In this document: positions 1-64,000 of the stretch, piece after piece
Layout: each line of letters begins with the position of its first letter
Position numbering within the stretch: position 1 is the first letter of the stretch
From: Elusimicrobiota bacterium
GTDB lineage: Bacteria; Elusimicrobiota; Elusimicrobia; UBA1565
Length of the DNA stretch: 64,000 nt
NCBI GenBank assembly: GCA_016196755.1
Contig: JACPXC010000031.1
Span: 55,354-119,353, forward strand
Direction: 5' to 3'
Notes under the pieces: generated by a model
What the model was told of the DNA's origin: nothing
What the model saw: the letters and a program-made list of their open reading frames with translations, nothing else
Database searches by the model: none
Made by a program: the position numbers and the translations under genes

Positions 1-187
1 TCATCGCCGGGCAATCCTGGAGGAAGCAGTCCGTCATCTGCACGGATTTGGCGATGTAGGTATACGCGTCGTCGATCTCCGGAGGCGTCCCGCGGCTCCT
101 CAGCGGCACGCCGACGAGGACTCCCTGGACGACGACCCAGACCGCCAGCCCGGCGGCAAGGGCGGCGAAACCGGCCGCCCGCGTCAA
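1..187 (-). CDS. membrane protein, N-terminal part (cut by window edge)
   Basis: An open frame runs off the left edge. It starts at a TTG whose bases overlap the TGA stop of the acyltransferase gene (TTGA), the coupling style used throughout the locus. The visible 62 residues hold one hydrophobic segment (residues about 5-27, rich in Ala, Leu and Val) followed by a segment with a DDAYTY sequence and two cysteines. An acidic pair just after the first membrane helix is common in GT-C type (ArnT/PMT-like) membrane glycosyltransferases, and the neighbouring minus-strand genes are polysaccharide genes, so such a role is likely but only inferred. The rest of the gene lies outside the window. Confidence 0.5.
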   Translation of the reverse strand, partial: MTRAAGFAALAAGLAVWVVVQGVLVGVPLRSRGTPPEIDDAYTYIAKSVQMTDCFLQDCPAM

Positions 188-663
188 TCGGGAGTACGAG
201 CCTTCGCGGACGCCCGCGCCGGCACGCCCTTGACCGTCGCCCCCGCCGGGACGTCGCGCGTGACGACGGCACCCGCGCCGACCATCGCGCGCTCGCCGAT
301 GGTCACCCCCGCGAGGATGACTACGCCCGTCCCGATCGACGCGCCGCGTCGGACGCGCGTCGGCACGACCTTCCAATCGTCATCGGTCTGGGGGCGGCCT
401 CCCGCCGCCGTGGCCCGGGGGAAGAGGTCGTTGGTGAAGAGGACGCCGTGGCCGATGAAGACCTCGTCCTCGATCTCCACGCCTTCGCAGAGGAACGAAT
501 GCGAGGAAATCTTGCAGCGCGCGCCGATCACCGCTCCCTTTTGGATCTCCACGAACGCCCCGATCCGGCTCTCATCCCCGATACGGCAGCCATAGAGGTT
601 CACGAGCTCAGGCTGGGGGATCCGGACGTCGCGACCGAGGATGACGTCTTTGGCGATCGGCAT
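184..663 (-). CDS. hexapeptide-repeat acyltransferase (WbbJ/WlbB-like)
   Basis: A 159-residue left-handed beta-helix protein. Isoleucine- and valine-anchored hexapeptides run from about residue 15 to 75 and again from about 105 to 150 (for example IGAFVEI, IGTGVVI, VGAGAVV), and it ends with the VKGVPAR sequence typical of sugar O- or N-acetyltransferases. A loop with FTNDLFPRA at about residues 76-84 matches the WlbB/WbpD group, which acetylate the 3-amino group of UDP-sugars; sugar specificity cannot be read from sequence. It is the third gene of the minus-strand arm and probably modifies a polysaccharide sugar. It starts at ATG 663 inside the end of the upstream frame, and an extended -10 element lies 36 nt upstream, so it may also have its own promoter. 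Confidence 0.88.
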   Translation of the reverse strand: MPIAKDVILGRDVRIPQPELVNLYGCRIGDESRIGAFVEIQKGAVIGARCKISSHSFLCEGVEIEDEVFIGHGVLFTNDLFPRATAAGGRPQTDDDWKVVPTRVRRGASIGTGVVILAGVTIGERAMVGAGAVVTRDVPAGATVKGVPARASAKARTPD

Positions 664-1871
664 GGCGGGAGGGTTGCGTGAGACGGGAAAACGCTGTTCA
701 TTCTACCAAAATAATCGCCTCGGGCCGTCCGGAAGGCCAACGGCGCCGCCAAAAACAGCAGCGGCAGGTACTGGAGCTTATGGCGCGCCATAGCCCCGAG
801 ATCGAGGTCGAAGAGAGCGCTGCCGGCTAAGGTGGCCGCGGCGAAGACTCCGAGCACGGCCCAGCGCCGGTCAAGCCGGCCCCGGCTCCGCCACAAGCCG
901 AACGCCGCCAGGACCGCGAAAACGAGCCAACCGACGTTCTCGGCCGCGGCAGCCTGACGACCGCGCTTGCCCTCCATCGGATAGAGTCCCGGCAGGGGCA
1001 TCAACGCGGCATGGAAAGCGGCCTCAGGAGCGAAGACCGCGAGGTCCTTCCAGCTCCTCATCCAGCGCCCTTCGAAGAGCCGGCTCTCCGGGATGCGGCC
1101 CCCGTTCTTGACCTCCCCCGCGAACCGGAAGTAGCGCCATCGGCTCAACTCCAGCGGAAATCGCGACGCGTCCTGAAACTCCGTCGGAAGCCAGCCTTCC
1201 CGCGCATGATACCCGCCGGGAACGGCCAGGGCGACGCCCAGAATCAGGGCGACGGCCCAACGCCTCGGCAGCGTCAGCAATCCTCGGAGCGCGAAGAGGG
1301 CCAGGAGCGGCGCGCCCGCCGAAGGGCGCACCAGCGTCGCCAACACGGCGCCTGCCGCGCCGGCCCGGAGCCATGTGCGACCGCGGCAAACGAGGCCGGC
1401 AAGACCGAGCCACAGGCATGGGATCACGGCCGGGTCCTTCATGAGCTGGCCGCCATAGAACACGGCGGAGGGCCAGAGCGCGAAGAGCCAGCCCGCCGCC
1501 GCCGCGCCATTCTCGTCAGAGAGCTCACGGCCGATGCGTACGAGCAGCCAGGCGGCTAGGCCGCCGAGCAGACAGAAAAGAAGCTGCACCACGATCGGAT
1601 GCCGCCCGAACGCCAGATACACCAGCCCGATGAACGTCTGAAAACCGCGCCGCGAGACGTCGAACTCCGGCCACGGCCCGGCGCCCAGCATGGCCTGCGC
1701 CGCCTGCCAGCCGGCGGTGTCGAAGAGGGCCGCGTCGTTGAAGTAGTGAGGGGGGAACGGAGGCTTCCAGGCGATGAGCCCCGCGGCAAGGGCGCGGACG
1801 GCGACAGCGGCCGCGGCGATGACCGCACCCGAGGCCAGTCGGGCGACCCAGGGCCTCGGCTCAGACGGCAT
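600..1871 (-). CDS. GT-C family membrane glycosyltransferase-like protein
   Basis: A 423-residue multi-pass membrane protein with about nine hydrophobic helices, the first at residues 12-35 and others around 80-115, 125-145, 170-220 and 310-380. A short extracytoplasmic loop after the first helix and a long loop around residues 225-300 resemble polyprenyl-phosphate-sugar-dependent glycosyltransferases of the ArnT/PMT class, but no signature motif proves it. It begins 10 bases inside the gmd gene. The last 21 residues are read from DNA that also encodes the acyltransferase and are of low-complexity Ser/Thr/Pro character, so the natural C-terminus may have been extended by drift or a frameshift. 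It probably adds a lipid-linked sugar during polysaccharide assembly. Confidence 0.7.
   Translation of the reverse strand: MPSEPRPWVARLASGAVIAAAAVAVRALAAGLIAWKPPFPPHYFNDAALFDTAGWQAAQAMLGAGPWPEFDVSRRGFQTFIGLVYLAFGRHPIVVQLLFCLLGGLAAWLLVRIGRELSDENGAAAAGWLFALWPSAVFYGGQLMKDPAVIPCLWLGLAGLVCRGRTWLRAGAAGAVLATLVRPSAGAPLLALFALRGLLTLPRRWAVALILGVALAVPGGYHAREGWLPTEFQDASRFPLELSRWRYFRFAGEVKNGGRIPESRLFEGRWMRSWKDLAVFAPEAAFHAALMPLPGLYPMEGKRGRQAAAAENVGWLVFAVLAAFGLWRSRGRLDRRWAVLGVFAAATLAGSALFDLDLGAMARHKLQYLPLLFLAAPLAFRTARGDYFGRMNSVFPSHATLPPCRSPKTSSSVATSGSPSLSS
700..708 (-). promoter_or_regulatory. extended -10 promoter element upstream of acyltransferase
   Basis: On the minus strand TGG-TAGAAT lies 36 nt before the ATG at 663. 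It fits the extended -10 pattern TGnTAnnnT seen before other genes in this window. No -35 box is evident. It lies inside the coding region of the GT-C gene. Confidence 0.4.
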
Positions 1872-2826
1872 GCAGAGCGCGCTCCTCTTCTACCATGGCG
1901 CGGGCTACGTCCCTCATCCTGAGGCGGGCCTTCCAGCCCAGCTCGCGCGCGGCCTTCGCGGGGTTGGCTCGCCCGACGGCTATGTCCGAGGGCCGCAGCA
2001 GCCGCGAATCGATCTCGACGTGCTCGCGCCAATCCAGACCCACCTCGGCGAAGGCGGCCGCGACGAAGTCCTCGAGGCTATTGGTCTCACCGGTGGCGAT
2101 CACGTAGTCCTCGGGATGGTCGCGCTGGAGCATGAGCCACATCGCTTCGACATACTCCGGAGCCCACCCCCAGTCCCGCCGGACCTTGATGTTCCCGAGG
2201 GTAAGCTTCCCCTCCCCTCCGGACGCGATCCGGCAGGCGGCCGCGACGATCTTCTTCGTGACGAAGCGCACCGGCCGCAGATGGGACTCATGGTTGAATA
2301 GGATCCCCGAGCAGGCGAAGAGCCCATAGGCCTCCCGGTAGTTGGCAACCTGCCAGAAGGCCGCGGACTTCGCGACGGCATAGGGGCTTCGGGGCCGGAA
2401 GGGGGTCGACTCATCGGCGGGGGCTTCTCCCGTCTCCCCGAAGCATTCGCTCGAGCCCGCGTTGTAGAGCTTGGTGGACTGGCCGGTGAAACGGATCGCC
2501 TCCAAGAGGTTGAGGCTTGCCACACTGATGCTCTCGAGAGTCTCCACCGGCTGCTCGAAAGAAAGGCTCACCGAGCTTTGGCCAGCGAGGTTGTAGACCT
2601 CGTCGGGCTTGGACCGAGCCAACACCTGAAGGACGCTGCGGAAATCGTTGAGCGAAGCGGACTCCACGCGCACGCGTCCGCGGATTCCCAGGCGGTCGAG
2701 GTTGGCGAAAGACGAAATCTGCGCGTCCCGGGAAGTTCCGACCACGCGATATCCCTTATCAAGGAGGAAGCGCGCCAAAAAGGGCCCGTCCTGGCCGGAG
2801 ACCCCGCAGATGAGGGCGGTTTTCAC
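1861..2826 (-). CDS. gmd: GDP-mannose 4,6-dehydratase
   Basis: A 321-residue extended short-chain dehydrogenase. The N-terminal NADP-binding glycine motif is GVSGQDGPF (residues 8-16), followed by YNLAGQSS (about 78-85). The catalytic YxxxK is in SPYAVAKS (about residues 146-153), and FNHES at about 176-180 followed by RPVRFVTKK is the hallmark of GDP-mannose dehydratases rather than other sugar dehydratases; RRDWGWAPEYVEAM near residue 213 is also typical. It converts GDP-mannose to GDP-4-keto-6-deoxymannose, the precursor of fucose, rhamnose or perosamine. The usual length is 340-370, so this is a compact member. Start GTG 2826 lies 6 nt after a TATACT box, which suggests a leaderless transcript. 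GDP-mannose supply may come from the nucleotidyltransferase and phosphomutase genes at 56-60 kb. Confidence 0.92.
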   Translation of the reverse strand: MKTALICGVSGQDGPFLARFLLDKGYRVVGTSRDAQISSFANLDRLGIRGRVRVESASLNDFRSVLQVLARSKPDEVYNLAGQSSVSLSFEQPVETLESISVASLNLLEAIRFTGQSTKLYNAGSSECFGETGEAPADESTPFRPRSPYAVAKSAAFWQVANYREAYGLFACSGILFNHESHLRPVRFVTKKIVAAACRIASGGEGKLTLGNIKVRRDWGWAPEYVEAMWLMLQRDHPEDYVIATGETNSLEDFVAAAFAEVGLDWREHVEIDSRLLRPSDIAVGRANPAKAARELGWKARLRMRDVARAMVEEERALHAV

Positions 2827-2832
2827 CGCGAC

Positions 2833-2841
2833 AGTATACCA
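2833..2841 (-). promoter_or_regulatory. extended -10 promoter of gmd
   Basis: TGG-TATACT on the minus strand ends 6 nt before the GTG start of gmd. A start site about 7 nt downstream of the -10 would fall on the start codon, so the mRNA is probably leaderless. No good -35 box was found 17 bp upstream. Confidence 0.5.
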
Positions 2842-2873
2842 TCTCTCACTCGGAGCGAGCCGTCGTTCAGCTA

Positions 2874-2892
2874 TCGTTTAAAACTTGAACGA
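2874..2892. promoter_or_regulatory. imperfect palindrome, candidate operator of the winged-helix regulators
   Basis: TCGTTTAAAACTTGAACGA is a 19-bp imperfect dyad in the 90-bp divergent region between gmd and the methyltransferase gene. Its core (2876-2890) matches 12 of 15 positions of the perfect palindrome at 19553-19567 that overlaps the start of the second regulator gene. It sits just upstream of the plus-strand -10 element at 2903-2911 and about 40 bp upstream of the gmd -10, so a bound protein could affect both directions. Binding is inferred. Confidence 0.55.
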
Positions 2893-2902
2893 TGCCTCCG
2901 TA

Positions 2903-2911
2903 TGCTAGAAT
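2903..2911 (+). promoter_or_regulatory. extended -10 promoter of the plus-strand polysaccharide operon
   Basis: TGC-TAGAAT lies 8 nt before GTG 2920. It is the first promoter-like element of the long run of overlapping plus-strand genes, and the palindrome at 2874-2892 is directly upstream. Confidence 0.5.
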
Positions 2912-2919
2912 GTCCCTCC

Positions 2920-3612
2920 GTGATCCAAAAGGTCTCCTCGTGGTTGAAGCGCCTCCGACCGGCCCCTATGCGCTGGCTCGTGCCGGTGGAGACCCCCTAC
3001 CGCGAGCGCGCCTGGGACAAGTCCATCGTCCGTAAACGGAGCGTCCACCTGCCTCTGCACGGAGCCGGGACGCGCTCCAAAGAACGGGAGTCCATGCTGC
3101 GCTTCCTGGAGCAGATACATGGGGAGTTGTCGGGCGAGGTCATCGACTTGGGGGCCGGCCGCTCCCACCTCAAGCGCCTCCAGCATCGCATGCCCGACGT
3201 AAAGCGGGTCATAGCCCACGATGTCGTCGCCTATGAAGGCGTGGACCTGGTATGCGACCTCTCGGACTTGTCCTCGCGCCTGCCTCCGGGTTCGCTGGAT
3301 GCGGCAACCTGCTTCGAGGTCCTCGAGCATCTTGAGGATCCGGCGGCCGCTCTCCGCGAGATCTTCGCGGTGCTCAAGCCCGGCGGAAGCCTCTACTTGA
3401 CGACGCCTTTCCAGTATCCCATACACGGCTGGAAGCTGTCGGACGGACGCCTGGATTACTGGCGCTTCACGGAGCACGGCCTGCGCAAGCTGCTGTCGCC
3501 CTACTGCGACGACATCCGAATCCAATACTCCGGCCAGCGGCGCGAGGAGCCCATCAGCTATTGCGTCGCCTGCGTCAAGCGCCCGGCGGCCGGGGCGGTC
3601 ACCGCGCCATGA
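2920..3612 (+). CDS. class I SAM-dependent methyltransferase
   Basis: About 230 residues with a Rossmann-type SAM-binding motif VIDLGAGRS near residue 71, an acidic residue at the end of the second strand, and FEVLEHLEDP plus LKPGGSLYLTTPF downstream, typical of Methyltransf_11/25 enzymes. It probably methylates a sugar or a lipid-linked precursor. GTG 2920 is chosen as the start because an extended -10 element ends at 2911, so an ATG at 2902 would lie upstream of the transcript; ATG 2968 is an alternative. Its stop overlaps the ATG of the ABC exporter (ATGA). It heads the long plus-strand operon. Confidence 0.82.
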   Translation: MIQKVSSWLKRLRPAPMRWLVPVETPYRERAWDKSIVRKRSVHLPLHGAGTRSKERESMLRFLEQIHGELSGEVIDLGAGRSHLKRLQHRMPDVKRVIAHDVVAYEGVDLVCDLSDLSSRLPPGSLDAATCFEVLEHLEDPAAALREIFAVLKPGGSLYLTTPFQYPIHGWKLSDGRLDYWRFTEHGLRKLLSPYCDDIRIQYSGQRREEPISYCVACVKRPAAGAVTAP

Positions 3613-5351
3613 CGGCCCGCGGCGCGTTCCTCGTCCTATTGCGGGGCCGCTGGCCGATGGTCTGCCTGCTGCTCGTGTCGATGCTGGCCGAAGGGGCGTT
3701 CGATTGCCTCGGCCTCGGGATGTTCGTCCCCCTCCTGGCATCGCTGCAAGGAGGGGGTATTCAGGCGCGCTCGTTCCCGGTGGCGGGCAGCGTTCTGAGC
3801 CGCTTCCCCTCGCACGACCCCGTCCTGGTCCTCGCCGGCCTGGTCCTGACGCTCTTCATCGTCAAGAACGCCGTAAAATACGCCAGCGACGTCCTCCAGG
3901 CGATCTTCGTATGGGAGCTCCGGCGCGATTGGTGGGAAAGGATTTCGTCGCGTTACCTGCATTCCTCCTACCGTTCCTTTATAGACCAGGAGAGCGGAGC
4001 CATCCTCAATAACCTCATCACCGAGCCGAGCTACTGCGTCAAGGCGTTCCTGACCGGCCTGGCCTTCATCTCGGCCGCCGTGCTGGCCGGCTGGTACTAC
4101 GCGGCGCTGCTCTACTTCTCGTGGAAGGCGACGCTGGCCGCCACGCTCTTGGCCGGCGCGGCCCTGACCGTCAGCCGTCGGGCGATCATCCCGCTGTCCC
4201 ACCGCGTCGGACTCCTGCGCCAGGAGAAGCACCAGCGCTTCGCCCAACAGGCCACCGAATCCATCCACGGGATACTCCAGATAAAGCTCTACGGGATGGA
4301 GAATGCCGTCTTCGAGTCTATCCGCCAGAACCTGGGCGAGCTAAACCGCAGCATCCGCGTCTACGAAGCCCTGCGCAACCTGCCGGCGCCGGTGCTCGAG
4401 ACCTCCCTGGTGTTCCTCTTTACCGCCACCCTGGCGTTCTTCAGCCTCAAGCGCCCCGGAGAGCTGGCGGCCTATCTGCCTCTCATGGGCGGGTTCGTCC
4501 TGCTGTCCCAGCGGCTCATGTCCCAGGTCTCCATCCTGGCCAACAGCCACGTGGAATGGATGACGATGCTTCCCTCCGTGAAGCGCATCGCCGGCATCAT
4601 CGCCGACGACGCCGGCGCCGAGGACCTCGACCGAGGCCAGCCCGTCCCGAGCCTGCGCACCGGGCTGCGTTTGGAACGGCTGCGCTTCAGCTACGCGGGC
4701 AAGTCGCCGTGCCTGGAATCCGTCGACCTGGAGATCCCAGCCGGACAGGTCACGGCCTTGATCGGTCCCTCCGGCACGGGCAAATCCACCCTTGTGAACC
4801 TGATCAGCGGCGTCTATCGCGACTACGAGGGGAGCATCCTCATCGACGGTCAGGAGCTGCGCGGGCTCCGCCTGCGCGATTGGCGGAGCCGCGTCGCCTA
4901 TATCTCGCAGGATAATTACGTGTTCGCCGGCTCCATTCTCGAGAACATCCGCCTGGGCGAACCCGCCGCCTCTGAAGAGGACGCCCGCCGAGCCGCCCGC
5001 ACCGCCCGCGCGGACGAGTTCATCGAGCGGATGCAGCAGGGCTACTCGACTCCCGTCGGGGACCGCGGCCTCCATCTCTCGGCTGGACAGCGTCAGCGGC
5101 TCATCCTGGCCAGGGCCGTGCTCCGCCGCCCGGACCTCTTCATCCTCGACGAGGCGACCAACGCGCTCGACCCCCAATCCGAGCGCATGGTACGGGAGAC
5201 CGTCCTCGACCTGGCGCGGCAGGAAGGCCGCACGGTCATCCTGATATCCCACAACGAGACTTGGGCCCGACACGCGGACCGCTGCTACCGGCTGGAGTCT
5301 GGCCACGCCACGCTCGTCGCCGAGGCGTCCTTGGCCGGCGAGGGCGCATGA
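3609..5351 (+). CDS. ABC exporter, fused membrane and ATPase domains (PglK/MsbA-like flippase)
   Basis: A 580-residue half-transporter: an N-terminal ABC type-1 exporter domain with about six membrane helices (residues 1-320) and a C-terminal nucleotide-binding domain. Visible motifs are Walker A GPSGTGKST (about residue 391), the ABC signature LSAGQRQR (about 497), Walker B LFILDEATN (about 517) and the H-loop histidine in ILISHNE (about 549). The exporter domain, size and lack of other transporters in the locus make a lipid-linked oligosaccharide flippase of the PglK kind the best guess; lipid A or peptide export is possible. It acts in the inner membrane as a homodimer. The start ATG overlaps the preceding stop, and the stop overlaps the next ATG. 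Confidence 0.88.
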   Translation: MTARGAFLVLLRGRWPMVCLLLVSMLAEGAFDCLGLGMFVPLLASLQGGGIQARSFPVAGSVLSRFPSHDPVLVLAGLVLTLFIVKNAVKYASDVLQAIFVWELRRDWWERISSRYLHSSYRSFIDQESGAILNNLITEPSYCVKAFLTGLAFISAAVLAGWYYAALLYFSWKATLAATLLAGAALTVSRRAIIPLSHRVGLLRQEKHQRFAQQATESIHGILQIKLYGMENAVFESIRQNLGELNRSIRVYEALRNLPAPVLETSLVFLFTATLAFFSLKRPGELAAYLPLMGGFVLLSQRLMSQVSILANSHVEWMTMLPSVKRIAGIIADDAGAEDLDRGQPVPSLRTGLRLERLRFSYAGKSPCLESVDLEIPAGQVTALIGPSGTGKSTLVNLISGVYRDYEGSILIDGQELRGLRLRDWRSRVAYISQDNYVFAGSILENIRLGEPAASEEDARRAARTARADEFIERMQQGYSTPVGDRGLHLSAGQRQRLILARAVLRRPDLFILDEATNALDPQSERMVRETVLDLARQEGRTVILISHNETWARHADRCYRLESGHATLVAEASLAGEGA

Positions 5352-6415
5352 TCCGCGTCGGCATCAACGGCTTCGGCAGGGTCGGCCGCGCCCTCTACCG
5401 CGTCTGCCAGGAACGCCCCGGCGTCGAGATCGCGGCGATCAACGACATCAATCCGGACCCCGGGAACATCGCCTACCTGCTCCAGTACGACTCGACCTAT
5501 GGCAAGCTGCCCGGAACGGTGCTCGGCGGGGACGGCCACCTGTCCCACGACGGGCGGAAGATCCCGCTGTTCTCGGAGAGCTCCGTCGCCGGCGTGCCGT
5601 GGGCGCGCCATGGCGTCGACGTGGTCGTCGAGGCGACCGGAGTCATCGACAACGTGCGCTCGGCACGCGGCTGCCTGGGCGGCCCGGTACGGAAGGTCGT
5701 CGTAACCTCCTCGCCCGAGGAGGTCGACCAGACCATCGTCTTCGGGGTCAATGAAGGAACCTACGACCCGGCCAGCCACGACGTCATAGCGGCCAGCATC
5801 TGCGACGCCAACGCCTGCGCCCCGGTCCTGCGCCTGCTGTGGGACGCCTTCGGGATCGAGCACGGCTTCTGCACGACGCTCCACCCGTGGCTGTCCTATC
5901 AGAACCTGATGGACGGGCCCTCGAAGTCGCAGGCCATCGCCGGCGAGATCTATCACCACTACGCCCTCGGGCGCGACAGCACCGCATCGATCATCCCCAA
6001 GCCGACGACGGTGATCGCCGCCGTCGAGCGCGTGCTTCCCGCGATCCGCGGCAAGTTCGACTGCTTCTCCTACCGCGTCCCGACGAAGGTCGTCGCCTCC
6101 GCCGACCTGAGCGTCAAGCTGGGGCGCAAGACGACCCTCCCCGAACTGCAGGCGCTGCTCAAGGCCGGGGCGGCGCGCTCGCCCCGGATCCTGCGCTGGT
6201 CCGATGAGCCCCTGGTCTCCATCGATTTCGCCCAGACCGAGCAGTCGGCGGCCGTCGACGGACGCTGGCTCCAGCTGCGCGACGCGGAATACGCGAAGAT
6301 CGTGCTGTGGTACGACAACGAATGGGGCTACGCCCACCGGGTGGCCGACCTGCTATCCCTGGTCGGAGGGACGCTGTGCGACCCGCGGAAGCTTGCAGCG
6401 GGAGTCAAAGCGTGA
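5348..6415 (+). CDS. divergent glyceraldehyde-3-phosphate dehydrogenase homolog
   Basis: A 355-residue protein with the full type I GAPDH fold: the NAD motif GINGFGRVGR (residues 5-14), the VVVEATGV strand, HPWLSYQNLMDGP with the conserved active-site histidine (about residue 179), and WYDNEWGY near the C-terminus. The catalytic loop, normally SCTTNCLAP, reads SICDANACAP (about residues 150-159): the nucleophilic cysteine appears kept but the TTN part is changed. This, and its place between an ABC exporter and a regulator inside a polysaccharide operon, argues for a specialised aldehyde substrate rather than glycolysis. Candidate roles are oxidation of a phosphorylated aldehyde to an acid used as a polysaccharide building block; this is inference. 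Confidence 0.85.
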   Translation: MIRVGINGFGRVGRALYRVCQERPGVEIAAINDINPDPGNIAYLLQYDSTYGKLPGTVLGGDGHLSHDGRKIPLFSESSVAGVPWARHGVDVVVEATGVIDNVRSARGCLGGPVRKVVVTSSPEEVDQTIVFGVNEGTYDPASHDVIAASICDANACAPVLRLLWDAFGIEHGFCTTLHPWLSYQNLMDGPSKSQAIAGEIYHHYALGRDSTASIIPKPTTVIAAVERVLPAIRGKFDCFSYRVPTKVVASADLSVKLGRKTTLPELQALLKAGAARSPRILRWSDEPLVSIDFAQTEQSAAVDGRWLQLRDAEYAKIVLWYDNEWGYAHRVADLLSLVGGTLCDPRKLAAGVKA

Positions 6416-6972
6416 CTCGCGATCCCTCGGGCCGCGGTGAGCGGGGCGGAGCCCTGCTCGACATCCTCCGCCGCGACCCACAGACGACGCAGCGTCAGAT
6501 CGCCCGCCTGGCGAAGCTCTCGCTAGGGACCACCAACAAGCTCCTGCGCCAACTCGCCGAGACCGGCTGCTTGACGATCGAGGGGGGGCCTCGGGAGCGC
6601 CGCTACGTGGTCACGCCCAAAGGCATGACCGAGCGCTTCCGCGCCGTGTACGCTATGGCCGCCGACGCCGTCAGGGACGTGGCTCTTCTCGAGAAGACGA
6701 TCCAAGTCGAGGTCATGAAGGCCTACGCGCGCGGAACACGCGCCGTCACCGTCGTCGGGCGCAGCACGCTCTCCGAGATGGCCGGCCGGGCGGTCCTCGA
6801 CCTCGGCTTGGTCGACCTCTCCTGTTCCCGAGTCGAGCATCCCTCGGAACTCCCGCCGGGGGACCTCCTGGCGCTGCTCGATGAGCCATACGAAGGCGCG
6901 GACTCGACCGACGTCCGCGCCCGCCTCATCGCCGAGATGCTGGTCGCTCCCAGCAAGGAAGAATCCAAATGA
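6412..6972 (+). CDS. winged-helix regulator (EPS-associated MarR-like), paralog 1
   Basis: A 186-residue protein starting at GTG 6412, which overlaps the stop of the GAPDH-like gene (GTGA). Residues 15-75 form a winged helix-turn-helix: QRQIARLAKLSLGTTNKLLR is the recognition region, followed by a wing with RRYVVTPKG. The C-terminal 100 residues hold LEKTIQVEVMKAYARG and then an alpha/beta segment VTVVGRSTLSEMAG. The same two-part layout occurs in the protein at 19562-20098. The N-terminal part resembles MarR-type regulators found beside exopolysaccharide genes. The extra C-terminal domain may sense a metabolite or a partner protein. Likely DNA sites are the palindromes at 2874 and 19553, but this is not shown. 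Confidence 0.78.
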   Translation: MTRDPSGRGERGGALLDILRRDPQTTQRQIARLAKLSLGTTNKLLRQLAETGCLTIEGGPRERRYVVTPKGMTERFRAVYAMAADAVRDVALLEKTIQVEVMKAYARGTRAVTVVGRSTLSEMAGRAVLDLGLVDLSCSRVEHPSELPPGDLLALLDEPYEGADSTDVRARLIAEMLVAPSKEESK

Positions 6973-7610
6973 AGGGCTGGATCGACGTGACCGCGCCCCT
7001 CCAACCTCGTCTGCCCTCCTACCCGGGGAACCGTCCGTTCTCTCTCTGCTGGGTGGAGCGCCTTGAAAGCGGAGGCCCCTGCAACCTCTCGGCCTTGGAC
7101 ATCGGCAGCCATGCCGGCACGCACGTGGACGCCCCGCTGCATTTCATCGAGGAAGGAGCGCCCATCGAACGGGTCCCCCTCGCCGACCTCTGCGGTCCCT
7201 GCCGGGTCGTCGACATCGACGACGCCCGCCGGGTCGACCTGCCCGAATTGCGGCGGACGCTCCGGGGACGGGTCCCCGAGCGCCTGCTCCTCAGGACCCG
7301 GAATTCGCGGCGCAAGCTGATGCGCCGCAAAAGCTTCGCCAAGGACTTCGTTTACCTGACTCCCGAGGCCGCCTCCTGGCTGGTCGAAGGCGGCGCCCGC
7401 TTGGTCGGCATAGACTACCTATCGATCGAACGCTTCGGCTTCAAGAGCCCGGACACGCACCGAGCGCTGCTGGGCGCCGGGGTGCCCATCATCGAGGGGC
7501 TCGAGCTCTCCGAGGTCCGCCCTGGCTCCTATGAGCTCTTCTGCATGCCGCTCCTGGTGACCGGAGCCGACGGCGCCCCGGCGCGGGCCGCCCTGCGGAG
7601 CCCGGCATGA
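6969..7610 (+). CDS. cyclase family protein (kynurenine formamidase-like metal hydrolase)
   Basis: A 213-residue protein with the metal-binding signature HAGTHVDAPLH at about residues 46-56, the defining HxGTHxDxPxH motif of the PF04199 cyclase/formamidase family. Members hydrolyse or cyclise amides and lactone-like substrates in the cytoplasm. It lies between the first regulator and a glycosyltransferase, with 4-bp overlaps on both sides, so it probably acts on the same small molecule as the neighbouring GAPDH-like, FAH-family and 2-hydroxyacid dehydrogenase enzymes. No tryptophan-degradation genes are nearby, so kynurenine formamidase itself is unlikely. The substrate is unknown. Confidence 0.85.
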   Translation: MKGWIDVTAPLQPRLPSYPGNRPFSLCWVERLESGGPCNLSALDIGSHAGTHVDAPLHFIEEGAPIERVPLADLCGPCRVVDIDDARRVDLPELRRTLRGRVPERLLLRTRNSRRKLMRRKSFAKDFVYLTPEAASWLVEGGARLVGIDYLSIERFGFKSPDTHRALLGAGVPIIEGLELSEVRPGSYELFCMPLLVTGADGAPARAALRSPA

Positions 7611-8464
7611 CGCCCCTCATCTCGATCATCGTCCCGTGCCGGAGCCGGCCCGAGGAGTTGGACGTGCTGCTGCGCTCGCTCGAGCGCTCGAGCTATCCCG
7701 CGCGCGAGGTCATCGTCATAGACGACGCCAGCCCCGACCCTCTCGAGCCCGCCCTCGGCGCGCGTCCGGGAGTCCGCTTCCTGCGGGTCGCGCGCCGGGT
7801 GGGGCCGGCGGCGGCCAAGAACATCGGGGCACGCGCCTCGAGCGGCGACTACCTCCTGTTCATGGATTCGGACACCGAGTTGGCCGCTCCGGCCATGCTG
7901 GAAGCCATGCTCGAGGTCTTCCATACCCGTGCGGATTGCGGCATCGTCGGCGGGGAATGGATACTCCGCGACGGGGCGTGGCGGCATCCGCTGCGCTCCT
8001 TCGGCCCCACGGGAGCTCTGGAGACCCGCCTCGTCGACGGCCCGCTGGCCCTCACGGCGGAGGTCAGCCACCTCTCTTCCTCGAACCTGATGATCCGGCG
8101 CGCGCTCTTCGAGCGCCTGGGCGGCTATTGGGAGCCGTACGACTACATCATGGAGGACGCCGACCTATGCGCCGCCTGCCGCGCCGCCGGGCTGCGCGTC
8201 TACACCTCGAGCGACGTCTCGGTCCGCCACTTCAGGTCCGCCACCGCGCGCTCTTCGTTCCGCGTCCGCATGATGAACGCCCGCAACCAAGCGTTGTTCT
8301 GGCTCTGCCGCGGCCGAGTACGCGCCGGCTTGGGTCGCCTCGCGCGGGGGATGCGCCCCTCCCAACCCTTCGCCGCCGCGGCCTCGGCCCTCGCCGTCGC
8401 CGCGGCCCTTCCGGCCGTCGCGCGGCGCAGGGCCCGGAGCCCGGGAGAGCTCACATGGCCCTGA
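7607..8464 (+). CDS. glycosyltransferase family 2
   Basis: A 285-residue GT-A glycosyltransferase. It opens with ISIIVPCRSRPEEL (residues 5-18), then VIVIDDASPD, and has LLFMDSDTEL as the DxD metal site near residue 86, and MEDADLCAACRAAG near 184, matching the ED motif of inverting GT2 enzymes. A short hydrophobic C-terminal stretch (about 255-270) may anchor it to the membrane. It probably extends the repeat unit of the surface polysaccharide. It overlaps the cyclase gene before it and the radical SAM gene after it. Confidence 0.88.
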   Translation: MTPLISIIVPCRSRPEELDVLLRSLERSSYPAREVIVIDDASPDPLEPALGARPGVRFLRVARRVGPAAAKNIGARASSGDYLLFMDSDTELAAPAMLEAMLEVFHTRADCGIVGGEWILRDGAWRHPLRSFGPTGALETRLVDGPLALTAEVSHLSSSNLMIRRALFERLGGYWEPYDYIMEDADLCAACRAAGLRVYTSSDVSVRHFRSATARSSFRVRMMNARNQALFWLCRGRVRAGLGRLARGMRPSQPFAAAASALAVAAALPAVARRRARSPGELTWP

Positions 8465-9624
8465 CCTCCCTGCGGACCGTCAAGGCCGCCGCCCGGGCCG
8501 CCCTGCAGGTGCGCCGCAAGCGCGCGCAGCTCGACCACTGGGTGACGCCGCGCGTGATCTTCCTTTACGTCACCAATCGCTGCAACCTGAGCTGCTCGCA
8601 CTGCTTCTACGCCGAGGAGCTCAACAACGCCGGGAAACCCGAGTTGACGCTCGAACAGATCGAGCGCATCATGGGCTCCCTGCGGCATCCGCTGGAGATG
8701 ATCGACCTCACCGGAGGCGAACCGTTCCTGCGCTCCGACCTGCCCCAGGTCGTCGAGGCCGTCAGCCGGATCAACAAGCCCGGACGGATCATCGTCAACA
8801 CCAACGGCCTCCAGTCGGACAAGATCGAGGCCGCGGCAATAGACATGCTCGCCCGCACTCCCGGACAGAAGCTCCAGGTGGCGGTCTCCATCGACGGCGC
8901 GGCCGAGGACCACAACCGGATACGCAAGAACCGCTACTCCTTCGACGCAGCCTTCAAGCTCCTGCGCGCGCTCCGCGCCCTCGCGGCCCGAGAGCCCCGT
9001 CTCACGATCCGGATCAACACCGCCGTATCGATGCAGAACGTCGACTCCCTCGTCGAGGTCTTCGAGCGCTGCATCGCGGAGGCCGGCTTCGCCCCCACGA
9101 TCCAGATCGTGCGCGGGGCTTCGAACTCGGTCTTCAACCCCCCGGCTCTGCTCGCCAACAGCCATTTCGACCCCAGCCCCGAGGACCTCGTGAAGGGGGC
9201 GGCGGATGTAGACCACATCCAGGCGAAGCTCGAGGCTCTCATCGGGCATTTCCGGGCCACGGGCCGCGAGTCGATCGGCATCCGGACCCAGCAGAAGGTG
9301 CGCTACCAGCTCGAGACGCTCAAGTACGGCTCCAAGCGCGTAGACTGCGTCGCGGGCAAGTACGACGGCATCATCTACGAGGACGGCGCCGTGGCCTTCT
9401 GCGAGAACCTCAAGACCTTCGCGCACCTGCGCGACTACGACTACGACTTCCACCGGCTCTGGACCGCCGTCCGGACGCGGGAGCTCCAGTCGACCCTCCG
9501 CTGCCACTGCATCCACACCTGCAACCTTTCGACGAGCATGGGACACGACTACGGCACCCAGCTCGTGATCGCGCGCGCTCTCTCCGAGAAAAAGGACCCA
9601 CTATGCGAGCCCTTGAGAGCCTGA
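8455..9624 (+). CDS. radical SAM protein with C-terminal cysteine-rich (SPASM-like) segment
   Basis: A 389-residue radical SAM enzyme. The cluster motif CNLSCSHC is at about residues 39-46, followed by LTGGEPFLR, which binds SAM. A second cysteine group sits in the last 80 residues (VDCVAGKYDG, AFCENL, LRCHCIHTC), consistent with an auxiliary iron-sulfur cluster as in SPASM or twitch proteins. The start ATG 8455 overlaps the end of the GT2 gene. In polysaccharide loci such enzymes modify sugars or tailor peptides; the substrate here is unknown. It overlaps the FAH-family gene by 22 bases, so the two are probably made together. Confidence 0.85.
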   Translation: MALTSLRTVKAAARAALQVRRKRAQLDHWVTPRVIFLYVTNRCNLSCSHCFYAEELNNAGKPELTLEQIERIMGSLRHPLEMIDLTGGEPFLRSDLPQVVEAVSRINKPGRIIVNTNGLQSDKIEAAAIDMLARTPGQKLQVAVSIDGAAEDHNRIRKNRYSFDAAFKLLRALRALAAREPRLTIRINTAVSMQNVDSLVEVFERCIAEAGFAPTIQIVRGASNSVFNPPALLANSHFDPSPEDLVKGAADVDHIQAKLEALIGHFRATGRESIGIRTQQKVRYQLETLKYGSKRVDCVAGKYDGIIYEDGAVAFCENLKTFAHLRDYDYDFHRLWTAVRTRELQSTLRCHCIHTCNLSTSMGHDYGTQLVIARALSEKKDPLCEPLRA

Positions 9625-10376
9625 GAGCGCTGGCACCCGCCGAAGGGACCCTCTGCCGCGTACTCGCGGACGGAGCGCCCGTCTGGGCGGTATTGGAGGA
9701 GGACCGCCTGCGCGCCCTGGACGGCAAGAGTCTGGGGGCCCTCTCCGGCGCGCGGCTCCTGCCCCCGGTTTCGCCCGGCAAGATCGTCGGCCTGGGCTAC
9801 AACTACAAGGACCTCATGACCAGCGAGGGCCAGGAGGAGCCTCTGCTCTTCCTCAAATCCCCCAACGCGCTGGCGCTCGACGGCGCAGACATCCGGATCG
9901 CTTCGGCCGACCGGGTCTGGATCGAGGTCGAACTGGGTCTCGTGATCGGCGAAGGCGGCCGCGACATCCCCGTTCGCGAGGCCGCCCGCCACATCCTCGG
10001 CCACGTGGTCGCCAACGACGTCACAGCGGCCGACGCGCTCGGACGCGACCATCATCTGGCCTTCTCGAAGTCGCGCGACGGCTTCTGCCCGGTCTCCCGG
10101 TTCATGCGCCGCGGCCTCGACGCCTCGGACCTGGCGGTGAGCTCGCGGATCAACGGCCGGACCGCGCAGAGCTCGCGCACGTCCGACCGCTTCCTCGACG
10201 ACGCCCAAGTCGTCAACTTCGTTTCGCGCCGGATGACCTTGGCCGTCGGCGACCTCATCCTCACCGGCACCCCGCGCGGCGCCCAACAGGCCGTCGTGCG
10301 CCCCGGCGACGAGGCTGTCGTCGAGGTCGGGGGCGCCGGAACCGTGACGAGCCGGTTCGTGGAGGAACGACGATGA
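9603..10376 (+). CDS. fumarylacetoacetate hydrolase (FAH) family protein
   Basis: A 257-residue enzyme with the FAH fold: GKIVGLGYNYKDL (about 60-72), FLKSPNAL, IEVELGLVIG with the metal-binding ExE (about 104-113), and a GTPRG loop near 221. Family members cleave or decarboxylate beta-keto or acylpyruvate acids in the cytoplasm using Mg. The residue corresponding to the metal aspartate is in VVANDVTAAD (about residue 137). It stands between a radical SAM gene and a cytidylyltransferase, far from aromatic catabolism genes. A role in making or trimming a 2-keto acid that becomes CMP-activated is plausible inference. Confidence 0.85.
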   Translation: MRALESLRALAPAEGTLCRVLADGAPVWAVLEEDRLRALDGKSLGALSGARLLPPVSPGKIVGLGYNYKDLMTSEGQEEPLLFLKSPNALALDGADIRIASADRVWIEVELGLVIGEGGRDIPVREAARHILGHVVANDVTAADALGRDHHLAFSKSRDGFCPVSRFMRRGLDASDLAVSSRINGRTAQSSRTSDRFLDDAQVVNFVSRRMTLAVGDLILTGTPRGAQQAVVRPGDEAVVEVGGAGTVTSRFVEERR

Positions 10377-11140
10377 ACGTGGCGCTCCTGATCGGACGCG
10401 GAGGCAGCACGGGTTTCCCCGGGAAAAACCTCTTCAAGCTCCTCGGGCGGCCCCTCATGGACTACCCGATCCTCGCGGCCAAGAACTCCCGGATCGACCG
10501 CATTTATCTTTCGACCGACGACCAGGCCATCGCCGCCAACGGCGCGGCGCAGGGCTGCGAGCTCATCGAGCGGCCGCCGGAACTGGCGACCAAGGAGGCC
10601 CTGTCGGAGAACGCCTTCCGCCACGGCTATCGCGAGATCTCCCGCCGCCTCGGCGCGGAGCCGGAGAACGTCGTCCTGCTCTTCTGCAACGGCGCCACGA
10701 TCCGCCCCGGCATCATCGACGAGGGCATCGATTTCCTCAAGGTCAACCCGGAATTCGATTCCGCGGTCTCCGTCAGCTGCTACAACATGTTCAGCCCCCT
10801 GCGCGCCCGCGTCATCGCCGACGGCGAGGTGCGGCCGTTCATCCCGCCCTCTTTCTTCGCCAACGCCAATTGCGACCGCGACTCCCAAGGGGATTCCTGG
10901 TTCGTCGACTGCTCGGCCTTCGTCGTGCGCCCGCGCTGTTTCGACTATGAACGCAACGGCGACGCCCCGTTCCGCTGGATCGGCCGCAAGGTTCATCCGC
11001 TCAAGCAATGGGGCGGCCTCGACATCGACATGGCCTGGCAGGTCGGCCAGGTCGAGTATTGGCTTGGGGCGCACGGCTTTTCCCAGGCCCGCACGCCTTA
11101 TGACCGCGAATCCGCGCCGCAAGGAGCCCTGTCCCGATGA
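10373..11140 (+). CDS. CMP-sugar-type cytidylyltransferase (NeuA/KdsB-like)
   Basis: A 255-residue nucleotidyltransferase. The N-terminal motif GRGGSTGFPGKN (residues 8-19) matches the CTP-binding loop of acylneuraminate cytidylyltransferases (RxGSKGxPxKN type) with a GSTG change. IYLSTDDQAIA and the later WFVDCSAFVV and GLDIDMAWQV segments also fit CTP_transf_3. It should activate a keto or acidic sugar as a CMP conjugate. No neuB-like synthase is present in the window, so the substrate is probably not an ordinary nonulosonic acid made here. Overlaps on both sides tie it to the FAH-family enzyme and a methyltransferase. Confidence 0.85.
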   Translation: MNVALLIGRGGSTGFPGKNLFKLLGRPLMDYPILAAKNSRIDRIYLSTDDQAIAANGAAQGCELIERPPELATKEALSENAFRHGYREISRRLGAEPENVVLLFCNGATIRPGIIDEGIDFLKVNPEFDSAVSVSCYNMFSPLRARVIADGEVRPFIPPSFFANANCDRDSQGDSWFVDCSAFVVRPRCFDYERNGDAPFRWIGRKVHPLKQWGGLDIDMAWQVGQVEYWLGAHGFSQARTPYDRESAPQGALSR

Positions 11141-11832
11141 GCATCGCCCCCCCCGTCGCCCCCGAACTTCTCGACCGATCCTCTTGGAAAGGCTCCGCCA
11201 AGATGAGCGACGCCGAGGTCGGCGTGCTCTGCCGCCTCGTCCTGGAGAACCCGAAGGTCTCGGCCGTCCTGGAATTGGGCGCGCTCCACGGCTTCTCCAC
11301 GGTCCATCTGTCCCGCTCGCTGGAGCGGGCCGTACGCGCCGGCTCCGTCACCACCGTCGACCTGTTCCAGAAGGGCGCCGGCCGGGACGACGAGAGCCTG
11401 TTCGACGCCAACTGCTCAGCCCATGCCGCCCCGGGCCTGATCAAGAAGGTCCGCGGACACTCCGGCGACGCCGGCGTCCTCGCCCGGCTGAGCGCCTCCC
11501 GGTTCGACCTCATCTTTCACGACGCCGAGCATCGCTATGAGCCGGTGCTCCGCGACATCCTGAACCTCGAGCCGCTCCTCTCCGTCGGGGGCTTCTTCGT
11601 ATTCCACGACTACGCGGACAAGGAGGACGGCCGGGAGTGGTCGCTGACCGAGGCCGTCGACGAGTACTTCTTCGAGAACCCCCGCTACAGATTCCTCTCC
11701 CTGACCGGTTCTCTCATCTGCTTCCAGAAACTCGCCGCAGTCTCCCCCGCGCGGCAGCGACTGCTCAAGCTGCGCCGCGCCTTGAGGCTCGGCCGAGCTT
11801 TGCGGCCCGCGCGGAGGATGGCTTTCCGGTGA
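11137..11832 (+). CDS. class I SAM methyltransferase (Methyltransf_24-like)
   Basis: A 231-residue protein. AVLELGALHGFST (about residues 44-56) is the glycine-rich SAM motif, VTTVDLF carries the acidic residue that binds ribose, and LIFHDAEHRYEPVLRDI (about 125-141) is typical of Methyltransf_24 and cephalosporin-hydroxylase-like enzymes from polysaccharide loci. A basic C-terminus rich in Arg and Leu (about 205-231) could associate with the membrane. It probably O-methylates a sugar. It lies between the cytidylyltransferase and 2-hydroxyacid dehydrogenase genes with short overlaps. Confidence 0.82.
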   Translation: MSIAPPVAPELLDRSSWKGSAKMSDAEVGVLCRLVLENPKVSAVLELGALHGFSTVHLSRSLERAVRAGSVTTVDLFQKGAGRDDESLFDANCSAHAAPGLIKKVRGHSGDAGVLARLSASRFDLIFHDAEHRYEPVLRDILNLEPLLSVGGFFVFHDYADKEDGREWSLTEAVDEYFFENPRYRFLSLTGSLICFQKLAAVSPARQRLLKLRRALRLGRALRPARRMAFR

Positions 11833-12833
11833 GATTCAAGGTCCTCATCGCCGACTATCTCTCCGACCCGTCGATCGAGCGCGAGCTCCTCGGCGACATC
11901 GCGGACGTCGTCTGCCTCGGCCGCAAAGGCGTGGACGCCGTGTTCCCGGAAGCCGAGCAGGCCGACGCCGTCCTGCTCTGGCACGAGGTCTCGCTGACGG
12001 CGGCCGCCTTCGACAGGATGACGCGCTGCCGCGTCGTGGCGCGCGAAGGCATCGGCACCGACAACGTCGACTGCGCGGCCGCGGCCAAGCGCGGGATCCG
12101 CGTGACGCGGGTACCGGATTACGGCGTCGACGAGGTCTCCAACCACGCCCTGGCCCTCCTCCTCTCGCTCGAGCGCGGCGTCGTACGCTACAACACCGCC
12201 TGCCGGGCGTCCGGCGACCGCTGGAGCTGGGACCTCGCCCGCCCTCTTCCGCGCGCCCGCGACACCGTCTTGGGCCTCATCGGCCTCGGCCGCATCGGCT
12301 CGGCCGTCGCCCTCAAGGCCAAGGCGCTCGGCTATCAGGTGCTCTTCCACGACCCCTACAAAGAGGACGGCTACGACAAGGTCCTCGGAGTCCGGCGGGT
12401 GGACATGGCCGGGCTTCAGACCGAGTCCGACATCGTCTCGATCCATTGCCCCCTGAACGACGAGACGCGCGGCCTTGTCGGCCGCCCGTTCCTCGCGGCC
12501 TGCCGGCGAGGCCTGCGGCTGGTCAACACCGCGCGCGGCGGCATCGTCGACCTCGACGCCCTCGAGGAGGCCCTGCGGGCGGGGAAAGTCGCCGGCGCGG
12601 GGCTGGACGTCCTGCCCTGGGAGCCGCCGGACCGCTCCCATCCGCTCATCCGCGCCTGGCAGGCGGGCGAACCCTGGGCCGCCGAGCGCCTCGTGCTAAC
12701 GCCGCACAGCGCCTTCTATTCGGAAGCGTCGATCGTCGAGATGCGCCGCAAGGCCGCGCTCGAGGTCCGGCGCGCGCTGCTCGGCGAGCCGAGCCGCAAC
12801 GCCGTCTCCGGGGAGCCCGCGGCCGCGCGATGA
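11829..12833 (+). CDS. D-isomer-specific 2-hydroxyacid dehydrogenase
   Basis: A 334-residue dehydrogenase starting at GTG 11829, which overlaps the preceding stop. The NAD motif GLIGLGRIGS is at about residues 149-158. Catalytic Arg (NTARGGIVD, about 235), Glu (LDVLPWEPP, about 264) and His (LTPHSAFYS, about 292) are all present. The segment REGIGTDNVD followed by VTRVPDYGVDEVS resembles the CtBP/phosphoglycerate dehydrogenase subgroup. It interconverts a 2-hydroxy acid and a 2-keto acid. With the divergent GAPDH, a three-carbon phosphorylated acid is a possible pathway intermediate. No serine-biosynthesis partners are nearby. Confidence 0.88.
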   Translation: MRFKVLIADYLSDPSIERELLGDIADVVCLGRKGVDAVFPEAEQADAVLLWHEVSLTAAAFDRMTRCRVVAREGIGTDNVDCAAAAKRGIRVTRVPDYGVDEVSNHALALLLSLERGVVRYNTACRASGDRWSWDLARPLPRARDTVLGLIGLGRIGSAVALKAKALGYQVLFHDPYKEDGYDKVLGVRRVDMAGLQTESDIVSIHCPLNDETRGLVGRPFLAACRRGLRLVNTARGGIVDLDALEEALRAGKVAGAGLDVLPWEPPDRSHPLIRAWQAGEPWAAERLVLTPHSAFYSEASIVEMRRKAALEVRRALLGEPSRNAVSGEPAAAR

Positions 12834-15487
12834 AAGTCTACCTGCTCTACGAGGGGCGCCGCCGCGACAACGTCGTCGACGGCCGCTGGAACGTCGACGA
12901 GACACTCCAAGGAGCCCTGCCGGAAGTCCCCCTCTCCGAGAGCCCCTGGGCCGCGTCGCTGGGCCGTGAGTTCTACGCCCTGCTGCTCCGCGAATGGGTC
13001 CGCCAAGGGTTCATCGCGGAAGGGATCCTCGCCGCCATCCCGAGCCAGGACCCGGGAAGCCGGCGTTACGCCCCGTTCGGGCGATTCGACCTCGGCGGCG
13101 GGGTGAAGGCTTGCCTCATCCCCAGCGCCGGCGCCCTCTTGGCCACGTGCCCGCCGGAGCCGGGGGATTGGCTCATCGTCCGCGGCCCGTATGCCTACTG
13201 GGAGAATATCCGCTCCGCGTACCCCTGGTCCAAGGTGATCTACTATAGCGCCAACGGGAAAGCCCTGTCCCCTTCTTATGCCGTGGACGCCGCCTTGGTG
13301 GACCATCCCGCCATGGCGCTCCCCGGCGTCCCCGCGGTCGAGTTCGACAAGACCTGCGACCCCGCGGTATTCCGGCCGCTCGGCCTTCCCAAGCGCTTCG
13401 ACCTAATCGTTCCCGGGGCCATCAGCGGCAAGAAGGGCCAAGCGGCGCTGAGCCGACTCCTGCCCCGCGACCTCCGCGTCGTGTTCGCGGGAGACTTTAT
13501 CGACCTCAAGACAGGCCGGCCCGTCCCGGAAGTCGCGGAGATCCGGCGCAACCTCCCGAACGCCGTCCTGGCCGGACACGTCGATCACCAGGCCCTGAAC
13601 CGCCTCTACAACGAGTCCCGGGCCGCGGTCCTGTTCTCCTCCGACGATGACCCGGCGCCGCGCGTCATCCTCGAGGCGATGGCCGCGGGCATCCCGCTGG
13701 TCGCGCCGCGCGGGATGCGCTACTGCCGGAAGTACTTCCGGCCGGAGTCCGGCCTTCTGGCGCCGCGCTGGGCCCCGTTCTTCAGACGCGTCCTGCGACG
13801 GGTCCTAGCGCCGGGCTTCCAGCCCGCGGCCTCTTTCCGCTCGCACTTCGCGCCCGAAGGGGCGGCGGCGCGCCTATGGCGGGACCTTAACACCGCGCTG
13901 AGGCCCGTACCGGCGCTGCGCCTCCTAGGCGAAGCTGTGGCCATCGAGCGCCCGGGCGAGCCCGCGGCGGTCCTCGCGGTGCGCGACGACCTCGACCTGA
14001 CCGCGGACCTCCTCCTGCGCCTGAACCGCCTCACCCTGGCCGACGGCAGGCCCATCTCGTCGGCCTGCCAGATCGACGGACGCGCGACCTGGTCGTACCA
14101 CCAATACGAGCTCTGGTGGACCTATCTCCGCCCTTTCGTGAGCCACCGCGCCGCGCTCGAGAGGCTCCTGCGCGACGGGGTCGGACGCGTCAACCTCGAC
14201 CCGAGTCTCAATCGGCTGCGCCCCGTCCTGGAGGCCCTGGGAATCGAGGCCTCCCCCGCCGCCCTGGAGTCCTGGCGGTCCCGGCTCTGGCGGGCGGCCT
14301 GCGCCGCCCTCACGGGCGTCTCGGCCGCCGCGTTCATCCTGCGCGCGCGCGCCCTAGGCTGCCGGGTCCTGGTCTTCACGCGCGACCAACTCGACGACCG
14401 GCTGGGCTGCGACAAACGCCTCGCCGAGGTCTATGCTTTCCTGCGCGAGAAGTCGGTTCCGTTCGCGGAATGCCTGTCGGGCCGCTCCGGCCGGCCCATG
14501 TTCGCGCGCGCCCTAGCGCGCCGACGGGCGCCGCTCTACATGCGCTTCGATTCGCCCGCCAGCCTCCGCGACGAAGGCGAGTTCGCGGGCTGCGACCCGT
14601 CCTCCCTGCCCGAGCTCCCCGAACCGCTCGTCCGCGGCATGCTGGCATTCGTCGTTGACCGCGTAGGCCGGTCGCGCCGGCGGACCCGCGCCCTGCGCCG
14701 CATCTTGTCCATGGCGCGCTTCGAGGTCCTGATAGGCCTCGACGACCCTTGGACCGGCAACGAGCTCCTGGCCGCTTCGCAAGACCTCGGCCTGCGCACG
14801 ATCGGAGTGCAGCACGGGATGTACAGCCGATATCACGCGGGCTGGCTCAACTACGGGATCCCGCGCGACCGCTCCGTGGCGTTCGACACGCTCCTGGTCT
14901 GGAACGATTATTGGAAGGAAATCCTAGAGCGCTACAGCTCCCAGTATGGGGGAGGGAACTCCGTGGTCGGCGGCCCGATCTTCCCCGATGAGGCCGTCTC
15001 CTCCGCCCCGCAGAACCCGGGCGCCCGGGCGGTGCTCATCCCCTATGAGGCGATGGCTCCCCACGCGGAGCTCGCCGCCTACATGCGCCGCCTGACCGCC
15101 GCAGGAGTGGAGGTCATCTTCAAAGCGCGTAGGGACGTGCCGCTCACCCCTCAGCTCCGCGCCTACGGCCTGCAGGCCGGAAGCGTGCGCGTAGTCCACG
15201 AGCTTACGCCCGCAGTCCTGCGCGACGTCGCGGTGGCCGCCGGCGCCTATACGACCGTCCTATTCGACATGGTCCGGCACGGCAAACCCGTCGCCCGCCT
15301 GCGCACCTCCTTCGCCTACGGCCATCTGCTCGTTGAAGACGACCTCGCCGACGAGTTCGGCCCGGACGATTCCATAGACCGGCTCTTCTCTTTCCGACCC
15401 CGTCCCGAGGCTCGTCGCCGCTTGCTCGCCGGGGAGCGCAACCTCCGCGCCTCGCTGGCGCGCAGCCTGGAAGGCACCCTCACATGA
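12830..15487 (+). CDS. two-module glycosyltransferase: GT-B domain fused to QHG-type polysaccharide transferase domain
   Basis: An 885-residue protein starting at ATG 12830 (ATGA overlap). Residues about 150-330 resemble a GT4-like GT-B C-terminal half: LIVPGAISGKKG, VLAGHVDHQALNRLYN and RVILEAMAAGIPLVAPRG. After a linker, residues about 500-870 form a second module with RVLVFTRDQLDD, then GVQHGMYSRYHAGW (about 661-674) followed by LLVWNDYWKEIL and a late VLFDMVRHGKPVARL. The QHG plus ED/HG layout resembles capsule transferases such as KpsC/KpsS or TagF-like enzymes that use nucleotide-activated acids or alditols. A CMP-linked donor from the nearby cytidylyltransferase is an attractive but unproven substrate. 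Confidence 0.72.
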   Translation: MKVYLLYEGRRRDNVVDGRWNVDETLQGALPEVPLSESPWAASLGREFYALLLREWVRQGFIAEGILAAIPSQDPGSRRYAPFGRFDLGGGVKACLIPSAGALLATCPPEPGDWLIVRGPYAYWENIRSAYPWSKVIYYSANGKALSPSYAVDAALVDHPAMALPGVPAVEFDKTCDPAVFRPLGLPKRFDLIVPGAISGKKGQAALSRLLPRDLRVVFAGDFIDLKTGRPVPEVAEIRRNLPNAVLAGHVDHQALNRLYNESRAAVLFSSDDDPAPRVILEAMAAGIPLVAPRGMRYCRKYFRPESGLLAPRWAPFFRRVLRRVLAPGFQPAASFRSHFAPEGAAARLWRDLNTALRPVPALRLLGEAVAIERPGEPAAVLAVRDDLDLTADLLLRLNRLTLADGRPISSACQIDGRATWSYHQYELWWTYLRPFVSHRAALERLLRDGVGRVNLDPSLNRLRPVLEALGIEASPAALESWRSRLWRAACAALTGVSAAAFILRARALGCRVLVFTRDQLDDRLGCDKRLAEVYAFLREKSVPFAECLSGRSGRPMFARALARRRAPLYMRFDSPASLRDEGEFAGCDPSSLPELPEPLVRGMLAFVVDRVGRSRRRTRALRRILSMARFEVLIGLDDPWTGNELLAASQDLGLRTIGVQHGMYSRYHAGWLNYGIPRDRSVAFDTLLVWNDYWKEILERYSSQYGGGNSVVGGPIFPDEAVSSAPQNPGARAVLIPYEAMAPHAELAAYMRRLTAAGVEVIFKARRDVPLTPQLRAYGLQAGSVRVVHELTPAVLRDVAVAAGAYTTVLFDMVRHGKPVARLRTSFAYGHLLVEDDLADEFGPDDSIDRLFSFRPRPEARRRLLAGERNLRASLARSLEGTLT

Positions 15488-17112
15488 TCCCCCGAGCCCG
15501 CAAGCGTCCCTCGGAGTTCCGCGCCCTGCTCGTCTATCCGAACCTGACGCTGATGCTCGTCCCCCCGGTGTCCATCGCGCTCTTCACCGACATCCTCAAG
15601 CGCCTCGGCTACCAAGTGGACCTCTTCGACGCCACGAGCTACATGTCGCCCGAGGAGTCGTCGCATCCAGCGCGCCGCGCCAAGTATCTCCAAAGCCGGC
15701 GCTACGATGAGAAATCCCTGTATTGGGACGTCAAGACCGACCTCTTGGGGGACTTCCGGAGGAAGATCGACGCCTTCGAGCCCGACGTCCTACTGGTGTC
15801 GATCGTCGAGGACACCTGGCCGCAGGCGCTGCAGCTCATCGACTCGGTCAAGCACCTCGCCATCCCGACGCTGGTGGGCGGGGTCTTCCCGACCTTCGCC
15901 CCCGAACTCGTCATCTCCCACCCGGACATCTCGATGGTCGGGGTCGGAGAAGGCGAGAGCATCATCTCCGACGTCTGCGAGCGCCTGCGCAAGGGCGAGC
16001 CCCTCGACGACACGCCGGGGCTCTGGCTCAAGAAGCAGGACGGGACCGTCGTCCGCAACGCGATGGCGCCGCTCGTCGACATCAGCGAGAAGGCCCTGCC
16101 CGACTTCAGCCTCTTCGACGAGGCCCGCTTCTACCGCCCGATGGGGGGGCAGATCTTCAAGACGATCCCCCTCGAGACCTATCGCGGCTGCCCGTTCACC
16201 TGCACCTTCTGCAACTCTCCGGGCCAGGTCAAGCTGGCCCGCGACGGCGGCCTCGGGATGTTTACGCGCCGCAAGCGCTTCGACCGCCTCGCGCAGGAGC
16301 TGCGCACCCTCATCGAACGCCACGACCCCGAGTTCGTCTACATCTACGACGACAGCTTCATGGCCAGGCCCGACGAGGAGCACTACGCCTTCTGCGAGAT
16401 GTATCGGGAGTTCAAGCTTCCCTTCTGGTGCCAGACCCGCGTCGAGACGGTCAGCGCCGAGAAACTGGGCGCGCTCAAGGACGTCGGCGCCTTCCGCATG
16501 TCCTACGGGATCGAGCACGGCAACGAGCAGTTCCGGAAGGAGCGGCTCTACCGGAACGTCACCAACCAGATGATGTTCGAGAAGTTCGAGCTCATCCACG
16601 GCGCCGGCATCCCGTTCACCGTCAACAACGTCGTGGGACTTCCCTACGAGACTCGCGCGCTGGCGTTCGACTCGATCGAGTTCAACCGCAAGATCTCCGG
16701 CCTCTACGACTCCAGCACGGTCAGCATCTTCACGCCCTACCACGGCACCGTCCTGCGCGAGATGGCGCTTAAAGAAGGCTGGCTGCCGGAACGGGCGCAG
16801 ACCAACTCGATGACGACCCGCTCCCTGCTCGAGATGCCGGCGCCGTATCTCTCCCCCGACGAGATCGACGGCCTGCTGCGCACCTTCAACCTCTACGCCA
16901 AGCTCCCCCGAGAGCGCTGGACCGAGGTCGCGCGCGCCGAGACGCCGGACGACGAGGGCAACGCCGCCTGGGAGCGCCTGGCGGGCGAGTACGACGTCCT
17001 CCAGTTCGGCGGCCAGGAGGCGGTGCGCCGGGCCCAGGAGACCGCGAACAAGGGCGGCACCGGCTGCCGCGCCTCGGACACCGAAACGATCTCCTTCGAG
17101 AGGTCCGCGTGA
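15484..17112 (+). CDS. B12-binding-domain radical SAM protein
   Basis: A 542-residue protein. Residues about 15-190 look like a cobalamin-binding Rossmann domain (LLVYPNLTLMLVPP, ILKRLGYQVDLFDA, VGGVFPTFAP, MVGVGEGES). The radical SAM cluster motif is CPFTCTFC at about residues 237-244, with YIYDDSFMARP and SYGIEHGNEQ downstream, as in the class B radical SAM group (BchE, HpnP and related methyltransferases). Such enzymes often C-methylate unreactive carbons. The C-terminal 80 residues have no recognised motif. It is followed directly by a second enzyme of the same class, which suggests sequential modification of one substrate. Confidence 0.88.
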   Translation: MIPRARKRPSEFRALLVYPNLTLMLVPPVSIALFTDILKRLGYQVDLFDATSYMSPEESSHPARRAKYLQSRRYDEKSLYWDVKTDLLGDFRRKIDAFEPDVLLVSIVEDTWPQALQLIDSVKHLAIPTLVGGVFPTFAPELVISHPDISMVGVGEGESIISDVCERLRKGEPLDDTPGLWLKKQDGTVVRNAMAPLVDISEKALPDFSLFDEARFYRPMGGQIFKTIPLETYRGCPFTCTFCNSPGQVKLARDGGLGMFTRRKRFDRLAQELRTLIERHDPEFVYIYDDSFMARPDEEHYAFCEMYREFKLPFWCQTRVETVSAEKLGALKDVGAFRMSYGIEHGNEQFRKERLYRNVTNQMMFEKFELIHGAGIPFTVNNVVGLPYETRALAFDSIEFNRKISGLYDSSTVSIFTPYHGTVLREMALKEGWLPERAQTNSMTTRSLLEMPAPYLSPDEIDGLLRTFNLYAKLPRERWTEVARAETPDDEGNAAWERLAGEYDVLQFGGQEAVRRAQETANKGGTGCRASDTETISFERSA

Positions 17113-18494
17113 GCTCATCCGTCGATTTCGTCCTGGTCCGCACCCGCAACCATCCGGACCCGGAGTTCTTCACGCCCGAGGAGTTCCGCAACGTGGCCTC
17201 CGAGGCGCGCCAATTCCCCCCGTTCGGGATCCTCAACATCCAGAGCTACCTCCGCAAGCACGGCTTCACGACCAAGGTTCTGGACCGTTTCCGCCCTGAG
17301 TATCACGGCCTGTCCGCGGAAGAATTCGCGGGGATCATCCGCGGCTTCCGCCCCCGCTTCATCGGCTTCTCCTCCCTGACCAGCCAGGCCGACGACGCCG
17401 CCGCCATCGCCCGCGCCCTCAAGGGACGCACGGACGCCAAGGTCGTGCTCGGCGGAGTGCATTTCAGCGCGCTCTTCAAGGCGGGGCTCGAGGTCGCCGA
17501 TTACGTGGTCGTGGGAGACGGCGAGGTCGCCTGTCTCAAGCTCTGCCGCGGCGAGGCGCCGGCGTCGGGCCTCATCGTCGGCGAAACGCTAGACGACCTC
17601 GACGAAGTCCCGCGACCGACGCGCGAGGAACTCGATGAGACGGCCTGGTCCCCCAAGGAGTCCGCGCGCTTCAAGATAAACACGGCGCGGGGTTGCCCCT
17701 TCGACTGCTATTTCTGCAAGGACGGGGTGCGCGACTCCGCCGTCCGGATGCACTCGGTCGAGTACGTCGCCGATTACTTCAAGTTCGTGGTGGACACCTA
17801 CGGCCTCACCGAGTTCTACGTCCTCGATGACATCTTCCTGCCCAATCCGGAGCGGCTCGAGGCCTATATCCGGGCTTTCGCGGAACGCAAGATCAAGGTC
17901 GATATCAAATGCTTCCTGCATCCGAACACCGTGAAGCCCAACCTGCTCCCCCTCTACAAGGAACTCGGCGTGCGCGTCGTCTCCCTCGGCATCGAGTCCG
18001 GCTCCAACGACATCCTCCGCAAGATGGGCAAGCGCATCACGACCGACGTGGCCCGGCAGGCGGTCGATGACCTGCACCGCTTCGGCTTTGAGACCAACGG
18101 CCTCTTCATGCTCGGGCATCGCGAGGAGACAGAAGAGACGATGCGTCAGACCGTCGAGTTCGTGCGCGAGCTCTCTCCCAAGCTGAGCTCCTTCTGGGTC
18201 TCCTTCATGGCGCCCTACCCCGGCACGCCGATGTACGACGCCGGCATCGACACGTATGGGAAGATCCTGAACCCCGACTATTCCAAGTGGGGCAACCGCT
18301 ACCCGGTCTTCCTTCCCAAAGGCCTCACCTACGACCAACTCATGGAGGCCCGGCGCCACCTCCTGTTCGTGCGGCGCGACCTCGAGAAGCGCAAGGTCGT
18401 AGCCTCCAAGGGCTACGCCCGATACTATCTGCAGAGCGCCCGCACGAAGGTCAAGCGCCTGGCCAACGGCGTGAGGCGGCTGGTGCGCGCGTGA
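17109..18494 (+). CDS. B12-binding-domain radical SAM protein
   Basis: A 461-residue protein starting at GTG 17109 (GTGA overlap). Residues about 35-160 are a cobalamin-binding-like domain (FGILNIQSYLRKHG, FIGFSSLTSQADDA, VVLGGVHFSALF, VVVGDGE). The iron-sulfur motif is CPFDCYFC at about residues 197-204, with FYVLDDIFLPNP and SLGIESGSNDILRKMGK later, which are class B radical SAM features. It is only moderately similar to its upstream neighbour, so the two probably act at different positions or on different intermediates. A basic C-terminus follows the enzyme core. The stop overlaps the next GTG. Confidence 0.88.
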   Translation: MSSSVDFVLVRTRNHPDPEFFTPEEFRNVASEARQFPPFGILNIQSYLRKHGFTTKVLDRFRPEYHGLSAEEFAGIIRGFRPRFIGFSSLTSQADDAAAIARALKGRTDAKVVLGGVHFSALFKAGLEVADYVVVGDGEVACLKLCRGEAPASGLIVGETLDDLDEVPRPTREELDETAWSPKESARFKINTARGCPFDCYFCKDGVRDSAVRMHSVEYVADYFKFVVDTYGLTEFYVLDDIFLPNPERLEAYIRAFAERKIKVDIKCFLHPNTVKPNLLPLYKELGVRVVSLGIESGSNDILRKMGKRITTDVARQAVDDLHRFGFETNGLFMLGHREETEETMRQTVEFVRELSPKLSSFWVSFMAPYPGTPMYDAGIDTYGKILNPDYSKWGNRYPVFLPKGLTYDQLMEARRHLLFVRRDLEKRKVVASKGYARYYLQSARTKVKRLANGVRRLVRA

Positions 18495-19549
18495 TCGCTT
18501 GGAGAATCCCTCTCCTGAGCCGCTTTAGGCGCGTCACCCCGCGCCTCCCCCCCCGCTCCGGCCCCAGCATCAACCTGTTCGCCAACCTGGAGACCGACTG
18601 GATCCTCAACACCATCGCCGAGGCGATCGTCCGCGAATCCACGGTGCCCTACAATCCCGTCCACCACCCGGAGTGGGAGCGGCTCAAACGGGAGCCGCCG
18701 TTCCGAGACGCGGCCGCCAACCTCTTCATCCATTACGCCCTCTACCGCGACTACCTCCGGCGCAACGCGCCGGGGGCCGACATCGTCTTCTTCACGCACT
18801 TCTGGCCGATGTCCTCCGTGCCCGCCGCGGCCGAGGCGGAGCGCCTGGAGGTCCTGGCGACTCTCAGGCAGGCGCGGCTGATCGTCTCGATGTCCTCGCA
18901 TTGGAAACGACGCCTGGTCGACTGGGGCATCCCCGAGGGCAAGATATCCGTCCAGGTGGTCGGCTCCGACGCCTCCAAGTTCACCCCCGGCGCGCGTCCG
19001 GCCTCGGAACGCCCCGTGGCCGGCATGGTATCGAGCTTCAAGGACAACAAGAACTCGGCTTTCATCCGCGACCTCGTGCTCCATCATGTCGGGCTCGATT
19101 GGGTCCTGCTCGGCCGGAACTGGGAGCGTTCCACCCTGCTCGATGACCTTGCCGCCGCGAGGAACTTCCGCTATCTCGACATGTCCAAGACGGATTTCGG
19201 GCGCTGGCCCGAGATCTACCGCGGATTCGACCTCTTCGTCTCCCCCTCGACCACGGAGGGCGGACCCGTCCCGCTGCTCGAGGCGATGCTCACCGGCGTC
19301 TGGCCCATAGCCACCGACACGGGCCATGCCTCCGACGTCATCCGCCCCGGAGAGAGCGGCTTCCTCTTCCCCCCGAACGACCTGGAGGCCTTCGGACTCC
19401 GCCTCCAAGAGAGCCTGAGTCTCTTCAAGGAACGAAGCGAGGCCGTCCGCCGCAGCGCGCTGCCGTGGTCATGGGAACGCTTCGGCCGAGGCATGGATGC
19501 GCTGATCGCGAACAACATTTTATTAGACTCCCCGACGGAAAAAACGTAA
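18491..19549 (+). CDS. glycosyltransferase, GT4-like
   Basis: A 352-residue GT-B protein starting at GTG 18491, which overlaps the preceding stop. Residues about 150-330 hold the C-terminal donor-binding half: SVQVVGSDASKFTPGARP, MVSSFKDNKN, WVLLGRNWE and PSTTEGGPVPLLEAM, which carries the conserved glutamates of the EX7E motif. The N-terminal half includes FFTHFWPMSS and SMSSHWKRRLVDWGIP, a receptor-side layout common in GT4. It ends the first run of the operon; a possible promoter, an operator and the second regulator follow within 15 bases. Confidence 0.82.
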   Translation: MIAWRIPLLSRFRRVTPRLPPRSGPSINLFANLETDWILNTIAEAIVRESTVPYNPVHHPEWERLKREPPFRDAAANLFIHYALYRDYLRRNAPGADIVFFTHFWPMSSVPAAAEAERLEVLATLRQARLIVSMSSHWKRRLVDWGIPEGKISVQVVGSDASKFTPGARPASERPVAGMVSSFKDNKNSAFIRDLVLHHVGLDWVLLGRNWERSTLLDDLAAARNFRYLDMSKTDFGRWPEIYRGFDLFVSPSTTEGGPVPLLEAMLTGVWPIATDTGHASDVIRPGESGFLFPPNDLEAFGLRLQESLSLFKERSEAVRRSALPWSWERFGRGMDALIANNILLDSPTEKT

Positions 19550-19552
19550 ACT
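19547..19552 (+). promoter_or_regulatory. possible -10 element of the second winged-helix regulator
   Basis: TAAACT lies directly before the palindrome at 19553-19567, in a short AT-rich stretch (19511-19567) that stands out from its GC-rich surroundings. No TG extension or convincing -35 is seen, so the call is tentative. A start site 7-8 nt downstream would fall inside the palindrome and next to the TTG start. Confidence 0.35.
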
Positions 19553-19567
19553 GTTCAAACTTTGAAC
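19553..19567. promoter_or_regulatory. perfect 15-bp palindrome overlapping the regulator start, candidate autoregulatory operator
   Basis: GTTCAAACTTTGAAC is a perfect dyad with a single central base. It covers the likely transcription start and the TTG start codon (19562) of the winged-helix regulator gene. A related dyad lies at 2874-2892 in front of the operon. A repressor bound here would block initiation of its own gene. The regulator-site assignment is inferred from position and repetition. Confidence 0.6.
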
Positions 19568-20098
19568 GGCCGCCCCCCATCCATCTCCACGAGCGGAACC
19601 TTCGTCCTCAACGCCCTCCGCGCCGAGCCTCGCCTCTCCCAACGTGAGTTAGCGCGCCGCGCCGGCGTCTCTCTGGGCACCGTGAACCTCCTGCTTCGCC
19701 GCCTCGCAACCGCCGGCCTCGTTGAGATCGGACGCGGAGAAGGCCGCTGCAGCTACGCCGTCACCAAACGCGGAGAGGACCACTCCATCCGCGACTCGTA
19801 CGCGCGGGTCTCCAACGCCCTCCGCGAGCTCTCCCTCGTGGAGAAGACCGTCCAGGTCGAGGTCCTCCAGGAGTACGCCCGCGGAGGCCGAGAGGCCATC
19901 ATCATCGGCGACGGAGACCTCGCTAAGCTCGCCGAGTCCGCGGTGCGCGCCCTGGCCCTGAGAGACCTCCGCGTCGACCGTCTGCCGGCGGGCACCCCGC
20001 CGCCCCAAAAAGGCTTTGTCCTCCTCGACGCCCCCCGCGCGCCGCAGTCCGGTCGACCCGGGGTACGGGCGTTGGGCGAGTTCACCGGAGTCCGCTGA
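19562..20098 (+). CDS. winged-helix regulator (EPS-associated MarR-like), paralog 2
   Basis: A 178-residue paralog of the regulator at 6412-6972. The DNA-binding part has LSQRELARRAGVSLGTVNLL (about residues 23-42) and a wing ending CSYAVTKRG; VEKTVQVEVLQEYARGG and an alpha/beta tail IIIGDGDLAKLAESAV follow, as in the first copy. TTG 19562 is the only early in-frame start seen; it lies inside a perfect palindrome and has no Shine-Dalgarno sequence, so the mRNA may be leaderless and autoregulated. It overlaps the next radical SAM gene by one base (TGATG), which places the regulator at the head of the second half of the operon. Confidence 0.78.
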   Translation: MNGRPPSISTSGTFVLNALRAEPRLSQRELARRAGVSLGTVNLLLRRLATAGLVEIGRGEGRCSYAVTKRGEDHSIRDSYARVSNALRELSLVEKTVQVEVLQEYARGGREAIIIGDGDLAKLAESAVRALALRDLRVDRLPAGTPPPQKGFVLLDAPRAPQSGRPGVRALGEFTGVR

Positions 20099-21099
20099 TG
20101 CTTAAACGCCTCGCCCACAAAGCCCGCGAAAAGATCCGCAGCGCGCGCACCGACCTGCGGCGCGCCGTCCTGCGCAAGCCTTCGAGCGTGCTGCTCGAGA
20201 CCACCAACAACTGCAACCTCAACTGCCCCTACTGCATGGTGGGCCAGCAGAACCAGTGGATCGCCGCCCACGGCAGCGTGTCCCACGACCTCATGACCCG
20301 CCCGGCCGGCGTCATGACCCCCGAGACCTTCGCTGTCGTGAGGAAAAGCCTGCTCGACTTCGGCATCCTCAACGTCTATCTGCACTTCCAGGGCGAGCCC
20401 ATGCTCAACCGGAATGCCCCCGACTTCGCGCGTCAGCTTAAAAAGGACGGCCTCAAGGTCCAGATGTTCACCAACGGCCTGGCCTTCACCGACAAGAGCC
20501 TGCAGGCCATGGTCGACGCCGGCATCGACCTGATCCGCTTCTCGGTCGACGGCGCCTCCGAGGAGACCTACCAGGCCAACCGCGTCGGCGGCGTGTTCAA
20601 GAAGGTGCATGAGAACATGGGCAAGGCCGTCCAGGCCGCCAAGGGCACCAAGACCCGCGTCGAGTGGCAGTTCCTACCCATGCGCAACAACGAGCACGAG
20701 GTCGAAGCCGCCACGGCCATGGCCAAGGCCCTGGGCATCAACTTCTTCGCCAAGGGCTTCCGCGTCACCGACCCCGAGCGCGCGCCGCTGCAGGAGAAGT
20801 ACCGCTGCGGGATGCTCAAGAAGCCCTGCACCGACGTTTACTACCAGCTCGGCATCTACTGGAACGGCGACGTCGTCCCCTGCTGCTACGACAACAACGC
20901 CGAGGAGGTCATGGGGAACATCCTCGCGAAGCCCCTACGGGCCATCTGGGACTCGCCCAAGTACAGCACCTTCCGCCGCCACGTCGACGAGTTCGAGAAG
21001 AACCCCGCCGCCGAGCCCGCGCTCTGCAAGAGCTGCCTGCGCTGGGATTCCACCGGAACCGCTCCCACCAAGGCCGAGCGCCAGGAGATCGGCCTTTGA
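20098..21099 (+). CDS. radical SAM protein with SPASM-type C-terminus
   Basis: A 333-residue enzyme. The cluster motif CNLNCPYC is at about residues 39-46; LHFQGEPMLN corresponds to the SAM-binding GGEP segment; the C-terminus has RCGMLKKPC, VVPCCYDN and ALCKSCLRW, the cysteine pattern of SPASM auxiliary clusters. SPASM proteins in polysaccharide loci carry out sugar or aminosugar chemistry as well as peptide maturation. No precursor peptide gene is visible nearby, so a sugar-linked role is more likely. The start ATG 20098 shares a base with the stop of the regulator gene. Confidence 0.87.
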   Translation: MLKRLAHKAREKIRSARTDLRRAVLRKPSSVLLETTNNCNLNCPYCMVGQQNQWIAAHGSVSHDLMTRPAGVMTPETFAVVRKSLLDFGILNVYLHFQGEPMLNRNAPDFARQLKKDGLKVQMFTNGLAFTDKSLQAMVDAGIDLIRFSVDGASEETYQANRVGGVFKKVHENMGKAVQAAKGTKTRVEWQFLPMRNNEHEVEAATAMAKALGINFFAKGFRVTDPERAPLQEKYRCGMLKKPCTDVYYQLGIYWNGDVVPCCYDNNAEEVMGNILAKPLRAIWDSPKYSTFRRHVDEFEKNPAAEPALCKSCLRWDSTGTAPTKAERQEIGL

Positions 21100-21959
21100 G
21101 CCTATTCGTCTCGCTGATCCCGCGGCTCTGGGGCGGCGGCTCCAACACCTTCGCCTACAACCTGGCGCGCTACGCGCGCCGGCGCGGCGTGCCCGTGGCC
21201 AAGAGCCTCGAGGGCGCCAAGCGCGCGATCGTGGTCGCCCACCTGGCCGACCCCGAGGCCGTGGCGCGGGCCAAGGCTCAGGGCTGCCTCATCATCCACC
21301 GGCTAGACGAGGACTTCAACTGGAAGGCCGACGAGCCCTCGCGGCGCGCCAAGCACGAGCGCATCAAGGCCTTGAACGTCCACGCCGACGTCACCGTGTT
21401 CCAGAGCGAGTTCGTGCGCGCCCAGGCCGAGCCCCTGCTCAAGCCGCGCCGCCATGCCGTGATCCTCAACGGCGGCGACCCCAATGCGTTCTATCCGTCG
21501 AAGGCCCCGGGCGCCTACGTAGGCCACGTCACCTGGAGCGTCGGCGAGAAGAAGCGCCTCGACCGGCTCTACGACTGCATCCGCGAGAACCCCGACAAGC
21601 GCTTCCTGCTGGTGGGACGCCATATGGAGTCGGGCATCCCGTTCAAGTCACTGCCCAATACCCGCGTGATCGGGCGGCGCCCGCGGCTCCTCCTCCCCTA
21701 TTATCTCCGCAAGATGGGCGCGCTCTATTTCCCGTCCCAGGACGACCCCTGCCCCAACACCGTCGTCGAGGCCCTGCTCTGCGGCGTGCCGGTCTGCTAT
21801 GAGGAACGCGGCGGCACCAAGGAGCTGGTGCGTCACTGCGGCCTCCCCTTGAACCGCTTCGCCGAGCTCTGGCGCGACCGGGCCGAGTACCGCCGCCGCT
21901 GTCTGGGGCGCGCCGACCTCCATTTCGCCCGAGCCGCCGAGGAGTACCTGGCCCTATGA
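21096..21959 (+). CDS. glycosyltransferase, GT4-like
   Basis: A 287-residue GT-B protein starting at TTG 21096, which overlaps the TGA of the radical SAM gene. It begins LIPRLWGGGSNTFAYNLARY, the acceptor-side glycine-rich loop, and has ILNGGDPNAFYPSK and PSQDDPCPNTVVEALLCGVP with the donor-binding glutamate. It is shorter than usual GT4 enzymes (350-400), with a reduced N-terminal half. It should act in the cytoplasm or at the inner face of the membrane during repeat-unit assembly. Confidence 0.82.
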   Translation: MSLFVSLIPRLWGGGSNTFAYNLARYARRRGVPVAKSLEGAKRAIVVAHLADPEAVARAKAQGCLIIHRLDEDFNWKADEPSRRAKHERIKALNVHADVTVFQSEFVRAQAEPLLKPRRHAVILNGGDPNAFYPSKAPGAYVGHVTWSVGEKKRLDRLYDCIRENPDKRFLLVGRHMESGIPFKSLPNTRVIGRRPRLLLPYYLRKMGALYFPSQDDPCPNTVVEALLCGVPVCYEERGGTKELVRHCGLPLNRFAELWRDRAEYRRRCLGRADLHFARAAEEYLAL

Positions 21960-22975
21960 CTTTGGCGGCGCTGACCAGCCCGTTCGTCCTGCGCGAGCTC
22001 CTGCGCCCGTCGTTGGGAAGACGCTCCCGCGTCGGCTGGGTGCTGCCGCGGCTCTGGCCCTACCGCTCCGCCGACGCCTCGACGCGCCTGCGCGCCTACG
22101 ACCTCTGGGGCCCGTTGAACGCGCTCGGCGTCTCGGCCGAGCTCTATCGCCCCTTTCTGAACTACGGCGCCGTCGTGTTCCAGAAGGCCTTCGAGCCGCA
22201 CCATCTGGCGCTGGCGCGGCGCCTGCGCGCCAAGGGCGTGAAGATCGTCTTGGACCTCAACGTAAATTATGTCGACTTCGACCCCGAGTTCGCCCCGGAG
22301 TACAAGCGCCGCGCCCTCGACCTCATGCTGCCCGAGACCGACGCGCTGATCGTCTCCTCCGGTGAGCTCGAGCGGGTCTATCGCGGGCGCGTCCCGCGCG
22401 TCGTCATGGTCCCCGACCCGGTGCCGGCCGGCCTCTTCCCCTCAGCCAAGGTCCATGCCGGGACTCGCGGCCTGCGCCTGGTCTACTGCGGCTACGCCGT
22501 CAAGGCGCGCGAGGTCCTGGCCATCGCCCCCGTCCTGCGCCGGGTCTGCGCCCAGCACGACGCGCGCGTGCTCTTCGTCTGCGAGAAGGACCCCAAGCTC
22601 CCGGGCCTGCCCTCCGAGTTCAAGCGCTACAGCCAGCGCTCCCTGGCGGCGGCCTTCGCCGCCGCCGACATCGCCATAGCGCCCCGCGACCTGAGCCGGC
22701 CCTACAACCTCGGCCACTCCGCGGTGAAGGTGGCGCTGCCGATGGCGGCGGGCCTCCCCGCCGTGGCCAGCCCGGTGCCGTCCTACGAGGGGTCCCCGGC
22801 GCTGCTCTGCCGGAGCGACGAGGAATGGGAGAGCGCCCTTACGTCGCTGATCCTCGACCCCGAGAGGCGCGCCGCACTCGGCGCCGCGGGCCGCGTTTTC
22901 GCGCGCCGCGAGCTCGACGTGCCGGTCGTCGCCGCGCGCTACGCCGCCGCCCTGCGTCAGGTCCTTCTCCCATGA
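21956..22975 (+). CDS. glycosyltransferase-like GT-B protein
   Basis: A 339-residue protein. The N-terminal part has RSADASTRLRAYDLWGPLNA (about residues 36-55) and LDLNVNYVDFD; the C-terminal part has VMVPDPVPAGLFPS, VYCGYAVKAREV, YNLGHSAVKVALPMAAGLPA and SYEGSPALL, matching the donor half of GT4-like enzymes. Conservation is weaker than in its neighbours, so the family call is less certain. It lies in a run of glycosyltransferases with 4-bp overlaps. Confidence 0.72.
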   Translation: MTLAALTSPFVLRELLRPSLGRRSRVGWVLPRLWPYRSADASTRLRAYDLWGPLNALGVSAELYRPFLNYGAVVFQKAFEPHHLALARRLRAKGVKIVLDLNVNYVDFDPEFAPEYKRRALDLMLPETDALIVSSGELERVYRGRVPRVVMVPDPVPAGLFPSAKVHAGTRGLRLVYCGYAVKAREVLAIAPVLRRVCAQHDARVLFVCEKDPKLPGLPSEFKRYSQRSLAAAFAAADIAIAPRDLSRPYNLGHSAVKVALPMAAGLPAVASPVPSYEGSPALLCRSDEEWESALTSLILDPERRAALGAAGRVFARRELDVPVVAARYAAALRQVLLP

Positions 22976-23946
22976 AGGTCCACCTCCACTACCGCGTGAC
23001 GGCGGCGCCCTGGGGCGGGACGAACTCCTTCGCCCGAGCTCTAGCCGGCGACCTGAAAGACCGCGGGGTAGCGCTGACGCCGCGCCGCGCCGCGGCCGAC
23101 GTCTTCCTCATTAATGGCCCCTACCGCGCCCCCGGCCGCCCGGTCGACACGGCGATGATCGGCTCGCTCAAAGAATCGGGCCGCCCCTGGCGCTGGGCCG
23201 CGCGCCTGCTCGGCCCCGCCGCGCGCCGGCCCCGCCTGGTCCTGCGCTTGGACGGACTGCGCGCCGACTACGCCGGCACTCCCTCGGCCACCGACGGCGT
23301 CCAGCTCGAGCTGGCGCGGCTGGCCGACCACGTCGTCTTCCAGAGCCGCTACAGCCGCGACGTCTTCGCGAAGGCGGGCTTCTCGTCCCCCGCCCACTCG
23401 GTCATCCCCAACGGCGTCGACGGGAACGTGTTCCACCCTGGCGCTCGTCAGCCTTGGGACGGCCGCCGCCCGCTGCGCCTTCTGGCCTCGTCTTGGTCCG
23501 AGAACCCGGCCAAGGGCCACGCCGCAGTGGCCGCCTTCGCAGCCCTGCCGGGGGTCGAACTGCGCTTCGTCGGACGCTGGCCCGCCGGGCTCGAACGCGG
23601 CACGGTGCGCGTGGAGCCGCCGATGGCCCATGCCGCGCTGGCGGGGGCCTACCGTTGGGCCGACGCCTTCCTTTTCCCCGCCCGCCGCGAGGCCTGTCCG
23701 AACGCGGCGCTCGAGGCGATGGCATCCGGCCTTCCCCTGCTCTATCACGCCGAGGGCGGCACGGCCGAGGTCGCGGCGCCCTATGGGGTCGAGCTGAGCT
23801 CCGACCCGGCCGCCGACCTGGCTCGTCTCAAGAACGAATACGGCGCGCTCTTCGAGCGCGTTCGGAAGGACCGCGTCCGCTTCACCATCTCACGCGCGGG
23901 CGGCGACTATCTGACGCTCTTCAAGGGGCTTTGTGCAGACCGCTGA
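22972..23946 (+). CDS. glycosyltransferase, GT4-like
   Basis: A 324-residue GT-B enzyme starting at ATG 22972 (ATGA overlap). HYRVTAAPWGGTNSFARAL is the N-terminal glycine-rich region. The C-terminal half has VIPNGVDGNVFHPG, LRLLASSWSENPAKGHAAV and RREACPNAALEAMASGLPLL, the EX7E-type donor site. It has the same GGTNSFA-like start as the enzyme at 21096, so the two may be related duplicates with different specificities. It overlaps the toroid-protein gene by 14 bases. Confidence 0.83.
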   Translation: MKVHLHYRVTAAPWGGTNSFARALAGDLKDRGVALTPRRAAADVFLINGPYRAPGRPVDTAMIGSLKESGRPWRWAARLLGPAARRPRLVLRLDGLRADYAGTPSATDGVQLELARLADHVVFQSRYSRDVFAKAGFSSPAHSVIPNGVDGNVFHPGARQPWDGRRPLRLLASSWSENPAKGHAAVAAFAALPGVELRFVGRWPAGLERGTVRVEPPMAHAALAGAYRWADAFLFPARREACPNAALEAMASGLPLLYHAEGGTAEVAAPYGVELSSDPAADLARLKNEYGALFERVRKDRVRFTISRAGGDYLTLFKGLCADR

Positions 23947-24985
23947 GCTGCGCCGCGGCGTCCCGCGCCTGCTCGACAGCCTGAGCGGCCCTGAAGGCTT
24001 CTACCGCTACAGCCTCTCCGGGGACCTGGCCGGCCCGGAGGCAGGCTGGGGGCTCGGCAACACCGTCTTCGCGGTGAAGACCATGGCCGCGCTGGGGACC
24101 CTGGGCTCCCTAAGCTGGGAGCGGCGCGGGGAGCTGGGCCGCTTCATCGCCTCCTTCCGTACCGCCGACGGCCGCGTCTTCGACCGCTGGGTCCACCGCC
24201 GCTCGAGCCTGCGCAACAAGCTCAACTGCCTGCGCCACCGCGACTTCGCGAACTTCTTCAACTCGCAGGTGCGCCGCGCCGAGACCCGGCAGGCCGTCCA
24301 AGCCCTGCGCCTGCTCGGCCTGCCCAGCCCGGCCCCGCTGCGCGAGGGCGCGGGCGACGACGTCGAGCAGCAGCTGGCGCGCCTGGACTGGCGGCGCCCC
24401 TGGTCGGCGGGCAGCCACGCCAGCCACCTGCTCTTCTTTTTGGCCCTGCGCCGCGACGCCGGCGAGCCGGCGGCCGAGGCCCGCGGCCGGCGCGTCCTCG
24501 CCTGGCTGTCGGACTTCCAACGTCCCGACGGCGGCTGGTACCGCGGCGCGCCTTCCGCCGCCGAGCGCGCCTTCGGCGCGATGAAGGTCCTGACCGGCCT
24601 GCGAGCCTGGGGTCCGGTGCCCGTGCCGCGGCCCGAGCGCCTAGTCGACCTGGCCCTGGCCGCGCGCGGCGGCGACGACGCCTGCTCCTGGCTCAACGCC
24701 ACCTATCTCCTGCGCCACGCCGCGGCCGAGGCCCCCGCGCACCGCGCCTCCGAGGCCCACGCCTTCGCCGAGGACGCCCTGGCGCGCCTGGCGCCGCACT
24801 ACCACGAGGGCGCCGGCGGCTTCTCGTTCTATCCGGGCCGCGCCAACACGCATTACTACGGCGCCCGCGTCTCGCGCGGCCTGCCCGAGCCCGACATCCA
24901 CGGCACCATGCTGCTGACCTGGGGCCTGAGCCTGCTCGAACCCCTGCTCGGACGCTCCTGGGGACTGACCGAGGTCGACCCGTGA
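23933..24985 (+). CDS. alpha/alpha-toroid protein (terpene cyclase/prenyltransferase-repeat-like)
   Basis: A 350-residue soluble protein that starts at GTG 23933. It shows repeated helical pairs and a QW-like motif FQRPDGGWYRG at about residues 190-200, with GLGNTVFAVKTMAALG near 37 and NTHYYGARVSRGLPEPDIHG near 305. These are features of the alpha/alpha-toroid fold shared by squalene and terpene cyclases, prenyltransferase beta subunits and some polysaccharide lyases. The DxDD motif of class II cyclases was not found, so catalysis of that type is doubtful. Similar proteins occur in exopolysaccharide loci without known function; binding or cleavage of a polymer is possible. Confidence 0.6.
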   Translation: MQTAELRRGVPRLLDSLSGPEGFYRYSLSGDLAGPEAGWGLGNTVFAVKTMAALGTLGSLSWERRGELGRFIASFRTADGRVFDRWVHRRSSLRNKLNCLRHRDFANFFNSQVRRAETRQAVQALRLLGLPSPAPLREGAGDDVEQQLARLDWRRPWSAGSHASHLLFFLALRRDAGEPAAEARGRRVLAWLSDFQRPDGGWYRGAPSAAERAFGAMKVLTGLRAWGPVPVPRPERLVDLALAARGGDDACSWLNATYLLRHAAAEAPAHRASEAHAFAEDALARLAPHYHEGAGGFSFYPGRANTHYYGARVSRGLPEPDIHGTMLLTWGLSLLEPLLGRSWGLTEVDP

Positions 24986-26073
24986 GCCGCGCGCTGGCCT
25001 TGGTCTTCACGCAGGGCGTCTCCGTCGAGCAGTGGGCCGCCCAGGGCCTGCTCGAGCGCGAGCGGCTCCCCTACCAGCGCCTGGTCAAGCGGGGCGTCGG
25101 CGTACTTTGGTTCACCTACGGCGCCGGCGACAAGCGCTACGAGGCGGAGCTGCGCGGCATCGAGATCGTGCCCATGCCGCGCCTGTTCGACTCCCGGCTC
25201 GGACGGCTGGCCTACTCCCTGCTCCTGCCCTGGGTACGCGCGCGCGAGTTCCGCCGCGCCGACACGGTCAAGACCAACCAGATGAAGGGCGCCTGGTCGG
25301 CCGTCCTGGCCGCGCGACGCCACGGCAAACGGCTCGTCGTGCGGACCGGCTACACCTGGAGCCTGTTCCCGCCCGCCGGTCTGCTCGACCGCCTGGCGCC
25401 GCTCGTCGAGCGCTGGGCCTGCGCGGCCGCCGACGAGGTGCAGGTGACGACCGAGAGCCAGCGCGCCTACCTCATCGCCCGCCATCGCCTGGCTCCGGCG
25501 CGGGTCCGGGTCATCCCCAACTTCGTCGACACGGCGCGCTTCAGCCCGGCCCCCGCCCTCGCGCGCCGCGACGACCGCGTGATCTTCATCGGCCGGCTCA
25601 GCGCCCAGAAGAACCTCGAGACCCTACTGGCCGCTCTGGCCGGCACCGGCCTGGGACTCGACCTCTACGGCGACGGTCCCCTGCGCGAGCGCCTCGAGGC
25701 CCGGGCTGCCGCGCTCGGCGTCCCCGCGTCCTTCCACGGCCGGGTCTCGAACGCCGAACTGCCCGCCATCCTCAACCGGCACGCGGTCTTCGTCCTGCCT
25801 TCTCTCTATGAGGGCTTCCCCAAAGCCCTGCTCGAGGCCATGGCCTGCGGCCTGGCCGTCGTGGCCGCCGACGCCCCGGGCAACCGCGAGCTTGTCGAGC
25901 ATGGCCGGACGGGCCTGCTCGCCGCGCCCACCTCCGGGGGCCTGCGCGCGGCTCTGATCTCGCTCCAAGCCGACGCCGCTCTACGCGGACGCTTGGGTCA
26001 GGCCGCCGCGACCGAGGCTAGCGGGCGCTTCTCCTTGGAGTCGGTGGCCGCCTTGGAGGCGCATGCTCGCTAA
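24982..26073 (+). CDS. glycosyltransferase family 4
   Basis: A 363-residue GT-B enzyme starting at GTG 24982. VIPNFVDTARFSPAP (about residues 174-188), VIFIGRLSAQKNLETLL, LYGDGPLRERLEA and PSLYEGFPKALLEAMACGLA (about 273-292) form a textbook GT4 donor domain with the EX7E glutamates. The N-terminal acceptor half is less conserved. It overlaps the next methyltransferase by 11 bases, which suggests co-translation in the operon. Confidence 0.9.
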   Translation: MSRALALVFTQGVSVEQWAAQGLLERERLPYQRLVKRGVGVLWFTYGAGDKRYEAELRGIEIVPMPRLFDSRLGRLAYSLLLPWVRAREFRRADTVKTNQMKGAWSAVLAARRHGKRLVVRTGYTWSLFPPAGLLDRLAPLVERWACAAADEVQVTTESQRAYLIARHRLAPARVRVIPNFVDTARFSPAPALARRDDRVIFIGRLSAQKNLETLLAALAGTGLGLDLYGDGPLRERLEARAAALGVPASFHGRVSNAELPAILNRHAVFVLPSLYEGFPKALLEAMACGLAVVAADAPGNRELVEHGRTGLLAAPTSGGLRAALISLQADAALRGRLGQAAATEASGRFSLESVAALEAHAR

Positions 26074-26728
26074 GCTGACCCTGCCCGCGCCCCTGGTCCG
26101 CGGCTTGGTCCGCGCCGGCATGGCGCTGCACAATTACTCCTACCAGCTCGTCGGGCGGCTCAGCCGACGCCTCGAGCCCGACGGCCTGCACGCCAAGCAC
26201 CGGCTCATGGATTACCATGGGTTCTTCGTGTCGCGCGTGGGACCCTCCGACCTGGTCTTGGACGTCGGCTGCGGCAACGGCGCCTTGACCCTGGACCTGG
26301 CGCGGCGATGCCGGGCGGCGGTCGGCGTCGACATGAATCCCAAGAGCATCGCCGAGGCCGAGCGGCGCCGCGCCGCGGCGGGGCTGACCAACGCCAGCTT
26401 CGTCGTGGGCGACGCCGCCGACGCCCCGCTCGAGCGCGCCCCGGACTGCGTCGTGCTCTCGAACGTGCTCGAGCACGTCAGCGCCCGCGTCGAGCTCCTG
26501 CGCACCTTGTCCGCCCGCTCCCCGCGCCTGCTCATCCGCGTGCCGCTCATCGACCGCGAGTGGATCGCGCTCTACAAGCGCGAATGGGGGATCGAGCACC
26601 GCCTCGACCCCACCCACGAGATCGAGTATACCGAGGACGCCTTCCGAGCGGAAGTCGCCGAGGCGGGCCTGAGGGTCGTCTCTCTGCGCATCCGCTTCGG
26701 CGAGATCTGGGCCGAGGCCGCCCGATGA
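26063..26728 (+). CDS. class I SAM-dependent methyltransferase
   Basis: A 221-residue enzyme. VLDVGCGNGALTLDLA (about residues 63-78) is the SAM motif I, VGVDMNPKS holds the acidic residue of motif II, and VLSNVLEHVS fits motif IV. The N-terminal 50 residues are basic and partly hydrophobic, so it may work at the membrane. It is the first of two adjacent methyltransferases of different subfamilies, which suggests two distinct methylations of the polysaccharide. Confidence 0.85.
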   Translation: MLAKLTLPAPLVRGLVRAGMALHNYSYQLVGRLSRRLEPDGLHAKHRLMDYHGFFVSRVGPSDLVLDVGCGNGALTLDLARRCRAAVGVDMNPKSIAEAERRRAAAGLTNASFVVGDAADAPLERAPDCVVLSNVLEHVSARVELLRTLSARSPRLLIRVPLIDREWIALYKREWGIEHRLDPTHEIEYTEDAFRAEVAEAGLRVVSLRIRFGEIWAEAAR

Positions 26729-27510
26729 GCGTCTACAGCGACGCCGGGCGCCTGCTCTGCGCGCGCCGCGAGGCCGACGAGGCGTTCTGGGACGGCCATT
26801 GGGCCGGCCAGGACATGGCGGCCGAGCTTGCGGCGGCGTCCCGCGGAACCTGGGTGAGCCGGCTGACCCGCAAGCACCTGCCGCGCGGCAGCCGCGTCCT
26901 CGAGGGCGGGGCCGGCCTCGGCCGCAACGTCGTCGCTTTGTCGGCCGCGGGCTTCGACGCCGTGGGTGTGGACTTCGCCCCCGAGACGGTGGCGCGCGCG
27001 AAGACGGCGCGGCCCGGCCTCCAGATGGTCGTCGGCGACGTCCGCGGCCTGCCGTTCCCCGACGCTTCCTTCGACGGGTATTGGTCGGTCGGCGTCATCG
27101 AGCACTTCCGCCAAGGCTACGCGCCGATCGCCGCCGAGATGCGCCGGGTCCTCAAGCCGGGCGGTCTCCTGTTCCTGAGCTTCCCGCACCTGAGCGCCCT
27201 GCGCCGCCTCAAGGCCGCCTCCGGCGCCTATCCGGCCTGGCACGGCAGGGAAGAGGAGTTCTACCAATACCTCCTCGACGGCCGGGACGTCCGCGCGGAC
27301 TTCGCGGCGTCCGGCTTCCGGCTGCGTCGGCGCAGCGGTTTTGACGGCCTCAAGGGCCTCAAGGACGAATGGCCCGCCGCCCAGCCCGCCCTTCAGCGGC
27401 TCTATGACGGTCGCGGCCTGGCCTCGCGGGCGCTGCGCCGCCTGCTCGAGCCGGCCCTGGCGCCTTGGGCGGGCCATTGCAGTCTGCTCGTCCTGGAGCG
27501 TTGCCCGTGA
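26725..27510 (+). CDS. class I SAM-dependent methyltransferase
   Basis: A 261-residue enzyme starting at ATG 26725 (ATGA overlap). It begins with an AFWDGHWAGQD segment, then VLEGGAGLGRNVVAL (about residues 56-70; motif I with EGG in place of DxG), VGVDFAPETV, GYWSVGVIEHF and LKPGGLLFLSFPHL. This is the Methyltransf_11/25 layout. Its substrate is unknown, but its place among glycosyltransferases suggests sugar O-methylation. The stop overlaps the GTG of the next gene. Confidence 0.85.
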   Translation: MSVYSDAGRLLCARREADEAFWDGHWAGQDMAAELAAASRGTWVSRLTRKHLPRGSRVLEGGAGLGRNVVALSAAGFDAVGVDFAPETVARAKTARPGLQMVVGDVRGLPFPDASFDGYWSVGVIEHFRQGYAPIAAEMRRVLKPGGLLFLSFPHLSALRRLKAASGAYPAWHGREEEFYQYLLDGRDVRADFAASGFRLRRRSGFDGLKGLKDEWPAAQPALQRLYDGRGLASRALRRLLEPALAPWAGHCSLLVLERCP

Positions 27511-28319
27511 GCGCCGCCCCTCTCGTCACCGTGCTCTGCGCCGTCCACGAGGAGTCGCCCTATCTGGACCGCGCGCTCGACGGCATCTCCGCCCAGACCG
27601 AGCCCGACTTCGAACTGCTCGTCGTCGTCGACGGAGGCTCCGAGGCGCTGCTCAAGACGCTGGCCGCCCGCGCGGCGCGCGAGTCGCGCCTGCGCGTCAT
27701 CCGGCGGGAGCGGCACGGCCTCACCGCCGCGCTCAACCATGGCCTCAAGGAGGCGCGCGGGCACTACGTGGCGCGCCAGGACGCCGACGACTGGAGCGCG
27801 CCGCGCCGCCTCGAGGCCCAGCGCCGCTTCCTCGAGGAGGCCCGGGCTCATATCGTCTCCTGCCACTCCCGAGTGGTCGACGAGCACGGCCGGCTCATCG
27901 CCCTGCGCACCCCGCCCGGGGAGCACGAGCTCCTGCGCGTCGAGCTCGAGCGCTACAACTGCCTGCCGCATTCAGCCTTGTTTGCGCGGCGCGACGCCCT
28001 GGCCGCGCTGGGAGACTACCGTCCCCAGTTCACTTACACGCAGGACTACGACCTCTACTTGCGCGCGCTGGGCGCCGGCTATAGGCTGCGGGTGCTGCCT
28101 GAGCAGCTCGTCGAGATCCGCATGACGCCCTCGAACATCACCACGCTCAAGCGCCGCGAGCAGCTGGGCTTCGCCCTGGCCGCCCAAGCCGACTATTTCG
28201 CGGGCCGTGGGGTCAGCGGGCCCGTTGCTTGGCGGGCGATGAGCCACCATTGGCTGCGCTACATGCTGCCCGACCCCCTGCGCCGAGCGAAGCGCCGGGT
28301 GCTGGAGGCCCTGCGGTGA
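27507..28319 (+). CDS. glycosyltransferase family 2
   Basis: A 270-residue GT-A enzyme with start GTG 27507. VTVLCAVHEESPYLDRAL (about residues 7-24), LLVVVDGGSE, and YVARQDADDW (about 88-97), which holds the DxD metal site, define it. TYTQDYDLYLRALGAGY (about 176-192) matches the ED-like acceptor region. A basic C-terminal tail follows. It is an inverting transferase acting in the cytoplasm, probably on the lipid-linked repeat unit. Confidence 0.9.
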   Translation: MSAAPLVTVLCAVHEESPYLDRALDGISAQTEPDFELLVVVDGGSEALLKTLAARAARESRLRVIRRERHGLTAALNHGLKEARGHYVARQDADDWSAPRRLEAQRRFLEEARAHIVSCHSRVVDEHGRLIALRTPPGEHELLRVELERYNCLPHSALFARRDALAALGDYRPQFTYTQDYDLYLRALGAGYRLRVLPEQLVEIRMTPSNITTLKRREQLGFALAAQADYFAGRGVSGPVAWRAMSHHWLRYMLPDPLRRAKRRVLEALR

Positions 28320-29479
28320 GCCGGCCCCCCGTGGTGTTCCTCTCCAGCATCGACTGGAACGACTCCTGGCAGCGCCATCAGATTTTCGCCACGGCCTTGG
28401 CCGAGCGCGGGCACCGGGTGTTCTTCGTAGAGAACACGGTGCTCCGTAACCCGCGTCCGCGCGACGCGCGGCGCATCGCCCGGCGCGTCGCCCGCCTCGT
28501 CTCCCCGCCCAAACCCCCGGCCAGCCAGGTCAGGGTGCTCCCGCCCCTGGTCCTGCCGCCGACCAACCGGCTGTTCCGCTGGCTCAACGGCCGGGTGGCC
28601 CTCCCGAACCTGACGCGCAAGCTCAAACGCGCCGGCCTCAACGAGTCGCCGATCGTCTTCGTCTACTCGCCGAGCGCCACGCATCTGCGCCTTTTGGACC
28701 TTTTGCGTCCCCGCCAGGTCGTCTACGACTGCGCAAGCAATTTCCGCGCGCATCCGAACGCCCCCGCTGACGTCGCGCGCCTCGAGAGCGATCTCCTGGA
28801 CCGTTCCGACATGGTGCTGACCGACTCGGACTTCCTCTTCGAACAGAAGCGCGCCGAGCATCCATCGGTGCGCCAGGTCCATCAAGGCGTCGCTCGCGGC
28901 TTCTTTTTGAGCGAGAGCCCGCCTAAGAGCTACCGGAGCGCGTGCTACTTCGGGACCCTGCACAACGGCCTCGACTATGGAGCCATCGCGGAACTTGCCG
29001 AGGCCGGGGTCGAGGTGACCCTCATCGGCTCGGTCAAGCATCAGCCTCCGCCGCTGCCGCCGAACGTCCGCCTCATGCCGCCGGTTCCTGCCGCCGATCT
29101 GCCGGCCGCCATCGCCCCTTACGATGCCCTGCTGCTGCCCTACGTCGTAGACGGGTTCAACGAGGCCGTGGTCCCGGCCAAGCTCTACGAATGCCTGGCC
29201 ACGAGCAAGCCTGTGCTCGCCAGCGCGCTGCCCTCCCTGCGCGCGCTCAGCGGCCTTGTATACGTCGCAGACGGTCCGGGAGAATGGGCGACCGCCTTCG
29301 CCTCCTTGCCCTTGACCGAGACCCCCGCGCGCCGCAAAGACCGCCGCGGACGCGCCAAGAAGTTCCTGCGCGAAGACGAGTTGGCCCACCTTCTGGACGC
29401 GATCGACGCAGCCGGCTCGGCCCCCGCACGCCGAGCGCGGACGGAACCGTCCATAGAGGTTGCTACAATCGCCCTGTGA
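28316..29479 (+). CDS. glycosyltransferase family 1/4-like
   Basis: A 387-residue GT-B protein with start GTG 28316. The N-terminal half has FLSSIDWNDSWQRHQIFA and HRVFFVENT, typical of polysaccharide enzymes of the TuaH/WsaF-like type; the C-terminal half has VRQVHQGVARGFF, YFGTLHNGLDYGAI and LLPYVVDGFNEAVVPAKLYE, where the glutamates bind the nucleotide sugar. It ends the uninterrupted chain of overlapping genes from 18 kb; a new extended -10 promoter overlaps its last codons. Confidence 0.82.
   Translation: MSRPPVVFLSSIDWNDSWQRHQIFATALAERGHRVFFVENTVLRNPRPRDARRIARRVARLVSPPKPPASQVRVLPPLVLPPTNRLFRWLNGRVALPNLTRKLKRAGLNESPIVFVYSPSATHLRLLDLLRPRQVVYDCASNFRAHPNAPADVARLESDLLDRSDMVLTDSDFLFEQKRAEHPSVRQVHQGVARGFFLSESPPKSYRSACYFGTLHNGLDYGAIAELAEAGVEVTLIGSVKHQPPPLPPNVRLMPPVPAADLPAAIAPYDALLLPYVVDGFNEAVVPAKLYECLATSKPVLASALPSLRALSGLVYVADGPGEWATAFASLPLTETPARRKDRRGRAKKFLREDELAHLLDAIDAAGSAPARRARTEPSIEVATIAL
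29461..29469 (+). promoter_or_regulatory. extended -10 promoter before the GT2 gene
   Basis: TGC-TACAAT ends 6 nt before GTG 29476, so initiation would occur at about the start codon and give a leaderless mRNA. It lies in the last codons of the upstream glycosyltransferase gene. No clear -35 was seen. Confidence 0.5.
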
Positions 29480-30171
29480 GCCTGCGCAAGCTCTCGATCG
29501 TCATCCCGGTCTACAACGAGGCCGCCACCGTCGAGGCCCTGATCGGCCGCGTGCAGACCGTCCGCCTGAACGTGCCGCGCGAGATCATCGCGGTCGACGA
29601 CGCCTCGACCGACGGCTCGGGCGAGCTCTTAGACAAGCTCAAAGACGACGGCGTCGTCGTCCTGCGCCACGAGAAAAACCGCGGCAAGGGCGCGGCCGTG
29701 CGCACCGGCATAGCCGCGGCCACCGGCGACATCATCCTCATCCAGGACGCCGACCTCGAGTACGACCCGAGCGACTTCCCGGCCCTCCTGGGGCCGATCC
29801 TCGACGGGCGCGCCGACGCCGTCTACGGCTCGCGCTTCTTGGGCGGCCCGCACCGCGTCCTGCTGTTCTGGCACTTCGCCGCCAACCAGTTCTTCACCCT
29901 GCTGACCAACGTCCTCTACAACGTCAACTTGAGCGACATGGGCGTCTGCTACAAGGTGTTCCGCGCCGAGCTCCTGCGCTCATTCACGCTGAGCGAAGAC
30001 CGCTTCGGCTTCGAGCCCGAGGTCACCGCCAAGATCTGCAAGCGCCACGCGCGGCTCTACGAGGTGCCGATCTCGTACTCGGGCCGCACCTACGCCGAGG
30101 GCAAGAAGATCACGTGGAAGGACGGCCTGGCCTACCTGCGCTGCCTGCTCCGGTATCGGCTGGCCGATTGA
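29476..30171 (+). CDS. glycosyltransferase family 2, dolichol-phosphate-mannose synthase-like
   Basis: A 231-residue GT-A enzyme. [18 protein letters not shown] (about residues 6-23), [27 protein letters not shown] and [12 protein letters not shown] (about 91-102) are the standard motifs of polyprenyl-phosphate mannose/glucose synthases, and SRFLGGPH is also typical. It has no C-terminal membrane domain. It likely makes a polyprenyl-phosphate sugar, the donor for the GT-C enzymes at 600-1871, 38121 and 39595. GTG start with a probable leaderless transcript. Confidence 0.9.
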
Positions 30172-30172
30172 C

Positions 30173-31075
30173 GTGACGGCGACGCGGCTCCTCCTGCTCC
30201 TCTGCTGCCTGGCCTCCCTCACCGCCTGCGGCGGCGGGCGGCGCGGCTCCTCCGAGCCGGAGCTCCTCAAGCGCCGCTACAGAAACGGCGAGTCGATCTC
30301 CTACCGGCTCAAGGGCGTCAACAAGTCGCTGGCCCGGACCTACACCTACCAGGCCCGGGCCGACGGCGTGGTCAAGAAGGACGCGGCCGGCGTCTACTCC
30401 GAGGAATTCCGCTGGTCGCAGCTGCGGGTCGACAACGTCTCGGTGCCGCTCTCGTCGGCGAGCGCGAATTTCACGCAGACGCTCTCGCTCGACCCGGACT
30501 ACGTCATGGGCCCCGCCGCGCTCGAAGGGGTCCAGCGCGAGCTCCTGGCTCCCATCCTCGACCTCATGACCTTCTACGCCGACCAGTGGCTGGCGATCAA
30601 GCGCGGGGCGTTCCGCCGCCAGGGCGACCATGTCTACGTGAAGCACGGCACGCCCAATTCCTGGGCCGACGGGACGCGCCTCCTGCTCGCCGAGGACGCC
30701 ATCGACTTCCAGCTCCACCTGACCTCGGTCGACGAGCTGACCAAGAACGCCGTCGTGCGCGTGCGCCACGTGCCGCCGTCCAAGAGCAAGGTGCGCCTGA
30801 ACGCCGACTGGATGCGCGAGCCGGTCGTGGGGCGCGTCCAGAACAACTGGGTGCAGGTCACCAAGAACGCCGACGGCAAGTACTCGGCCGCGGTGGGGAT
30901 GGAGACCTTCGAGGTCGAGCTGCGCATCGGCCTCCGCGACGGCCGGATCAAGTCGGCCAAGATGGACAACCCCGTGACGGTGCGCGAACGGCTCTGCTCC
31001 GACGACGCGCTCACCGACTGCGAGGAGCCGGTGGAGTACCGCACCCGCCGCCAGCTCGAGCTCACCGCGCTATGA
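30173..31075 (+). CDS. exported lipoprotein, DUF3108-like
   Basis: A 300-residue protein with a signal peptide ending in a lipobox LTAC (residues 16-19), so it should be lipid-anchored, probably to the outer membrane. The mature region has RYRNGESISYRLKGVNKS and mostly beta-strand character with alternating charged residues, resembling DUF3108-type periplasmic proteins. No catalytic motif is seen. It starts at GTG 30173 just after the GT2 stop and overlaps the next GT4 gene, so a role in polysaccharide export or surface attachment is plausible but unproven. Confidence 0.7.
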   Translation: MTATRLLLLLCCLASLTACGGGRRGSSEPELLKRRYRNGESISYRLKGVNKSLARTYTYQARADGVVKKDAAGVYSEEFRWSQLRVDNVSVPLSSASANFTQTLSLDPDYVMGPAALEGVQRELLAPILDLMTFYADQWLAIKRGAFRRQGDHVYVKHGTPNSWADGTRLLLAEDAIDFQLHLTSVDELTKNAVVRVRHVPPSKSKVRLNADWMREPVVGRVQNNWVQVTKNADGKYSAAVGMETFEVELRIGLRDGRIKSAKMDNPVTVRERLCSDDALTDCEEPVEYRTRRQLELTAL

Positions 31076-32145
31076 CCGGGGGCGAGCGCCCCAAGGTCTT
31101 CCAGGTCATCGAGTGCGGCGGGCCCGGCGGGACCGGGGCCCAGGTGGCCGCCGTCTGCCGCACCCTGGACCCGGCGCGCTTCGACACGACCCTCGTCTAT
31201 AACGTCCGCCCCGGCAATCCCCCCGCCGACTACGAGGCCTTGGCCGGGGTGAAGGCGGTGCGCGTCCCGGAGATGACGCGCGAGCTCCACCCGGGCCTGG
31301 ACCTGGCGGCCCTCGGCGCCTTGGTGCGGCTGTTCCGGGAGCGGCGACCCGACGTGGTGCACGCCCATTCCTCGAAAGCCGGGGTCCTCGCGCGCCTGGC
31401 CGCCCGGGCGGCCGGGGTGCCGAAGGTCTTCTACTCGCCGCGCGGCTACAACTTCCTGATGGAGGACCGTTCCTGGGCGACCCGCTATCTTTACGTTTGG
31501 ATCGAGCGGCTTGCCTCCAAGGTCGGCACGGTGGCGGCGGTCTCGGAAAGCGAGGCCGGCCTGGCCCGGCGCCGGGTCTGGACGCGGCGGGTCGTGACCG
31601 TTCCCGACGCCTACCTCGGCAAGCCGCCGGAGCCGCCCGTCGCGCATGAAGGCCTGATGGTCGCCGCCACGGGACGCCTGACCTACGCGCGCCATCCCGA
31701 GGCTTTCGGCCGCCTGGCGCGCGCGCTGAAGGGCAAAGCAAGTTTCGTTTGGATCGGGGACGGAGAACTGCGTGCCGGACTGGAAGGCGTGTCGGTCACC
31801 GGCTGGCTCTCCTCAGACGAGGTCGCCGAACGCCTGCGCCGCGCCGACGTCTTCGTGCACTTCTCCCGCTGGGAGGGGCTGCCCAACGCCGTGCTCGAGG
31901 CGATGACGCACGGGCTGCCGGTCGTGGCCTCCGACGTGCCGGGCAACCGCGACCTGGTCAAGGACGGGGTAAGCGGGCTCTTGGCACGCTCCGAGGCGGA
32001 ACTCGCGCCCGCGGTGGGACGCCTCTTGGACGACGCGGCGCTGCGGCGCTCTCTCGGAGAGGCAGGGCGCCGCCTGGTCGCCGCCGAGCACTCGCTCAAA
32101 CGCCTCGGCGAACGCCTGTCCGAGCTCTACCTCCAAGAAGTATAA
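31072..32145 (+). CDS. glycosyltransferase family 4
   Basis: A 357-residue GT-B enzyme starting at ATG 31072 (ATGA overlap). VFQVIECGGPGGTGAQVAAV (about residues 9-28) is the acceptor-side loop, VVHAHSSKAGVLARLAAR fits GT4 enzymes of the EpsD/PglA kind, and SRWEGLPNAVLEAMTHGLPV (about 266-285) is the donor site. ASDVPGNRDLV follows as usual. It ends the plus-strand chain that begins at 2920. Its stop codon lies within the -10 element of the next gene. Confidence 0.9.
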   Translation: MTGGERPKVFQVIECGGPGGTGAQVAAVCRTLDPARFDTTLVYNVRPGNPPADYEALAGVKAVRVPEMTRELHPGLDLAALGALVRLFRERRPDVVHAHSSKAGVLARLAARAAGVPKVFYSPRGYNFLMEDRSWATRYLYVWIERLASKVGTVAAVSESEAGLARRRVWTRRVVTVPDAYLGKPPEPPVAHEGLMVAATGRLTYARHPEAFGRLARALKGKASFVWIGDGELRAGLEGVSVTGWLSSDEVAERLRRADVFVHFSRWEGLPNAVLEAMTHGLPVVASDVPGNRDLVKDGVSGLLARSEAELAPAVGRLLDDAALRRSLGEAGRRLVAAEHSLKRLGERLSELYLQEV

Positions 32146-32146
32146 T
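32141..32146 (+). promoter_or_regulatory. -10 promoter of pepP
   Basis: A consensus TATAAT overlaps the TAA stop of the upstream glycosyltransferase and lies 20 nt before ATG 32167. No clear -35 or Shine-Dalgarno was seen. Confidence 0.5.
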
Positions 32147-32166
32147 CGGGCTCCTTCCTTAATAAC

Positions 32167-33510
32167 ATGAACCAAACATTCACGACCCATCGCCGTGCCC
32201 TCATGCGCCGCCTCCCGGACGGTCTCATCCTGCTAGCCGGGGGCCGGGAGCTCATCCGCAACTACGACGTGAACTACGTCTTCCGCCAGAACTCCGACTT
32301 CCTCTGGCTGACCGGGGTCGAGGAGCCGGGCTGCGCGCTCCTGCTCGACCCGAGGAAGAACTCGACCACCCTGTTCATGCCCCGCATCGACGACCACCAC
32401 CGGGTCTGGGAAGGGCACGTCCCGTCCCCCGCCGAGGCCAAGAAGCTCTACGGCGTCCAGCGCGTCGGCTTCGTCGACGAGCTGTCCAAGGAGCTCAAGG
32501 CCGCCCGCCGCGGCCATCGCCGCGCCTACGCCGACCCGGCGGCCATCAAGAACTGGGGCAACGACCTCAAGGGCCTGCGGCCCGCCTCCGACGTCTTAGT
32601 CGACGCCATCGAGGACCTGCGCACGCTCAAAGACGAGGGCGAGCTGGCCTTCATGCGCCGGGCCAACGCCGTCTCCGGCGCCGCGCACGTCGCGGTCATG
32701 AAGGGCGCCCGCGCCGGCATGCGCGAGTACGAGGTCCAGGCCATCTTCGACTCGGCCTGCGTCGGCGCGGGGCTCAAGCACCTGGCCTATCCCTCGATCG
32801 TCGCCGCGGGCGACAACGGCGCCGTCCTCCACTACCGTAAGAACGACGCCCCCCTCAAGGCCGGCCAGCTCCTGCTCATCGACGCCGGGGCCGAGTGCCG
32901 CGGCTACGCCGCCGACATCACGCGCACCTTCCCGGTCTCGAAGACCTTCACCCGCCGCCAGGCCGACGTCTACGACGTCGTCTTGGGCGTCCAGAAGGCG
33001 CTCATGGCCGCCGCCAAGCCCGGCGTCAACTCGGCCGACTGGCAGGTGCTCTCGATGCGCCTCATCGCCGAGGGCCTCCGAGACCTGGGGCTCCTGCGCG
33101 GCACGACCGATTCGCTCGTCGAGACCGGCGCCGTGCGCCTGTTCTACCCGCACGGGATCGGCCATCTCCTCGGCCTCGACGTCCATGACGGCCTGGGCGG
33201 CAAGCGGCGCAAGCTGCCCAACCCGACCAAGGTGCCGGTACGCTTCGTCGCCAAGCTCGAGGCCGGGATGGCGATCACCGTCGAGCCCGGCATCTACTTC
33301 ATCGACGCCCTGCTCAATTCCAAGTCCCTGGCCGAGAAGCACAGGGCCGCGGTCGACTTCGCGAAGGCCCGGTCCTGGCTGGGCTTCGGGGGCATCCGCA
33401 TCGAGGACGACGTCGTGGTCCGCCGCTCGGGCCCGCCGCTCAACCTCACCAGCGTCCCCAAGGAGCGCCGGGCTATCGAGGAGCTCAGGCGCTCCGCCGC
33501 TCATGGCTGA
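32167..33510 (+). CDS. pepP: Xaa-Pro aminopeptidase (M24B)
   Basis: A 447-residue metallopeptidase. An N-terminal creatinase-like domain (FTTHRRALMRRLPDG, NSDFLWLTGVEEPG) precedes the pita-bread catalytic domain. The dinuclear metal ligands are visible: Asp in LLIDAGAEC (about 239) and DITRTFPV (about 250), His in YPHGIGHLLGLDVHD (about 333), Glu in VEPGIYF (about 377) and Glu in GIRIEDDVVV (about 413). It removes N-terminal residues before proline. It has its own promoter and overlaps the start of the priming transferase gene, so it is probably a housekeeping gene inserted into the locus. Confidence 0.92.
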   Translation: MNQTFTTHRRALMRRLPDGLILLAGGRELIRNYDVNYVFRQNSDFLWLTGVEEPGCALLLDPRKNSTTLFMPRIDDHHRVWEGHVPSPAEAKKLYGVQRVGFVDELSKELKAARRGHRRAYADPAAIKNWGNDLKGLRPASDVLVDAIEDLRTLKDEGELAFMRRANAVSGAAHVAVMKGARAGMREYEVQAIFDSACVGAGLKHLAYPSIVAAGDNGAVLHYRKNDAPLKAGQLLLIDAGAECRGYAADITRTFPVSKTFTRRQADVYDVVLGVQKALMAAAKPGVNSADWQVLSMRLIAEGLRDLGLLRGTTDSLVETGAVRLFYPHGIGHLLGLDVHDGLGGKRRKLPNPTKVPVRFVAKLEAGMAITVEPGIYFIDALLNSKSLAEKHRAAVDFAKARSWLGFGGIRIEDDVVVRRSGPPLNLTSVPKERRAIEELRRSAAHG

Positions 33511-34930
33511 AGCGCCGCGCCGCGCGGGGATCCCGCGCTGGGCGCGCCTGACGACGGTCCGCCTCGTCCGCCTGGCCGGCGACGCGGCGGCCGTCTCTCT
33601 GGCCCACTACTGGGCCTACCTGCTGCGATTTAGCTCCGATTGGCTCACCGACCGGGTCCCGGTCATCGGCGTGGTCCCTGGCTGGGAGCTCTACGGGCGC
33701 CTGCTCTGGCTGATCGTCCCGCTCTGGCTCGGCGTGTTCTGGTATGCCTCGCGGCTCTACCGGCACTCCTGGCAGAGCCCCTTCGACCGCTGGATCCAGA
33801 CCGCCAAGGGCGTGACGTTGAGCACGCTGGCGGTGCTCGCGACCACCCTGCTCTTCGGCCGCCTCGAGTATTCGCGCCTCATGCTCCTCATCGCCGGCGT
33901 CCTGGCCGGGGCCGGCGTCATCGTCGCGCATTCCATCGCCGCCTTGATCGATGAGCTCCTTGCCGGCTGGGAGAATATCTCGCCCATGCTCATCGTGGGC
34001 GGCGGCAAGGCCGCCGAGCTCCTGCGCGAGAACCTGCGCCAGCGCCATCCCCGCCTGCCCATCGTCGAGCGCGAGGACGTCCCCACGGTCGAGGAGCTCT
34101 CCGCGCTCGTCGCCTCGGAGGGGGTCGGCGAGGTGGTCCTGGCTCGGCCGCGCGCCGCCCACGAGAGCCTGCTGGCCCTGGCCGAGGCCTGCGAGAACGA
34201 GGGCCTCGACCTCCGGGTCCTCCCCGATCTCCTCGAGATCCGCCTGGGCGAACTGCAGTTCGACGAGTCGCTGGGCCTGCCCGCCTACCGCCTCCAGCAC
34301 ACCCAGATGACGCGCGCCAACTACCTCGCCAAGCGCGCCTTCGACCTGGCGGTCTGCCTGGTGGTGGCCGTGGTCCTGGGGCCGCTCCTCCTCCTCATCG
34401 CCCTGCTCATCCGGCTCGATTCGGCCGGTCCCGCCCTGTTCCGCCAGAAGCGCCTCGGCCTGCGCGGCGAGGTCTTCGAGGCGGTCAAGTTCCGCACCAT
34501 GGTGGTCGGCGCCGAGGAGAAGGTCGAAGAGGTCAAGGAGCAGGAAGGCTCGGCCGGCTTCTTCAAGGCCAAGGACGACCCCCGCGTCACGCGCCTGGGG
34601 CGCTGGCTGCGGCGCTACTCCTTCGATGAGTTCCCGCAGTTCCTCAACGTCGTCGCGGGCGAGATGAGCGTGGTGGGCCCCCGCCCCCTGGCCGTGACGA
34701 GCGGGGAGATGGAGTCGCTCGTCGCCCAGTTCGGGCCCACCGCCAAGAAGCGCATGAACACCTTGCCGGGCATCACCGGCCTGTGGCAGGTGTCGGGCCG
34801 CTCCGACATATCCGACGAGCAGCGCTTCGGCCTCGACCTCTTCTACATCGAGCGCTGGTCCTTGGGCCTCGACCTCGAGATCGTCCTGCGCACCTTGCCC
34901 GCGATGCTTTCCGCGAAGGGGGCCTATTGA
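33503..34930 (+). CDS. polyprenyl-phosphate sugar-1-phosphate transferase (WbaP/WcaJ type)
   Basis: A 475-residue priming enzyme. Several N-terminal helices (about residues 20-150) precede a CoA-binding-like domain with MLIVGGGKAAELL (about 168-180). The catalytic bacterial sugar-transferase domain starts at KRAFDLAVCLVVAVVL (about 277) and shows LFRQKRLGLRGEVFEAVKFR, RYSFDEFPQFLNVVAGEMS and VGPRPLAV, then PGITGLWQVSGRS. It transfers a sugar-1-phosphate to undecaprenyl phosphate, starting repeat-unit synthesis at the inner membrane. The start ATG 33503 overlaps the pepP stop by 8 bases, and the stop overlaps the TTG of the aminotransferase. Confidence 0.93.
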   Translation: MAEAPRRAGIPRWARLTTVRLVRLAGDAAAVSLAHYWAYLLRFSSDWLTDRVPVIGVVPGWELYGRLLWLIVPLWLGVFWYASRLYRHSWQSPFDRWIQTAKGVTLSTLAVLATTLLFGRLEYSRLMLLIAGVLAGAGVIVAHSIAALIDELLAGWENISPMLIVGGGKAAELLRENLRQRHPRLPIVEREDVPTVEELSALVASEGVGEVVLARPRAAHESLLALAEACENEGLDLRVLPDLLEIRLGELQFDESLGLPAYRLQHTQMTRANYLAKRAFDLAVCLVVAVVLGPLLLLIALLIRLDSAGPALFRQKRLGLRGEVFEAVKFRTMVVGAEEKVEEVKEQEGSAGFFKAKDDPRVTRLGRWLRRYSFDEFPQFLNVVAGEMSVVGPRPLAVTSGEMESLVAQFGPTAKKRMNTLPGITGLWQVSGRSDISDEQRFGLDLFYIERWSLGLDLEIVLRTLPAMLSAKGAY

Positions 34931-36048
34931 GCGCTGAACCCGTCGTCCCGCTGCTCGACCTGAAGCGCCAGTACGCCGTCCTGCGGCCCGAGCTGCAGGC
35001 CGCCGCTCAGCGCGTGCTCGACTCCGGCATCTTCGTCATGGGGCCCGAGGGCGCCGCATTCGAGACCGAGTTCGCCGCCGCCTCCGGCGCCAAGCGCGCC
35101 GTGGGCTGTTCCTCGGGCGCCCAGGCACTGACCGTGGCGCTCGAGGCGTTGGGTGTCGGTCCCGGCGACGCGGTGGCCGTGCCGGCCTTCACCTTCCTAG
35201 CCACGGCCGTCGCCCCCATCGAGCTCGGCGCTGCGCCGATCTTGGTCGACGTCTCGCCCGACGGCCTGACCATGGACGCCGCCGACCTCGAGCGCCGGCT
35301 GACGCCCGCCGTCAAAGCCGTCATTCCCGTCCACCTCTACGGCCGCCCCGCCGACATGGACCCGATCCTCGCCGTCGCCAAGAAGCGCGGGCTCAAGGTC
35401 GTCGAGGACTGCGCCCAGTCCCACCTGGGCCTCTACAAGGGACGCCCCATCGGCACGCTTGGCGACTTCGGAGCGTTCAGCTTCTATCCGTCCAAGAACC
35501 TCGGAGCTCTCGGCGACGCCGGGGCACTGACGACCGCCTCCGACGAGTTGGCGGTCCTCGCCGCCTCGCTGCGCAACTGCGGGCGGGGGCCCGGCGGCCA
35601 CTACGACCACCCGCGCGTCGGCCATAACTACCGCCTCGACGAGCTCCAAGCCGCGTTCCTGCGCGTCAAGCTGGCCCGTCTGCTCGAATGGACGCAGGGG
35701 CGCCGGCGCGTCGCCGACCTATACCGCGCGGGAATGGCCGGCCTGCCGGTCGGCCTGCCCACCGCCGACCGGCCCGGCGACCGACAGGTCTATCACGTGT
35801 TCTCTCTGCGCTCGGACCGCCGCGACGCGCTCAAGGCGCACCTCGAGTCCAAGGGCGTCAAGACCGGCGTCTACTACCCGGACCCTCTCCATACGCTGGG
35901 AGCGCTAAGACACCTGGGGCACCGGCCAGGCGACTTCCCCGAGGCGGAAAAGGCCGCCCGCGAGGCCCTGGCCCTGCCGATCTTCCCCGAGATGACCGAC
36001 GCCGAGGCGGGGCGGGTCGTCGCGGCCGTGCGCTCCTTCTTCGCCTGA
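34927..36048 (+). CDS. DegT/DnrJ/EryC1/StrS sugar aminotransferase
   Basis: A 373-residue PLP enzyme starting at TTG 34927 (TTGA overlap). VPLLDLKRQYAVLRPEL opens the protein, CSSGAQALTVAL (about 60-71) and VVEDCAQSHLG (about 160-170, Asp for the PLP nitrogen) are present, and the Schiff-base lysine is in FYPSKNLGALGDAG (about 189-202). These enzymes aminate UDP- or dTDP-keto-sugars. Together with the acyltransferase at 184-663 it suggests a 3- or 4-acetamido sugar in the polymer; GDP-4-keto-6-deoxymannose from gmd is one possible substrate (perosamine route). Confidence 0.92.
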   Translation: MSAEPVVPLLDLKRQYAVLRPELQAAAQRVLDSGIFVMGPEGAAFETEFAAASGAKRAVGCSSGAQALTVALEALGVGPGDAVAVPAFTFLATAVAPIELGAAPILVDVSPDGLTMDAADLERRLTPAVKAVIPVHLYGRPADMDPILAVAKKRGLKVVEDCAQSHLGLYKGRPIGTLGDFGAFSFYPSKNLGALGDAGALTTASDELAVLAASLRNCGRGPGGHYDHPRVGHNYRLDELQAAFLRVKLARLLEWTQGRRRVADLYRAGMAGLPVGLPTADRPGDRQVYHVFSLRSDRRDALKAHLESKGVKTGVYYPDPLHTLGALRHLGHRPGDFPEAEKAAREALALPIFPEMTDAEAGRVVAAVRSFFA

Positions 36049-36049
36049 T

Positions 36050-37171
36050 ATGCCCCGAATCCTCTACGTCTCCACCTCGACGACCATGGGCGGCGCGGAG
36101 AAGACCCTTTTCACGCTGGCGACCTTGCTCGACCCCAAGCTCGCCGAGGTGGCGGGCGTCGTCAGCCTCAAGCCCAAGGGCGAGTTCGCCCGCCGGCTGG
36201 CCGAGATGGACAAGAAGGTCTATTCGCTCGAGCTCAAGCACAAGCCCGGCCTCCGGGACCTCCAGCGCTTGGCCATCCTCATCCAGGAGCTCCAGCCCGA
36301 CCTGGTCCACGCCGTCATGTACCAGGCCATCCAGCTCTGCCGGGCCGTCAAGCGCATCGGCTACGCCGAGTACAAGCTGATCTCCAGCCCGCGCATCAAC
36401 TACCGCACCCGCGAACCGGTGTCGCTCTGGCTCGACGGCTGGCTCAAGAAGGCCGACGACCTGCTCGTCACCGAGTGCGACGCCAGCCGCGACTATCTCC
36501 TCAAGAAGCTCGACTATGACCCGGCCAAGGTCCGCACCATCCGCAACGGCGTCGACATCGCCGGCTGGCCGGTCTCCAAATCCGACCGCGCCCGCCTGCG
36601 CAAGGAGCTCGGCGTGGCCCACAACGAGGTCCTCATCGGCGCGGTCGGACGGCTCGACGAGCAGAAGGGACATACCTACCTCCTCGAGGCGGTGGCCAAG
36701 CTGCGCGCCCAGCACCCGGCGCGCCTGGTCATCATCGGGGACGGGCCGCTGCGCAAGGTCCTCGCCGACCGCCTGCGCTCGCTGGGCCTCGAGGGCGCGG
36801 CCCACCTGGTCGGCGAGCGCAAGGACGTCACCGCCTGGCTCTCGGCCTTCGACATCTTCGCCCTGCCTTCGCTCTGGGAGGGCCTCCCCAACGCCCTGCT
36901 CGAGGCGATGGCGCTCGGCCTCGCCGTCGTCGCCACCCAGGTCGACGGCGTCCCGGAGGCCGTGGCGCACGACATCTCCGGCCTGCTCTGCAAGCCTCAG
37001 GATTCCCAATCGCTCTACGTGGCCCTGCAGGACCTGATCGCCGAGCCCGAGCTGCGCAAGCGGCTGGGCGAGCACGCCAAGCAGGTGGTGGCCGAGAACT
37101 TCGGCCTGGGCCCCATGATCGACGCGTATCACGAGGTCTACCGCTCCGTCCTCGGGGTCGACCAGGAGTGA
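36050..37171 (+). CDS. glycosyltransferase family 4
   Basis: A 373-residue GT4 enzyme. STTMGGAEKTLFTLATLLDP (about residues 8-27) is the acceptor loop, TIRNGVDIAGWPVS (about 160-173), IGAVGRLDEQKGHTYLLEA, IIGDGPLRKVL and SLWEGLPNALLEAMALGLAV (about 278-297) form the donor domain. It lies two bases after the aminotransferase stop and overlaps the next methyltransferase gene. It probably adds the aminated sugar or the next residue to the lipid-linked chain. Confidence 0.92.
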   Translation: MPRILYVSTSTTMGGAEKTLFTLATLLDPKLAEVAGVVSLKPKGEFARRLAEMDKKVYSLELKHKPGLRDLQRLAILIQELQPDLVHAVMYQAIQLCRAVKRIGYAEYKLISSPRINYRTREPVSLWLDGWLKKADDLLVTECDASRDYLLKKLDYDPAKVRTIRNGVDIAGWPVSKSDRARLRKELGVAHNEVLIGAVGRLDEQKGHTYLLEAVAKLRAQHPARLVIIGDGPLRKVLADRLRSLGLEGAAHLVGERKDVTAWLSAFDIFALPSLWEGLPNALLEAMALGLAVVATQVDGVPEAVAHDISGLLCKPQDSQSLYVALQDLIAEPELRKRLGEHAKQVVAENFGLGPMIDAYHEVYRSVLGVDQE

Positions 37172-38124
37172 GCGCGCCGGCCTGCCCGGGCTGCGGGGAG
37201 ACCCGCGTCGCCTCGGCCCCGGCGAAGGGGACCGGGACGGCTCCCTTCTTCGTCGAGCGCTGCCGGGCCTGCGGGCTGGGCTGGACCTCCCCCGCGCTCT
37301 CCGACGCCGAGATCGCCGACTGGTACCCGCAGGGCTACTACGGCGACGGCAACGCGCGCTTCCACCCCCTGCTCGAGCGCCTGGTCCGCCTCTTCCAGAC
37401 CCGGCGCGCGCGGGTCATCCGCCGGCGGGCCGCCTCCGGCAAGGTCCTCGACGTGGGCTGCGGCCGGGGATTTCTGCTCAAGACCCTGCGCCGCCTGGGT
37501 TTCGAGCCGCACGGCGTGGAGCTCTGCGAGCACTCGGCCTGGCATGCGCGCAACCGCCTGCACATCCCGGTGCACGTCGGCGCGCTCTCCACGGCGCCCT
37601 ACGCGAAGGGCGCGTTCTCGGCGGTGGTGTTCTGGCACACCCTGGAGCACTTCGCCAAGCCCTTCGAGATGCTGGCGCTCGCCCACGGCCTGCTCAAGCC
37701 CGGGGGCCTGCTCGTGGTCGCCGTCCCCAATTCCGAGAGCCTGCAGGCCGCCGTGGCCGGCACGGACTGGTTCCACTTGGACGTCCCGCGCCACTACTGG
37801 CACTTCGGCGCCTCCTCGCTCAAGCGCGCGCTCGACCGCGCGGGCTTCACCGTCGTCAAGGAGGACCACTTCAGCTTCGAGCAGAACCCCTACGGCTGGC
37901 TGCAGAGCCTGCTCAACCTGGTGACGCCGCGCTTCAACTTCCTCTACGACTGGCTCAAGACCAAGTCCGCGCGCACCGCGCCCTTGCGCAAGAACCCCAA
38001 GCAGGCGCTCTGGACCCTGGGCCTGGCCGCCGTCGGCGCGCCGCTGGCGGTCCTGCTGACCGTGCTCGAGGCCGGCCTGCGCCGCGGCGGCACCGTCGAG
38101 ATGTACGCGGTGAAGCGCGGGTGA
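37168..38124 (+). CDS. SAM methyltransferase with N-terminal zinc ribbon
   Basis: A 318-residue protein starting at GTG 37168. Residues 5-40 carry two CxxC pairs (CPGCGET, CRACGLGW) that should bind zinc. The methyltransferase part begins at VLDVGCGRGFLLKTLRRLG (about residue 92), with HGVELCEHSA, FWHTLEHFAKPFEM and LKPGGLLVVAVPNS. A C-terminal hydrophobic stretch (about 275-305) probably anchors it. Zinc-ribbon methyltransferases of this type are common in surface-polysaccharide loci. It overlaps both neighbours. Confidence 0.88.
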   Translation: MSAPACPGCGETRVASAPAKGTGTAPFFVERCRACGLGWTSPALSDAEIADWYPQGYYGDGNARFHPLLERLVRLFQTRRARVIRRRAASGKVLDVGCGRGFLLKTLRRLGFEPHGVELCEHSAWHARNRLHIPVHVGALSTAPYAKGAFSAVVFWHTLEHFAKPFEMLALAHGLLKPGGLLVVAVPNSESLQAAVAGTDWFHLDVPRHYWHFGASSLKRALDRAGFTVVKEDHFSFEQNPYGWLQSLLNLVTPRFNFLYDWLKTKSARTAPLRKNPKQALWTLGLAAVGAPLAVLLTVLEAGLRRGGTVEMYAVKRG

Positions 38125-39611
38125 GAAGCTTCCTCATCGTCCTCGCGACGGCGGCGGCCGTGTGCGTCGGCAACGCCAGCCGCATCCGCGGCATCCCGCC
38201 GCCCTGGACCGCGGCGCTCGTCCTCTCCGCGGCCTGCCTCTTCGCCGAGTGGCGCAAGCGCCGCGCCGCGGGCCAGGAGCTCCTGGCCGCCCCCGCCCAT
38301 CTCCCCGTCTTCCTGCTCTGCATGAGCGCCTATATGGCCACGATGCGCTGGCACGGCGGCGACGACATCCCAAACTCGCTGATCCCGTTCGGCATCCTGC
38401 GCCACGGCACGCTCTCGCTGGAGCCCTTCCGGGCCAAGTTCGAGACCGAAACCCTCCACGACTTCCTCTCGCCCGTCGACGGACCCCTGCTCTCGATCTT
38501 CTCGGTCGTCCCGGCCGTCCTGGCCCTGCCGGTCTACATCCTGCCCGCCATGGCCGGCGGCGCGCCCAACGACTTCGGCCTGCACAACCTCTCGAAGATC
38601 TCCGGCGCGCTGATCACGGCGCTCTCCGTCGTCCTGGTCTACGAGGCCTGCCTGCGGCGCAAGGCCGCCGAGCGCTGGGCGGCGGCCTGCGCTTTGTTCT
38701 ACGGCTTGGGCACCTGGTCGTGGAGCGTGTCGAGCCAGGCTTTGCACTCGCACGGGCCGGCCCAGCTCGGCACCGCGCTGGGGATGCTCGGCCTCCTCGG
38801 CGAGCGCCCGCGCGACGCCGCGCTGGCGGGCCTGGGCTTCTCGCTGGCCGTCGCCTCGCGCGAGGACTCGGTGTTCTTTTTCGCCGCCGCCGGCCTATTT
38901 ATCCTCGTCCATCGCCCGCGCGGCCTCGTCCCCTTCATCTTGGGCGCCGCGGGACCCCAACTCTTCAACGCCGCCTACTGGCTCTGGTACACCGGCGTCC
39001 TGCGCCCGCCGTATCTCGGCGCGCAGGGCCACATGTTCGGGGACTTTCAGGCCCGCGCGGTCTGGGGTATGGTGGCCAGCCCGACCCGGGGCCTCATCTT
39101 CTTCTCGCCCGCCGCGCTGTTCGCGCTCTGGGCCATGGCCCGCGCCTCGCGAGACCCCGAGCGGCGCTGGGCGCCGTATCTGCTCGCCGCCTCGGCGGGC
39201 ATGATCGTCTTCGTCTCCTACCGCGTGACCTGGACCGGCGGGCAGACCTTCGGGACGCGCTACTACGCGGCGGCCTGCGCCATCTGGACCGTGGCGCTGG
39301 CCGAGCTGGGGCCGACGATAGCGGCGTCGACGCGCCTGCGCGCCGCTTGGGCCGCCGCCTTCGCGGCCTCGGCCGTCGTCCACGCCGCGGGGGCATTCTT
39401 CCCGTACCCCGGTTCGTTCATGACGCAGGGCGCCGAGGCCGAGCTCTGGCAGTGGAGCCTGCATCCCGCCGCGAACCTGTTCCGCGCGGCGGGACCGATG
39501 AGCGGACTCCCCGCGCCGGCGAGACTAGCGGCGGCCGCCGCCTTTTTGGCCGCCGGCCTGCCGCTGGCCCGGTGGGCGTACCGCTCGGCCGAAGCTAACC
39601 GCCGATCGTAA
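38121..39611 (+). CDS. multi-pass membrane protein, GT-C glycosyltransferase-like
   Basis: A 496-residue protein with about eleven hydrophobic helices from residue 3 to 490, starting at GTG 38121 (GTGA overlap). A loop with MRWHGGDDIPNS (about residues 74-85) after early helices carries an acidic pair, as in GT-C enzymes that use polyprenyl-phosphate sugars. Other recognisable motifs are lacking. Wzy-like polymerase or a polymer-modifying transferase are alternatives. Its 3' end overlaps the 3' end of the minus-strand gene at 39595 by 17 bases, closing the polysaccharide run. Confidence 0.68.
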   Translation: MRSFLIVLATAAAVCVGNASRIRGIPPPWTAALVLSAACLFAEWRKRRAAGQELLAAPAHLPVFLLCMSAYMATMRWHGGDDIPNSLIPFGILRHGTLSLEPFRAKFETETLHDFLSPVDGPLLSIFSVVPAVLALPVYILPAMAGGAPNDFGLHNLSKISGALITALSVVLVYEACLRRKAAERWAAACALFYGLGTWSWSVSSQALHSHGPAQLGTALGMLGLLGERPRDAALAGLGFSLAVASREDSVFFFAAAGLFILVHRPRGLVPFILGAAGPQLFNAAYWLWYTGVLRPPYLGAQGHMFGDFQARAVWGMVASPTRGLIFFSPAALFALWAMARASRDPERRWAPYLLAASAGMIVFVSYRVTWTGGQTFGTRYYAAACAIWTVALAELGPTIAASTRLRAAWAAAFAASAVVHAAGAFFPYPGSFMTQGAEAELWQWSLHPAANLFRAAGPMSGLPAPARLAAAAAFLAAGLPLARWAYRSAEANRRS

Positions 39612-41799
39612 GCCGCCCGCCGCTCACCGACAGCGACGGGACCGAGATCCTAAACGGCAGCTCCGAGGTGGGCGTAAACGGCAGGACGATCCGGCTGGCC
39701 GAGAAGAGCCGCACCGGCAGGGGGACGCCCATCAACGCGGCTCCACGCACCTGAACCTCGAGGCCGGCGCCGTCGGGAAGCAGTTTGAGCTCGACGGCCG
39801 CCCGCACGGGTTTGCCCTTGAGCTTGCCTTGCGCCGCGGCGACGCCGCCCTCGAGCGAAGCCGTCGCGCCCTCGAGGCCCTTCACCCGGGCGCCGAGGAA
39901 GAAGGCCAGCGCCTCCTGGCTCACCGAGGCCTTGCGCAGGGTCACGGCGTCGAGCCGCGTGAAGCGCGGGTCCGAGAGCGGGTCTTTCTTGGCGGCGTCG
40001 GTCTCGTCGGCGTTAAGCAGCGCCAGCCTCTCGAGCGTCAAGTTCACGCCGGTGACCTCGAGGCCGCGGATCATGAGGCTGGCGGCCCGGACCTCGACCT
40101 TGGGGTAGACGCCGCGCTCGGCGTCCCAGCGGCCGAAGTCGAGCTCGAGGCCCTCGGCCTTGAAGTTCCCTTCCTCGAAGTAGTCCACGCGCAGCTTGCC
40201 TTCCCCGGCCGGGGCCTTGGTCAGGCGGCGGCGCTGGAACAGGACGGCCTCGGTCTTGTCGGGCAGCGGCCAGCGGCGCGCCTCGCGCCAGCCGACTTGG
40301 AACCAGCGCCCGGGGTCGAGCATGACCCGCTGGACCTCGGGAAGCTGGCCGGTCACCGAGGCGGGGCCCAGGTCGCCGGTCTTGACCAGGACGAACTCGC
40401 AGAGCTCGGTGTAGCGCTTGGTGATGCCGCGGATGCGCAGGCCCTCGATGCCCAGCCGTTTGCGCTCCCAGTTGAGCACCGGCCCGTTGAGGCGCGGGTG
40501 GTTGGCCACGAAGGCGATGTTGGAGAACGGCAGGCTCGTGTCGCGCAGGTCCTGGGCGGCGCGCAGGATCTCGCCGTGGCGCCAGTCCTCGCGCGCGGGC
40601 AGGTCGGACTTGAAGATAAATAGCGGCAGGCCGGGGTTGAACCCGACCCTGCCGACCGCCCCGCGCGGGTAGTTCCACGCCATCGCCAACGACAACGCGC
40701 AGGCCGCCGCCGAGACTCCTTTCGGCCACGGCCCCATGGCCAGGACGGCCAGCGGCGTGATGCCGGGGAGCAGATAGCGGAGCTGGCGGTTGGGGACGAT
40801 GGTCCAGAAGATCAGCGAGGAGACGAACCAGGCGGGCAGGATCCAGGCGTCCTCGGTGCGGCGGCGCAGGGTCGGGACGAAGGCCGCCAGGACGCCGAGG
40901 AGGAAGAGGGGCAGCTCCAGGCCGTCGGCCATCTGCAGGACGTAGCTGAACACCGCCCCGCCCTGCCAGATCGGGACCGCTTGGTCGGCGGCGGCCTCGA
41001 AGAGCCGGGGGGCTAAGATCGGCGCCTGGGCCAGGTACCACGGGCCGGCCAAGACGGCGGCGGAGCCGCCGGCAAGCAGAAGTCCGGCGATGTGGCTGGA
41101 CGTGAAGGCGTTGAAGGCGATGAAGAGCACGGGGAGGAAGTATGAGAAGGCGCTCCATTTGGTCATCATCGCCGCGGCGAACAGGACGCCGAAGAGCAGG
41201 GACTGGCCCTTCTTCCGGAAGCCGTCGGAGGCGGCCAAGGCCCAATAGCCGGCCGCCACCCAGGCGCAAAGCGCGATGTCGACGAGCACCTCGCGCTGGA
41301 GCCACTGCACGTTCGGCACGCAGGTGATGAGGACGGCGGCGCCGAGGCCCTGCCAGTCGCCGAGGAAGTGCCGCCCCAGCCCCCAAGCCGCGAAGCAGAA
41401 GAAAGCCAAATAGGCCCAGTTGAGCCACAGGAAGCCCGCGACAGGGTCGGCCGCGCCCAACGCCGGCTGACCGGTCAAGTGGAAGAGCAGGGGAAACGGC
41501 GGCATGCCCGGCTTGGGCGGCATGCGCATCGCGCAGCCGAGGTCGCCCTGGGCCAGGCACTGCTTCAAGTCCCACGCCGTCTCGAGCTGGACCGACTGGT
41601 CCCAGCCCTGCGGACGGTTGTCGTTGGCGATCCAATGCTTGGTCTGGGAGGCGTGGAAGCCTATTAGTAGAAGTAGGCCCAGGAGACTGCCGGCCAAGTC
41701 GCGCGGCCGGGAGGTCCGGACGGCGGGAGGCGGCTCAAAATCGTCAGGTTCGTCGATATTGCCGGAACGGCCCGGTAGCCCGCGATATTCGCCTTCCAT
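39595..41799 (-). CDS. GT-C glycosyltransferase fused to LmeA/DUF2993-like domain
   Basis: A 734-residue two-part protein. Residues about 35-400 form a membrane domain of about ten helices; the loop after the first helix includes NDNRPQGWDQSVQLETAW, and VPNVQWLQREVLVDIALCAW and FAAAMMTKWSAFSYFLPVLF follow, as in PMT/ArnT-like GT39 proteins. Residues about 525-734 are soluble and match the layout of DUF2993 (LmeA) proteins: AASLMIRGLEVTGVNLTLER, VSQEALAFFLGARVKGLEG and an ending with LPFRISVPSLSVSGGRLTIG. LmeA binds phospholipid and supports mannan elongation in mycobacteria. A fused lipid-binding module could present the lipid donor on the periplasmic side. TATAAT lies 9 nt before the ATG. 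Confidence 0.75.
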   Translation of the reverse strand: MEGEYRGLPGRSGNIDEPDDFEPPPAVRTSRPRDLAGSLLGLLLLIGFHASQTKHWIANDNRPQGWDQSVQLETAWDLKQCLAQGDLGCAMRMPPKPGMPPFPLLFHLTGQPALGAADPVAGFLWLNWAYLAFFCFAAWGLGRHFLGDWQGLGAAVLITCVPNVQWLQREVLVDIALCAWVAAGYWALAASDGFRKKGQSLLFGVLFAAAMMTKWSAFSYFLPVLFIAFNAFTSSHIAGLLLAGGSAAVLAGPWYLAQAPILAPRLFEAAADQAVPIWQGGAVFSYVLQMADGLELPLFLLGVLAAFVPTLRRRTEDAWILPAWFVSSLIFWTIVPNRQLRYLLPGITPLAVLAMGPWPKGVSAAACALSLAMAWNYPRGAVGRVGFNPGLPLFIFKSDLPAREDWRHGEILRAAQDLRDTSLPFSNIAFVANHPRLNGPVLNWERKRLGIEGLRIRGITKRYTELCEFVLVKTGDLGPASVTGQLPEVQRVMLDPGRWFQVGWREARRWPLPDKTEAVLFQRRRLTKAPAGEGKLRVDYFEEGNFKAEGLELDFGRWDAERGVYPKVEVRAASLMIRGLEVTGVNLTLERLALLNADETDAAKKDPLSDPRFTRLDAVTLRKASVSQEALAFFLGARVKGLEGATASLEGGVAAAQGKLKGKPVRAAVELKLLPDGAGLEVQVRGAALMGVPLPVRLFSASRIVLPFTPTSELPFRISVPSLSVSGGRLTIGG

Positions 41800-41808
41800 T
41801 GGCGCCCG

Positions 41809-41814
41809 ATTATA
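41809..41814 (-). promoter_or_regulatory. -10 promoter of the GT-C/LmeA gene
   Basis: Consensus TATAAT on the minus strand, 9 nt before ATG 41799. Initiation would leave a leader of only a few bases. It sits between the hairpin at 41826-41858 and the gene. Confidence 0.55.
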
Positions 41815-41825
41815 GTAATTGCCGA

Positions 41826-41858
41826 CGGCGGCCGGGGCGCGGGGCGGCCCGGCCGCCG
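41826..41858 (-). terminator. strong hairpin after the tetraheme cytochrome gene
   Basis: CGGCGGCCGGG and CCCGGCCGCCG form a perfect 11-bp stem with an 11-nt loop directly after the TGA stop of the cytochrome gene (41860). There is no clear run of T, so it may be a weak terminator or an mRNA-stabilising end. Confidence 0.5.
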
Positions 41859-41859
41859 A

Positions 41860-42600
41860 TCAGCGGTCGTGGCAGGCCAGGCAGGTTTCGCCCATGCGGA
41901 GGATGTTGTAGTTGGGGGCCTCGTAAGTCTCGCCGGAATGCATCGAATGGCAGCTGGTGCAGCCGACGCTGCCCTTGTAGTCCATGGCGACCTGGGCCTT
42001 GAAATAGGCCGGCGCGCCGGGATAGTCCGTGGACAACGCGCTAAAGAAGCCCTCCCGACCCCAAGGGATGCGGATTCCGACGGGGTGCTTGGCGTGCATG
42101 TCCGTGCCGAAGTTCCTGCGCGTGTCGGAGTTGGGCGGGTCCGGGTTCATCTTCACCCCCCCGCCGATGGCCGTCACGCCGTCGTGACAGGACAGGCAGC
42201 GTCCCGAGCCCGACTTCTCGAAGTCCTCGGCCGAGAGGAAGCGGCCGTCGTCGGCGCCCAGGGTCTTGCCCGCGTACTCGAGCTGCCCGTTGGCGCCGAG
42301 GCGCTCCGCGCCCTGCGCGTCATACACGACCCAGCTCTGCCCGGACGTCACCGTCCGCGCCCAGAGCTGTTTTGCCTGTGCGGCCTTGTGGGGCGCGTGA
42401 CAGGGGGCGCACTGACCGGCGGGACTGAAATAGAGCGCCCAGGTCCCCGGCGCCGTCTCCCAACCGACATAGCCCCGGGTGAAGTCATGGCGCGAGCCGC
42501 CGATCTTGAGGCCGAACTCGTTGGCGAATGCCAGCACGCCGCATGCGGCCGTGAGCGATAACGCGCAAGACGCCGCTCTCAGCCCTGAATTCCTCGCCAC
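41860..42600 (-). CDS. tetraheme c-type cytochrome, paralog B
   Basis: About 246 residues with a signal peptide (to about residue 26, ending AFA) and four CxxCH motifs: CAPCH, CLSCH, CTSCH and CLACH. The mature start ANEFGLKIGGSRHDF nearly repeats that of the cytochrome at 47643-48371 (ANEFGKKIAGSKHDF), and heme spacing is alike, so they are duplicates. It should carry electrons in the periplasm or at the outer membrane next to the barrel encoded just upstream. GTG 42600 is the assumed start: the -12 box of a sigma-54 promoter candidate lies 14 nt away, implying a nearly leaderless mRNA. It ends the minus-strand cytochrome run. Confidence 0.88.
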   Translation of the reverse strand: MARNSGLRAASCALSLTAACGVLAFANEFGLKIGGSRHDFTRGYVGWETAPGTWALYFSPAGQCAPCHAPHKAAQAKQLWARTVTSGQSWVVYDAQGAERLGANGQLEYAGKTLGADDGRFLSAEDFEKSGSGRCLSCHDGVTAIGGGVKMNPDPPNSDTRRNFGTDMHAKHPVGIRIPWGREGFFSALSTDYPGAPAYFKAQVAMDYKGSVGCTSCHSMHSGETYEAPNYNILRMGETCLACHDR

Positions 42601-42613
42601 GGACCTCGCACTC

Positions 42614-42628
42614 GCAACAGAGTTTCCG
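42614..42628 (-). promoter_or_regulatory. sigma-54 (-24/-12) promoter candidate of tetraheme paralog B
   Basis: On the minus strand GG-N10-GC with TTGC: CGGAAACTCTGTTGC. The -24 GG is at 42627-42626 and the -12 GC at 42615-42614. Predicted start about 42602, next to GTG 42600. A CGGAC-N6-GTCCG dyad abuts it, exactly as in the promoter of paralog A. Confidence 0.6.
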
Positions 42629-42642
42629 GACCGGGATGTCCG
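42627..42642. promoter_or_regulatory. CGGAC-N6-GTCCG dyad at paralog B promoter
   Basis: Inverted repeat CGGAC/GTCCG with 6-bp spacer overlapping the -24 element by one base. The surrounding 20 bp match the promoter of paralog A (48434-48453) at 17 positions. Could be an operator for a second regulator, or just ancestry of the duplicated promoter. Confidence 0.5.
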
Positions 42643-42646
42643 CGTC

Positions 42647-44275
42647 TTAGAACGCGCGCGTCAGCGAGACGTTGAGGTGGGAGTAGAACTGCGTAGTCGA
42701 GATCTCCTGCCTTGCGTACGAGAGGCCCAGCGCCGTCTTCCCGGCCGTCCAGGACAGGCCCGCCCCAAGGTTCAGGGAGCGTCCCGCCACGGCGCCCTGG
42801 GCGTTCAAGCTCAGGCGCCGGGTCGGCAGCCAGCTCAGGTTCAGGGACGCCGAGCTGGCTTGGTTCGCCGTGCCCCGGTTCGTGCGCGTGCGAGCCGTAG
42901 CGGCGTGGAGGCTGGCCCGGACGGATTGGCGCGGCGCCGCCTCGAGTCCGAGGCTGGCGCGGTCGGAGACGCTGATGATGCCGGTGTCGCCGCCGCGCTG
43001 GCGGTCCTGTTCGAAACCGAGGTTGAGCCGCGTGTCGCGGCGAAGCTGGATGTTCGCCGCCGCGTCGCCCTTCTGGGTGAGCGAGGAGGGTCCCCCGCCC
43101 AAGCTCCGCGCCGTCGCGGCCTGAAAGCCCACGCTGAGGTTCTGCCCCGGCCTGGGGATGAGGCTGACGCGCGCCGCCGCCCCGTCGCTGCGGCTGGCGG
43201 GCCCGCCGGAGCCGTCGGACCAGCCGCTGGAAAGGCTCTGGCTCAGGGCCAGGCGGCCCTTCCGGAAACGCTCGGTGAAGGAGAACGCCTCGGAGACGGT
43301 GCGCGAGGTCCCGGCCCCCAGCGCCAGGCCCGTCGCCAGGCTGTTGCTCACCGCGCCCCAGCGCGTCTCCATGTTCGAGAGCAGATCCGCCGCGGAGACG
43401 TCGGTCTGGCCTCCCGTGATGGCGTTGCGGTAGTACGAGCTCGAAGCTCCCGCGGAATGCTGCCAGCGCCCCTTGACCAGCGGCAGGGAGCGCAGGCTGG
43501 CGTCCGCCGTCAGGTCCTTCTCGCGGAGCTCCCCCTGCGTCTTGGTAGCGAGCACGGCCGAGCGCAGGGACAGGGCCTGCAAGCCGAGTTTTTTTAAGCC
43601 GAAGCGCTGGTAGTCGACCCGGCCCTGGCGCGTCTCGCTCAAGCGCCGCTCGGTGCCGCCCGTCACGTCCAAGAGGGCGGAAGAGCGCCGCTCCAGGGCC
43701 AGGCGGAAAGCCCCGCGCGACCAGCCCAGGTTCTCGCTGGCGGAGAGCCCTTTCTCATCGAGGGGCGAGACCGAGCTGGGGTCGCGGCTGCGCGAGAAGC
43801 CGCGCGAGAGGCTGAAGGACGGCAGTCCGGGCAAGGAGAGGCCGCTCGAGAAGCCGCCGCTCTCCTGCTTGCGCACCCGGCTCGGAGCGTCGTTGTTGGC
43901 CGCCTCCTGGCTCTGGCTCCACGACAGGTTCGGGCTGAACTGGACCAGGCCGCGCAGGCGCGGGCTGAAGAGGTCGGCGTTGGCGGCCCAGGTCAGGCTC
44001 TTTCGCCGGGCGTCCGGGGTGTTCACCGCCTGGCCTACGTCGAAGCCGTCGGTCAGGCCGCCGCGCAGCTCCAGATCCCCGGCCGCCGGGACGAGGAGGG
44101 ACCCGCGGGCGCCCGCGTCATAGGCCTGCGACCACACGGAAGCGCGGCGCGAGCCTCGCGCGTCGCGCACGGAGATGTCGTCGAAGCCCCAGCGGGCCAG
44201 AGCCTCGCGGCGCCACGGCAGCCCCGCCGCGGGCGCGGCCGTCAGCGAGGCCAGGAGGCAGGCTAGGGTTCTCAT
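42647..44275 (-). CDS. outer-membrane beta-barrel protein, putative porin of a porin-cytochrome conduit
   Basis: About 542 residues. A signal peptide (to about residue 18, ending AAG) precedes a protein made of alternating hydrophobic and polar residues in short strands separated by Ser/Gly/Arg-rich turns, and it ends in phenylalanine (LTRAF), as expected for an outer-membrane barrel. There are no heme motifs. ATG 44275 is chosen because GAGG lies 3 nt upstream; TTG 44284 overlapping the upstream stop is an alternative. Directly downstream of an 11-heme cytochrome and upstream of a tetraheme cytochrome, it is a good candidate for the sheath of a trans-outer-membrane electron conduit of the MtrB type, although sequence similarity to MtrB is not evident. 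Confidence 0.72.
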   Translation of the reverse strand: MRTLACLLASLTAAPAAGLPWRREALARWGFDDISVRDARGSRRASVWSQAYDAGARGSLLVPAAGDLELRGGLTDGFDVGQAVNTPDARRKSLTWAANADLFSPRLRGLVQFSPNLSWSQSQEAANNDAPSRVRKQESGGFSSGLSLPGLPSFSLSRGFSRSRDPSSVSPLDEKGLSASENLGWSRGAFRLALERRSSALLDVTGGTERRLSETRQGRVDYQRFGLKKLGLQALSLRSAVLATKTQGELREKDLTADASLRSLPLVKGRWQHSAGASSSYYRNAITGGQTDVSAADLLSNMETRWGAVSNSLATGLALGAGTSRTVSEAFSFTERFRKGRLALSQSLSSGWSDGSGGPASRSDGAAARVSLIPRPGQNLSVGFQAATARSLGGGPSSLTQKGDAAANIQLRRDTRLNLGFEQDRQRGGDTGIISVSDRASLGLEAAPRQSVRASLHAATARTRTNRGTANQASSASLNLSWLPTRRLSLNAQGAVAGRSLNLGAGLSWTAGKTALGLSYARQEISTTQFYSHLNVSLTRAF

Positions 44276-44280
44276 GCGCC

Positions 44281-46170
44281 TCAAGGGTCATAGCCGCCCG
44301 CGTTGGTGTGGTTGTGGCAGCCGGTGGCCTCGCTGTAGCAGTTCGACTCGGCGTAGCTGGTGGGTCCCGCGGCCTTCTTGAAGCCCTTGAGGACGAGCCT
44401 GGAGTACGGCGTGCCGCCGTTGTTGTTGTAGGGAGGGAGGTCGCTGTCGTAGCCGATGAGCCGCCCGCGCTTGGAGCCGTGCGGGAGGCGGACGTGGCAG
44501 GCGACGCAGTGCATCCGCTCGTCTCCGGGATTGCGTCCCTCGTGCTTCTCGTGGACGTTGTTGAACCACTTGGGGCTGCGGCCGGCGTCATAGAGCGGAT
44601 GGCAGTTCGCGCAGAAGAGGTCCGACTGCCAGCCGTTGGCGCCGTCCTTGAGGTCATTGAGGGACCACAGGACGCCGGAAGCGTTGGTGGGCCAATACCT
44701 CCGCGCCCCCGTCAAGAGCCGCGGCACGCTCGAACCGTGCGGCCCCTTCGGGCTGGCCGCGGAGTCGGCGCCGTGACATTCGGTGCAGGACAGCGTCTGG
44801 CTACCGACCCCGCCGGCGTAGCGCGCCGACACCTGCGCCGCCCCGAGGGCTTGGGGGGGCAGCCCCCCGGACCGGCTGTTGAGGCCCGCCAGGGCCGGGT
44901 GCGCCGAGCGGTTGTTCGGGTTGTATTCGAGCGCGGAGTCGGTCGTGCCCGCGGGCGGCGTCGTACCGAAGGCGTAGGAGGAATGGCACTTGAAGCAGAG
45001 CTGATACTGCTTGAAAGACGCCGTGTTCGAGAAAGACTGGCGGGCGTAGGAAGCCTGGGAGGGAGCCGTCCAGGCGGCGGAGCCGTAGAGCGGCTCGACG
45101 CCCCAACCGCCGCGCAGCACGCCGCCTATGAGGTTGCTCGCGGGCGCCGCCGTGCCGGTCTGGGCCTGGTGCGGGTTGTGGCAGTCCCAGCACTCGGCGT
45201 GCCGCGCGGTGTTTCCCAGGTTCGAGGCGTCGGCCTCAGGATTCTTGTGGACGCCGGCCTTCGTCTCCACCGGATGCGTGTACGCCGACGCCAAGAGCGA
45301 CCGGATGTCCTTGGCCCCGGTCAGGGGAGGCGTGCCGTGGCAGCCGTAGCAGGTCTGCTCCTCCGCCCCGCGCAGGAGATAGGCCTGCGCCGCGTTGGCG
45401 CCGTGGACCTGATGGCAGGCGCGGCAGGAATACTCGGCCACCGTGGTCGGCGCCCCGCCGGTCGGGGTGTAGGCCTTGTTCGACACGGCATGCGCGCTGG
45501 CCGACCAGCCGGCCTTGTTGTGGCAGGTCGTGCACAGCGCCGCGCCGGCGTTGGATTTCACCAGGAACTTGCCGTATTGGTCGTCGTGCGGGTTATGGCA
45601 GGACGTACACTCCACGCGGTTGCTCGCCCCGTAGACCTTCACCTTGTCGCCGGGCGGCGGAAGCTGGATCTCGGGGTCGGTGCCCGGCGCGCTGGGCGGA
45701 CCGGCGCCGGGCTTCACATCGTAGAGCACGGGGTGGTCGTTGCGCAGGTCCGCACCGAGGACCGACGCGGCGGCCATCGAGCGGGCGGGGTCCATGGCCA
45801 GGGGCTGGGACATGTTGTAAAGGCTGCCCAGGGCCGTCACCCCGTCGTGGCAGGAGAGGCAGAGCTTGGTCCGGCTGACCTTGAGGTCCTCCATCGTAGG
45901 AACCCGCATCCCCAGATAGGAGTTGAGGTAGTTGGAGGAGTAGAAGGTGAAGGTCTGCTCGGAGTCCTTGCGCCCCCACAAGGCCCGGAACACCGAGGTC
46001 TGGTGGACGGAATGGCAGAACACGCAGGCGCCCTTCTGGCTGGCGGCCCGGGGGCCGCTGGTCGCGCTGTCGGCCGAGAGGTTGTGCTTGGAGCCCAGGA
46101 TCGAGGCCGCGCGCGCGTCGGCGGCCAACAGCGGCGCTGCGGCGGCGAGAACGGCGGCCAGAAATCTCAT
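44281..46170 (-). CDS. 11-heme c-type cytochrome
   Basis: A 629-residue exported protein with a signal peptide ending ARA at about residue 22, then SILGSKHNLS, a start common in large environmental multiheme cytochromes. Eleven CxxCH motifs are visible (CVFCH, CLSCH, CTSCH, CTTCH, CRACH, CYGCH, CWDCH, CFKCH, CTECH, CANCH, CVACH), several followed by NPH or QVH as in doubled-CXXCH proteins. A further cysteine pair near the C-terminus, CYSEATGCH, has the form CX6CH and might be a twelfth, unusual site. It overlaps the NHL gene before it by 4 bases. It probably forms the electron wire of the conduit with the barrel downstream. Confidence 0.9.
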   Translation of the reverse strand: MRFLAAVLAAAAPLLAADARAASILGSKHNLSADSATSGPRAASQKGACVFCHSVHQTSVFRALWGRKDSEQTFTFYSSNYLNSYLGMRVPTMEDLKVSRTKLCLSCHDGVTALGSLYNMSQPLAMDPARSMAAASVLGADLRNDHPVLYDVKPGAGPPSAPGTDPEIQLPPPGDKVKVYGASNRVECTSCHNPHDDQYGKFLVKSNAGAALCTTCHNKAGWSASAHAVSNKAYTPTGGAPTTVAEYSCRACHQVHGANAAQAYLLRGAEEQTCYGCHGTPPLTGAKDIRSLLASAYTHPVETKAGVHKNPEADASNLGNTARHAECWDCHNPHQAQTGTAAPASNLIGGVLRGGWGVEPLYGSAAWTAPSQASYARQSFSNTASFKQYQLCFKCHSSYAFGTTPPAGTTDSALEYNPNNRSAHPALAGLNSRSGGLPPQALGAAQVSARYAGGVGSQTLSCTECHGADSAASPKGPHGSSVPRLLTGARRYWPTNASGVLWSLNDLKDGANGWQSDLFCANCHPLYDAGRSPKWFNNVHEKHEGRNPGDERMHCVACHVRLPHGSKRGRLIGYDSDLPPYNNNGGTPYSRLVLKGFKKAAGPTSYAESNCYSEATGCHNHTNAGGYDP

Positions 46171-47183
46171 CGCGCGGCCTCTTTCAGGTAGCGGAATATC
46201 TGCAGGCGGGAGTTGCGCGTGTCGGCGACCAGGAGCCGGCCGGCCTCGTCGAAGGCGGCCCCGCCCGGCAGATTGAACTCGCCCGGGCCGTATCCGGAGA
46301 CGCCCACGAACAGCAAAAGACGCCCCTGCTCGTCGAAGGCCGAGACCGAGTCGAAAGCCCCATCGACCACCCAGGGGTGGCCGTCGGGGTCGACCGCCAC
46401 GCCGCGCGGGCGGGCCAGGTAGCCGGGACGGTTTCCGGCCTCGCCGACGGCCAAGACCGGGCGCCCCTCGCGGTCGAGGGCTTGGAGGCGGAAGTTCCCG
46501 GAATCGCAGACCCAGAGCCGTCCCTTCGCGGCGTCGTACCAGAGGTAGGTGGGGAAGTTGAAATCCCCAGGCTTGCCGCCGCGCCGGCCGGCCGCGGCCA
46601 GGAAGACGCCGTCCAGGCTGTAGAACGAGACGCGGTGGTTAAGGGTGTCGGAGACATAGAGCCGCCCGCCGCCCACGGCCAGCCCTACGGGCCGCCCCAG
46701 TCCCATCGGGTCGCCGCGCAGCTCGCCCGCCATGCGTCCGGCGGCGTCGAGGATGAAGACCTTGCCCAGCGCGGAATCGGCCACGAAGAGGCGCCCATCG
46801 GGCGCCGCCGCCACCGCCACTGGGCTCTCCAAGACCTTCTCGCCCCCTTTAGGCAGCCAATCCCCCTTCGCCGTCGCCTCGTGGTAGCGGAAGACCCCCT
46901 TGGCCCCCGGGTCGGCCACCCAGATGACCCCGCCGCGGGCGGCGATGCCGGTGGGAAGCACCAGGCCTCCTTCCCCGCCGCGCGCCGAGTCGCCCGGGAG
47001 CACGCCGAGCAGGACGTTGAGCAAGCGTCCCCAACCGCCCTTCGCCTCCCGGGCCAGCGTCCCGGATACGGCGCGCTCGTAGACCAGGCGCGGCGGATCG
47101 GGCGGCGGCGGCCAGCGCGGCGCTTCGGACGCCGCGCTGGCCGCCGCCGCGCACAGCAGCGCCGCGCTCGCGAAGCTCTTCAT
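46167..47183 (-). CDS. NHL-repeat six-bladed propeller, exported
   Basis: 338 residues starting at ATG 47183 (ATGA overlap with the zinc-ribbon gene). A signal peptide runs to about residue 20. Six NHL repeats follow, each with a pattern such as PxGIAxxGxxxWVADxGxxxV and ending with a strand, for example VADSALGKVFILD and VADTRNSRLQIF. This makes a complete six-bladed propeller in the periplasm. NHL proteins often accompany multiheme cytochrome and porin genes; a scaffold or docking role is likely but not demonstrated. A second NHL protein is encoded at 48548. Confidence 0.86.
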   Translation of the reverse strand: MKSFASAALLCAAAASAASEAPRWPPPPDPPRLVYERAVSGTLAREAKGGWGRLLNVLLGVLPGDSARGGEGGLVLPTGIAARGGVIWVADPGAKGVFRYHEATAKGDWLPKGGEKVLESPVAVAAAPDGRLFVADSALGKVFILDAAGRMAGELRGDPMGLGRPVGLAVGGGRLYVSDTLNHRVSFYSLDGVFLAAAGRRGGKPGDFNFPTYLWYDAAKGRLWVCDSGNFRLQALDREGRPVLAVGEAGNRPGYLARPRGVAVDPDGHPWVVDGAFDSVSAFDEQGRLLLFVGVSGYGPGEFNLPGGAAFDEAGRLLVADTRNSRLQIFRYLKEAAR

Positions 47184-47569
47184 AACGCCTCCATGAAGAC
47201 CGGGCGCAGGACGGGGTCGGCGAGCACGGCGCGCAGGGCCCGCCGCAGGCGCCAGGCGGTTGATATCTTGACGCCCAAGCGCCGAGCCAGGTCCGCGCAC
47301 GAGGGCTCGCCGTCGAGCATCAGCCGGGCCGCGCGATGCCAGGCCGTCAGCGGAAGGTGCGAACGCGCCATGGGGGTGCCGGTCAGATCGTTGAAGACCC
47401 GCCCGCAGGCCAGACAGCGCAGCTTCCGGCGCCCCGAGGCGTCCTCGCGCATGAAGACCCCGCAGCGGGGGCTGGCGCAGCGCGGGCAGCGCAGCCCGGC
47501 CCTCCAGCGCGCGGCCTGCAGGCGTTTTAGGAGCGGGACGTCGGAGCCGGTCGATGTCATCAACCTCAT
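47180..47569 (-). CDS. zinc-ribbon/HTH protein derived from IS1595-type transposase N-terminus
   Basis: About 129 residues. CPRCASPRCG and CLACGRVFNDLTGTP form a zinc ribbon (about residues 27-62), followed by SHLPLTAWHRAARLMLDG and LARRLGVKISTAWRLRRALR, a helix-turn-helix (about 97-116). This order is the N-terminal part of IS1595/ISXO2-type transposases, but the DDE catalytic domain is absent and the protein ends at MEAL. The stop overlaps the ATG of the NHL gene (ATGA), so it is translated as part of the cytochrome operon; no inverted repeats or target duplications were seen. It is probably a domesticated DNA-binding regulator. ATG 47569 has GAGG 9 nt upstream. Confidence 0.72.
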   Translation of the reverse strand: MRLMTSTGSDVPLLKRLQAARWRAGLRCPRCASPRCGVFMREDASGRRKLRCLACGRVFNDLTGTPMARSHLPLTAWHRAARLMLDGEPSCADLARRLGVKISTAWRLRRALRAVLADPVLRPVFMEAL

Positions 47570-47602
47570 GGGGTACAACCTCAAACGGAACGATGCGCCG
47601 CG

Positions 47603-47628
47603 AAAAAACCCCCGGGTTGTCCGGGGGT
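47603..47628 (-). terminator. rho-independent terminator after tetraheme paralog A
   Basis: On the minus strand ACCCCCGG-ACAAC-CCGGGGGT is a perfect 8-bp stem followed by six T. It lies 15 nt after the stop at 47643 and separates the tetraheme gene from the zinc-ribbon gene, so the downstream genes need read-through or their own promoter. Confidence 0.85.
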
Positions 47629-47642
47629 CCTTTCTTACGTCC

Positions 47643-48371
47643 TTACTTGTCGTGGCAGGCGAGACAGCGGTCGCCCTTGCGGAGGACCTTGCTCGAAGCC
47701 AGCTCTCCGCGGTGCATCGAGTGGCAGCTGACGCAGCCGACGGTGCCCAGATAGTCCATCTTGACCTGAGCCGAAGGCTCGGTCGGAGCGTCAGGATAGT
47801 TCGTCTGCATCCCGGCGAAGAACCCCTCGGTGCCCCAGGGGATGCGGATGCCGACCGGGTGCTTGCCGTGCAGGTCGGTGCCGAAATTCTTGGCCACGCC
47901 TTGCGTGCCGGCCATCTTGATGCCGCCGCCGATGGCGGTGACGCCGTCGTGGCAGGAGAGACATCGGCCGGAACCGGACTTCTCGAAGGCCGCGACCGAG
48001 ATAAAGCGCGCGTCATCGGCGCCCAGGGTCTTGCCCGCGTACTCGAGCTGATCGGCGCCCGCTCCTGCGACGCCGGCGCTGAGCTGCTCCGTCCCTTGCG
48101 CGTCGTACACGACCCAGGTCTGTCCGGGCGTGATGGTGCGCTTCCACAGGGACTTGAACTGCACCGGCTTATGCGCCGTATGGCAGGTGCCGCATTTGCC
48201 GGTGTAGCTGGCCGGCGTCAAGGTCGCCACGACTCCCATCGACGACAAGCCGACATATGGCACCGAGAAGTCGTGCTTGGAGCCCGCTATCTTCTTGCCG
48301 AATTCGTTGGCGAACGCCGGCGAGCCGATCGCGGCCGCCAGCAGCACGCCCGTAATCAATCTCCTCATCAT
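47643..48371 (-). CDS. tetraheme c-type cytochrome, paralog A
   Basis: 242 residues. Of three nearby ATGs, 48371 is preferred because AAGGAG lies 6 nt upstream (48377 is adjacent to it, 48368 is 9 away). A signal peptide ends AFA at about residue 20, and the mature protein begins NEFGKKIAGSKHDF. Four CxxCH motifs are present (CGTCH, CLSCH, CVSCH, CLACH). It is the duplicate of the protein at 41860-42600. A sigma-54 promoter candidate with a 41-nt leader precedes it, and a strong terminator follows, so it can form its own transcript at a high level. Probably a small periplasmic electron carrier. Confidence 0.9.
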   Translation of the reverse strand: MMRRLITGVLLAAAIGSPAFANEFGKKIAGSKHDFSVPYVGLSSMGVVATLTPASYTGKCGTCHTAHKPVQFKSLWKRTITPGQTWVVYDAQGTEQLSAGVAGAGADQLEYAGKTLGADDARFISVAAFEKSGSGRCLSCHDGVTAIGGGIKMAGTQGVAKNFGTDLHGKHPVGIRIPWGTEGFFAGMQTNYPDAPTEPSAQVKMDYLGTVGCVSCHSMHRGELASSKVLRKGDRCLACHDK

Positions 48372-48422
48372 TTTCATCTCCTTGGGGAATCTGTCTTCGC
48401 GAGACATCGCAACAGACCGATG

Positions 48423-48438
48423 TGCAACGAACATTCCG
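48423..48438 (-). promoter_or_regulatory. sigma-54 (-24/-12) promoter candidate of tetraheme paralog A
   Basis: Minus strand CCGGAATGTTCGTTGCA: GG (48437-48436), N10, GC (48425-48424), with the TTGCA of the -12 consensus intact. Predicted start about 48412, leaving a 41-nt leader with a Shine-Dalgarno. An NtrC-type activator is encoded two genes upstream. Confidence 0.68.
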
Positions 48439-48452
48439 GACGCCGATGTCCG
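48437..48452. promoter_or_regulatory. CGGAC-N6-GTCCG dyad at paralog A promoter
   Basis: Inverted repeat with the same spacing and the same position relative to the -24 element as the dyad at 42627-42642. Candidate binding site of an additional regulator. Confidence 0.5.
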
Positions 48453-48517
48453 CCGCCTGATGGGGATTGGAGCGCCAAATCAACCGTGCTCGGGCCGGCC
48501 GCGAGCGCGCCGCGCGG

Positions 48518-48540
48518 ATTCGCTCACTCGGCGCGCGAAT
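48518..48540. promoter_or_regulatory. ATTCGC-N11-GCGAAT dyad, candidate enhancer site
   Basis: An inverted repeat centred about 117 bp upstream of the predicted sigma-54 start of tetraheme paralog A, the usual distance for activator binding sites. It lies just after the stop of the NHL gene and could instead be a hairpin at the end of that mRNA. Confidence 0.35.
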
Positions 48541-48547
48541 GCCAACG

Positions 48548-49690
48548 CTACTTCTTGGCCGGCTCGCTCGACGCGGGGACCTCATAGGCGGAAGCCGGCA
48601 CCTTGAGGTACTGGAACACCTGCACCCGCGAGTTGTTTCCGTCGACCACATAGACCCTGTCGGTGGGGTCGATGGCGATGCCGGCCGGCATGCCGAACTC
48701 GGCCGACCTCCCCCCGGGGGCGCCGAAGTACATGAGGAGCTGTCCTTGGCGGTCGAACATCTGGACCCGGCTGAACACCGCGTCGACGACATAGATGTTC
48801 CCGTCGGAGTCCGACGCCACGCCGCGGGGCCGGGCCATATAGCCCGCGCTGTCTCCGGCCTCGCCGAAGCCGGAGATGAAGGCGCCCGTGGAGGTGAACA
48901 GGTGCACCCGCGCGGCGACCGGGTCGGAGACGACCAGCGTGCCGTCGGCTTCGGCCCAGATGTTCGCCGCCAGCGACAGGGCTCCGACGTCCTTGCCGCC
49001 CTGGCAGAAGGCGCGCAGGAACTTCCCCTCGGGAGAAAAGGCCGCGAGACGATGGTTGCCCGAGTCGATGACGACCAACTCGCCGCGCGGCGACCAGGCG
49101 AGGCCGGTGGGACGATTGAGCTCGCCGGCCACGGTACCCAGCCGGTCGGCGCGCCAGCGCGGCTTATGGTCGGGGCCGAAAGCCTTGACCGAATTGTCCG
49201 CGGAGTCGGAGACGTAGACGTTGCCGGCGGGGTCCACCGCCACGCCCACGGCCGAGGTCAGGGCGAAATCCCCCGAGCCTTCCAGGGACTTGGCCTTGCC
49301 GGCGCCGGGGTCGAGGATATGGAGCCGGCCCGTGCCCGTGTCGGTCACATAAATACGCCCCTTGGCGTCCAGGGCGATGCCGTAGGGCCGGTCCAGGATG
49401 TCGCTCTTGGAATCGGAGCCGAGCAGGGCGTCCATGAAGTCGCTGAACAGACCGGGCTTGCGGCCGCGCAGGTCGTTGCGGTTGGCCAGCGACCGGAGCC
49501 ATTTGATGCGGGTCGGGTCGGGCTCCCCGGGGAACTCGGTCTGAGGCGGCAGGCGCTCGGGCTTCTTTGCGGCGCCCTTGGCGGCCCCGGTGGAGACGGC
49601 GGCGGCGGGAGCGGCCGGTTCGGCCGCCGCGCCGGCAGGAAGGACGTTGATGGTTACGAGAAGCGCGAGGATCCGGGTCATGGCGGTCAT
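48548..49690 (-). CDS. NHL-repeat six-bladed propeller, exported
   Basis: 380 residues starting at ATG 49690, which overlaps the stop of the regulator-cytochrome fusion gene (ATGA). A signal peptide (to about residue 22) and an Ala/Pro-rich linker precede six NHL repeats, for example GIALDAKGRIYVTDTGTGRL and GVAVDPAGNVYVSDSADNSV, ending with GIAIDPTDRVYVVDGNNSRV and a polar tail. It is a relative of the NHL protein at 46167 but longer at the N-terminus. Its translation is coupled to the fusion protein, so it may bind that protein's periplasmic heme domain; this is inference. Confidence 0.86.
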   Translation of the reverse strand: MTAMTRILALLVTINVLPAGAAAEPAAPAAAVSTGAAKGAAKKPERLPPQTEFPGEPDPTRIKWLRSLANRNDLRGRKPGLFSDFMDALLGSDSKSDILDRPYGIALDAKGRIYVTDTGTGRLHILDPGAGKAKSLEGSGDFALTSAVGVAVDPAGNVYVSDSADNSVKAFGPDHKPRWRADRLGTVAGELNRPTGLAWSPRGELVVIDSGNHRLAAFSPEGKFLRAFCQGGKDVGALSLAANIWAEADGTLVVSDPVAARVHLFTSTGAFISGFGEAGDSAGYMARPRGVASDSDGNIYVVDAVFSRVQMFDRQGQLLMYFGAPGGRSAEFGMPAGIAIDPTDRVYVVDGNNSRVQVFQYLKVPASAYEVPASSEPAKK

Positions 49691-51993
49691 TTGTCGTGGC
49701 AGGCCGAGCACGAGCTGTCGGGGTCGACGGTGAGCAGCTTCTTCTGCTTGCCCGCGTGCGGGTCGTGACAGGAAGCGCAGTCGAACCTCTTCTCCGGGCG
49801 CCTCGGGTCGGCCAGCTCCTCCTTGGAAGTCCGGTGTCCGGCGATGGGATGGTTGTTCTTGAGCGCGGCGTCATGGCAGGCGAAGCAGACCGTCTCGAGC
49901 GCGTCCTTTCTCAGGCCTGGGCGGCGGCGCACATGCGGGTCATGGCAGGCCAGGCAATCGCCGCCCGCGAACGGCGGGTGAACGACCGGCAGCTCGCTCT
50001 TCCTGCGGAAGTCGGCGTGGCAGAGGAAGCAGGTCTTCTCCGGGGTCTCCTTGAGGGCCGCCTTCCCATCCTTGGAATCGTCGTGGCACATCTCGCAGGA
50101 GCGAGACCCGAAGGGCACGTGCTCCTTGCCCCCCGCGATGACCTTGGGATTGTCGGAGGCGTGCGGGTCGTGGCAGGACAGACAGCTGCCCTGGAACTGG
50201 GTGACGCCGTTGTGGGCCTTCTTCAGGGGGTCTTCGCCGGCCTGGTGACACTGGGCGCAGAGCTCGCCCGCCGGCTGGAGCAGCAGGCGCGGCTCCTTGG
50301 AACCGTGCGGGTCGTGGCAGAGCGAGCAGTCGTTGTCTTTGAAGGCGGGGTGGACCGAGGCCTTCTTCAAGCCCTCCTCGCGGTCCTTGTGGCAGGAGAC
50401 GCAGAGCGGCCGGTAGTCCAGCTTGAGCTTCTTGGGGTCGGCCGGGTCGCCGTGGCACTCGGAGCATTTCCCCTCGGCCACCGGCTTGTGGGCGCCGGGG
50501 GCCGCCATGAGCTCCTTGGCCTTGGCTTCGTTGGCCTTGTAGAACGCGTCGGTCTTGGCGGGGTCCTCTTTCTTGGCCTCGCCGAACCAGCCGGCCCAGG
50601 ACGCGGCCAAGGGGAGGATGAGAAACAGGACCGCCGCCACCGCCGCCTTGAACCCGAATTTCTCGAGGCGCCGGCGCAGGGAGTCGCGGCCGATGCCTAG
50701 CAGCTGTGCCGCCTTCTGCTGGTTGCCGCCGCAGCGGGTCAGGGCTTCTTGGACCATGGTCTTCTCCATCGTCTCCAGATCGAGCTCGCGCTCGCCGTGA
50801 GCGGGCGGCGGCGGAGTCTCCTTTGGCGGCGCAGCCGCGCCGCCCTTCGGCCGGCACTCGCATTCCCCGAGGATCAGCATCCGCTCGAGGACGTTGCGCA
50901 GCTCGCGCACATTGCCGGGCCAGGCACCGTTTAGGATGGCCTCCCGGGTCTCGACCGACAGGGCCGGGCGGGGCCGGCCCAGCTCGCGGCACAGCCGCCC
51001 CAGGATGAAGTCGGTCAGGGGCAGGATGTCCTCGCGGCGCTCGCGCAGGGAGAGCAAAGTGATGGTCAGGGCGTTTATGCGGTAGTAGAGGTCGGTGCGG
51101 AACCTGCCTTCCGCCACGGCCTTCGCGATGTCCTCGTTGGTGGCCGCCAGCACGCGCACGTCGACGACCACGTCCTCCGTCCCGCCCACGCGCATGAAGG
51201 TCTTGTCCTCCAAGACGCGCAGCACCTTGGCCTGCAGGGCCAGCGCCATGTGGCCGATCTCGTTGAGGAAGACGGTGCCGCCGTCGGCGGACTCGAAGAT
51301 GCCTTTCTTGCGGGCCAGCGCCCCCGTGAACGCCCCTTTCTCGTAGCCGAAGAGCTCGCTCTCGAGCAGGTGCTCCGGGATGGCCGTAGCGCTGACCTCG
51401 ATGAACGGCGAGCGGGCGCGCGCGCTCTCGTAATGTATGGCGCGGGCCAGGCGGTCCTTGCCGCAGCCAGACTCTCCGAGGATGAGGACGTTGCCCTGGG
51501 GGCTGGCGGCGATCTTGCGCGCCATCGCTACGGCCTCCCTCATGGAGGGGCTCTCGCAGACGATGGAGTCGAAGTTGTATTTCTCGCGCCGCTTGCGGTG
51601 GGCGTCGGCCAAGCGGGTGCGCAGCTGGGCGGTCTCGAGGACGCGCTCCAAGGTGATCTTGAGGCCCCCGAGCTGGAGGGGCTTGGAGATGTAGTCGGCC
51701 GCCCCCTCGCGCAGGGCGTCCACGGCGCTGGAGAGGTCGGCGAACCCGGTCATCAGGATGACGGGCATGGCGGGATGGCCCTTGCGCACCTCCCTTAAGA
51801 GCTCGAGGCCGTCCTTGGCGCCCAGGCGCAGGTCGGTGAGGACCAGGTCGGGCTGCTCCTTCTCGACTATGGCCAGCGCCTCGGCGACGCCCTCGGCGGA
51901 GAAGGTCCGATAGCCGGCCGCCGCCAACTCCTCCGAGAGCGACCAGCGGATGAGCTCCTCGTCGTCGACGATCAGGATCTTGGCGCCCTTCAC
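49687..51993 (-). CDS. NtrC-type sigma-54 response regulator fused to a membrane segment and an 11-heme cytochrome
   Basis: A 768-residue single open frame. Residues 1-120 are a receiver domain with D10/D11, phospho-acceptor D54, T82 and K104. Residues about 145-380 are an AAA+ sigma-54 activator domain with Walker A GESGCGKD and an intact GAFTGA loop; Walker B reads FLNEIG (N244-E245) where FLDEIG is usual. Residues about 410-449 are a Fis-type HTH (GGNQQKAAQLLGIGRDSLRR). Immediately after the normal NtrC end comes a hydrophobic segment (about 450-468, AAVAAVLFLILPLAASWAG) and then a 300-residue domain with eleven CxxCH motifs, many followed by DPH. Topology predicts cytoplasmic regulator, one membrane pass, periplasmic hemes. 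It overlaps the heme-kinase stop (ATGA). An internal GTG at the start of the hydrophobic segment, with AAGG 5 nt before it, could also yield a separate cytochrome. Confidence 0.85.
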   Translation of the reverse strand: MKGAKILIVDDEELIRWSLSEELAAAGYRTFSAEGVAEALAIVEKEQPDLVLTDLRLGAKDGLELLREVRKGHPAMPVILMTGFADLSSAVDALREGAADYISKPLQLGGLKITLERVLETAQLRTRLADAHRKRREKYNFDSIVCESPSMREAVAMARKIAASPQGNVLILGESGCGKDRLARAIHYESARARSPFIEVSATAIPEHLLESELFGYEKGAFTGALARKKGIFESADGGTVFLNEIGHMALALQAKVLRVLEDKTFMRVGGTEDVVVDVRVLAATNEDIAKAVAEGRFRTDLYYRINALTITLLSLRERREDILPLTDFILGRLCRELGRPRPALSVETREAILNGAWPGNVRELRNVLERMLILGECECRPKGGAAAPPKETPPPPAHGERELDLETMEKTMVQEALTRCGGNQQKAAQLLGIGRDSLRRRLEKFGFKAAVAAVLFLILPLAASWAGWFGEAKKEDPAKTDAFYKANEAKAKELMAAPGAHKPVAEGKCSECHGDPADPKKLKLDYRPLCVSCHKDREEGLKKASVHPAFKDNDCSLCHDPHGSKEPRLLLQPAGELCAQCHQAGEDPLKKAHNGVTQFQGSCLSCHDPHASDNPKVIAGGKEHVPFGSRSCEMCHDDSKDGKAALKETPEKTCFLCHADFRRKSELPVVHPPFAGGDCLACHDPHVRRRPGLRKDALETVCFACHDAALKNNHPIAGHRTSKEELADPRRPEKRFDCASCHDPHAGKQKKLLTVDPDSSCSACHDK

Positions 51994-53438
51994 GCGGCCT
52001 CCTTGGCGCGGGGGAGGCGCACGCTCGCCGTCGTGCCGCTCTCGGGGTCGCTCTCGAGCCAGAGCTCCCCCCCGTGCGCTAGCACGATCTGGCGCGTGAT
52101 GGGGAGCCCGAGGCCGCTGCCGCCGTCTTTGGTGGTGAAGAACGGCTCGAAGACCCGCTCGAGCTCGCCGGGGGCGATCCCGGGACCCGTGTCGCGCACG
52201 GTGACGAGGACCTCGGAGTCCCCATGGGGAGCGGCCGCCACCTCCAGCACGCCCCCCTCCCCCATCGCCTGCACGGCGTTTAGGCAGAGGTTGAGGAAGG
52301 CCTGCTCGAGCTGGCCCGGGTCGCCCATGAGGCGGGGCAGGGACTCAGGGACCTGCAGGCGCAGCTCCACCTTCTGAGCCTTCATGCGCGGGCCCACGAG
52401 GAAGAGCACGCGGGAGAGCGCGTCCTTGAGCGCGAAGGGCCGCGGCGCGGCCTCGGGCAGGCGCGCGTAGCGCAGGAAATCCCCCATCGTGCGGTCCATG
52501 CGCTGCAGCTGCAGGAGCATCTTGTCTATGAGGCCGCGGCGCGGCGAGCCCGCCTCGGCCTCGCGCTGGAGGACCTGCAGCGCCGAGGAGAGCCCGGTGA
52601 GCGGGTTGCGCACCTCGTGGGCCAGCTGGGCGGCCAGGCTGCCCAAGGCGGCGAGGCGGTCGGCCTGGCCGAGCTGCTTGCGGTGCAGCTCGACGATCTC
52701 GCCGCGGTCGCGGGCGATCTCCGAGACCATCGTATTGAAGCCGTCGGCGATGACCTGGAGCTCGCCGGGGAGCCTTCCTTCCACGCGGGCCTCGAAGCGC
52801 CCCTGCCCCACTTCGCGCATGGCCGCGGTGACCGAGCCGAGCGGGGCATGGACCAGGAACCGGACGATGGCCAGCGACGCCAGCGCGACGACGAGGGTCC
52901 CGGCGCAGGCCATCGCCAAACGGCTGCGCACGAGGCTCCGGCGCAGCTGGGCGCGCTCGGCGTCGGAGGCCAACAAACGCAAGGTCCCGAGGCGCCCGGA
53001 GCTGACGCCGTGGCAGCGCGCGCAGGAAGGCTTGGCCTCGATGGGGACCTCGTAGACGATGCTGCCCGGCGGAGGGGCGGGGGCGGCCGAGCGCGGGCCC
53101 CGGATGTCGGCTAAGTCCACGAGCCTCCCTTGGGCGTCAAGGAGCTCGGCGGCCCCGGCCTGCGGACGCTCGGCCAGGACCCGGAACAGCTCGCCGATGT
53201 GCTCGGGGGACCCATGCTCCATCGACTGCTCGATGAGACTCACCACGACCGGCGACATCGCGCGCAAGCTGCCAAGCTGGTGCAGGGTGAGGCGCGTCGT
53301 CAAGGTTCGCATGTCATGGAGAAACGAACCGGCGAAGACCAAGCCTACGGCCGCCGACACCGCGACGAACACCTGCAGAGCGAGGGGAAACCGAAGCGGC
53401 CTCCCGAATCGCGCAGCCAAGAACGGAGCGCCGGCCAT
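51990..53438 (-). CDS. membrane sensor histidine kinase with periplasmic heme-c motif
   Basis: 482 residues. Two membrane helices (about 18-38 and 172-193) enclose a periplasmic domain with one c-type heme motif CARCH at residues 139-143, resembling DUF3365-type heme sensor domains. A HAMP linker (about 195-245) leads to the kinase core: phospho-acceptor H274 in LAHEVRNP, NLCLNAVQA (N box), DTGPGIA (G1) and GGSGLGLPI (G2). It should autophosphorylate in response to redox state or a heme ligand and pass phosphate to D54 of the overlapping regulator-cytochrome fusion. A sigma-54 promoter candidate lies 17 nt before the ATG, which implies autoregulation. Confidence 0.9.
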   Translation of the reverse strand: MAGAPFLAARFGRPLRFPLALQVFVAVSAAVGLVFAGSFLHDMRTLTTRLTLHQLGSLRAMSPVVVSLIEQSMEHGSPEHIGELFRVLAERPQAGAAELLDAQGRLVDLADIRGPRSAAPAPPPGSIVYEVPIEAKPSCARCHGVSSGRLGTLRLLASDAERAQLRRSLVRSRLAMACAGTLVVALASLAIVRFLVHAPLGSVTAAMREVGQGRFEARVEGRLPGELQVIADGFNTMVSEIARDRGEIVELHRKQLGQADRLAALGSLAAQLAHEVRNPLTGLSSALQVLQREAEAGSPRRGLIDKMLLQLQRMDRTMGDFLRYARLPEAAPRPFALKDALSRVLFLVGPRMKAQKVELRLQVPESLPRLMGDPGQLEQAFLNLCLNAVQAMGEGGVLEVAAAPHGDSEVLVTVRDTGPGIAPGELERVFEPFFTTKDGGSGLGLPITRQIVLAHGGELWLESDPESGTTASVRLPRAKEAA

Positions 53439-53453
53439 CTCGATTTCTCCATA

Positions 53454-53469
53454 AGCAACGATTCAGCCT
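53454..53469 (-). promoter_or_regulatory. sigma-54 (-24/-12) promoter candidate of the heme kinase gene
   Basis: Minus strand AGGCTGAATCGTTGCT: GG (53468-53467), N10, GC (53456-53455) with TTGCT. Predicted start about 53443, five bases before ATG 53438, so the mRNA would lack a Shine-Dalgarno leader. Confidence 0.5.
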
Positions 53470-53496
53470 CGGGAGCAACTTTCCCTGTTTTTTCCC

Positions 53497-53525
53497 TTGA
53501 TTGCCCGGGGCGGCGGGTCTAGACT
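53497..53525 (+). promoter_or_regulatory. sigma-70 type promoter of the divergent cytochrome gene
   Basis: TTGATT (53497-53502) and TAGACT (53520-53525) with a 17-bp spacer, 13 nt before ATG 53539. A GGGAAGGGA Shine-Dalgarno region lies between. Confidence 0.5.
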
Positions 53526-53538
53526 GGGAAGGGACCCC

Positions 53539-54132
53539 ATGCGCCGACTCTCCCTCGCCCTGCTGGCGCTCGCCGCCCTCCTGGTCATACCGAAGTCCCT
53601 GGACTTATTGCGCGCCCGGCGGCGGCCCCCCCTCGACCTGCGCGACGCCGTCGGCTCCGCCGACCAGCGCGACCTAGCGGCCATCCACGAGGCCGCCGCG
53701 GGAGGAACGCCGAGCTGCGGCTGGTGCCACCTCGACGCGCGCCCCGGCGCCGCGCGCGCGGCGGCCTCCGACACGAGCCGCTGGCTGGCCTCGCTCTCGG
53801 ACGCCGCCGCCGACGCCTCCCCGGTCGACACGCCGCTGTGCCTCTCCTGCCATGACGGACGCAGCGCTGCCGCGGCCCCCAACAGCCTGCCCGGGCACCG
53901 CAACCCGGCCATCGAAGCCGGGGGGGCGAACCACCCGGTCGGCCTCGACTACCTGACCACGGCCATGGAACAGCCCCAGTTCTACCATCACCCGGCCGTT
54001 CACTCCGAGATCCGCCTGGAATCGGGGAAGGTAGGCTGCACGTCCTGCCACGTCGGGCATGCCCGAAACGGCCTGGTCGGAGGCCCGGCCGCGCTGATGC
54101 GCGATTCCTGCCTGTCCTGCCATAACCTGTAG
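53539..54132 (+). CDS. tetraheme c-type cytochrome, membrane-anchored
   Basis: 197 residues with an N-terminal hydrophobic segment (about residues 5-22) followed by basic residues; no clear cleavage site, so it may stay as a membrane anchor. Four CxxCH motifs: CGWCH, CLSCH, CTSCH and CLSCH. A group of histidines in FYHHPAVHSE could supply distal heme ligands. It is divergent from the kinase gene and could pass electrons from the quinone pool to the periplasmic cytochromes or to the kinase sensor; inference. ATG 53539 has a purine-rich Shine-Dalgarno. It has its own sigma-70-like promoter. Confidence 0.85.
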   Translation: MRRLSLALLALAALLVIPKSLDLLRARRRPPLDLRDAVGSADQRDLAAIHEAAAGGTPSCGWCHLDARPGAARAAASDTSRWLASLSDAAADASPVDTPLCLSCHDGRSAAAAPNSLPGHRNPAIEAGGANHPVGLDYLTTAMEQPQFYHHPAVHSEIRLESGKVGCTSCHVGHARNGLVGGPAALMRDSCLSCHNL

Positions 54133-54139
54133 GGCGCCT

Positions 54140-54151
54140 CGCGATATCGCG
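54140..54151. promoter_or_regulatory. perfect 12-bp palindrome upstream of hemA
   Basis: CGCGATATCGCG lies just after the cytochrome stop, about 75 bp upstream of the predicted hemA start. It could be a regulator site or a simple hairpin; no matching copy was found elsewhere in the window. Confidence 0.35.
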
Positions 54152-54194
54152 CACCCTCCTCCCAAGATACGCCGGATTTCCGGCCCTATCGACC

Positions 54195-54210
54195 TGGAAG
54201 TTCTGTTGCT
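54195..54210 (+). promoter_or_regulatory. sigma-54 (-24/-12) promoter candidate of hemA
   Basis: TGGAAGTTCTGTTGCT: GG (54196-54197), N10, GC (54208-54209), with good TGG and TTGCT cores. Predicted start about 54221, at the GTG/ATG start region, giving a leaderless hemA mRNA. Confidence 0.6.
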
Positions 54211-54223
54211 AGTTTCAGCCGTG

Positions 54224-55294
54224 ATGGCAGCCGAACTCCTGGTCGTGGGCCTGAACCACCTCGGCGCGGCCGTCGAGGTCCGCGAGGCCATGGCCAAGAA
54301 GGCCGCCGAGACCGGCCTCTTCAACGCCGTCGTGCGCGACGCCGCCGGGCTCTCCGACTGCGTGGTGCTCTCCACCTGCAGCCGCTTCGAGGTCTACGCC
54401 GCCACCGACGCCGCGGGCGAGGCGCGCCTCAAGGCCATGCTCTCCGCGCGCGCCGGCCGGAGCCTCGACGGGGTCCTGTACACCCACCGCGGCGCCGAGG
54501 CCGCCCGCCACCTCCTGCGCGTGAGCGCCGGGCTGGACTCCTGGATCGTGGGCGAGACCGAGATCCTCGGCCAGGTGAAGGCCGCCTACGCCGACGCCGC
54601 GGCCGAGAAGACCGCCGCGCGCGCCGAGCATCTCGTGTTCCAGCGCGCCCTCTACATGGGGAAAAAGGTGCGCGCCGAGACGCGCATCGTCGACGGCATC
54701 GCCTCCATCGGAGGGGCCGCCGCCATGCTGGCCCGCCGCCTCTTCGCCGACATCACCCGGAGGAAGGTCCTGGTCTTCGGGGCCGGCACGATGGCCGAGT
54801 CCACCGTCCGCCACCTCTGCTCCAAGGGCGTGGCCGGGGTATGGGTGGCGAACCGGTCGCTCGACAAGGCCCGGGCCCTGGCCGCGGACCTCGACGGCGG
54901 GGCGCTGAGCCTCGAGGACGGCTTCGCCAAGCTCAAGGAGGCCGACATCATCGTCGTCTCCACGGGCGCCGAGGGCTACCTCCTCGACGCCGCGCGGATC
55001 CGGGAGGCCGCGGCGGGACGGGGCGGCCGGCCGCTATTCCTCATCGACATCGCCCTGCCGCGCAACATCGACCCGGCGGCCGCGGGACTCCCCGAGGTCT
55101 ATCTCTACGACTTAGACGACCTGCGCCGGATGATGACCGAGAGCCTGGCCCGGCGCAAGAAAGACTGCGACCGGGCCGAAGCCATGGTCGCCGCCGAGGC
55201 CGACGCGTTCTGGCTCGCGCTCAACGCCCCGCCGCTGCCGCCCTCCGCGCGGCCCCTCACGCGCGCGCTGGCCCGTGCGGCGGCCGCCGCCTGA
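54224..55294 (+). CDS. hemA: glutamyl-tRNA reductase
   Basis: 356 residues. VVGLNHLGAAVEVREAM opens the protein; the catalytic cysteine is in VLSTCSRFEVYA (about residue 50), the GETEILGQVKAAY signature follows (about 108-120), and the NADPH domain has VFGAGTMAEST (about 183-193). It reduces Glu-tRNA to glutamate-1-semialdehyde, the first step of C5 heme synthesis. The family usually has 400-450 residues; here the C-terminal dimerisation domain is shortened. ATG 54224 or GTG 54221 may be the start, both at the predicted sigma-54 transcript end. Next to cytochrome genes and sharing their promoter type, it probably boosts heme supply when the conduit is expressed. Other heme genes are not in the window. 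Confidence 0.9.
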   Translation: MAAELLVVGLNHLGAAVEVREAMAKKAAETGLFNAVVRDAAGLSDCVVLSTCSRFEVYAATDAAGEARLKAMLSARAGRSLDGVLYTHRGAEAARHLLRVSAGLDSWIVGETEILGQVKAAYADAAAEKTAARAEHLVFQRALYMGKKVRAETRIVDGIASIGGAAAMLARRLFADITRRKVLVFGAGTMAESTVRHLCSKGVAGVWVANRSLDKARALAADLDGGALSLEDGFAKLKEADIIVVSTGAEGYLLDAARIREAAAGRGGRPLFLIDIALPRNIDPAAAGLPEVYLYDLDDLRRMMTESLARRKKDCDRAEAMVAAEADAFWLALNAPPLPPSARPLTRALARAAAAA

Positions 55295-55302
55295 TACTGC
55301 TG

Positions 55303-55308
55303 TAGAAT
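55303..55308 (+). promoter_or_regulatory. -10 promoter of the OB-fold protein gene
   Basis: TAGAAT preceded by TG lies 19 nt before TTG 55328, with AGGAGGG between as a strong Shine-Dalgarno. Confidence 0.45.
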
Positions 55309-55327
55309 AAGGCCTCAGGAGGGCCCA

Positions 55328-56077
55328 TTGAACCGACTCGCTCCCGCCGTGCTCTCGGTCATTCTCGCGCTCCCAGCCTTCGCCGGCGCCCCAGGCGCCG
55401 ATCCCCGCACCTTCAAGGGCACCGTCCAGGAGTCCCTCGACGCCGGGTCGTACACCTACCTGTTGATAAAAACTGCGGACGGGGAGGCTTGGGCCGCCGT
55501 CGACAAGACCTCCCTCAAGAAAGGCGACGGCGCCGAGGTCGAGGAATCCGCCGTGATGGAGAATTTCGAGAGTCCGCTCCTCAAGCGGAAGTTCGACAAG
55601 GTGGTCTTCGGCGTCCTCAAGGGCGCCCCCCAAGCCCCCGGCCACGCCGCCATGGGCCAGGCCGCCGCCCCGCCGGCGCTCCCGCCGGCCGTGCCCACAG
55701 CCTCGGAGGCGGCACTTCCTCGCGATAGCGCTCGGTCGGCCGCGGTCTCCAAGCCCAAGGGCCCCGCCGTCACGGTCACCGTCGCCGAGCTCCACAAGCG
55801 GCGCAAGCAGCTCGCCGGCAAGCGCGTGCGCGTGACGGGCAAGCTCGTCAAGGCCAACGCCAACATCCTGGGCCGGAACTGGTTCCACCTCAAAGACGGC
55901 AGCGGCTCGGCGAAGACGGCCGACGACGACCTGACGCTCACCACCACCGGCACGGGCTCCGTGGGCTCGGAAGTGACGGCGGAAGGCGTCGTCGCGGCCG
56001 ACAAGGACCTCGGCTCGGGCTACGCCTATAAGGTCATCCTCGAGGACGCCGAGTTCGCGACGGCGCCGATGAAGTAG
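55328..56077 (+). CDS. exported OB-fold-like protein
   Basis: 249 residues starting at TTG 55328, supported by AGGAGGG 5 nt upstream. A signal peptide ends AFA at about residue 19. Two small beta domains follow: residues about 25-95 with GTVQESLDAGSYTYLLIKTA and EAWAAVD, and residues about 145-249 with GKRVRVTGKLVKA, NWFHLKDGSGSA and VTAEGVVAADKDLG, an OB-fold (tRNA_anti-like) pattern. An Ala/Pro-rich linker joins them. Similar OB-fold proteins occur near cytochrome genes of metal-reducing bacteria; function unknown. Adjacent to hemA, it may belong functionally to the heme/cytochrome region. Confidence 0.68.
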   Translation: MNRLAPAVLSVILALPAFAGAPGADPRTFKGTVQESLDAGSYTYLLIKTADGEAWAAVDKTSLKKGDGAEVEESAVMENFESPLLKRKFDKVVFGVLKGAPQAPGHAAMGQAAAPPALPPAVPTASEAALPRDSARSAAVSKPKGPAVTVTVAELHKRRKQLAGKRVRVTGKLVKANANILGRNWFHLKDGSGSAKTADDDLTLTTTGTGSVGSEVTAEGVVAADKDLGSGYAYKVILEDAEFATAPMK

Positions 56078-56112
56078 GGGGGTACGCGCGCGGACGGCCC
56101 GGAACCGACATT

Positions 56113-56121
56113 TGCTATCCT
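56113..56121 (+). promoter_or_regulatory. extended -10 promoter of the nucleotidyltransferase operon
   Basis: TGC-TATCCT ends 15 nt before ATG 56137. It marks the start of the sugar-nucleotide gene group. Confidence 0.4.
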
Positions 56122-56136
56122 GCCTGACCCTTACCG

Positions 56137-57192
56137 ATGAGAGCCCTGATCCTCACGGGCGGTCTCGGCACGCGCCTCCGGCCGCTCACAGCCAACCTCC
56201 CCAAACCGGTCCTGCCGGTGGTCAACCGGCCGTTCCTGGAGCACCAGATCGGCGACCTGCGCCGCCAGGGCGTGCGCGAGGTCCTCTTGGCCACCGGCTA
56301 CAAGCCGGAGGCGTTCGGCCGGGCGCTCGGCGACGGGCGCCGCCTCGGGGTCAAGCTGCGCTGCGTCCACGAGACCAAGCCCCTGGGCACCGGCGGGGCG
56401 GTCCGAAACGCCATCGACTTCTTTAAAGGAACGACCCTGGTCCTCAACGGCGACGTCCTACAGCACCTCGACCTCGGCGCCTTCCTCAAGCGCCACCGTT
56501 CGCTCAAGGCCGAGGCTACCATCTGCCTGACCCGGGTCGCCGACCCCACGCAGTTCGGTTTGGTCGAACTCGAGCCCTCGGGCCTCGTCCGGCGCTTCCT
56601 CGAGAAGCCCTCCCCCGAGGAGGTCACCTGCGACACGATCAACGCGGGCGCCTACCTCTTCGAGCCCTCGGTGGTCCGGCTCATCCCGCCCGGCGTGGCC
56701 TATTCGCTGGAGCGCGGCCTCTTCCCGGAGCTCCTCAAGCGCAAGCGCCGCATGGCGGCCTGGGTCTCGCGCGGCTATTGGCTCGACATCGGCACCGTCG
56801 AGAAGTACCTGCAGGCCCACCTCGACGGCCTCGGCGGAGAGTGGCCGCTGCCGCTCAAGGGACTGCGCCGCCGCGGCTCGTTCCTTTTGGGCTCGGGCGC
56901 CACGCTCGGCGCCGGCGCCGCGCACGAAGGCCCCGGCCGGGTCGTCCTCGGGGCCGGGGCCAAGGTCGCCGCGGCGCGCTTCTCAGGCTCGGTCTGCCTG
57001 GGCCCCCGCACGCGGGTCGATGCCGGGGCGGCGCTCACGGACTGCGTCGTCCTCGAGCGCTCCCATGTCGGCAAGGACGCCCGCCTCGAGCGCTGCGTCG
57101 TCGGCCGGGATTGCCGCGTCGGCGCGGGCGCTCTGGTCGGCCCCGGCCGCGCGCTGGGCGACGGCTCCATTTTGACGGCTTTTTCCCGGTAG
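56137..57192 (+). CDS. sugar-1-phosphate nucleotidyltransferase with C-terminal hexapeptide repeats
   Basis: 351 residues. The catalytic N-terminal motif is [15 protein letters not shown] (residues 4-18) with PKPVLPVVNRP next; VLNGDVLQHLD (about 106-116) holds the metal aspartate and FLEKPSPEEV follows. From about residue 245, repeats such as LLGSGATLGAGA and VLGAGAKVAAARF form a left-handed beta-helix. This is the NDP-sugar (GDP-mannose or glucose-1-phosphate) pyrophosphorylase family; the nucleotide cannot be decided. It is followed by a phosphohexomutase and a second paralog of itself, a set that makes an activated hexose for the polysaccharide loci. Confidence 0.88.
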   Translation: MRALILTGGLGTRLRPLTANLPKPVLPVVNRPFLEHQIGDLRRQGVREVLLATGYKPEAFGRALGDGRRLGVKLRCVHETKPLGTGGAVRNAIDFFKGTTLVLNGDVLQHLDLGAFLKRHRSLKAEATICLTRVADPTQFGLVELEPSGLVRRFLEKPSPEEVTCDTINAGAYLFEPSVVRLIPPGVAYSLERGLFPELLKRKRRMAAWVSRGYWLDIGTVEKYLQAHLDGLGGEWPLPLKGLRRRGSFLLGSGATLGAGAAHEGPGRVVLGAGAKVAAARFSGSVCLGPRTRVDAGAALTDCVVLERSHVGKDARLERCVVGRDCRVGAGALVGPGRALGDGSILTAFSR

Positions 57193-57206
57193 CACAGGAG
57201 GACGCA

Positions 57207-58607
57207 ATGGATTACCCCGAGATCAAGTTCGGAACCGACGGCTGGCGCGCGGTGATGGCCCAGGGCTTCACCTTCGAGAACGTCCGCCGGCTAGGCCAGG
57301 CCGTGGCCGAGTGGCTCAAGAACCAGCCCGGCCCGCGCCCGCCGGTCGTGATCGGCTACGACCGCCGCTTCTCCTCGGAGACCTTCGCCGCCGAGCTGGG
57401 CAAGGTCCTGGCCGCCAACGAGTTCAAGGTCACCATATCCGACGAGGCCCTGCCGACCCCCGCGGTGACGCTGCTCACCCAGAAACTCAAGGCCTTCGGC
57501 CTGGTCGTCACGGCCAGCCACAACCCGCCCTCGCACAACGGCGTCAAGATCAAGCTGGGCGGCCGCGCCGCGATGGACACCGTCACCCAGGCCGTCGAGG
57601 GCCTGCTCGACCGCGCCCATCCCGCCCGCCACGGCGGCGAACCGCCCAAGGTCAAGTCCTTCCGCAAGGACTACGTCGCCTATCTGCGCTCGCGCTCGAA
57701 CCCCGCCAAGTTCATCAACGACCTCAAGCGCCCCGTCGTCGTGGACTACCTCCACGGCGCCTCGGGCGGCATCATGGCCGAGCTCCTGCCCAAGAACCGG
57801 CTCATCGAGATCCGCTCCAACCGCGACCCGCTCTTCGGCGGCGTCAACCCCGAGCCCATCGAGGAGAACCTGGCCGCGCTCAAGAAGACCGTCGTCGAGC
57901 AGAAGGCCCTGCTCGGCATCGCCACCGACGGCGACGGCGACCGGGTCGCCATCATCGACGACCAGGGCCGCTACCTGACCCCCTGCCAAGTGTTCCCCAT
58001 CGTGCTCGAGTACCTGATCGCCAACCGCGGCGTGAAGGGCAAGATCGTCCAGTCGGTGTCGATGGGCTACATCTCGGGCCGCATCGCCAAGGCCCACGGC
58101 CTGCCGTTCGAGGAGCTCCCGGTGGGCTTCAAGCACGTGGCCGAGCAGCTGGCCAAGGGCCAGGCCGTCATCGCCGGCGAGGAATCCGGCGGCTACGCCT
58201 GGAAGGGCGGCCTGCCCGAGCGCGACGGCCTGGTCACCGGCCTGCTCATGGTCGAGATCTGCGCCAAGACCCGCAAGACGCCCTCCGAGCTCTGGAAGAT
58301 GGTAGCCTCCAAGTACGGCGACTCGCACTTCAAGCGCATCGACTTCCGCATCCACCGCCCGGCGGTCGACAAGGCCGCGTTCACGGCCAAGATCCAGAAG
58401 CGCCTCCCCAAGAAGATCCTCAACACCGGCATCAAGCAGATCGTCGACCTGGACGGGGTCAAGATCATCCTCGACGACGACCACTGGATCCTGATGCGGC
58501 CCTCGGGCACCGAGCCCTTGATCCGCACCTACGCCGAGACCGACAAGGCCGAGCGCACCCAGGCCCTGCTCGACCTGGCCGCCCGCTGGGTGAACGCCCA
58601 TCTCTAG
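57207..58607 (+). CDS. phosphoglucomutase/phosphomannomutase
   Basis: 466 residues starting at ATG 57207 with ACAGGAGGA upstream. The four family motifs are visible: substrate loop GTDGWRA (residues 8-14), phosphoserine in VVTASHNPPSHNG (about 98-110), metal loop ATDGDGDRVAI (about 237-247), sugar loop GEESGGYAW (about 323-331) and phosphate loop RPSGTEPLIR (about 432-441). It interconverts hexose 6-phosphate and 1-phosphate and should feed the flanking nucleotidyltransferases. Sugar preference cannot be told from sequence; mannose would connect to gmd. Confidence 0.92.
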   Translation: MDYPEIKFGTDGWRAVMAQGFTFENVRRLGQAVAEWLKNQPGPRPPVVIGYDRRFSSETFAAELGKVLAANEFKVTISDEALPTPAVTLLTQKLKAFGLVVTASHNPPSHNGVKIKLGGRAAMDTVTQAVEGLLDRAHPARHGGEPPKVKSFRKDYVAYLRSRSNPAKFINDLKRPVVVDYLHGASGGIMAELLPKNRLIEIRSNRDPLFGGVNPEPIEENLAALKKTVVEQKALLGIATDGDGDRVAIIDDQGRYLTPCQVFPIVLEYLIANRGVKGKIVQSVSMGYISGRIAKAHGLPFEELPVGFKHVAEQLAKGQAVIAGEESGGYAWKGGLPERDGLVTGLLMVEICAKTRKTPSELWKMVASKYGDSHFKRIDFRIHRPAVDKAAFTAKIQKRLPKKILNTGIKQIVDLDGVKIILDDDHWILMRPSGTEPLIRTYAETDKAERTQALLDLAARWVNAHL

Positions 58608-59657
58608 ATGAGCGCCAAACTCCCCCTCAAGGCGATGGTGCTGGCCGCCGGAGCCGGCACCCGGCTGCGTCCGCTCACCTACGAGACGCCCAAGCCGATG
58701 ATGCCGATCGTCAACCGGCCGGTCCTGCACCACGTGCTCGACAACCTCTCCCGCCACGGGGTGCGCGACGTCATCATGAACGTCCACATGCTCCCCGAGC
58801 AGGTCATCCGCTACTGCGGCGACGGCTCGCGCTGGGGCCTGAGCATCCGCTACTCCCATGAGAAGAAGCTCATGGGGACGGCCGGGGCGGTCAAGAAGGT
58901 GGAGAAGTTCCTCAAGGACGGGCCGTTCCTCATCATGTCGGGCGACGGGGTCAGCGACGTGGACCTGACCGCGCTCTGGGAGTTCCACCGCCAGAAGCGC
59001 TCCTTCGCGACGATGGTGACCAAGGCCGTCGAGGCCAAGTTCCCCTTCGGCATCACGCTGTCGAAGCCCGGCGGGCGCATCAAGGGCTTCCTCGAGAAGC
59101 CGAGCTGGGCCGACTTCTTCTCGAACCAGGTCAACACCGGCATCTACCTCTTCGAGCCCAGCGTCTTCAAGCAGATCCCGGCCGGCTTCTACGACTTCGG
59201 CCACGACGTCTGGCCCAAGCTCCTCAAGGCCCGCAAGGCCCTCCATGCCTGGGAATGGAAGGGCTACTGGTGCGACGTGGGCTCGCTCTCCGAGTACCGC
59301 AACGCCCAGCATGCCTGCCTCGACGGCGAGGTCAAGGTCCAGATCCCCGGCCGCCAACTCCGGCCCGGGGTCTGGGTCGAGGAGGGGGCTCGGATCGCCT
59401 CCACCGCCGAGCTCAAAGCCCCCTGCGTCATCGGGGCCGAGAGCCTGATCGGCCCGCACGCCGTGGTCGGCCCCCATACCGTCGTCGGGGCGGGCTGCCG
59501 GGTGGGCGCCGGGGCGGCGCTCAAAAGTTGTATACTCTTTGACGGAGTCGTAGTCGGCGAGAAGGCGCATCTGGTCAACGCCATCGTCGGCGCCGGAGGC
59601 GTCGTGCAGTCCGACATCACGGCCTACGACGCGGCCGTGCTCAACGTCAGGCAGTAA
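58608..59657 (+). CDS. mannose-1-phosphate guanylyltransferase-like nucleotidyltransferase
   Basis: 349 residues, directly after the mutase stop. [20 protein letters not shown] (about residues 10-29) with [26 protein letters not shown] (about 105-120) and [10 protein letters not shown] are the catalytic signatures; from about residue 250 hexapeptide repeats such as [20 protein letters not shown] form a beta-helix. It is a paralog of the enzyme at 56137 with a different C-terminal pattern. Arrangement NTP-transferase, mutase, NTP-transferase suggests two activated sugars from one hexose-phosphate pool. An internal TATACT at 59530-59535 could serve metK. Confidence 0.9.
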
Positions 59658-59671
59658 GAACTGGAGGCTTC

Positions 59672-60877
<1,206 letters not shown>

Positions 60878-60881
60878 GGCC

Positions 60882-61157
60882 GTGCAGCGCCTCGAGCCGA
60901 CGCGGGGACTGGCCTTCAAGATCTGGTGGGCCTTCGTCTGGCGCGCCGTGCTCGGGGCGCTGGCGGCGGGCGTGCTGGCCGGGATGGTCATCGGCCTGTT
61001 CACGACCGCCATGAACATCCAGGACAATTCGGCCCTTTCCGGGCTCATCAGCATAATCGGCATGGTCATCGGCGTCGCCGTGTCGGCCGAGGTCATGTAC
61101 CGGCTGCTCAAGAAGAAGTTCAAGGGCTTCGAGATAGCCCTCATCAAGAACGAGTGA
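60882..61157 (+). CDS. small membrane protein of unknown function
   Basis: A 91-residue protein beginning at GTG 60882, five bases after metK. Two hydrophobic helices (about residues 20-44 and 50-75) are followed by a basic tail [17 protein letters not shown]. No family is recognised. The stop overlaps the GTG of the CoA-transferase alpha gene (GTGA), so it is probably translated in the same unit. Frame choice is supported by hydrophobic helix spacing and the overlap. Confidence 0.6.
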   Translation: MQRLEPTRGLAFKIWWAFVWRAVLGALAAGVLAGMVIGLFTTAMNIQDNSALSGLISIIGMVIGVAVSAEVMYRLLKKKFKGFEIALIKNE

Positions 61158-61870
61158 GCGCCGACAAGCGCGTCGCAGGCGCCCAGGCCGCGGTGGCCGA
61201 CGTACAGGACGGCGCGGTCGTCCTCATGGGCGGCTTCGGCGTCTGCGGGGTGGCCGAGAACCTGGTCGCCGCCCTGCGCGACAAAGGGGCGCGGGACCTG
61301 ACCCTGGTCTCCAACAACGCCGGCCTCGACACCTTCGGCATCGGCCTGCTCCTCAAGGCCGGGCTGGTGCGCAAGATGATCCTCTCCTACGGCGGCGAAT
61401 GCAAGGCCTTCGAGGATATGACCCTCTCCGGCGCGCTCGAGGTCGAGTGGACGCCCCAGGGCACCCTGGCCGAGCGCATCCGCGCCGGCGGGGCGGGCCT
61501 GGGCGGCTTCTTTACCCCGACCGGCTACGGGACGGCCATCGCCGAAGGCAAGGAGACCCGCCAGATCGACGGACGCTGGTACGTCTTCGAGAAGCCGCTC
61601 AAGGCCGATTTCGCGCTGGTCAAGGCCTGGAAGGGCGACGCGATGGGCAACCTCGTCTACCGCAAGACCGCCCGCAATTTCAACCAGGTCATGGCCACCG
61701 CCGCTAAAGTGACCATCGCCGAGGTCGAGGAGCTCGTCCCCGTCGGGGGCCTGCACCCCGACCAGGTCCACACCCCCGGCGTCTACGTCAAGCGCATCCT
61801 GCAGGGCGCCGGCTACGCCAAGCCCATCGAGAAGCGCACCGTGCGCCCGCGCGAGGCTCTGGCCCAGTGA
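61154..61870 (+). CDS. 3-oxoacid CoA-transferase, alpha subunit
   Basis: 238 residues. [19 protein letters not shown] (about residues 23-41) is the CoA-transferase alpha signature, with [18 protein letters not shown] and [18 protein letters not shown] (about 115-132) typical of SCOT/AtoD-type enzymes. It forms a heterodimer or heterotetramer with the next gene product and moves CoA between succinyl-CoA or acetyl-CoA and a 3-oxo acid. Start GTG 61154 overlaps the small membrane gene, and the stop overlaps the beta subunit start. Confidence 0.92.
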
Positions 61871-62517
61871 CCGACCCGCGCGACATCATCGCCAAGCGCG
61901 CCGCGCGCGAGCTCAAAGACGGCGACGTCGTCAACCTCGGCATCGGCATCCCCACCCTCATCCCCGGCCATCTGCCCGCCGGTGTCAGGGTCGTCCTCCA
62001 CACCGAGAACGGCATGCTCGGCTACGGCCCCTATCCCATCGAGGGCTCCGAGGACCCCGACCTCATCAACGCCGGCAAGGAGACCATCACCGAGCTCCCC
62101 GGCTGCTCCTATTTCGGCTCGCACGAATCCTTCGCCCTGGTGCGCGGAGGCCATCTCGACGCCACCGTGCTGGGAGCCATGGAGGTCTCGGCCACCGGGG
62201 ACCTCGCCAACTGGATGATCCCCGGCAAGAAGGTCAAGGGGATGGGCGGCGCCATGGACATGGTGGCCGGCGCCAAGAAGGTCATCGTGGCGATGGAGCA
62301 CACCGCCAAGGGCGCGCCCAAGATCCTGCCCCAGTGCAAACTGCCGCTGACCGGCAAGGGCGTGGTCAGCACCATCGTCACCGAGCTGGCCGTCATCGAC
62401 GTGACGCCCTCGGGCCTGGTCCTGAGGGAGATCCACGGATCGACCGACCTCGAGACCGTCAAGAAGCTGACCGCCGCCGCCCTGACCGTCTCGCCGAACC
62501 TTTCGAAGTTCTCGTAA
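61867..62517 (+). CDS. 3-oxoacid CoA-transferase, beta subunit
   Basis: 216 residues starting at GTG 61867 (GTGA overlap). [19 protein letters not shown] opens it; the catalytic glutamate is in [11 protein letters not shown] (about residue 51) and [20 protein letters not shown] (about 97-116) and [18 protein letters not shown] follow as in SCOT-beta/AtoA. With the alpha subunit it should use ketone bodies or short acids; physiological direction is unknown. Confidence 0.93.
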
Positions 62518-62531
62518 GGGAGGACCTCCCC

Positions 62532-63851
62532 ATGCAGAAGCTCAGCGCCGCCTTCTTGCCCCTCGCCCTGGCCATCCCCGCCGCCGCGACGCCCTGGCAT
62601 AACATGGGCCCGCGCGCGATGGGCATGGGCGGAGCGCAGGTGGCCGTGGCCCAGGGTCCGCTGGCCTCCTATTGGAATCCCGCGGGGCTGGGTCAGCTCT
62701 ACAACGTCTCGGGCGTCGAGCTCCCCATCGGCGCGCGCGGCGAGTTCACCGGCACCGTACTGCAGGGCGCCAACGACATAAACGAGATCCGCAAGGCCTG
62801 CGAGGCCGGCAACGCCGCGGTCTGCACCGCCGCCCGCGTCAACGACGCCCTGCGCCGCTTCAACGACCCCGGCAACGGCGTCATGGCCGACTTGGGCGGG
62901 GGCCTGAGCATCAAGATCAAGAAGGTGGTCGTGTTCGCCAACAACCTCACCTACATCGGCGGCTCACCCAAGGTCGACTTCCGGAACACCTGCAACGGAG
63001 CTACTCCAAACTGCCTCTCGGCTGCCAACAACTCCTCGAGCATCGTCCTGCGCGGCGGCAACTTCACCGAGCTCGGCGTGGGCTACGGCCGCGAGATCAT
63101 GGAGACCGGCCTTTCCCTGGGCGTGAACCTCAAAGGAATCATCGGCCGCGTCGGCTACCAGGAGATCAACGTAGCCACCGACGAGTCCTCGTTCAACAAG
63201 TTCAAAGACAACACCAAGACCTCTTTCCAGCCCGGCGTCGACGTCGGCATGCTCTGGGACATGCGCGAGACTTTCCCGAGCATGCCGATGCGGCCGCGCC
63301 TAGGCGTGGTCGGGCGCAACGTCAACGCCCCGGAGTTCAAGAACCCCGACGTGGCGGTGCTCGCCGGCGAGCGCGCCAAGTTCCCCTTGAACGGCCAGGC
63401 CCGTGCCGGCTTCGCGCTCTCCCCCTTCAAGTGGTGGCACCTGGCGCTAGACGCCGACCTGACCGACAACCTCACCCCGGTCGATGGATTTAAGTCGCGC
63501 TACATGTCGGCCGGCACCGAGATCAACGTCTTCAACCGCCCCTGGCTCAACATCCCGCTCCGGGCCGGCCTGCAGAAGAACCTCTCCGACTCGGCGTCGG
63601 GCCTGACCTACACCGCCGGGGCCGGCCTCAACTTCGTCCGAGTAGTCATCGACGTGGCGGGCATGGTCAGCGCCAAGACCACCTCGATCCAGTCCGAGGG
63701 CAAGACCGAGAAGGTCCCCAACAACTTCGGCGCCGCCGCGCGATTTGCGTTCCTCTTCGGCGGCACCGACGAGGGCCGCCGCCAGTCCGCGCCGCGCGCC
63801 CCGCGGACGCCGCGCATGCCGCCGCCCGAGCCCAAGAAAAAGAAGAAGTAG
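62532..63851 (+). CDS. outer-membrane beta-barrel protein (TraF/PorV/FadL-like)
   Basis: 439 residues. A signal peptide ends AAA at about residue 19, then PWHNMGPRAMGMGGAQVAVA and ASYWNPAGLGQL, a start shared by TraF_2, PorV and FadL-type barrels. The body alternates short strands with loops rich in Asn and Gly. After the last strand (AARFAFLFGG, about 400-409) a 29-residue Pro/Arg tail ends in five lysines, which is unusual for a barrel because the final strand normally reaches the C-terminus. GGAGG is about 8 nt before ATG 62532. It may transport or tether a hydrophobic or surface substrate. Confidence 0.78.
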   Translation: MQKLSAAFLPLALAIPAAATPWHNMGPRAMGMGGAQVAVAQGPLASYWNPAGLGQLYNVSGVELPIGARGEFTGTVLQGANDINEIRKACEAGNAAVCTAARVNDALRRFNDPGNGVMADLGGGLSIKIKKVVVFANNLTYIGGSPKVDFRNTCNGATPNCLSAANNSSSIVLRGGNFTELGVGYGREIMETGLSLGVNLKGIIGRVGYQEINVATDESSFNKFKDNTKTSFQPGVDVGMLWDMRETFPSMPMRPRLGVVGRNVNAPEFKNPDVAVLAGERAKFPLNGQARAGFALSPFKWWHLALDADLTDNLTPVDGFKSRYMSAGTEINVFNRPWLNIPLRAGLQKNLSDSASGLTYTAGAGLNFVRVVIDVAGMVSAKTTSIQSEGKTEKVPNNFGAAARFAFLFGGTDEGRRQSAPRAPRTPRMPPPEPKKKKK

Positions 63852-63925
63852 GCCCTCGGAACCTACATTCCGCAACTCGCGGGTAGACGTTTTCTGAATT
63901 ATCCCGCCTCGTCCGCGTGCCCGTC
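63852..63925. other. intergenic gap
   Basis: No gene, promoter or clear terminator was recognised in this short stretch between the barrel gene and the partial minus-strand frame. Confidence 0.5.
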
Positions 63926-64000
63926 CTAGGAGTATGGCTCTCGGGGAACCTCCAACAACCTGAGCAGCAGCTTCTGTAGCGCCGTGAGCTCGATTGGGAA
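63926..64000 (-). CDS. possible C-terminal end of a minus-strand gene (cut by window edge)
   Basis: An open minus-strand frame enters from the right edge and ends at TAG 63928-63926; the 24 visible residues (IELTALQKLLLRLLEVP and flanks) look like a helical protein end. It is too short to be sure it is coding. Confidence 0.3.
   Translation of the reverse strand, partial: FPIELTALQKLLLRLLEVPREPYS

Follow-up and report, generated by a model that had tools for sequence, protein, structure and literature searches.

A conserved gene joining a sigma-54 response regulator to an eleven-CxxCH cytochrome in Elusimicrobiota, with a likely internal signal peptide at the joint

Introduction

How can a single gene encode both a DNA-binding response regulator and a multiheme cytochrome, when the inner membrane is predicted to separate the two? 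The question is raised by an open reading frame in a contig of Elusimicrobiota, a bacterial group that has received little study, within a stretch of 64,000 nucleotides that was analysed as a whole (the window). An initial annotation had read this frame as a complete NtrC-type regulator running on into an eleven-heme domain, and had offered two fates for the product: a membrane-tethered, redox-wired activator or, as an alternative, cleavage by signal peptidase.

Results

Architecture of the fusion gene

The gene is one open reading frame without an internal stop, and the codons at the junction include none (Table 1). Pfam matches to the encoded protein cover the receiver, the sigma-54 AAA+ domain, AAA_lid_14 at residues 317-376, the Fis-type HTH and six Paired_CXXCH stretches, and the translation carries GAFTGA and, in frame downstream of the HTH, eleven CxxCH motifs. 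Both the complete NtrC-type domain order and the joining of regulator and cytochrome in one polypeptide, as originally described, are thereby borne out. The strand, which the initial annotation did not give, is minus. Asp54 in DLRL, which we take to be the receiver phospho-acceptor, is at least 90% conserved in an alignment of 25 rows. Structure models carry little weight here: that of the full-length fusion is poor (pLDDT 59.4) and that of the cytochrome domain is moderate (pLDDT 66.1).

Table 1. Coordinates of the fusion gene, its parts and its neighbours in the window
Feature	Position	Strand	Basis or remark
Fusion gene	49687..51993	-	768 codons plus stop, GTG start; read from 51993 down to 49687
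Receiver domain, residues 6-112	51658..51978	-	Pfam Response_reg, E 5.2e-26
Sigma-54 AAA+ domain, residues 144-311	51061..51564	-	Pfam Sigma54_activat, E 3.6e-64; Walker A GESGCGKD, GAFTGA
Walker B FLNEI, Asn244	51262-51264	-	Translation
Fis-type HTH_8, residues 406-446	50656..50778	-	Pfam, E 4.8e-14
Hydrophobic segment, residues 448-467, putative internal signal peptide	50593..50652	-	Inferred
Predicted cut after Ala467	50593/50592 boundary	-	Inferred
Eleven-CxxCH cytochrome domain, residues 468-768	49690..50592	-	Pfam, motif count and profile matches
Histidine kinase	51990..53438	-	Overlaps fusion by 4 nt
CARCH heme-c motif of kinase, predicted periplasmic domain	53010-53024	-	Sequence
NHL-repeat protein	48548..49711	-	Overlaps fusion end by 25 nt
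Four-CxxCH cytochrome	47643..48434	-	Pfam and motif count
Second eleven-CxxCH cytochrome, 629 aa, same gene run	44281..46170	-	
Divergent four-CxxCH cytochrome	53497..54132	+	
Sigma-54-type box TGG-N8-TTGC before hemA	54195..54210	+	
hemA as called	54206-55294	+	Later ATG is the likelier start
Degenerate box AGG-N8-TTGC before kinase	53454..53469	-	Read by eye; not a strict match

Distribution and evolution

The cytochrome is carried by 18 of 340 genomes of the phylum that were searched. Far from always being two genes in relatives, it is fused to the regulator in the same domain order in 14 of these 18 and separate in four; the junction is readable on single contigs in 13 of the fused genomes, and the fourteenth (G207) is inferred across a contig break. 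Protein databases hold 33 fused clusters from several sources, of which 10 are identical at the junction to the fused genomes of the phylum. The fusion, present in two families of the order, is thus conserved among related Elusimicrobiota as one uninterrupted gene. With the same join recurring in these assemblies, a stop codon or frameshift concealed by an assembly or sequencing error, the concern raised at the outset, can be dismissed as virtually inconceivable.

Separate genes for regulator and cytochrome occur in G005, where ∼540 bp lie between them, and in the f8 genomes G150 and G152. The G005 cytochrome nests within the fused group (support 99/99), which argues against G005 as the ancestral two-gene state, while its regulator (P0136, with P0137) falls weakly outside the main fused group, beside the fused rows P0032 and P0038. 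A later hybrid or split is the likelier history for G005, though it is not proven. A single clean origin of the fusion is not shown, since two changes of label have to be assumed on the tree of the regulators, several forks of which are weak. P0128 is counted as unfused, yet looks like a broken fusion. In the relative P0129, NHL repeats replace the cytochrome after the same joint; no second example of such partner swapping was found among the 120 hits listed.

The joint as a signal peptide

The hydrophobic segment of the fusion aligns with the signal peptide of the free-standing cytochromes. Because an earlier site finder had chosen cleavage sites by the very rule under test, conclusions are drawn instead from 35 distinct fused junctions aligned without picking a site. 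At residue 467 (position -1) 34 junctions have Ala and one, P0032, has Ser (entropy 0.19). Residue 465 (-3) is Ala in 28, Ser in four, Thr in one and Gln in one, with one gap, and the residues around it vary, with entropies of 2.02 at residue 466 (-2) and 2.44 at residue 464. An n-region, a hydrophobic core and small residues at -3 and -1 are all found; P0004 alone lacks the core, and it counts among the 34 junctions with Ala at 467. The free-standing cytochromes of G005, G150 and G152 have Ala followed by Gly in the same columns as the fusion site. Their -3 residue is Leu in two of the three. The (-3,-1) motif of the fusions may have been inherited in part from a free-standing cytochrome.

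The junction is also the fastest-changing region of the gene, with a pN/pS of 0.40 against 0.18-0.32 elsewhere, as estimated from eight pairs, several of which have a member in common. The kept Ala is therefore not a mere lack of divergence. Small residues retained at -3 and -1 around a variable -2, in a region that changes fast, constitute a signal-peptidase signature, and we favour the reading of the joint as an internal cleavable signal peptide, likely cut after Ala467. Cleavage, at first only the alternative, becomes the more likely reading on this alignment. There is a precedent for the export of a c-type cytochrome from within a longer translation product by an internal signal peptide that is cut, namely the cytochrome b/c1 precursor FbcH of Bradyrhizobium. 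That precursor combines two respiratory subunits, whereas the present fusion joins a transcription factor to a cytochrome. The uncharged stretch at the joint, of ∼20 residues, could also serve as a permanent anchor.

Neighbouring genes and promoters

A histidine kinase with one CxxCH lies directly upstream of the fusion in all 13 loci where that side is covered. With this motif in its predicted periplasmic domain it resembles the DUF3365/sCache_heme domains, which are reported to be periplasmic heme-c sensors (PMC12889525). Assignment of the kinase sensor to DUF3365 is not supported, as no Pfam match to DUF3365/sCache_heme appears in its list up to E 10. Sigma-54-type boxes are found upstream of hemA in 11 of 12 cases, of the kinase in 5 of 13 and of the four-heme genes in 6 of 14, against 0.09-0.19 in shuffles; the kinase of the window itself has only a degenerate box. 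A strand-aware scan found such boxes at 6 of 16 hemA copies elsewhere, so they are not a mark exclusive to the fusion, and none was found at the G005 hemA. The genome to which the window belongs encodes RpoN and signal peptidase I and has genes for cytochrome c assembly.

The two halves compared with known proteins

The regulator half has the same order of receiver, AAA+ domain with GAFTGA or GSFTGA and Fis-type HTH as the NtrC/AtoC-type (group I) enhancer-binding proteins, and AtoC and NtrC are its best NCBIfam matches, below their cut-offs. It differs from them in the C-terminal signal-peptide-like segment and cytochrome, and in a Walker B Asn in place of Asp. With ToxR and CadC the fusion shares its predicted topology of a DNA-binding part inside, one membrane segment and a C-terminal part outside. 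ToxR and CadC, however, are winged-helix one-component proteins that stay uncut as sensors, whereas the fusion has a receiver, an AAA+ domain and a Fis HTH_8, and a likely signal-peptidase site. The segment could act as an anchor, but the kept cleavage site argues against a permanent one of the ToxR/CadC type.

Among 37 fused rows the loop reads GSFTGA in 22, GAFTGA in 11, GAFTDA in two and GSFTSA in one, and is missing from one. The Walker B consensus hhhhDE is replaced by FLNEI in 36 of these rows, the remaining one not being scorable, and the Asn is also found in the unfused close relatives P0128 and P0130-P0140. This departure from FLDEI, a detail absent from the initial annotation, may impair ATP hydrolysis, by analogy with PspF D107A, for which one study gives a Vmax of 0.23 vs 39.51 per min (PMC3419264). 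It raises the question of how such a family of sigma-54 activators works.

The best solved-structure match of the cytochrome by profile is 6r2q_A, a chain of the Mtr complex (E 1.7e-26) and presumably MtrA; it is also the best fold match, with E 7.6e-4 and a TM of 0.29 on a model of pLDDT 66. The fold listing labels this entry 'Structure of the Mtr complex' and the profile listings 'Cystathionine beta-synthase'. MtrA-type cytochromes have ten CxxCH motifs, whereas the fusion cytochrome has eleven and an attached regulator. Among the best 25 of 128 NCBIfam matches there is no decaheme family model of the MtrA/DmsE kind, TIGR01905 being the sole cytochrome model.

Discussion

The explanation we prefer, and judge probable by a modest measure, is one conserved gene whose internal signal peptide is cut, leaving the regulator at the membrane and the cytochrome in the periplasm. 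The C-terminal half would be exported via Sec while the regulator stayed in the cytoplasm, and the cut would release a periplasmic cytochrome of 301 residues, to be loaded with heme, and leave the regulator docked at the inner membrane by a hydrophobic tail. As this tail would stay on the regulator, membrane docking may survive the cut. The adjacent kinase, through its own heme-c motif, would sense periplasmic redox state or a heme ligand and phosphorylate the regulator. The targets of the regulator would then be the sigma-54 promoters of hemA and of the operon that encodes it, with heme supply, electron-transfer cytochromes and regulator rising together as a result. The fusion would fix regulator and cytochrome at 1:1 and bring the regulator to the membrane. 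For a protein that carries electrons in bulk, being made one for one with a regulator is unusual. Cleavage, export, heme binding and DNA binding are all predicted from sequence. If the product is cut, it would be a bacterial polyprotein in which one translation event gives a membrane-placed regulator and an exported redox protein in fixed ratio.

The main rival, possible though we are doubtful of it, is that the polypeptide stays whole, the segment being a permanent anchor and the eleven-heme domain a covalently attached antenna in the periplasm that controls the activator through its redox state; electron flow outside the cytoplasm would then be wired directly to transcription. Consistent with this, the frame is free of stops and has a single segment, flanked on its cytoplasmic side by strong positive charge (RRRLEKFGFK); only a short linker separates the segment from the HTH across the aligned fusions; and a low-confidence model extends the HTH helix into the segment (436-459). 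A 1:1 ratio would also fit a sensor better than a carrier. Against it stand the (-3,-1) site kept around a variable -2 and the Ala-Gly shared with free-standing cytochromes; the heme-c motif of the upstream kinase would make a second heme sensor unneeded, and P0129, the sole such case among the 120 hits listed, has NHL repeats in place of the cytochrome. Of the membrane-tethered, redox-wired activator first proposed, the topology with the regulator inside and hemes outside thus fits, while the permanent tether is less well supported. We hold with similar reserve the idea that the attached activator reads directly, at the membrane, how heavily the cytochrome is loaded with electrons, or whether it has been successfully exported and cut; heme and electron-transfer genes would then be transcribed according to the state of the co-made cytochrome.

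A neutral fusion of operon genes by stop-codon loss, in which the tail is tolerated by the regulator and the joining itself serves no purpose, would agree with the unfused relatives P0130-P0133 and P0135-P0137, which end at, or within ∼7 residues of, the continuation point, and with G005, G150 and G152, which manage with separate genes. We consider it improbable, since the fusion is kept in two families and purifying selection acts on each half (pN/pS 0.18-0.32), and since the position of the G005 cytochrome suggests that separation is possible yet rare in the sample.

As for novelty, a limited literature search found no description of a regulator-cytochrome fusion, in agreement with the original remark that no such family was described; as far as that search shows, a two-component activator and a multiheme cytochrome in one conserved polypeptide family is undescribed.

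Also unlikely is an internal start in the HTH coding region that mainly makes a cytochrome with its signal peptide, the long fusion being a minor product. A Met at RRR-M-EKFG (residue 443) stands just before the signal-peptide-like segment in 23 of 35 distinct fusions, and further starts lie at -26 with an AAGGA match in L063, L067 and L068 and at -28 with AGGAG in L076. Yet the RRR-M ATG has no Shine-Dalgarno match in any of the eight loci carrying it, three of 12 loci (L060, L068 and L076) lack any ATG, GTG or TTG over an interval that begins eight codons ahead of RRxEKFG and runs beyond the segment, and the junction shows no drop in Ks that would point to an additional signal in the nucleotides. 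Internal starts further upstream, from -26 to -32, are possible. Weak Shine-Dalgarno matches are common in controls, with fewer than 5 bases in 89 of 164 control genes. In contrast, the cytochrome gene of G005, which is separate, possesses an ATG of its own together with a Shine-Dalgarno-like sequence.

A conserved regulator-cytochrome fusion

The complete sigma-54 response regulator described in the initial annotation does run into a cytochrome without a stop: the domain order is borne out, and the junction reads LRRRLEKFG-FKAAVAAVLFLILPLAASWA-GWFGEAKK. Six Paired_CXXCH stretches (Pfam) lie downstream of HTH_8, and the eleven CxxCH motifs claimed for the C-terminal domain are all present in frame past the HTH. 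The best solved relative of the cytochrome is 6r2q_A from the Mtr complex (phmmer 6.3e-15, profile 1.7e-26), which a cytochrome model of moderate confidence also matches in Foldseek (7.6e-4, TM 0.29).

Features of the fusion gene and its surroundings
Feature	Position	Strand	Remark
Fusion gene	51993 to 49687	-	GTG start, 768 residues
Fusion domains	residues 6-112 (receiver); 144-311 (sigma-54 AAA+); 317-376 (AAA lid); 406-446 (HTH_8)		Pfam
Walker B Asp to Asn	51262-51264	-	regulator subfamily, fused or not
Zinc-ribbon plus HTH-like frame	47180-48016 (-); L060 11269-11673; L063 2477-2869; L072 5401-5781		by eye
Exported-looking protein	42647-44284	-	545 aa
hemA matches, G000	54206-55294; G000:C37:160149; C12:1229		three matches
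Spacer between separate regulator and cytochrome genes, G005	L072 8740-9260		about 540 bp

The fusion is a conserved family. Within its own taxonomic family (8 genomes), G002 carries a full-length fusion of the same kind with 73% identity, and in G001 a contig end removes the start of the fusion. At class level 22 of 235 genomes match at E 1e-100, and 11 of these matches, including G001 without its start, span the junction through to the cytochrome end. In G193 and G213 the match crosses the junction and then ends at a contig end (contig C80 in G213, with more of the cytochrome on contig C7), and in G207 the two halves sit at separate contig ends, from which we infer a fusion. Queried across the 340 genomes of the phylum, the cytochrome half finds matches in 18 at E 1e-45. 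The same domain order is found in 14 of them (G207 inferred), and the cytochrome is a separate gene in G005, G150, G151 (a more distant match, 41%) and G152; relatives thus do not always have two genes. The protein database holds at least 33 fused clusters (32 among the best 120 matches listed, plus P0020), ten of them identical to genome loci across 120 junction residues. Named fused clusters among the matches listed are from Elusimicrobia or Elusimicrobiota, one being labelled 'bacterium' only, and the usual labels are 'sigma 54-interacting transcriptional regulator' or 'predicted CXXCH cytochrome family protein'.

Gene neighbourhood

In all 13 loci covering that side, the gene directly upstream encodes a histidine kinase with a single CxxCH and ends between 4 nt inside and 16 nt before the fusion start. 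In the nine loci with a called NHL gene, this gene overlaps the end of the fusion by 4-25 nt; L060 has no such call, and another three loci stop at this point. Beyond it follow genes for four-heme cytochromes, another NHL protein and another 11-heme cytochrome, and hemA lies on the divergent side. A box with the sigma-54 -24/-12 spacing, TGG-N8-TTGC, precedes hemA in 11 of 12 loci; the counts are 5 of 13 for the kinase and 6 of 14 for the four-heme genes, a set that probably contains one or two divergent copies. It was found before the fusion gene itself in 0/13, the divergent cytochrome in 0/10 and an NHL gene in 0/2. Shuffles averaged 0.02-0.19 and eight alternative spacings gave 0 or 1. Because the loci are related, these counts are not independent events; the eight spacer bases nonetheless differ. 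Among 30 hemA copies assigned to a locus, the box is present in 12 of 13 fusion-adjacent copies, 6 of 16 others and 0 of 1 in G005.

Several hemA copies occur per genome. The window's own genome gave two matches for RpoN, three for signal peptidase I and three for cytochrome c assembly. A small frame resembling a zinc ribbon plus HTH is retained within the cytochrome gene run. The exported-looking protein adjoining the second 11-heme cytochrome gave no match in an NCBIfam search and is, by eye, perhaps an outer-membrane barrel.

The joint as a putative internal signal peptide

We gathered 37 fused rows, 36 with a cytochrome and one (P0129) with NHL repeats. Eleven CxxCH motifs are present in 32; the others are P0076 (7), P0082 and P0125 (6), P0127 (3) and P0129 (0), and all but P0129 look truncated or frame-damaged near the end. 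The junction alignment was made without site selection from 35 distinct rows (P0129 omitted, one duplicate removed). Residue 467, the predicted -1 position, is Ala in 34 rows (including P0004) and Ser in one; residue 465 (-3) is Ala in 28, Ser in 4, Thr in 1, Gln in 1 and a gap in 1; residue 466 (-2) takes at least nine residue kinds (entropy 2.02). Pairwise pN/pS, counted over eight locus pairs of which several have a common member, is highest at the junction (0.40; receiver 0.18, AAA 0.18, HTH 0.19, linker 0.25, cytochrome 0.32), where Ks is not reduced (0.61). A near-invariant -1 Ala, a small -3 and a free -2 within a fast region are the pattern expected from selection for signal-peptidase cutting. 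P0004, which lacks the hydrophobic core and retains both halves, is an exception. Free-standing cytochromes of G005, G150 and G152 have Ala-Gly in the 467-468 columns, with Ala (G005) or Leu (G150, G152) at -3.

Between the tethered, redox-wired activator and the signal-peptidase cut that the initial annotation had entertained, the kept -3/-1 pattern favours the cut over a permanent tether. We consider a cleavable internal signal peptide somewhat the likelier reading of the hydrophobic segment; an uncut activator with its hemes left attached ranks second and appears rather unlikely. The regulator would stay at the membrane either way, the difference being whether the hemes remain attached. The cytochrome could also possibly be made from an internal start 26-32 codons further upstream, where starts exist, some with five-base SD matches; but none of the 8 loci that carry the nearby RRR-M-EKFG ATG shows an SD match for it, and codon-by-codon listing of 12 loci gave three (L060, L068, L076) without ATG, GTG or TTG from 8 codons before RRxEKFG to beyond the segment. 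Of 164 control genes scored in the same way, 75 had an SD match of at least 5 at the best early start, so that the SD is informative yet not universal here. In G005, with separate genes, the cytochrome has its own ATG preceded by gaggagaaaggagcaa.

History of the fusion

Unfused relatives P0130-P0133 and P0135-P0137 stop at, or at most about 7 residues from, the point where the fusion continues. G005 is nested in the fused group in the cytochrome tree (99/99); its regulator branches apart from the main fused group, though with weakly supported forks, and close to the fused rows P0032 and P0038. The P0129 regulator lies among fused regulators (95/72 with P0124). On its contig of 3247 bases the same regulator and joint are followed by NHL repeats, with no cytochrome, and no second such example was found among the 120 matches listed. 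One frame in the G005 spacer resembles, by eye, the end of a spermidine-synthase-like protein.

Walker B substitution

FLNEI is the Walker B sequence of every fused row that could be scored (36 of 37) and of the 12 closest unfused relatives (P0128, P0130-P0140). P0134 and P0140 look by eye like chimeric regulators whose two halves belong to different subfamilies, perhaps through misassembly. The 87 unfused rows comprise FLDEI 42, FLNEI 16, LLDEI 5, FLNEV 1 and 23 outside the scoring pattern. For PspF, PMC3419264 gives a Vmax of 39.51 per min, which drops to 0.23 per min with Walker B Asp-to-Ala; the lower value concerns Ala, and the natural residue here is Asn. Conservation of the AAA+ region (pN/pS 0.18) argues for function.
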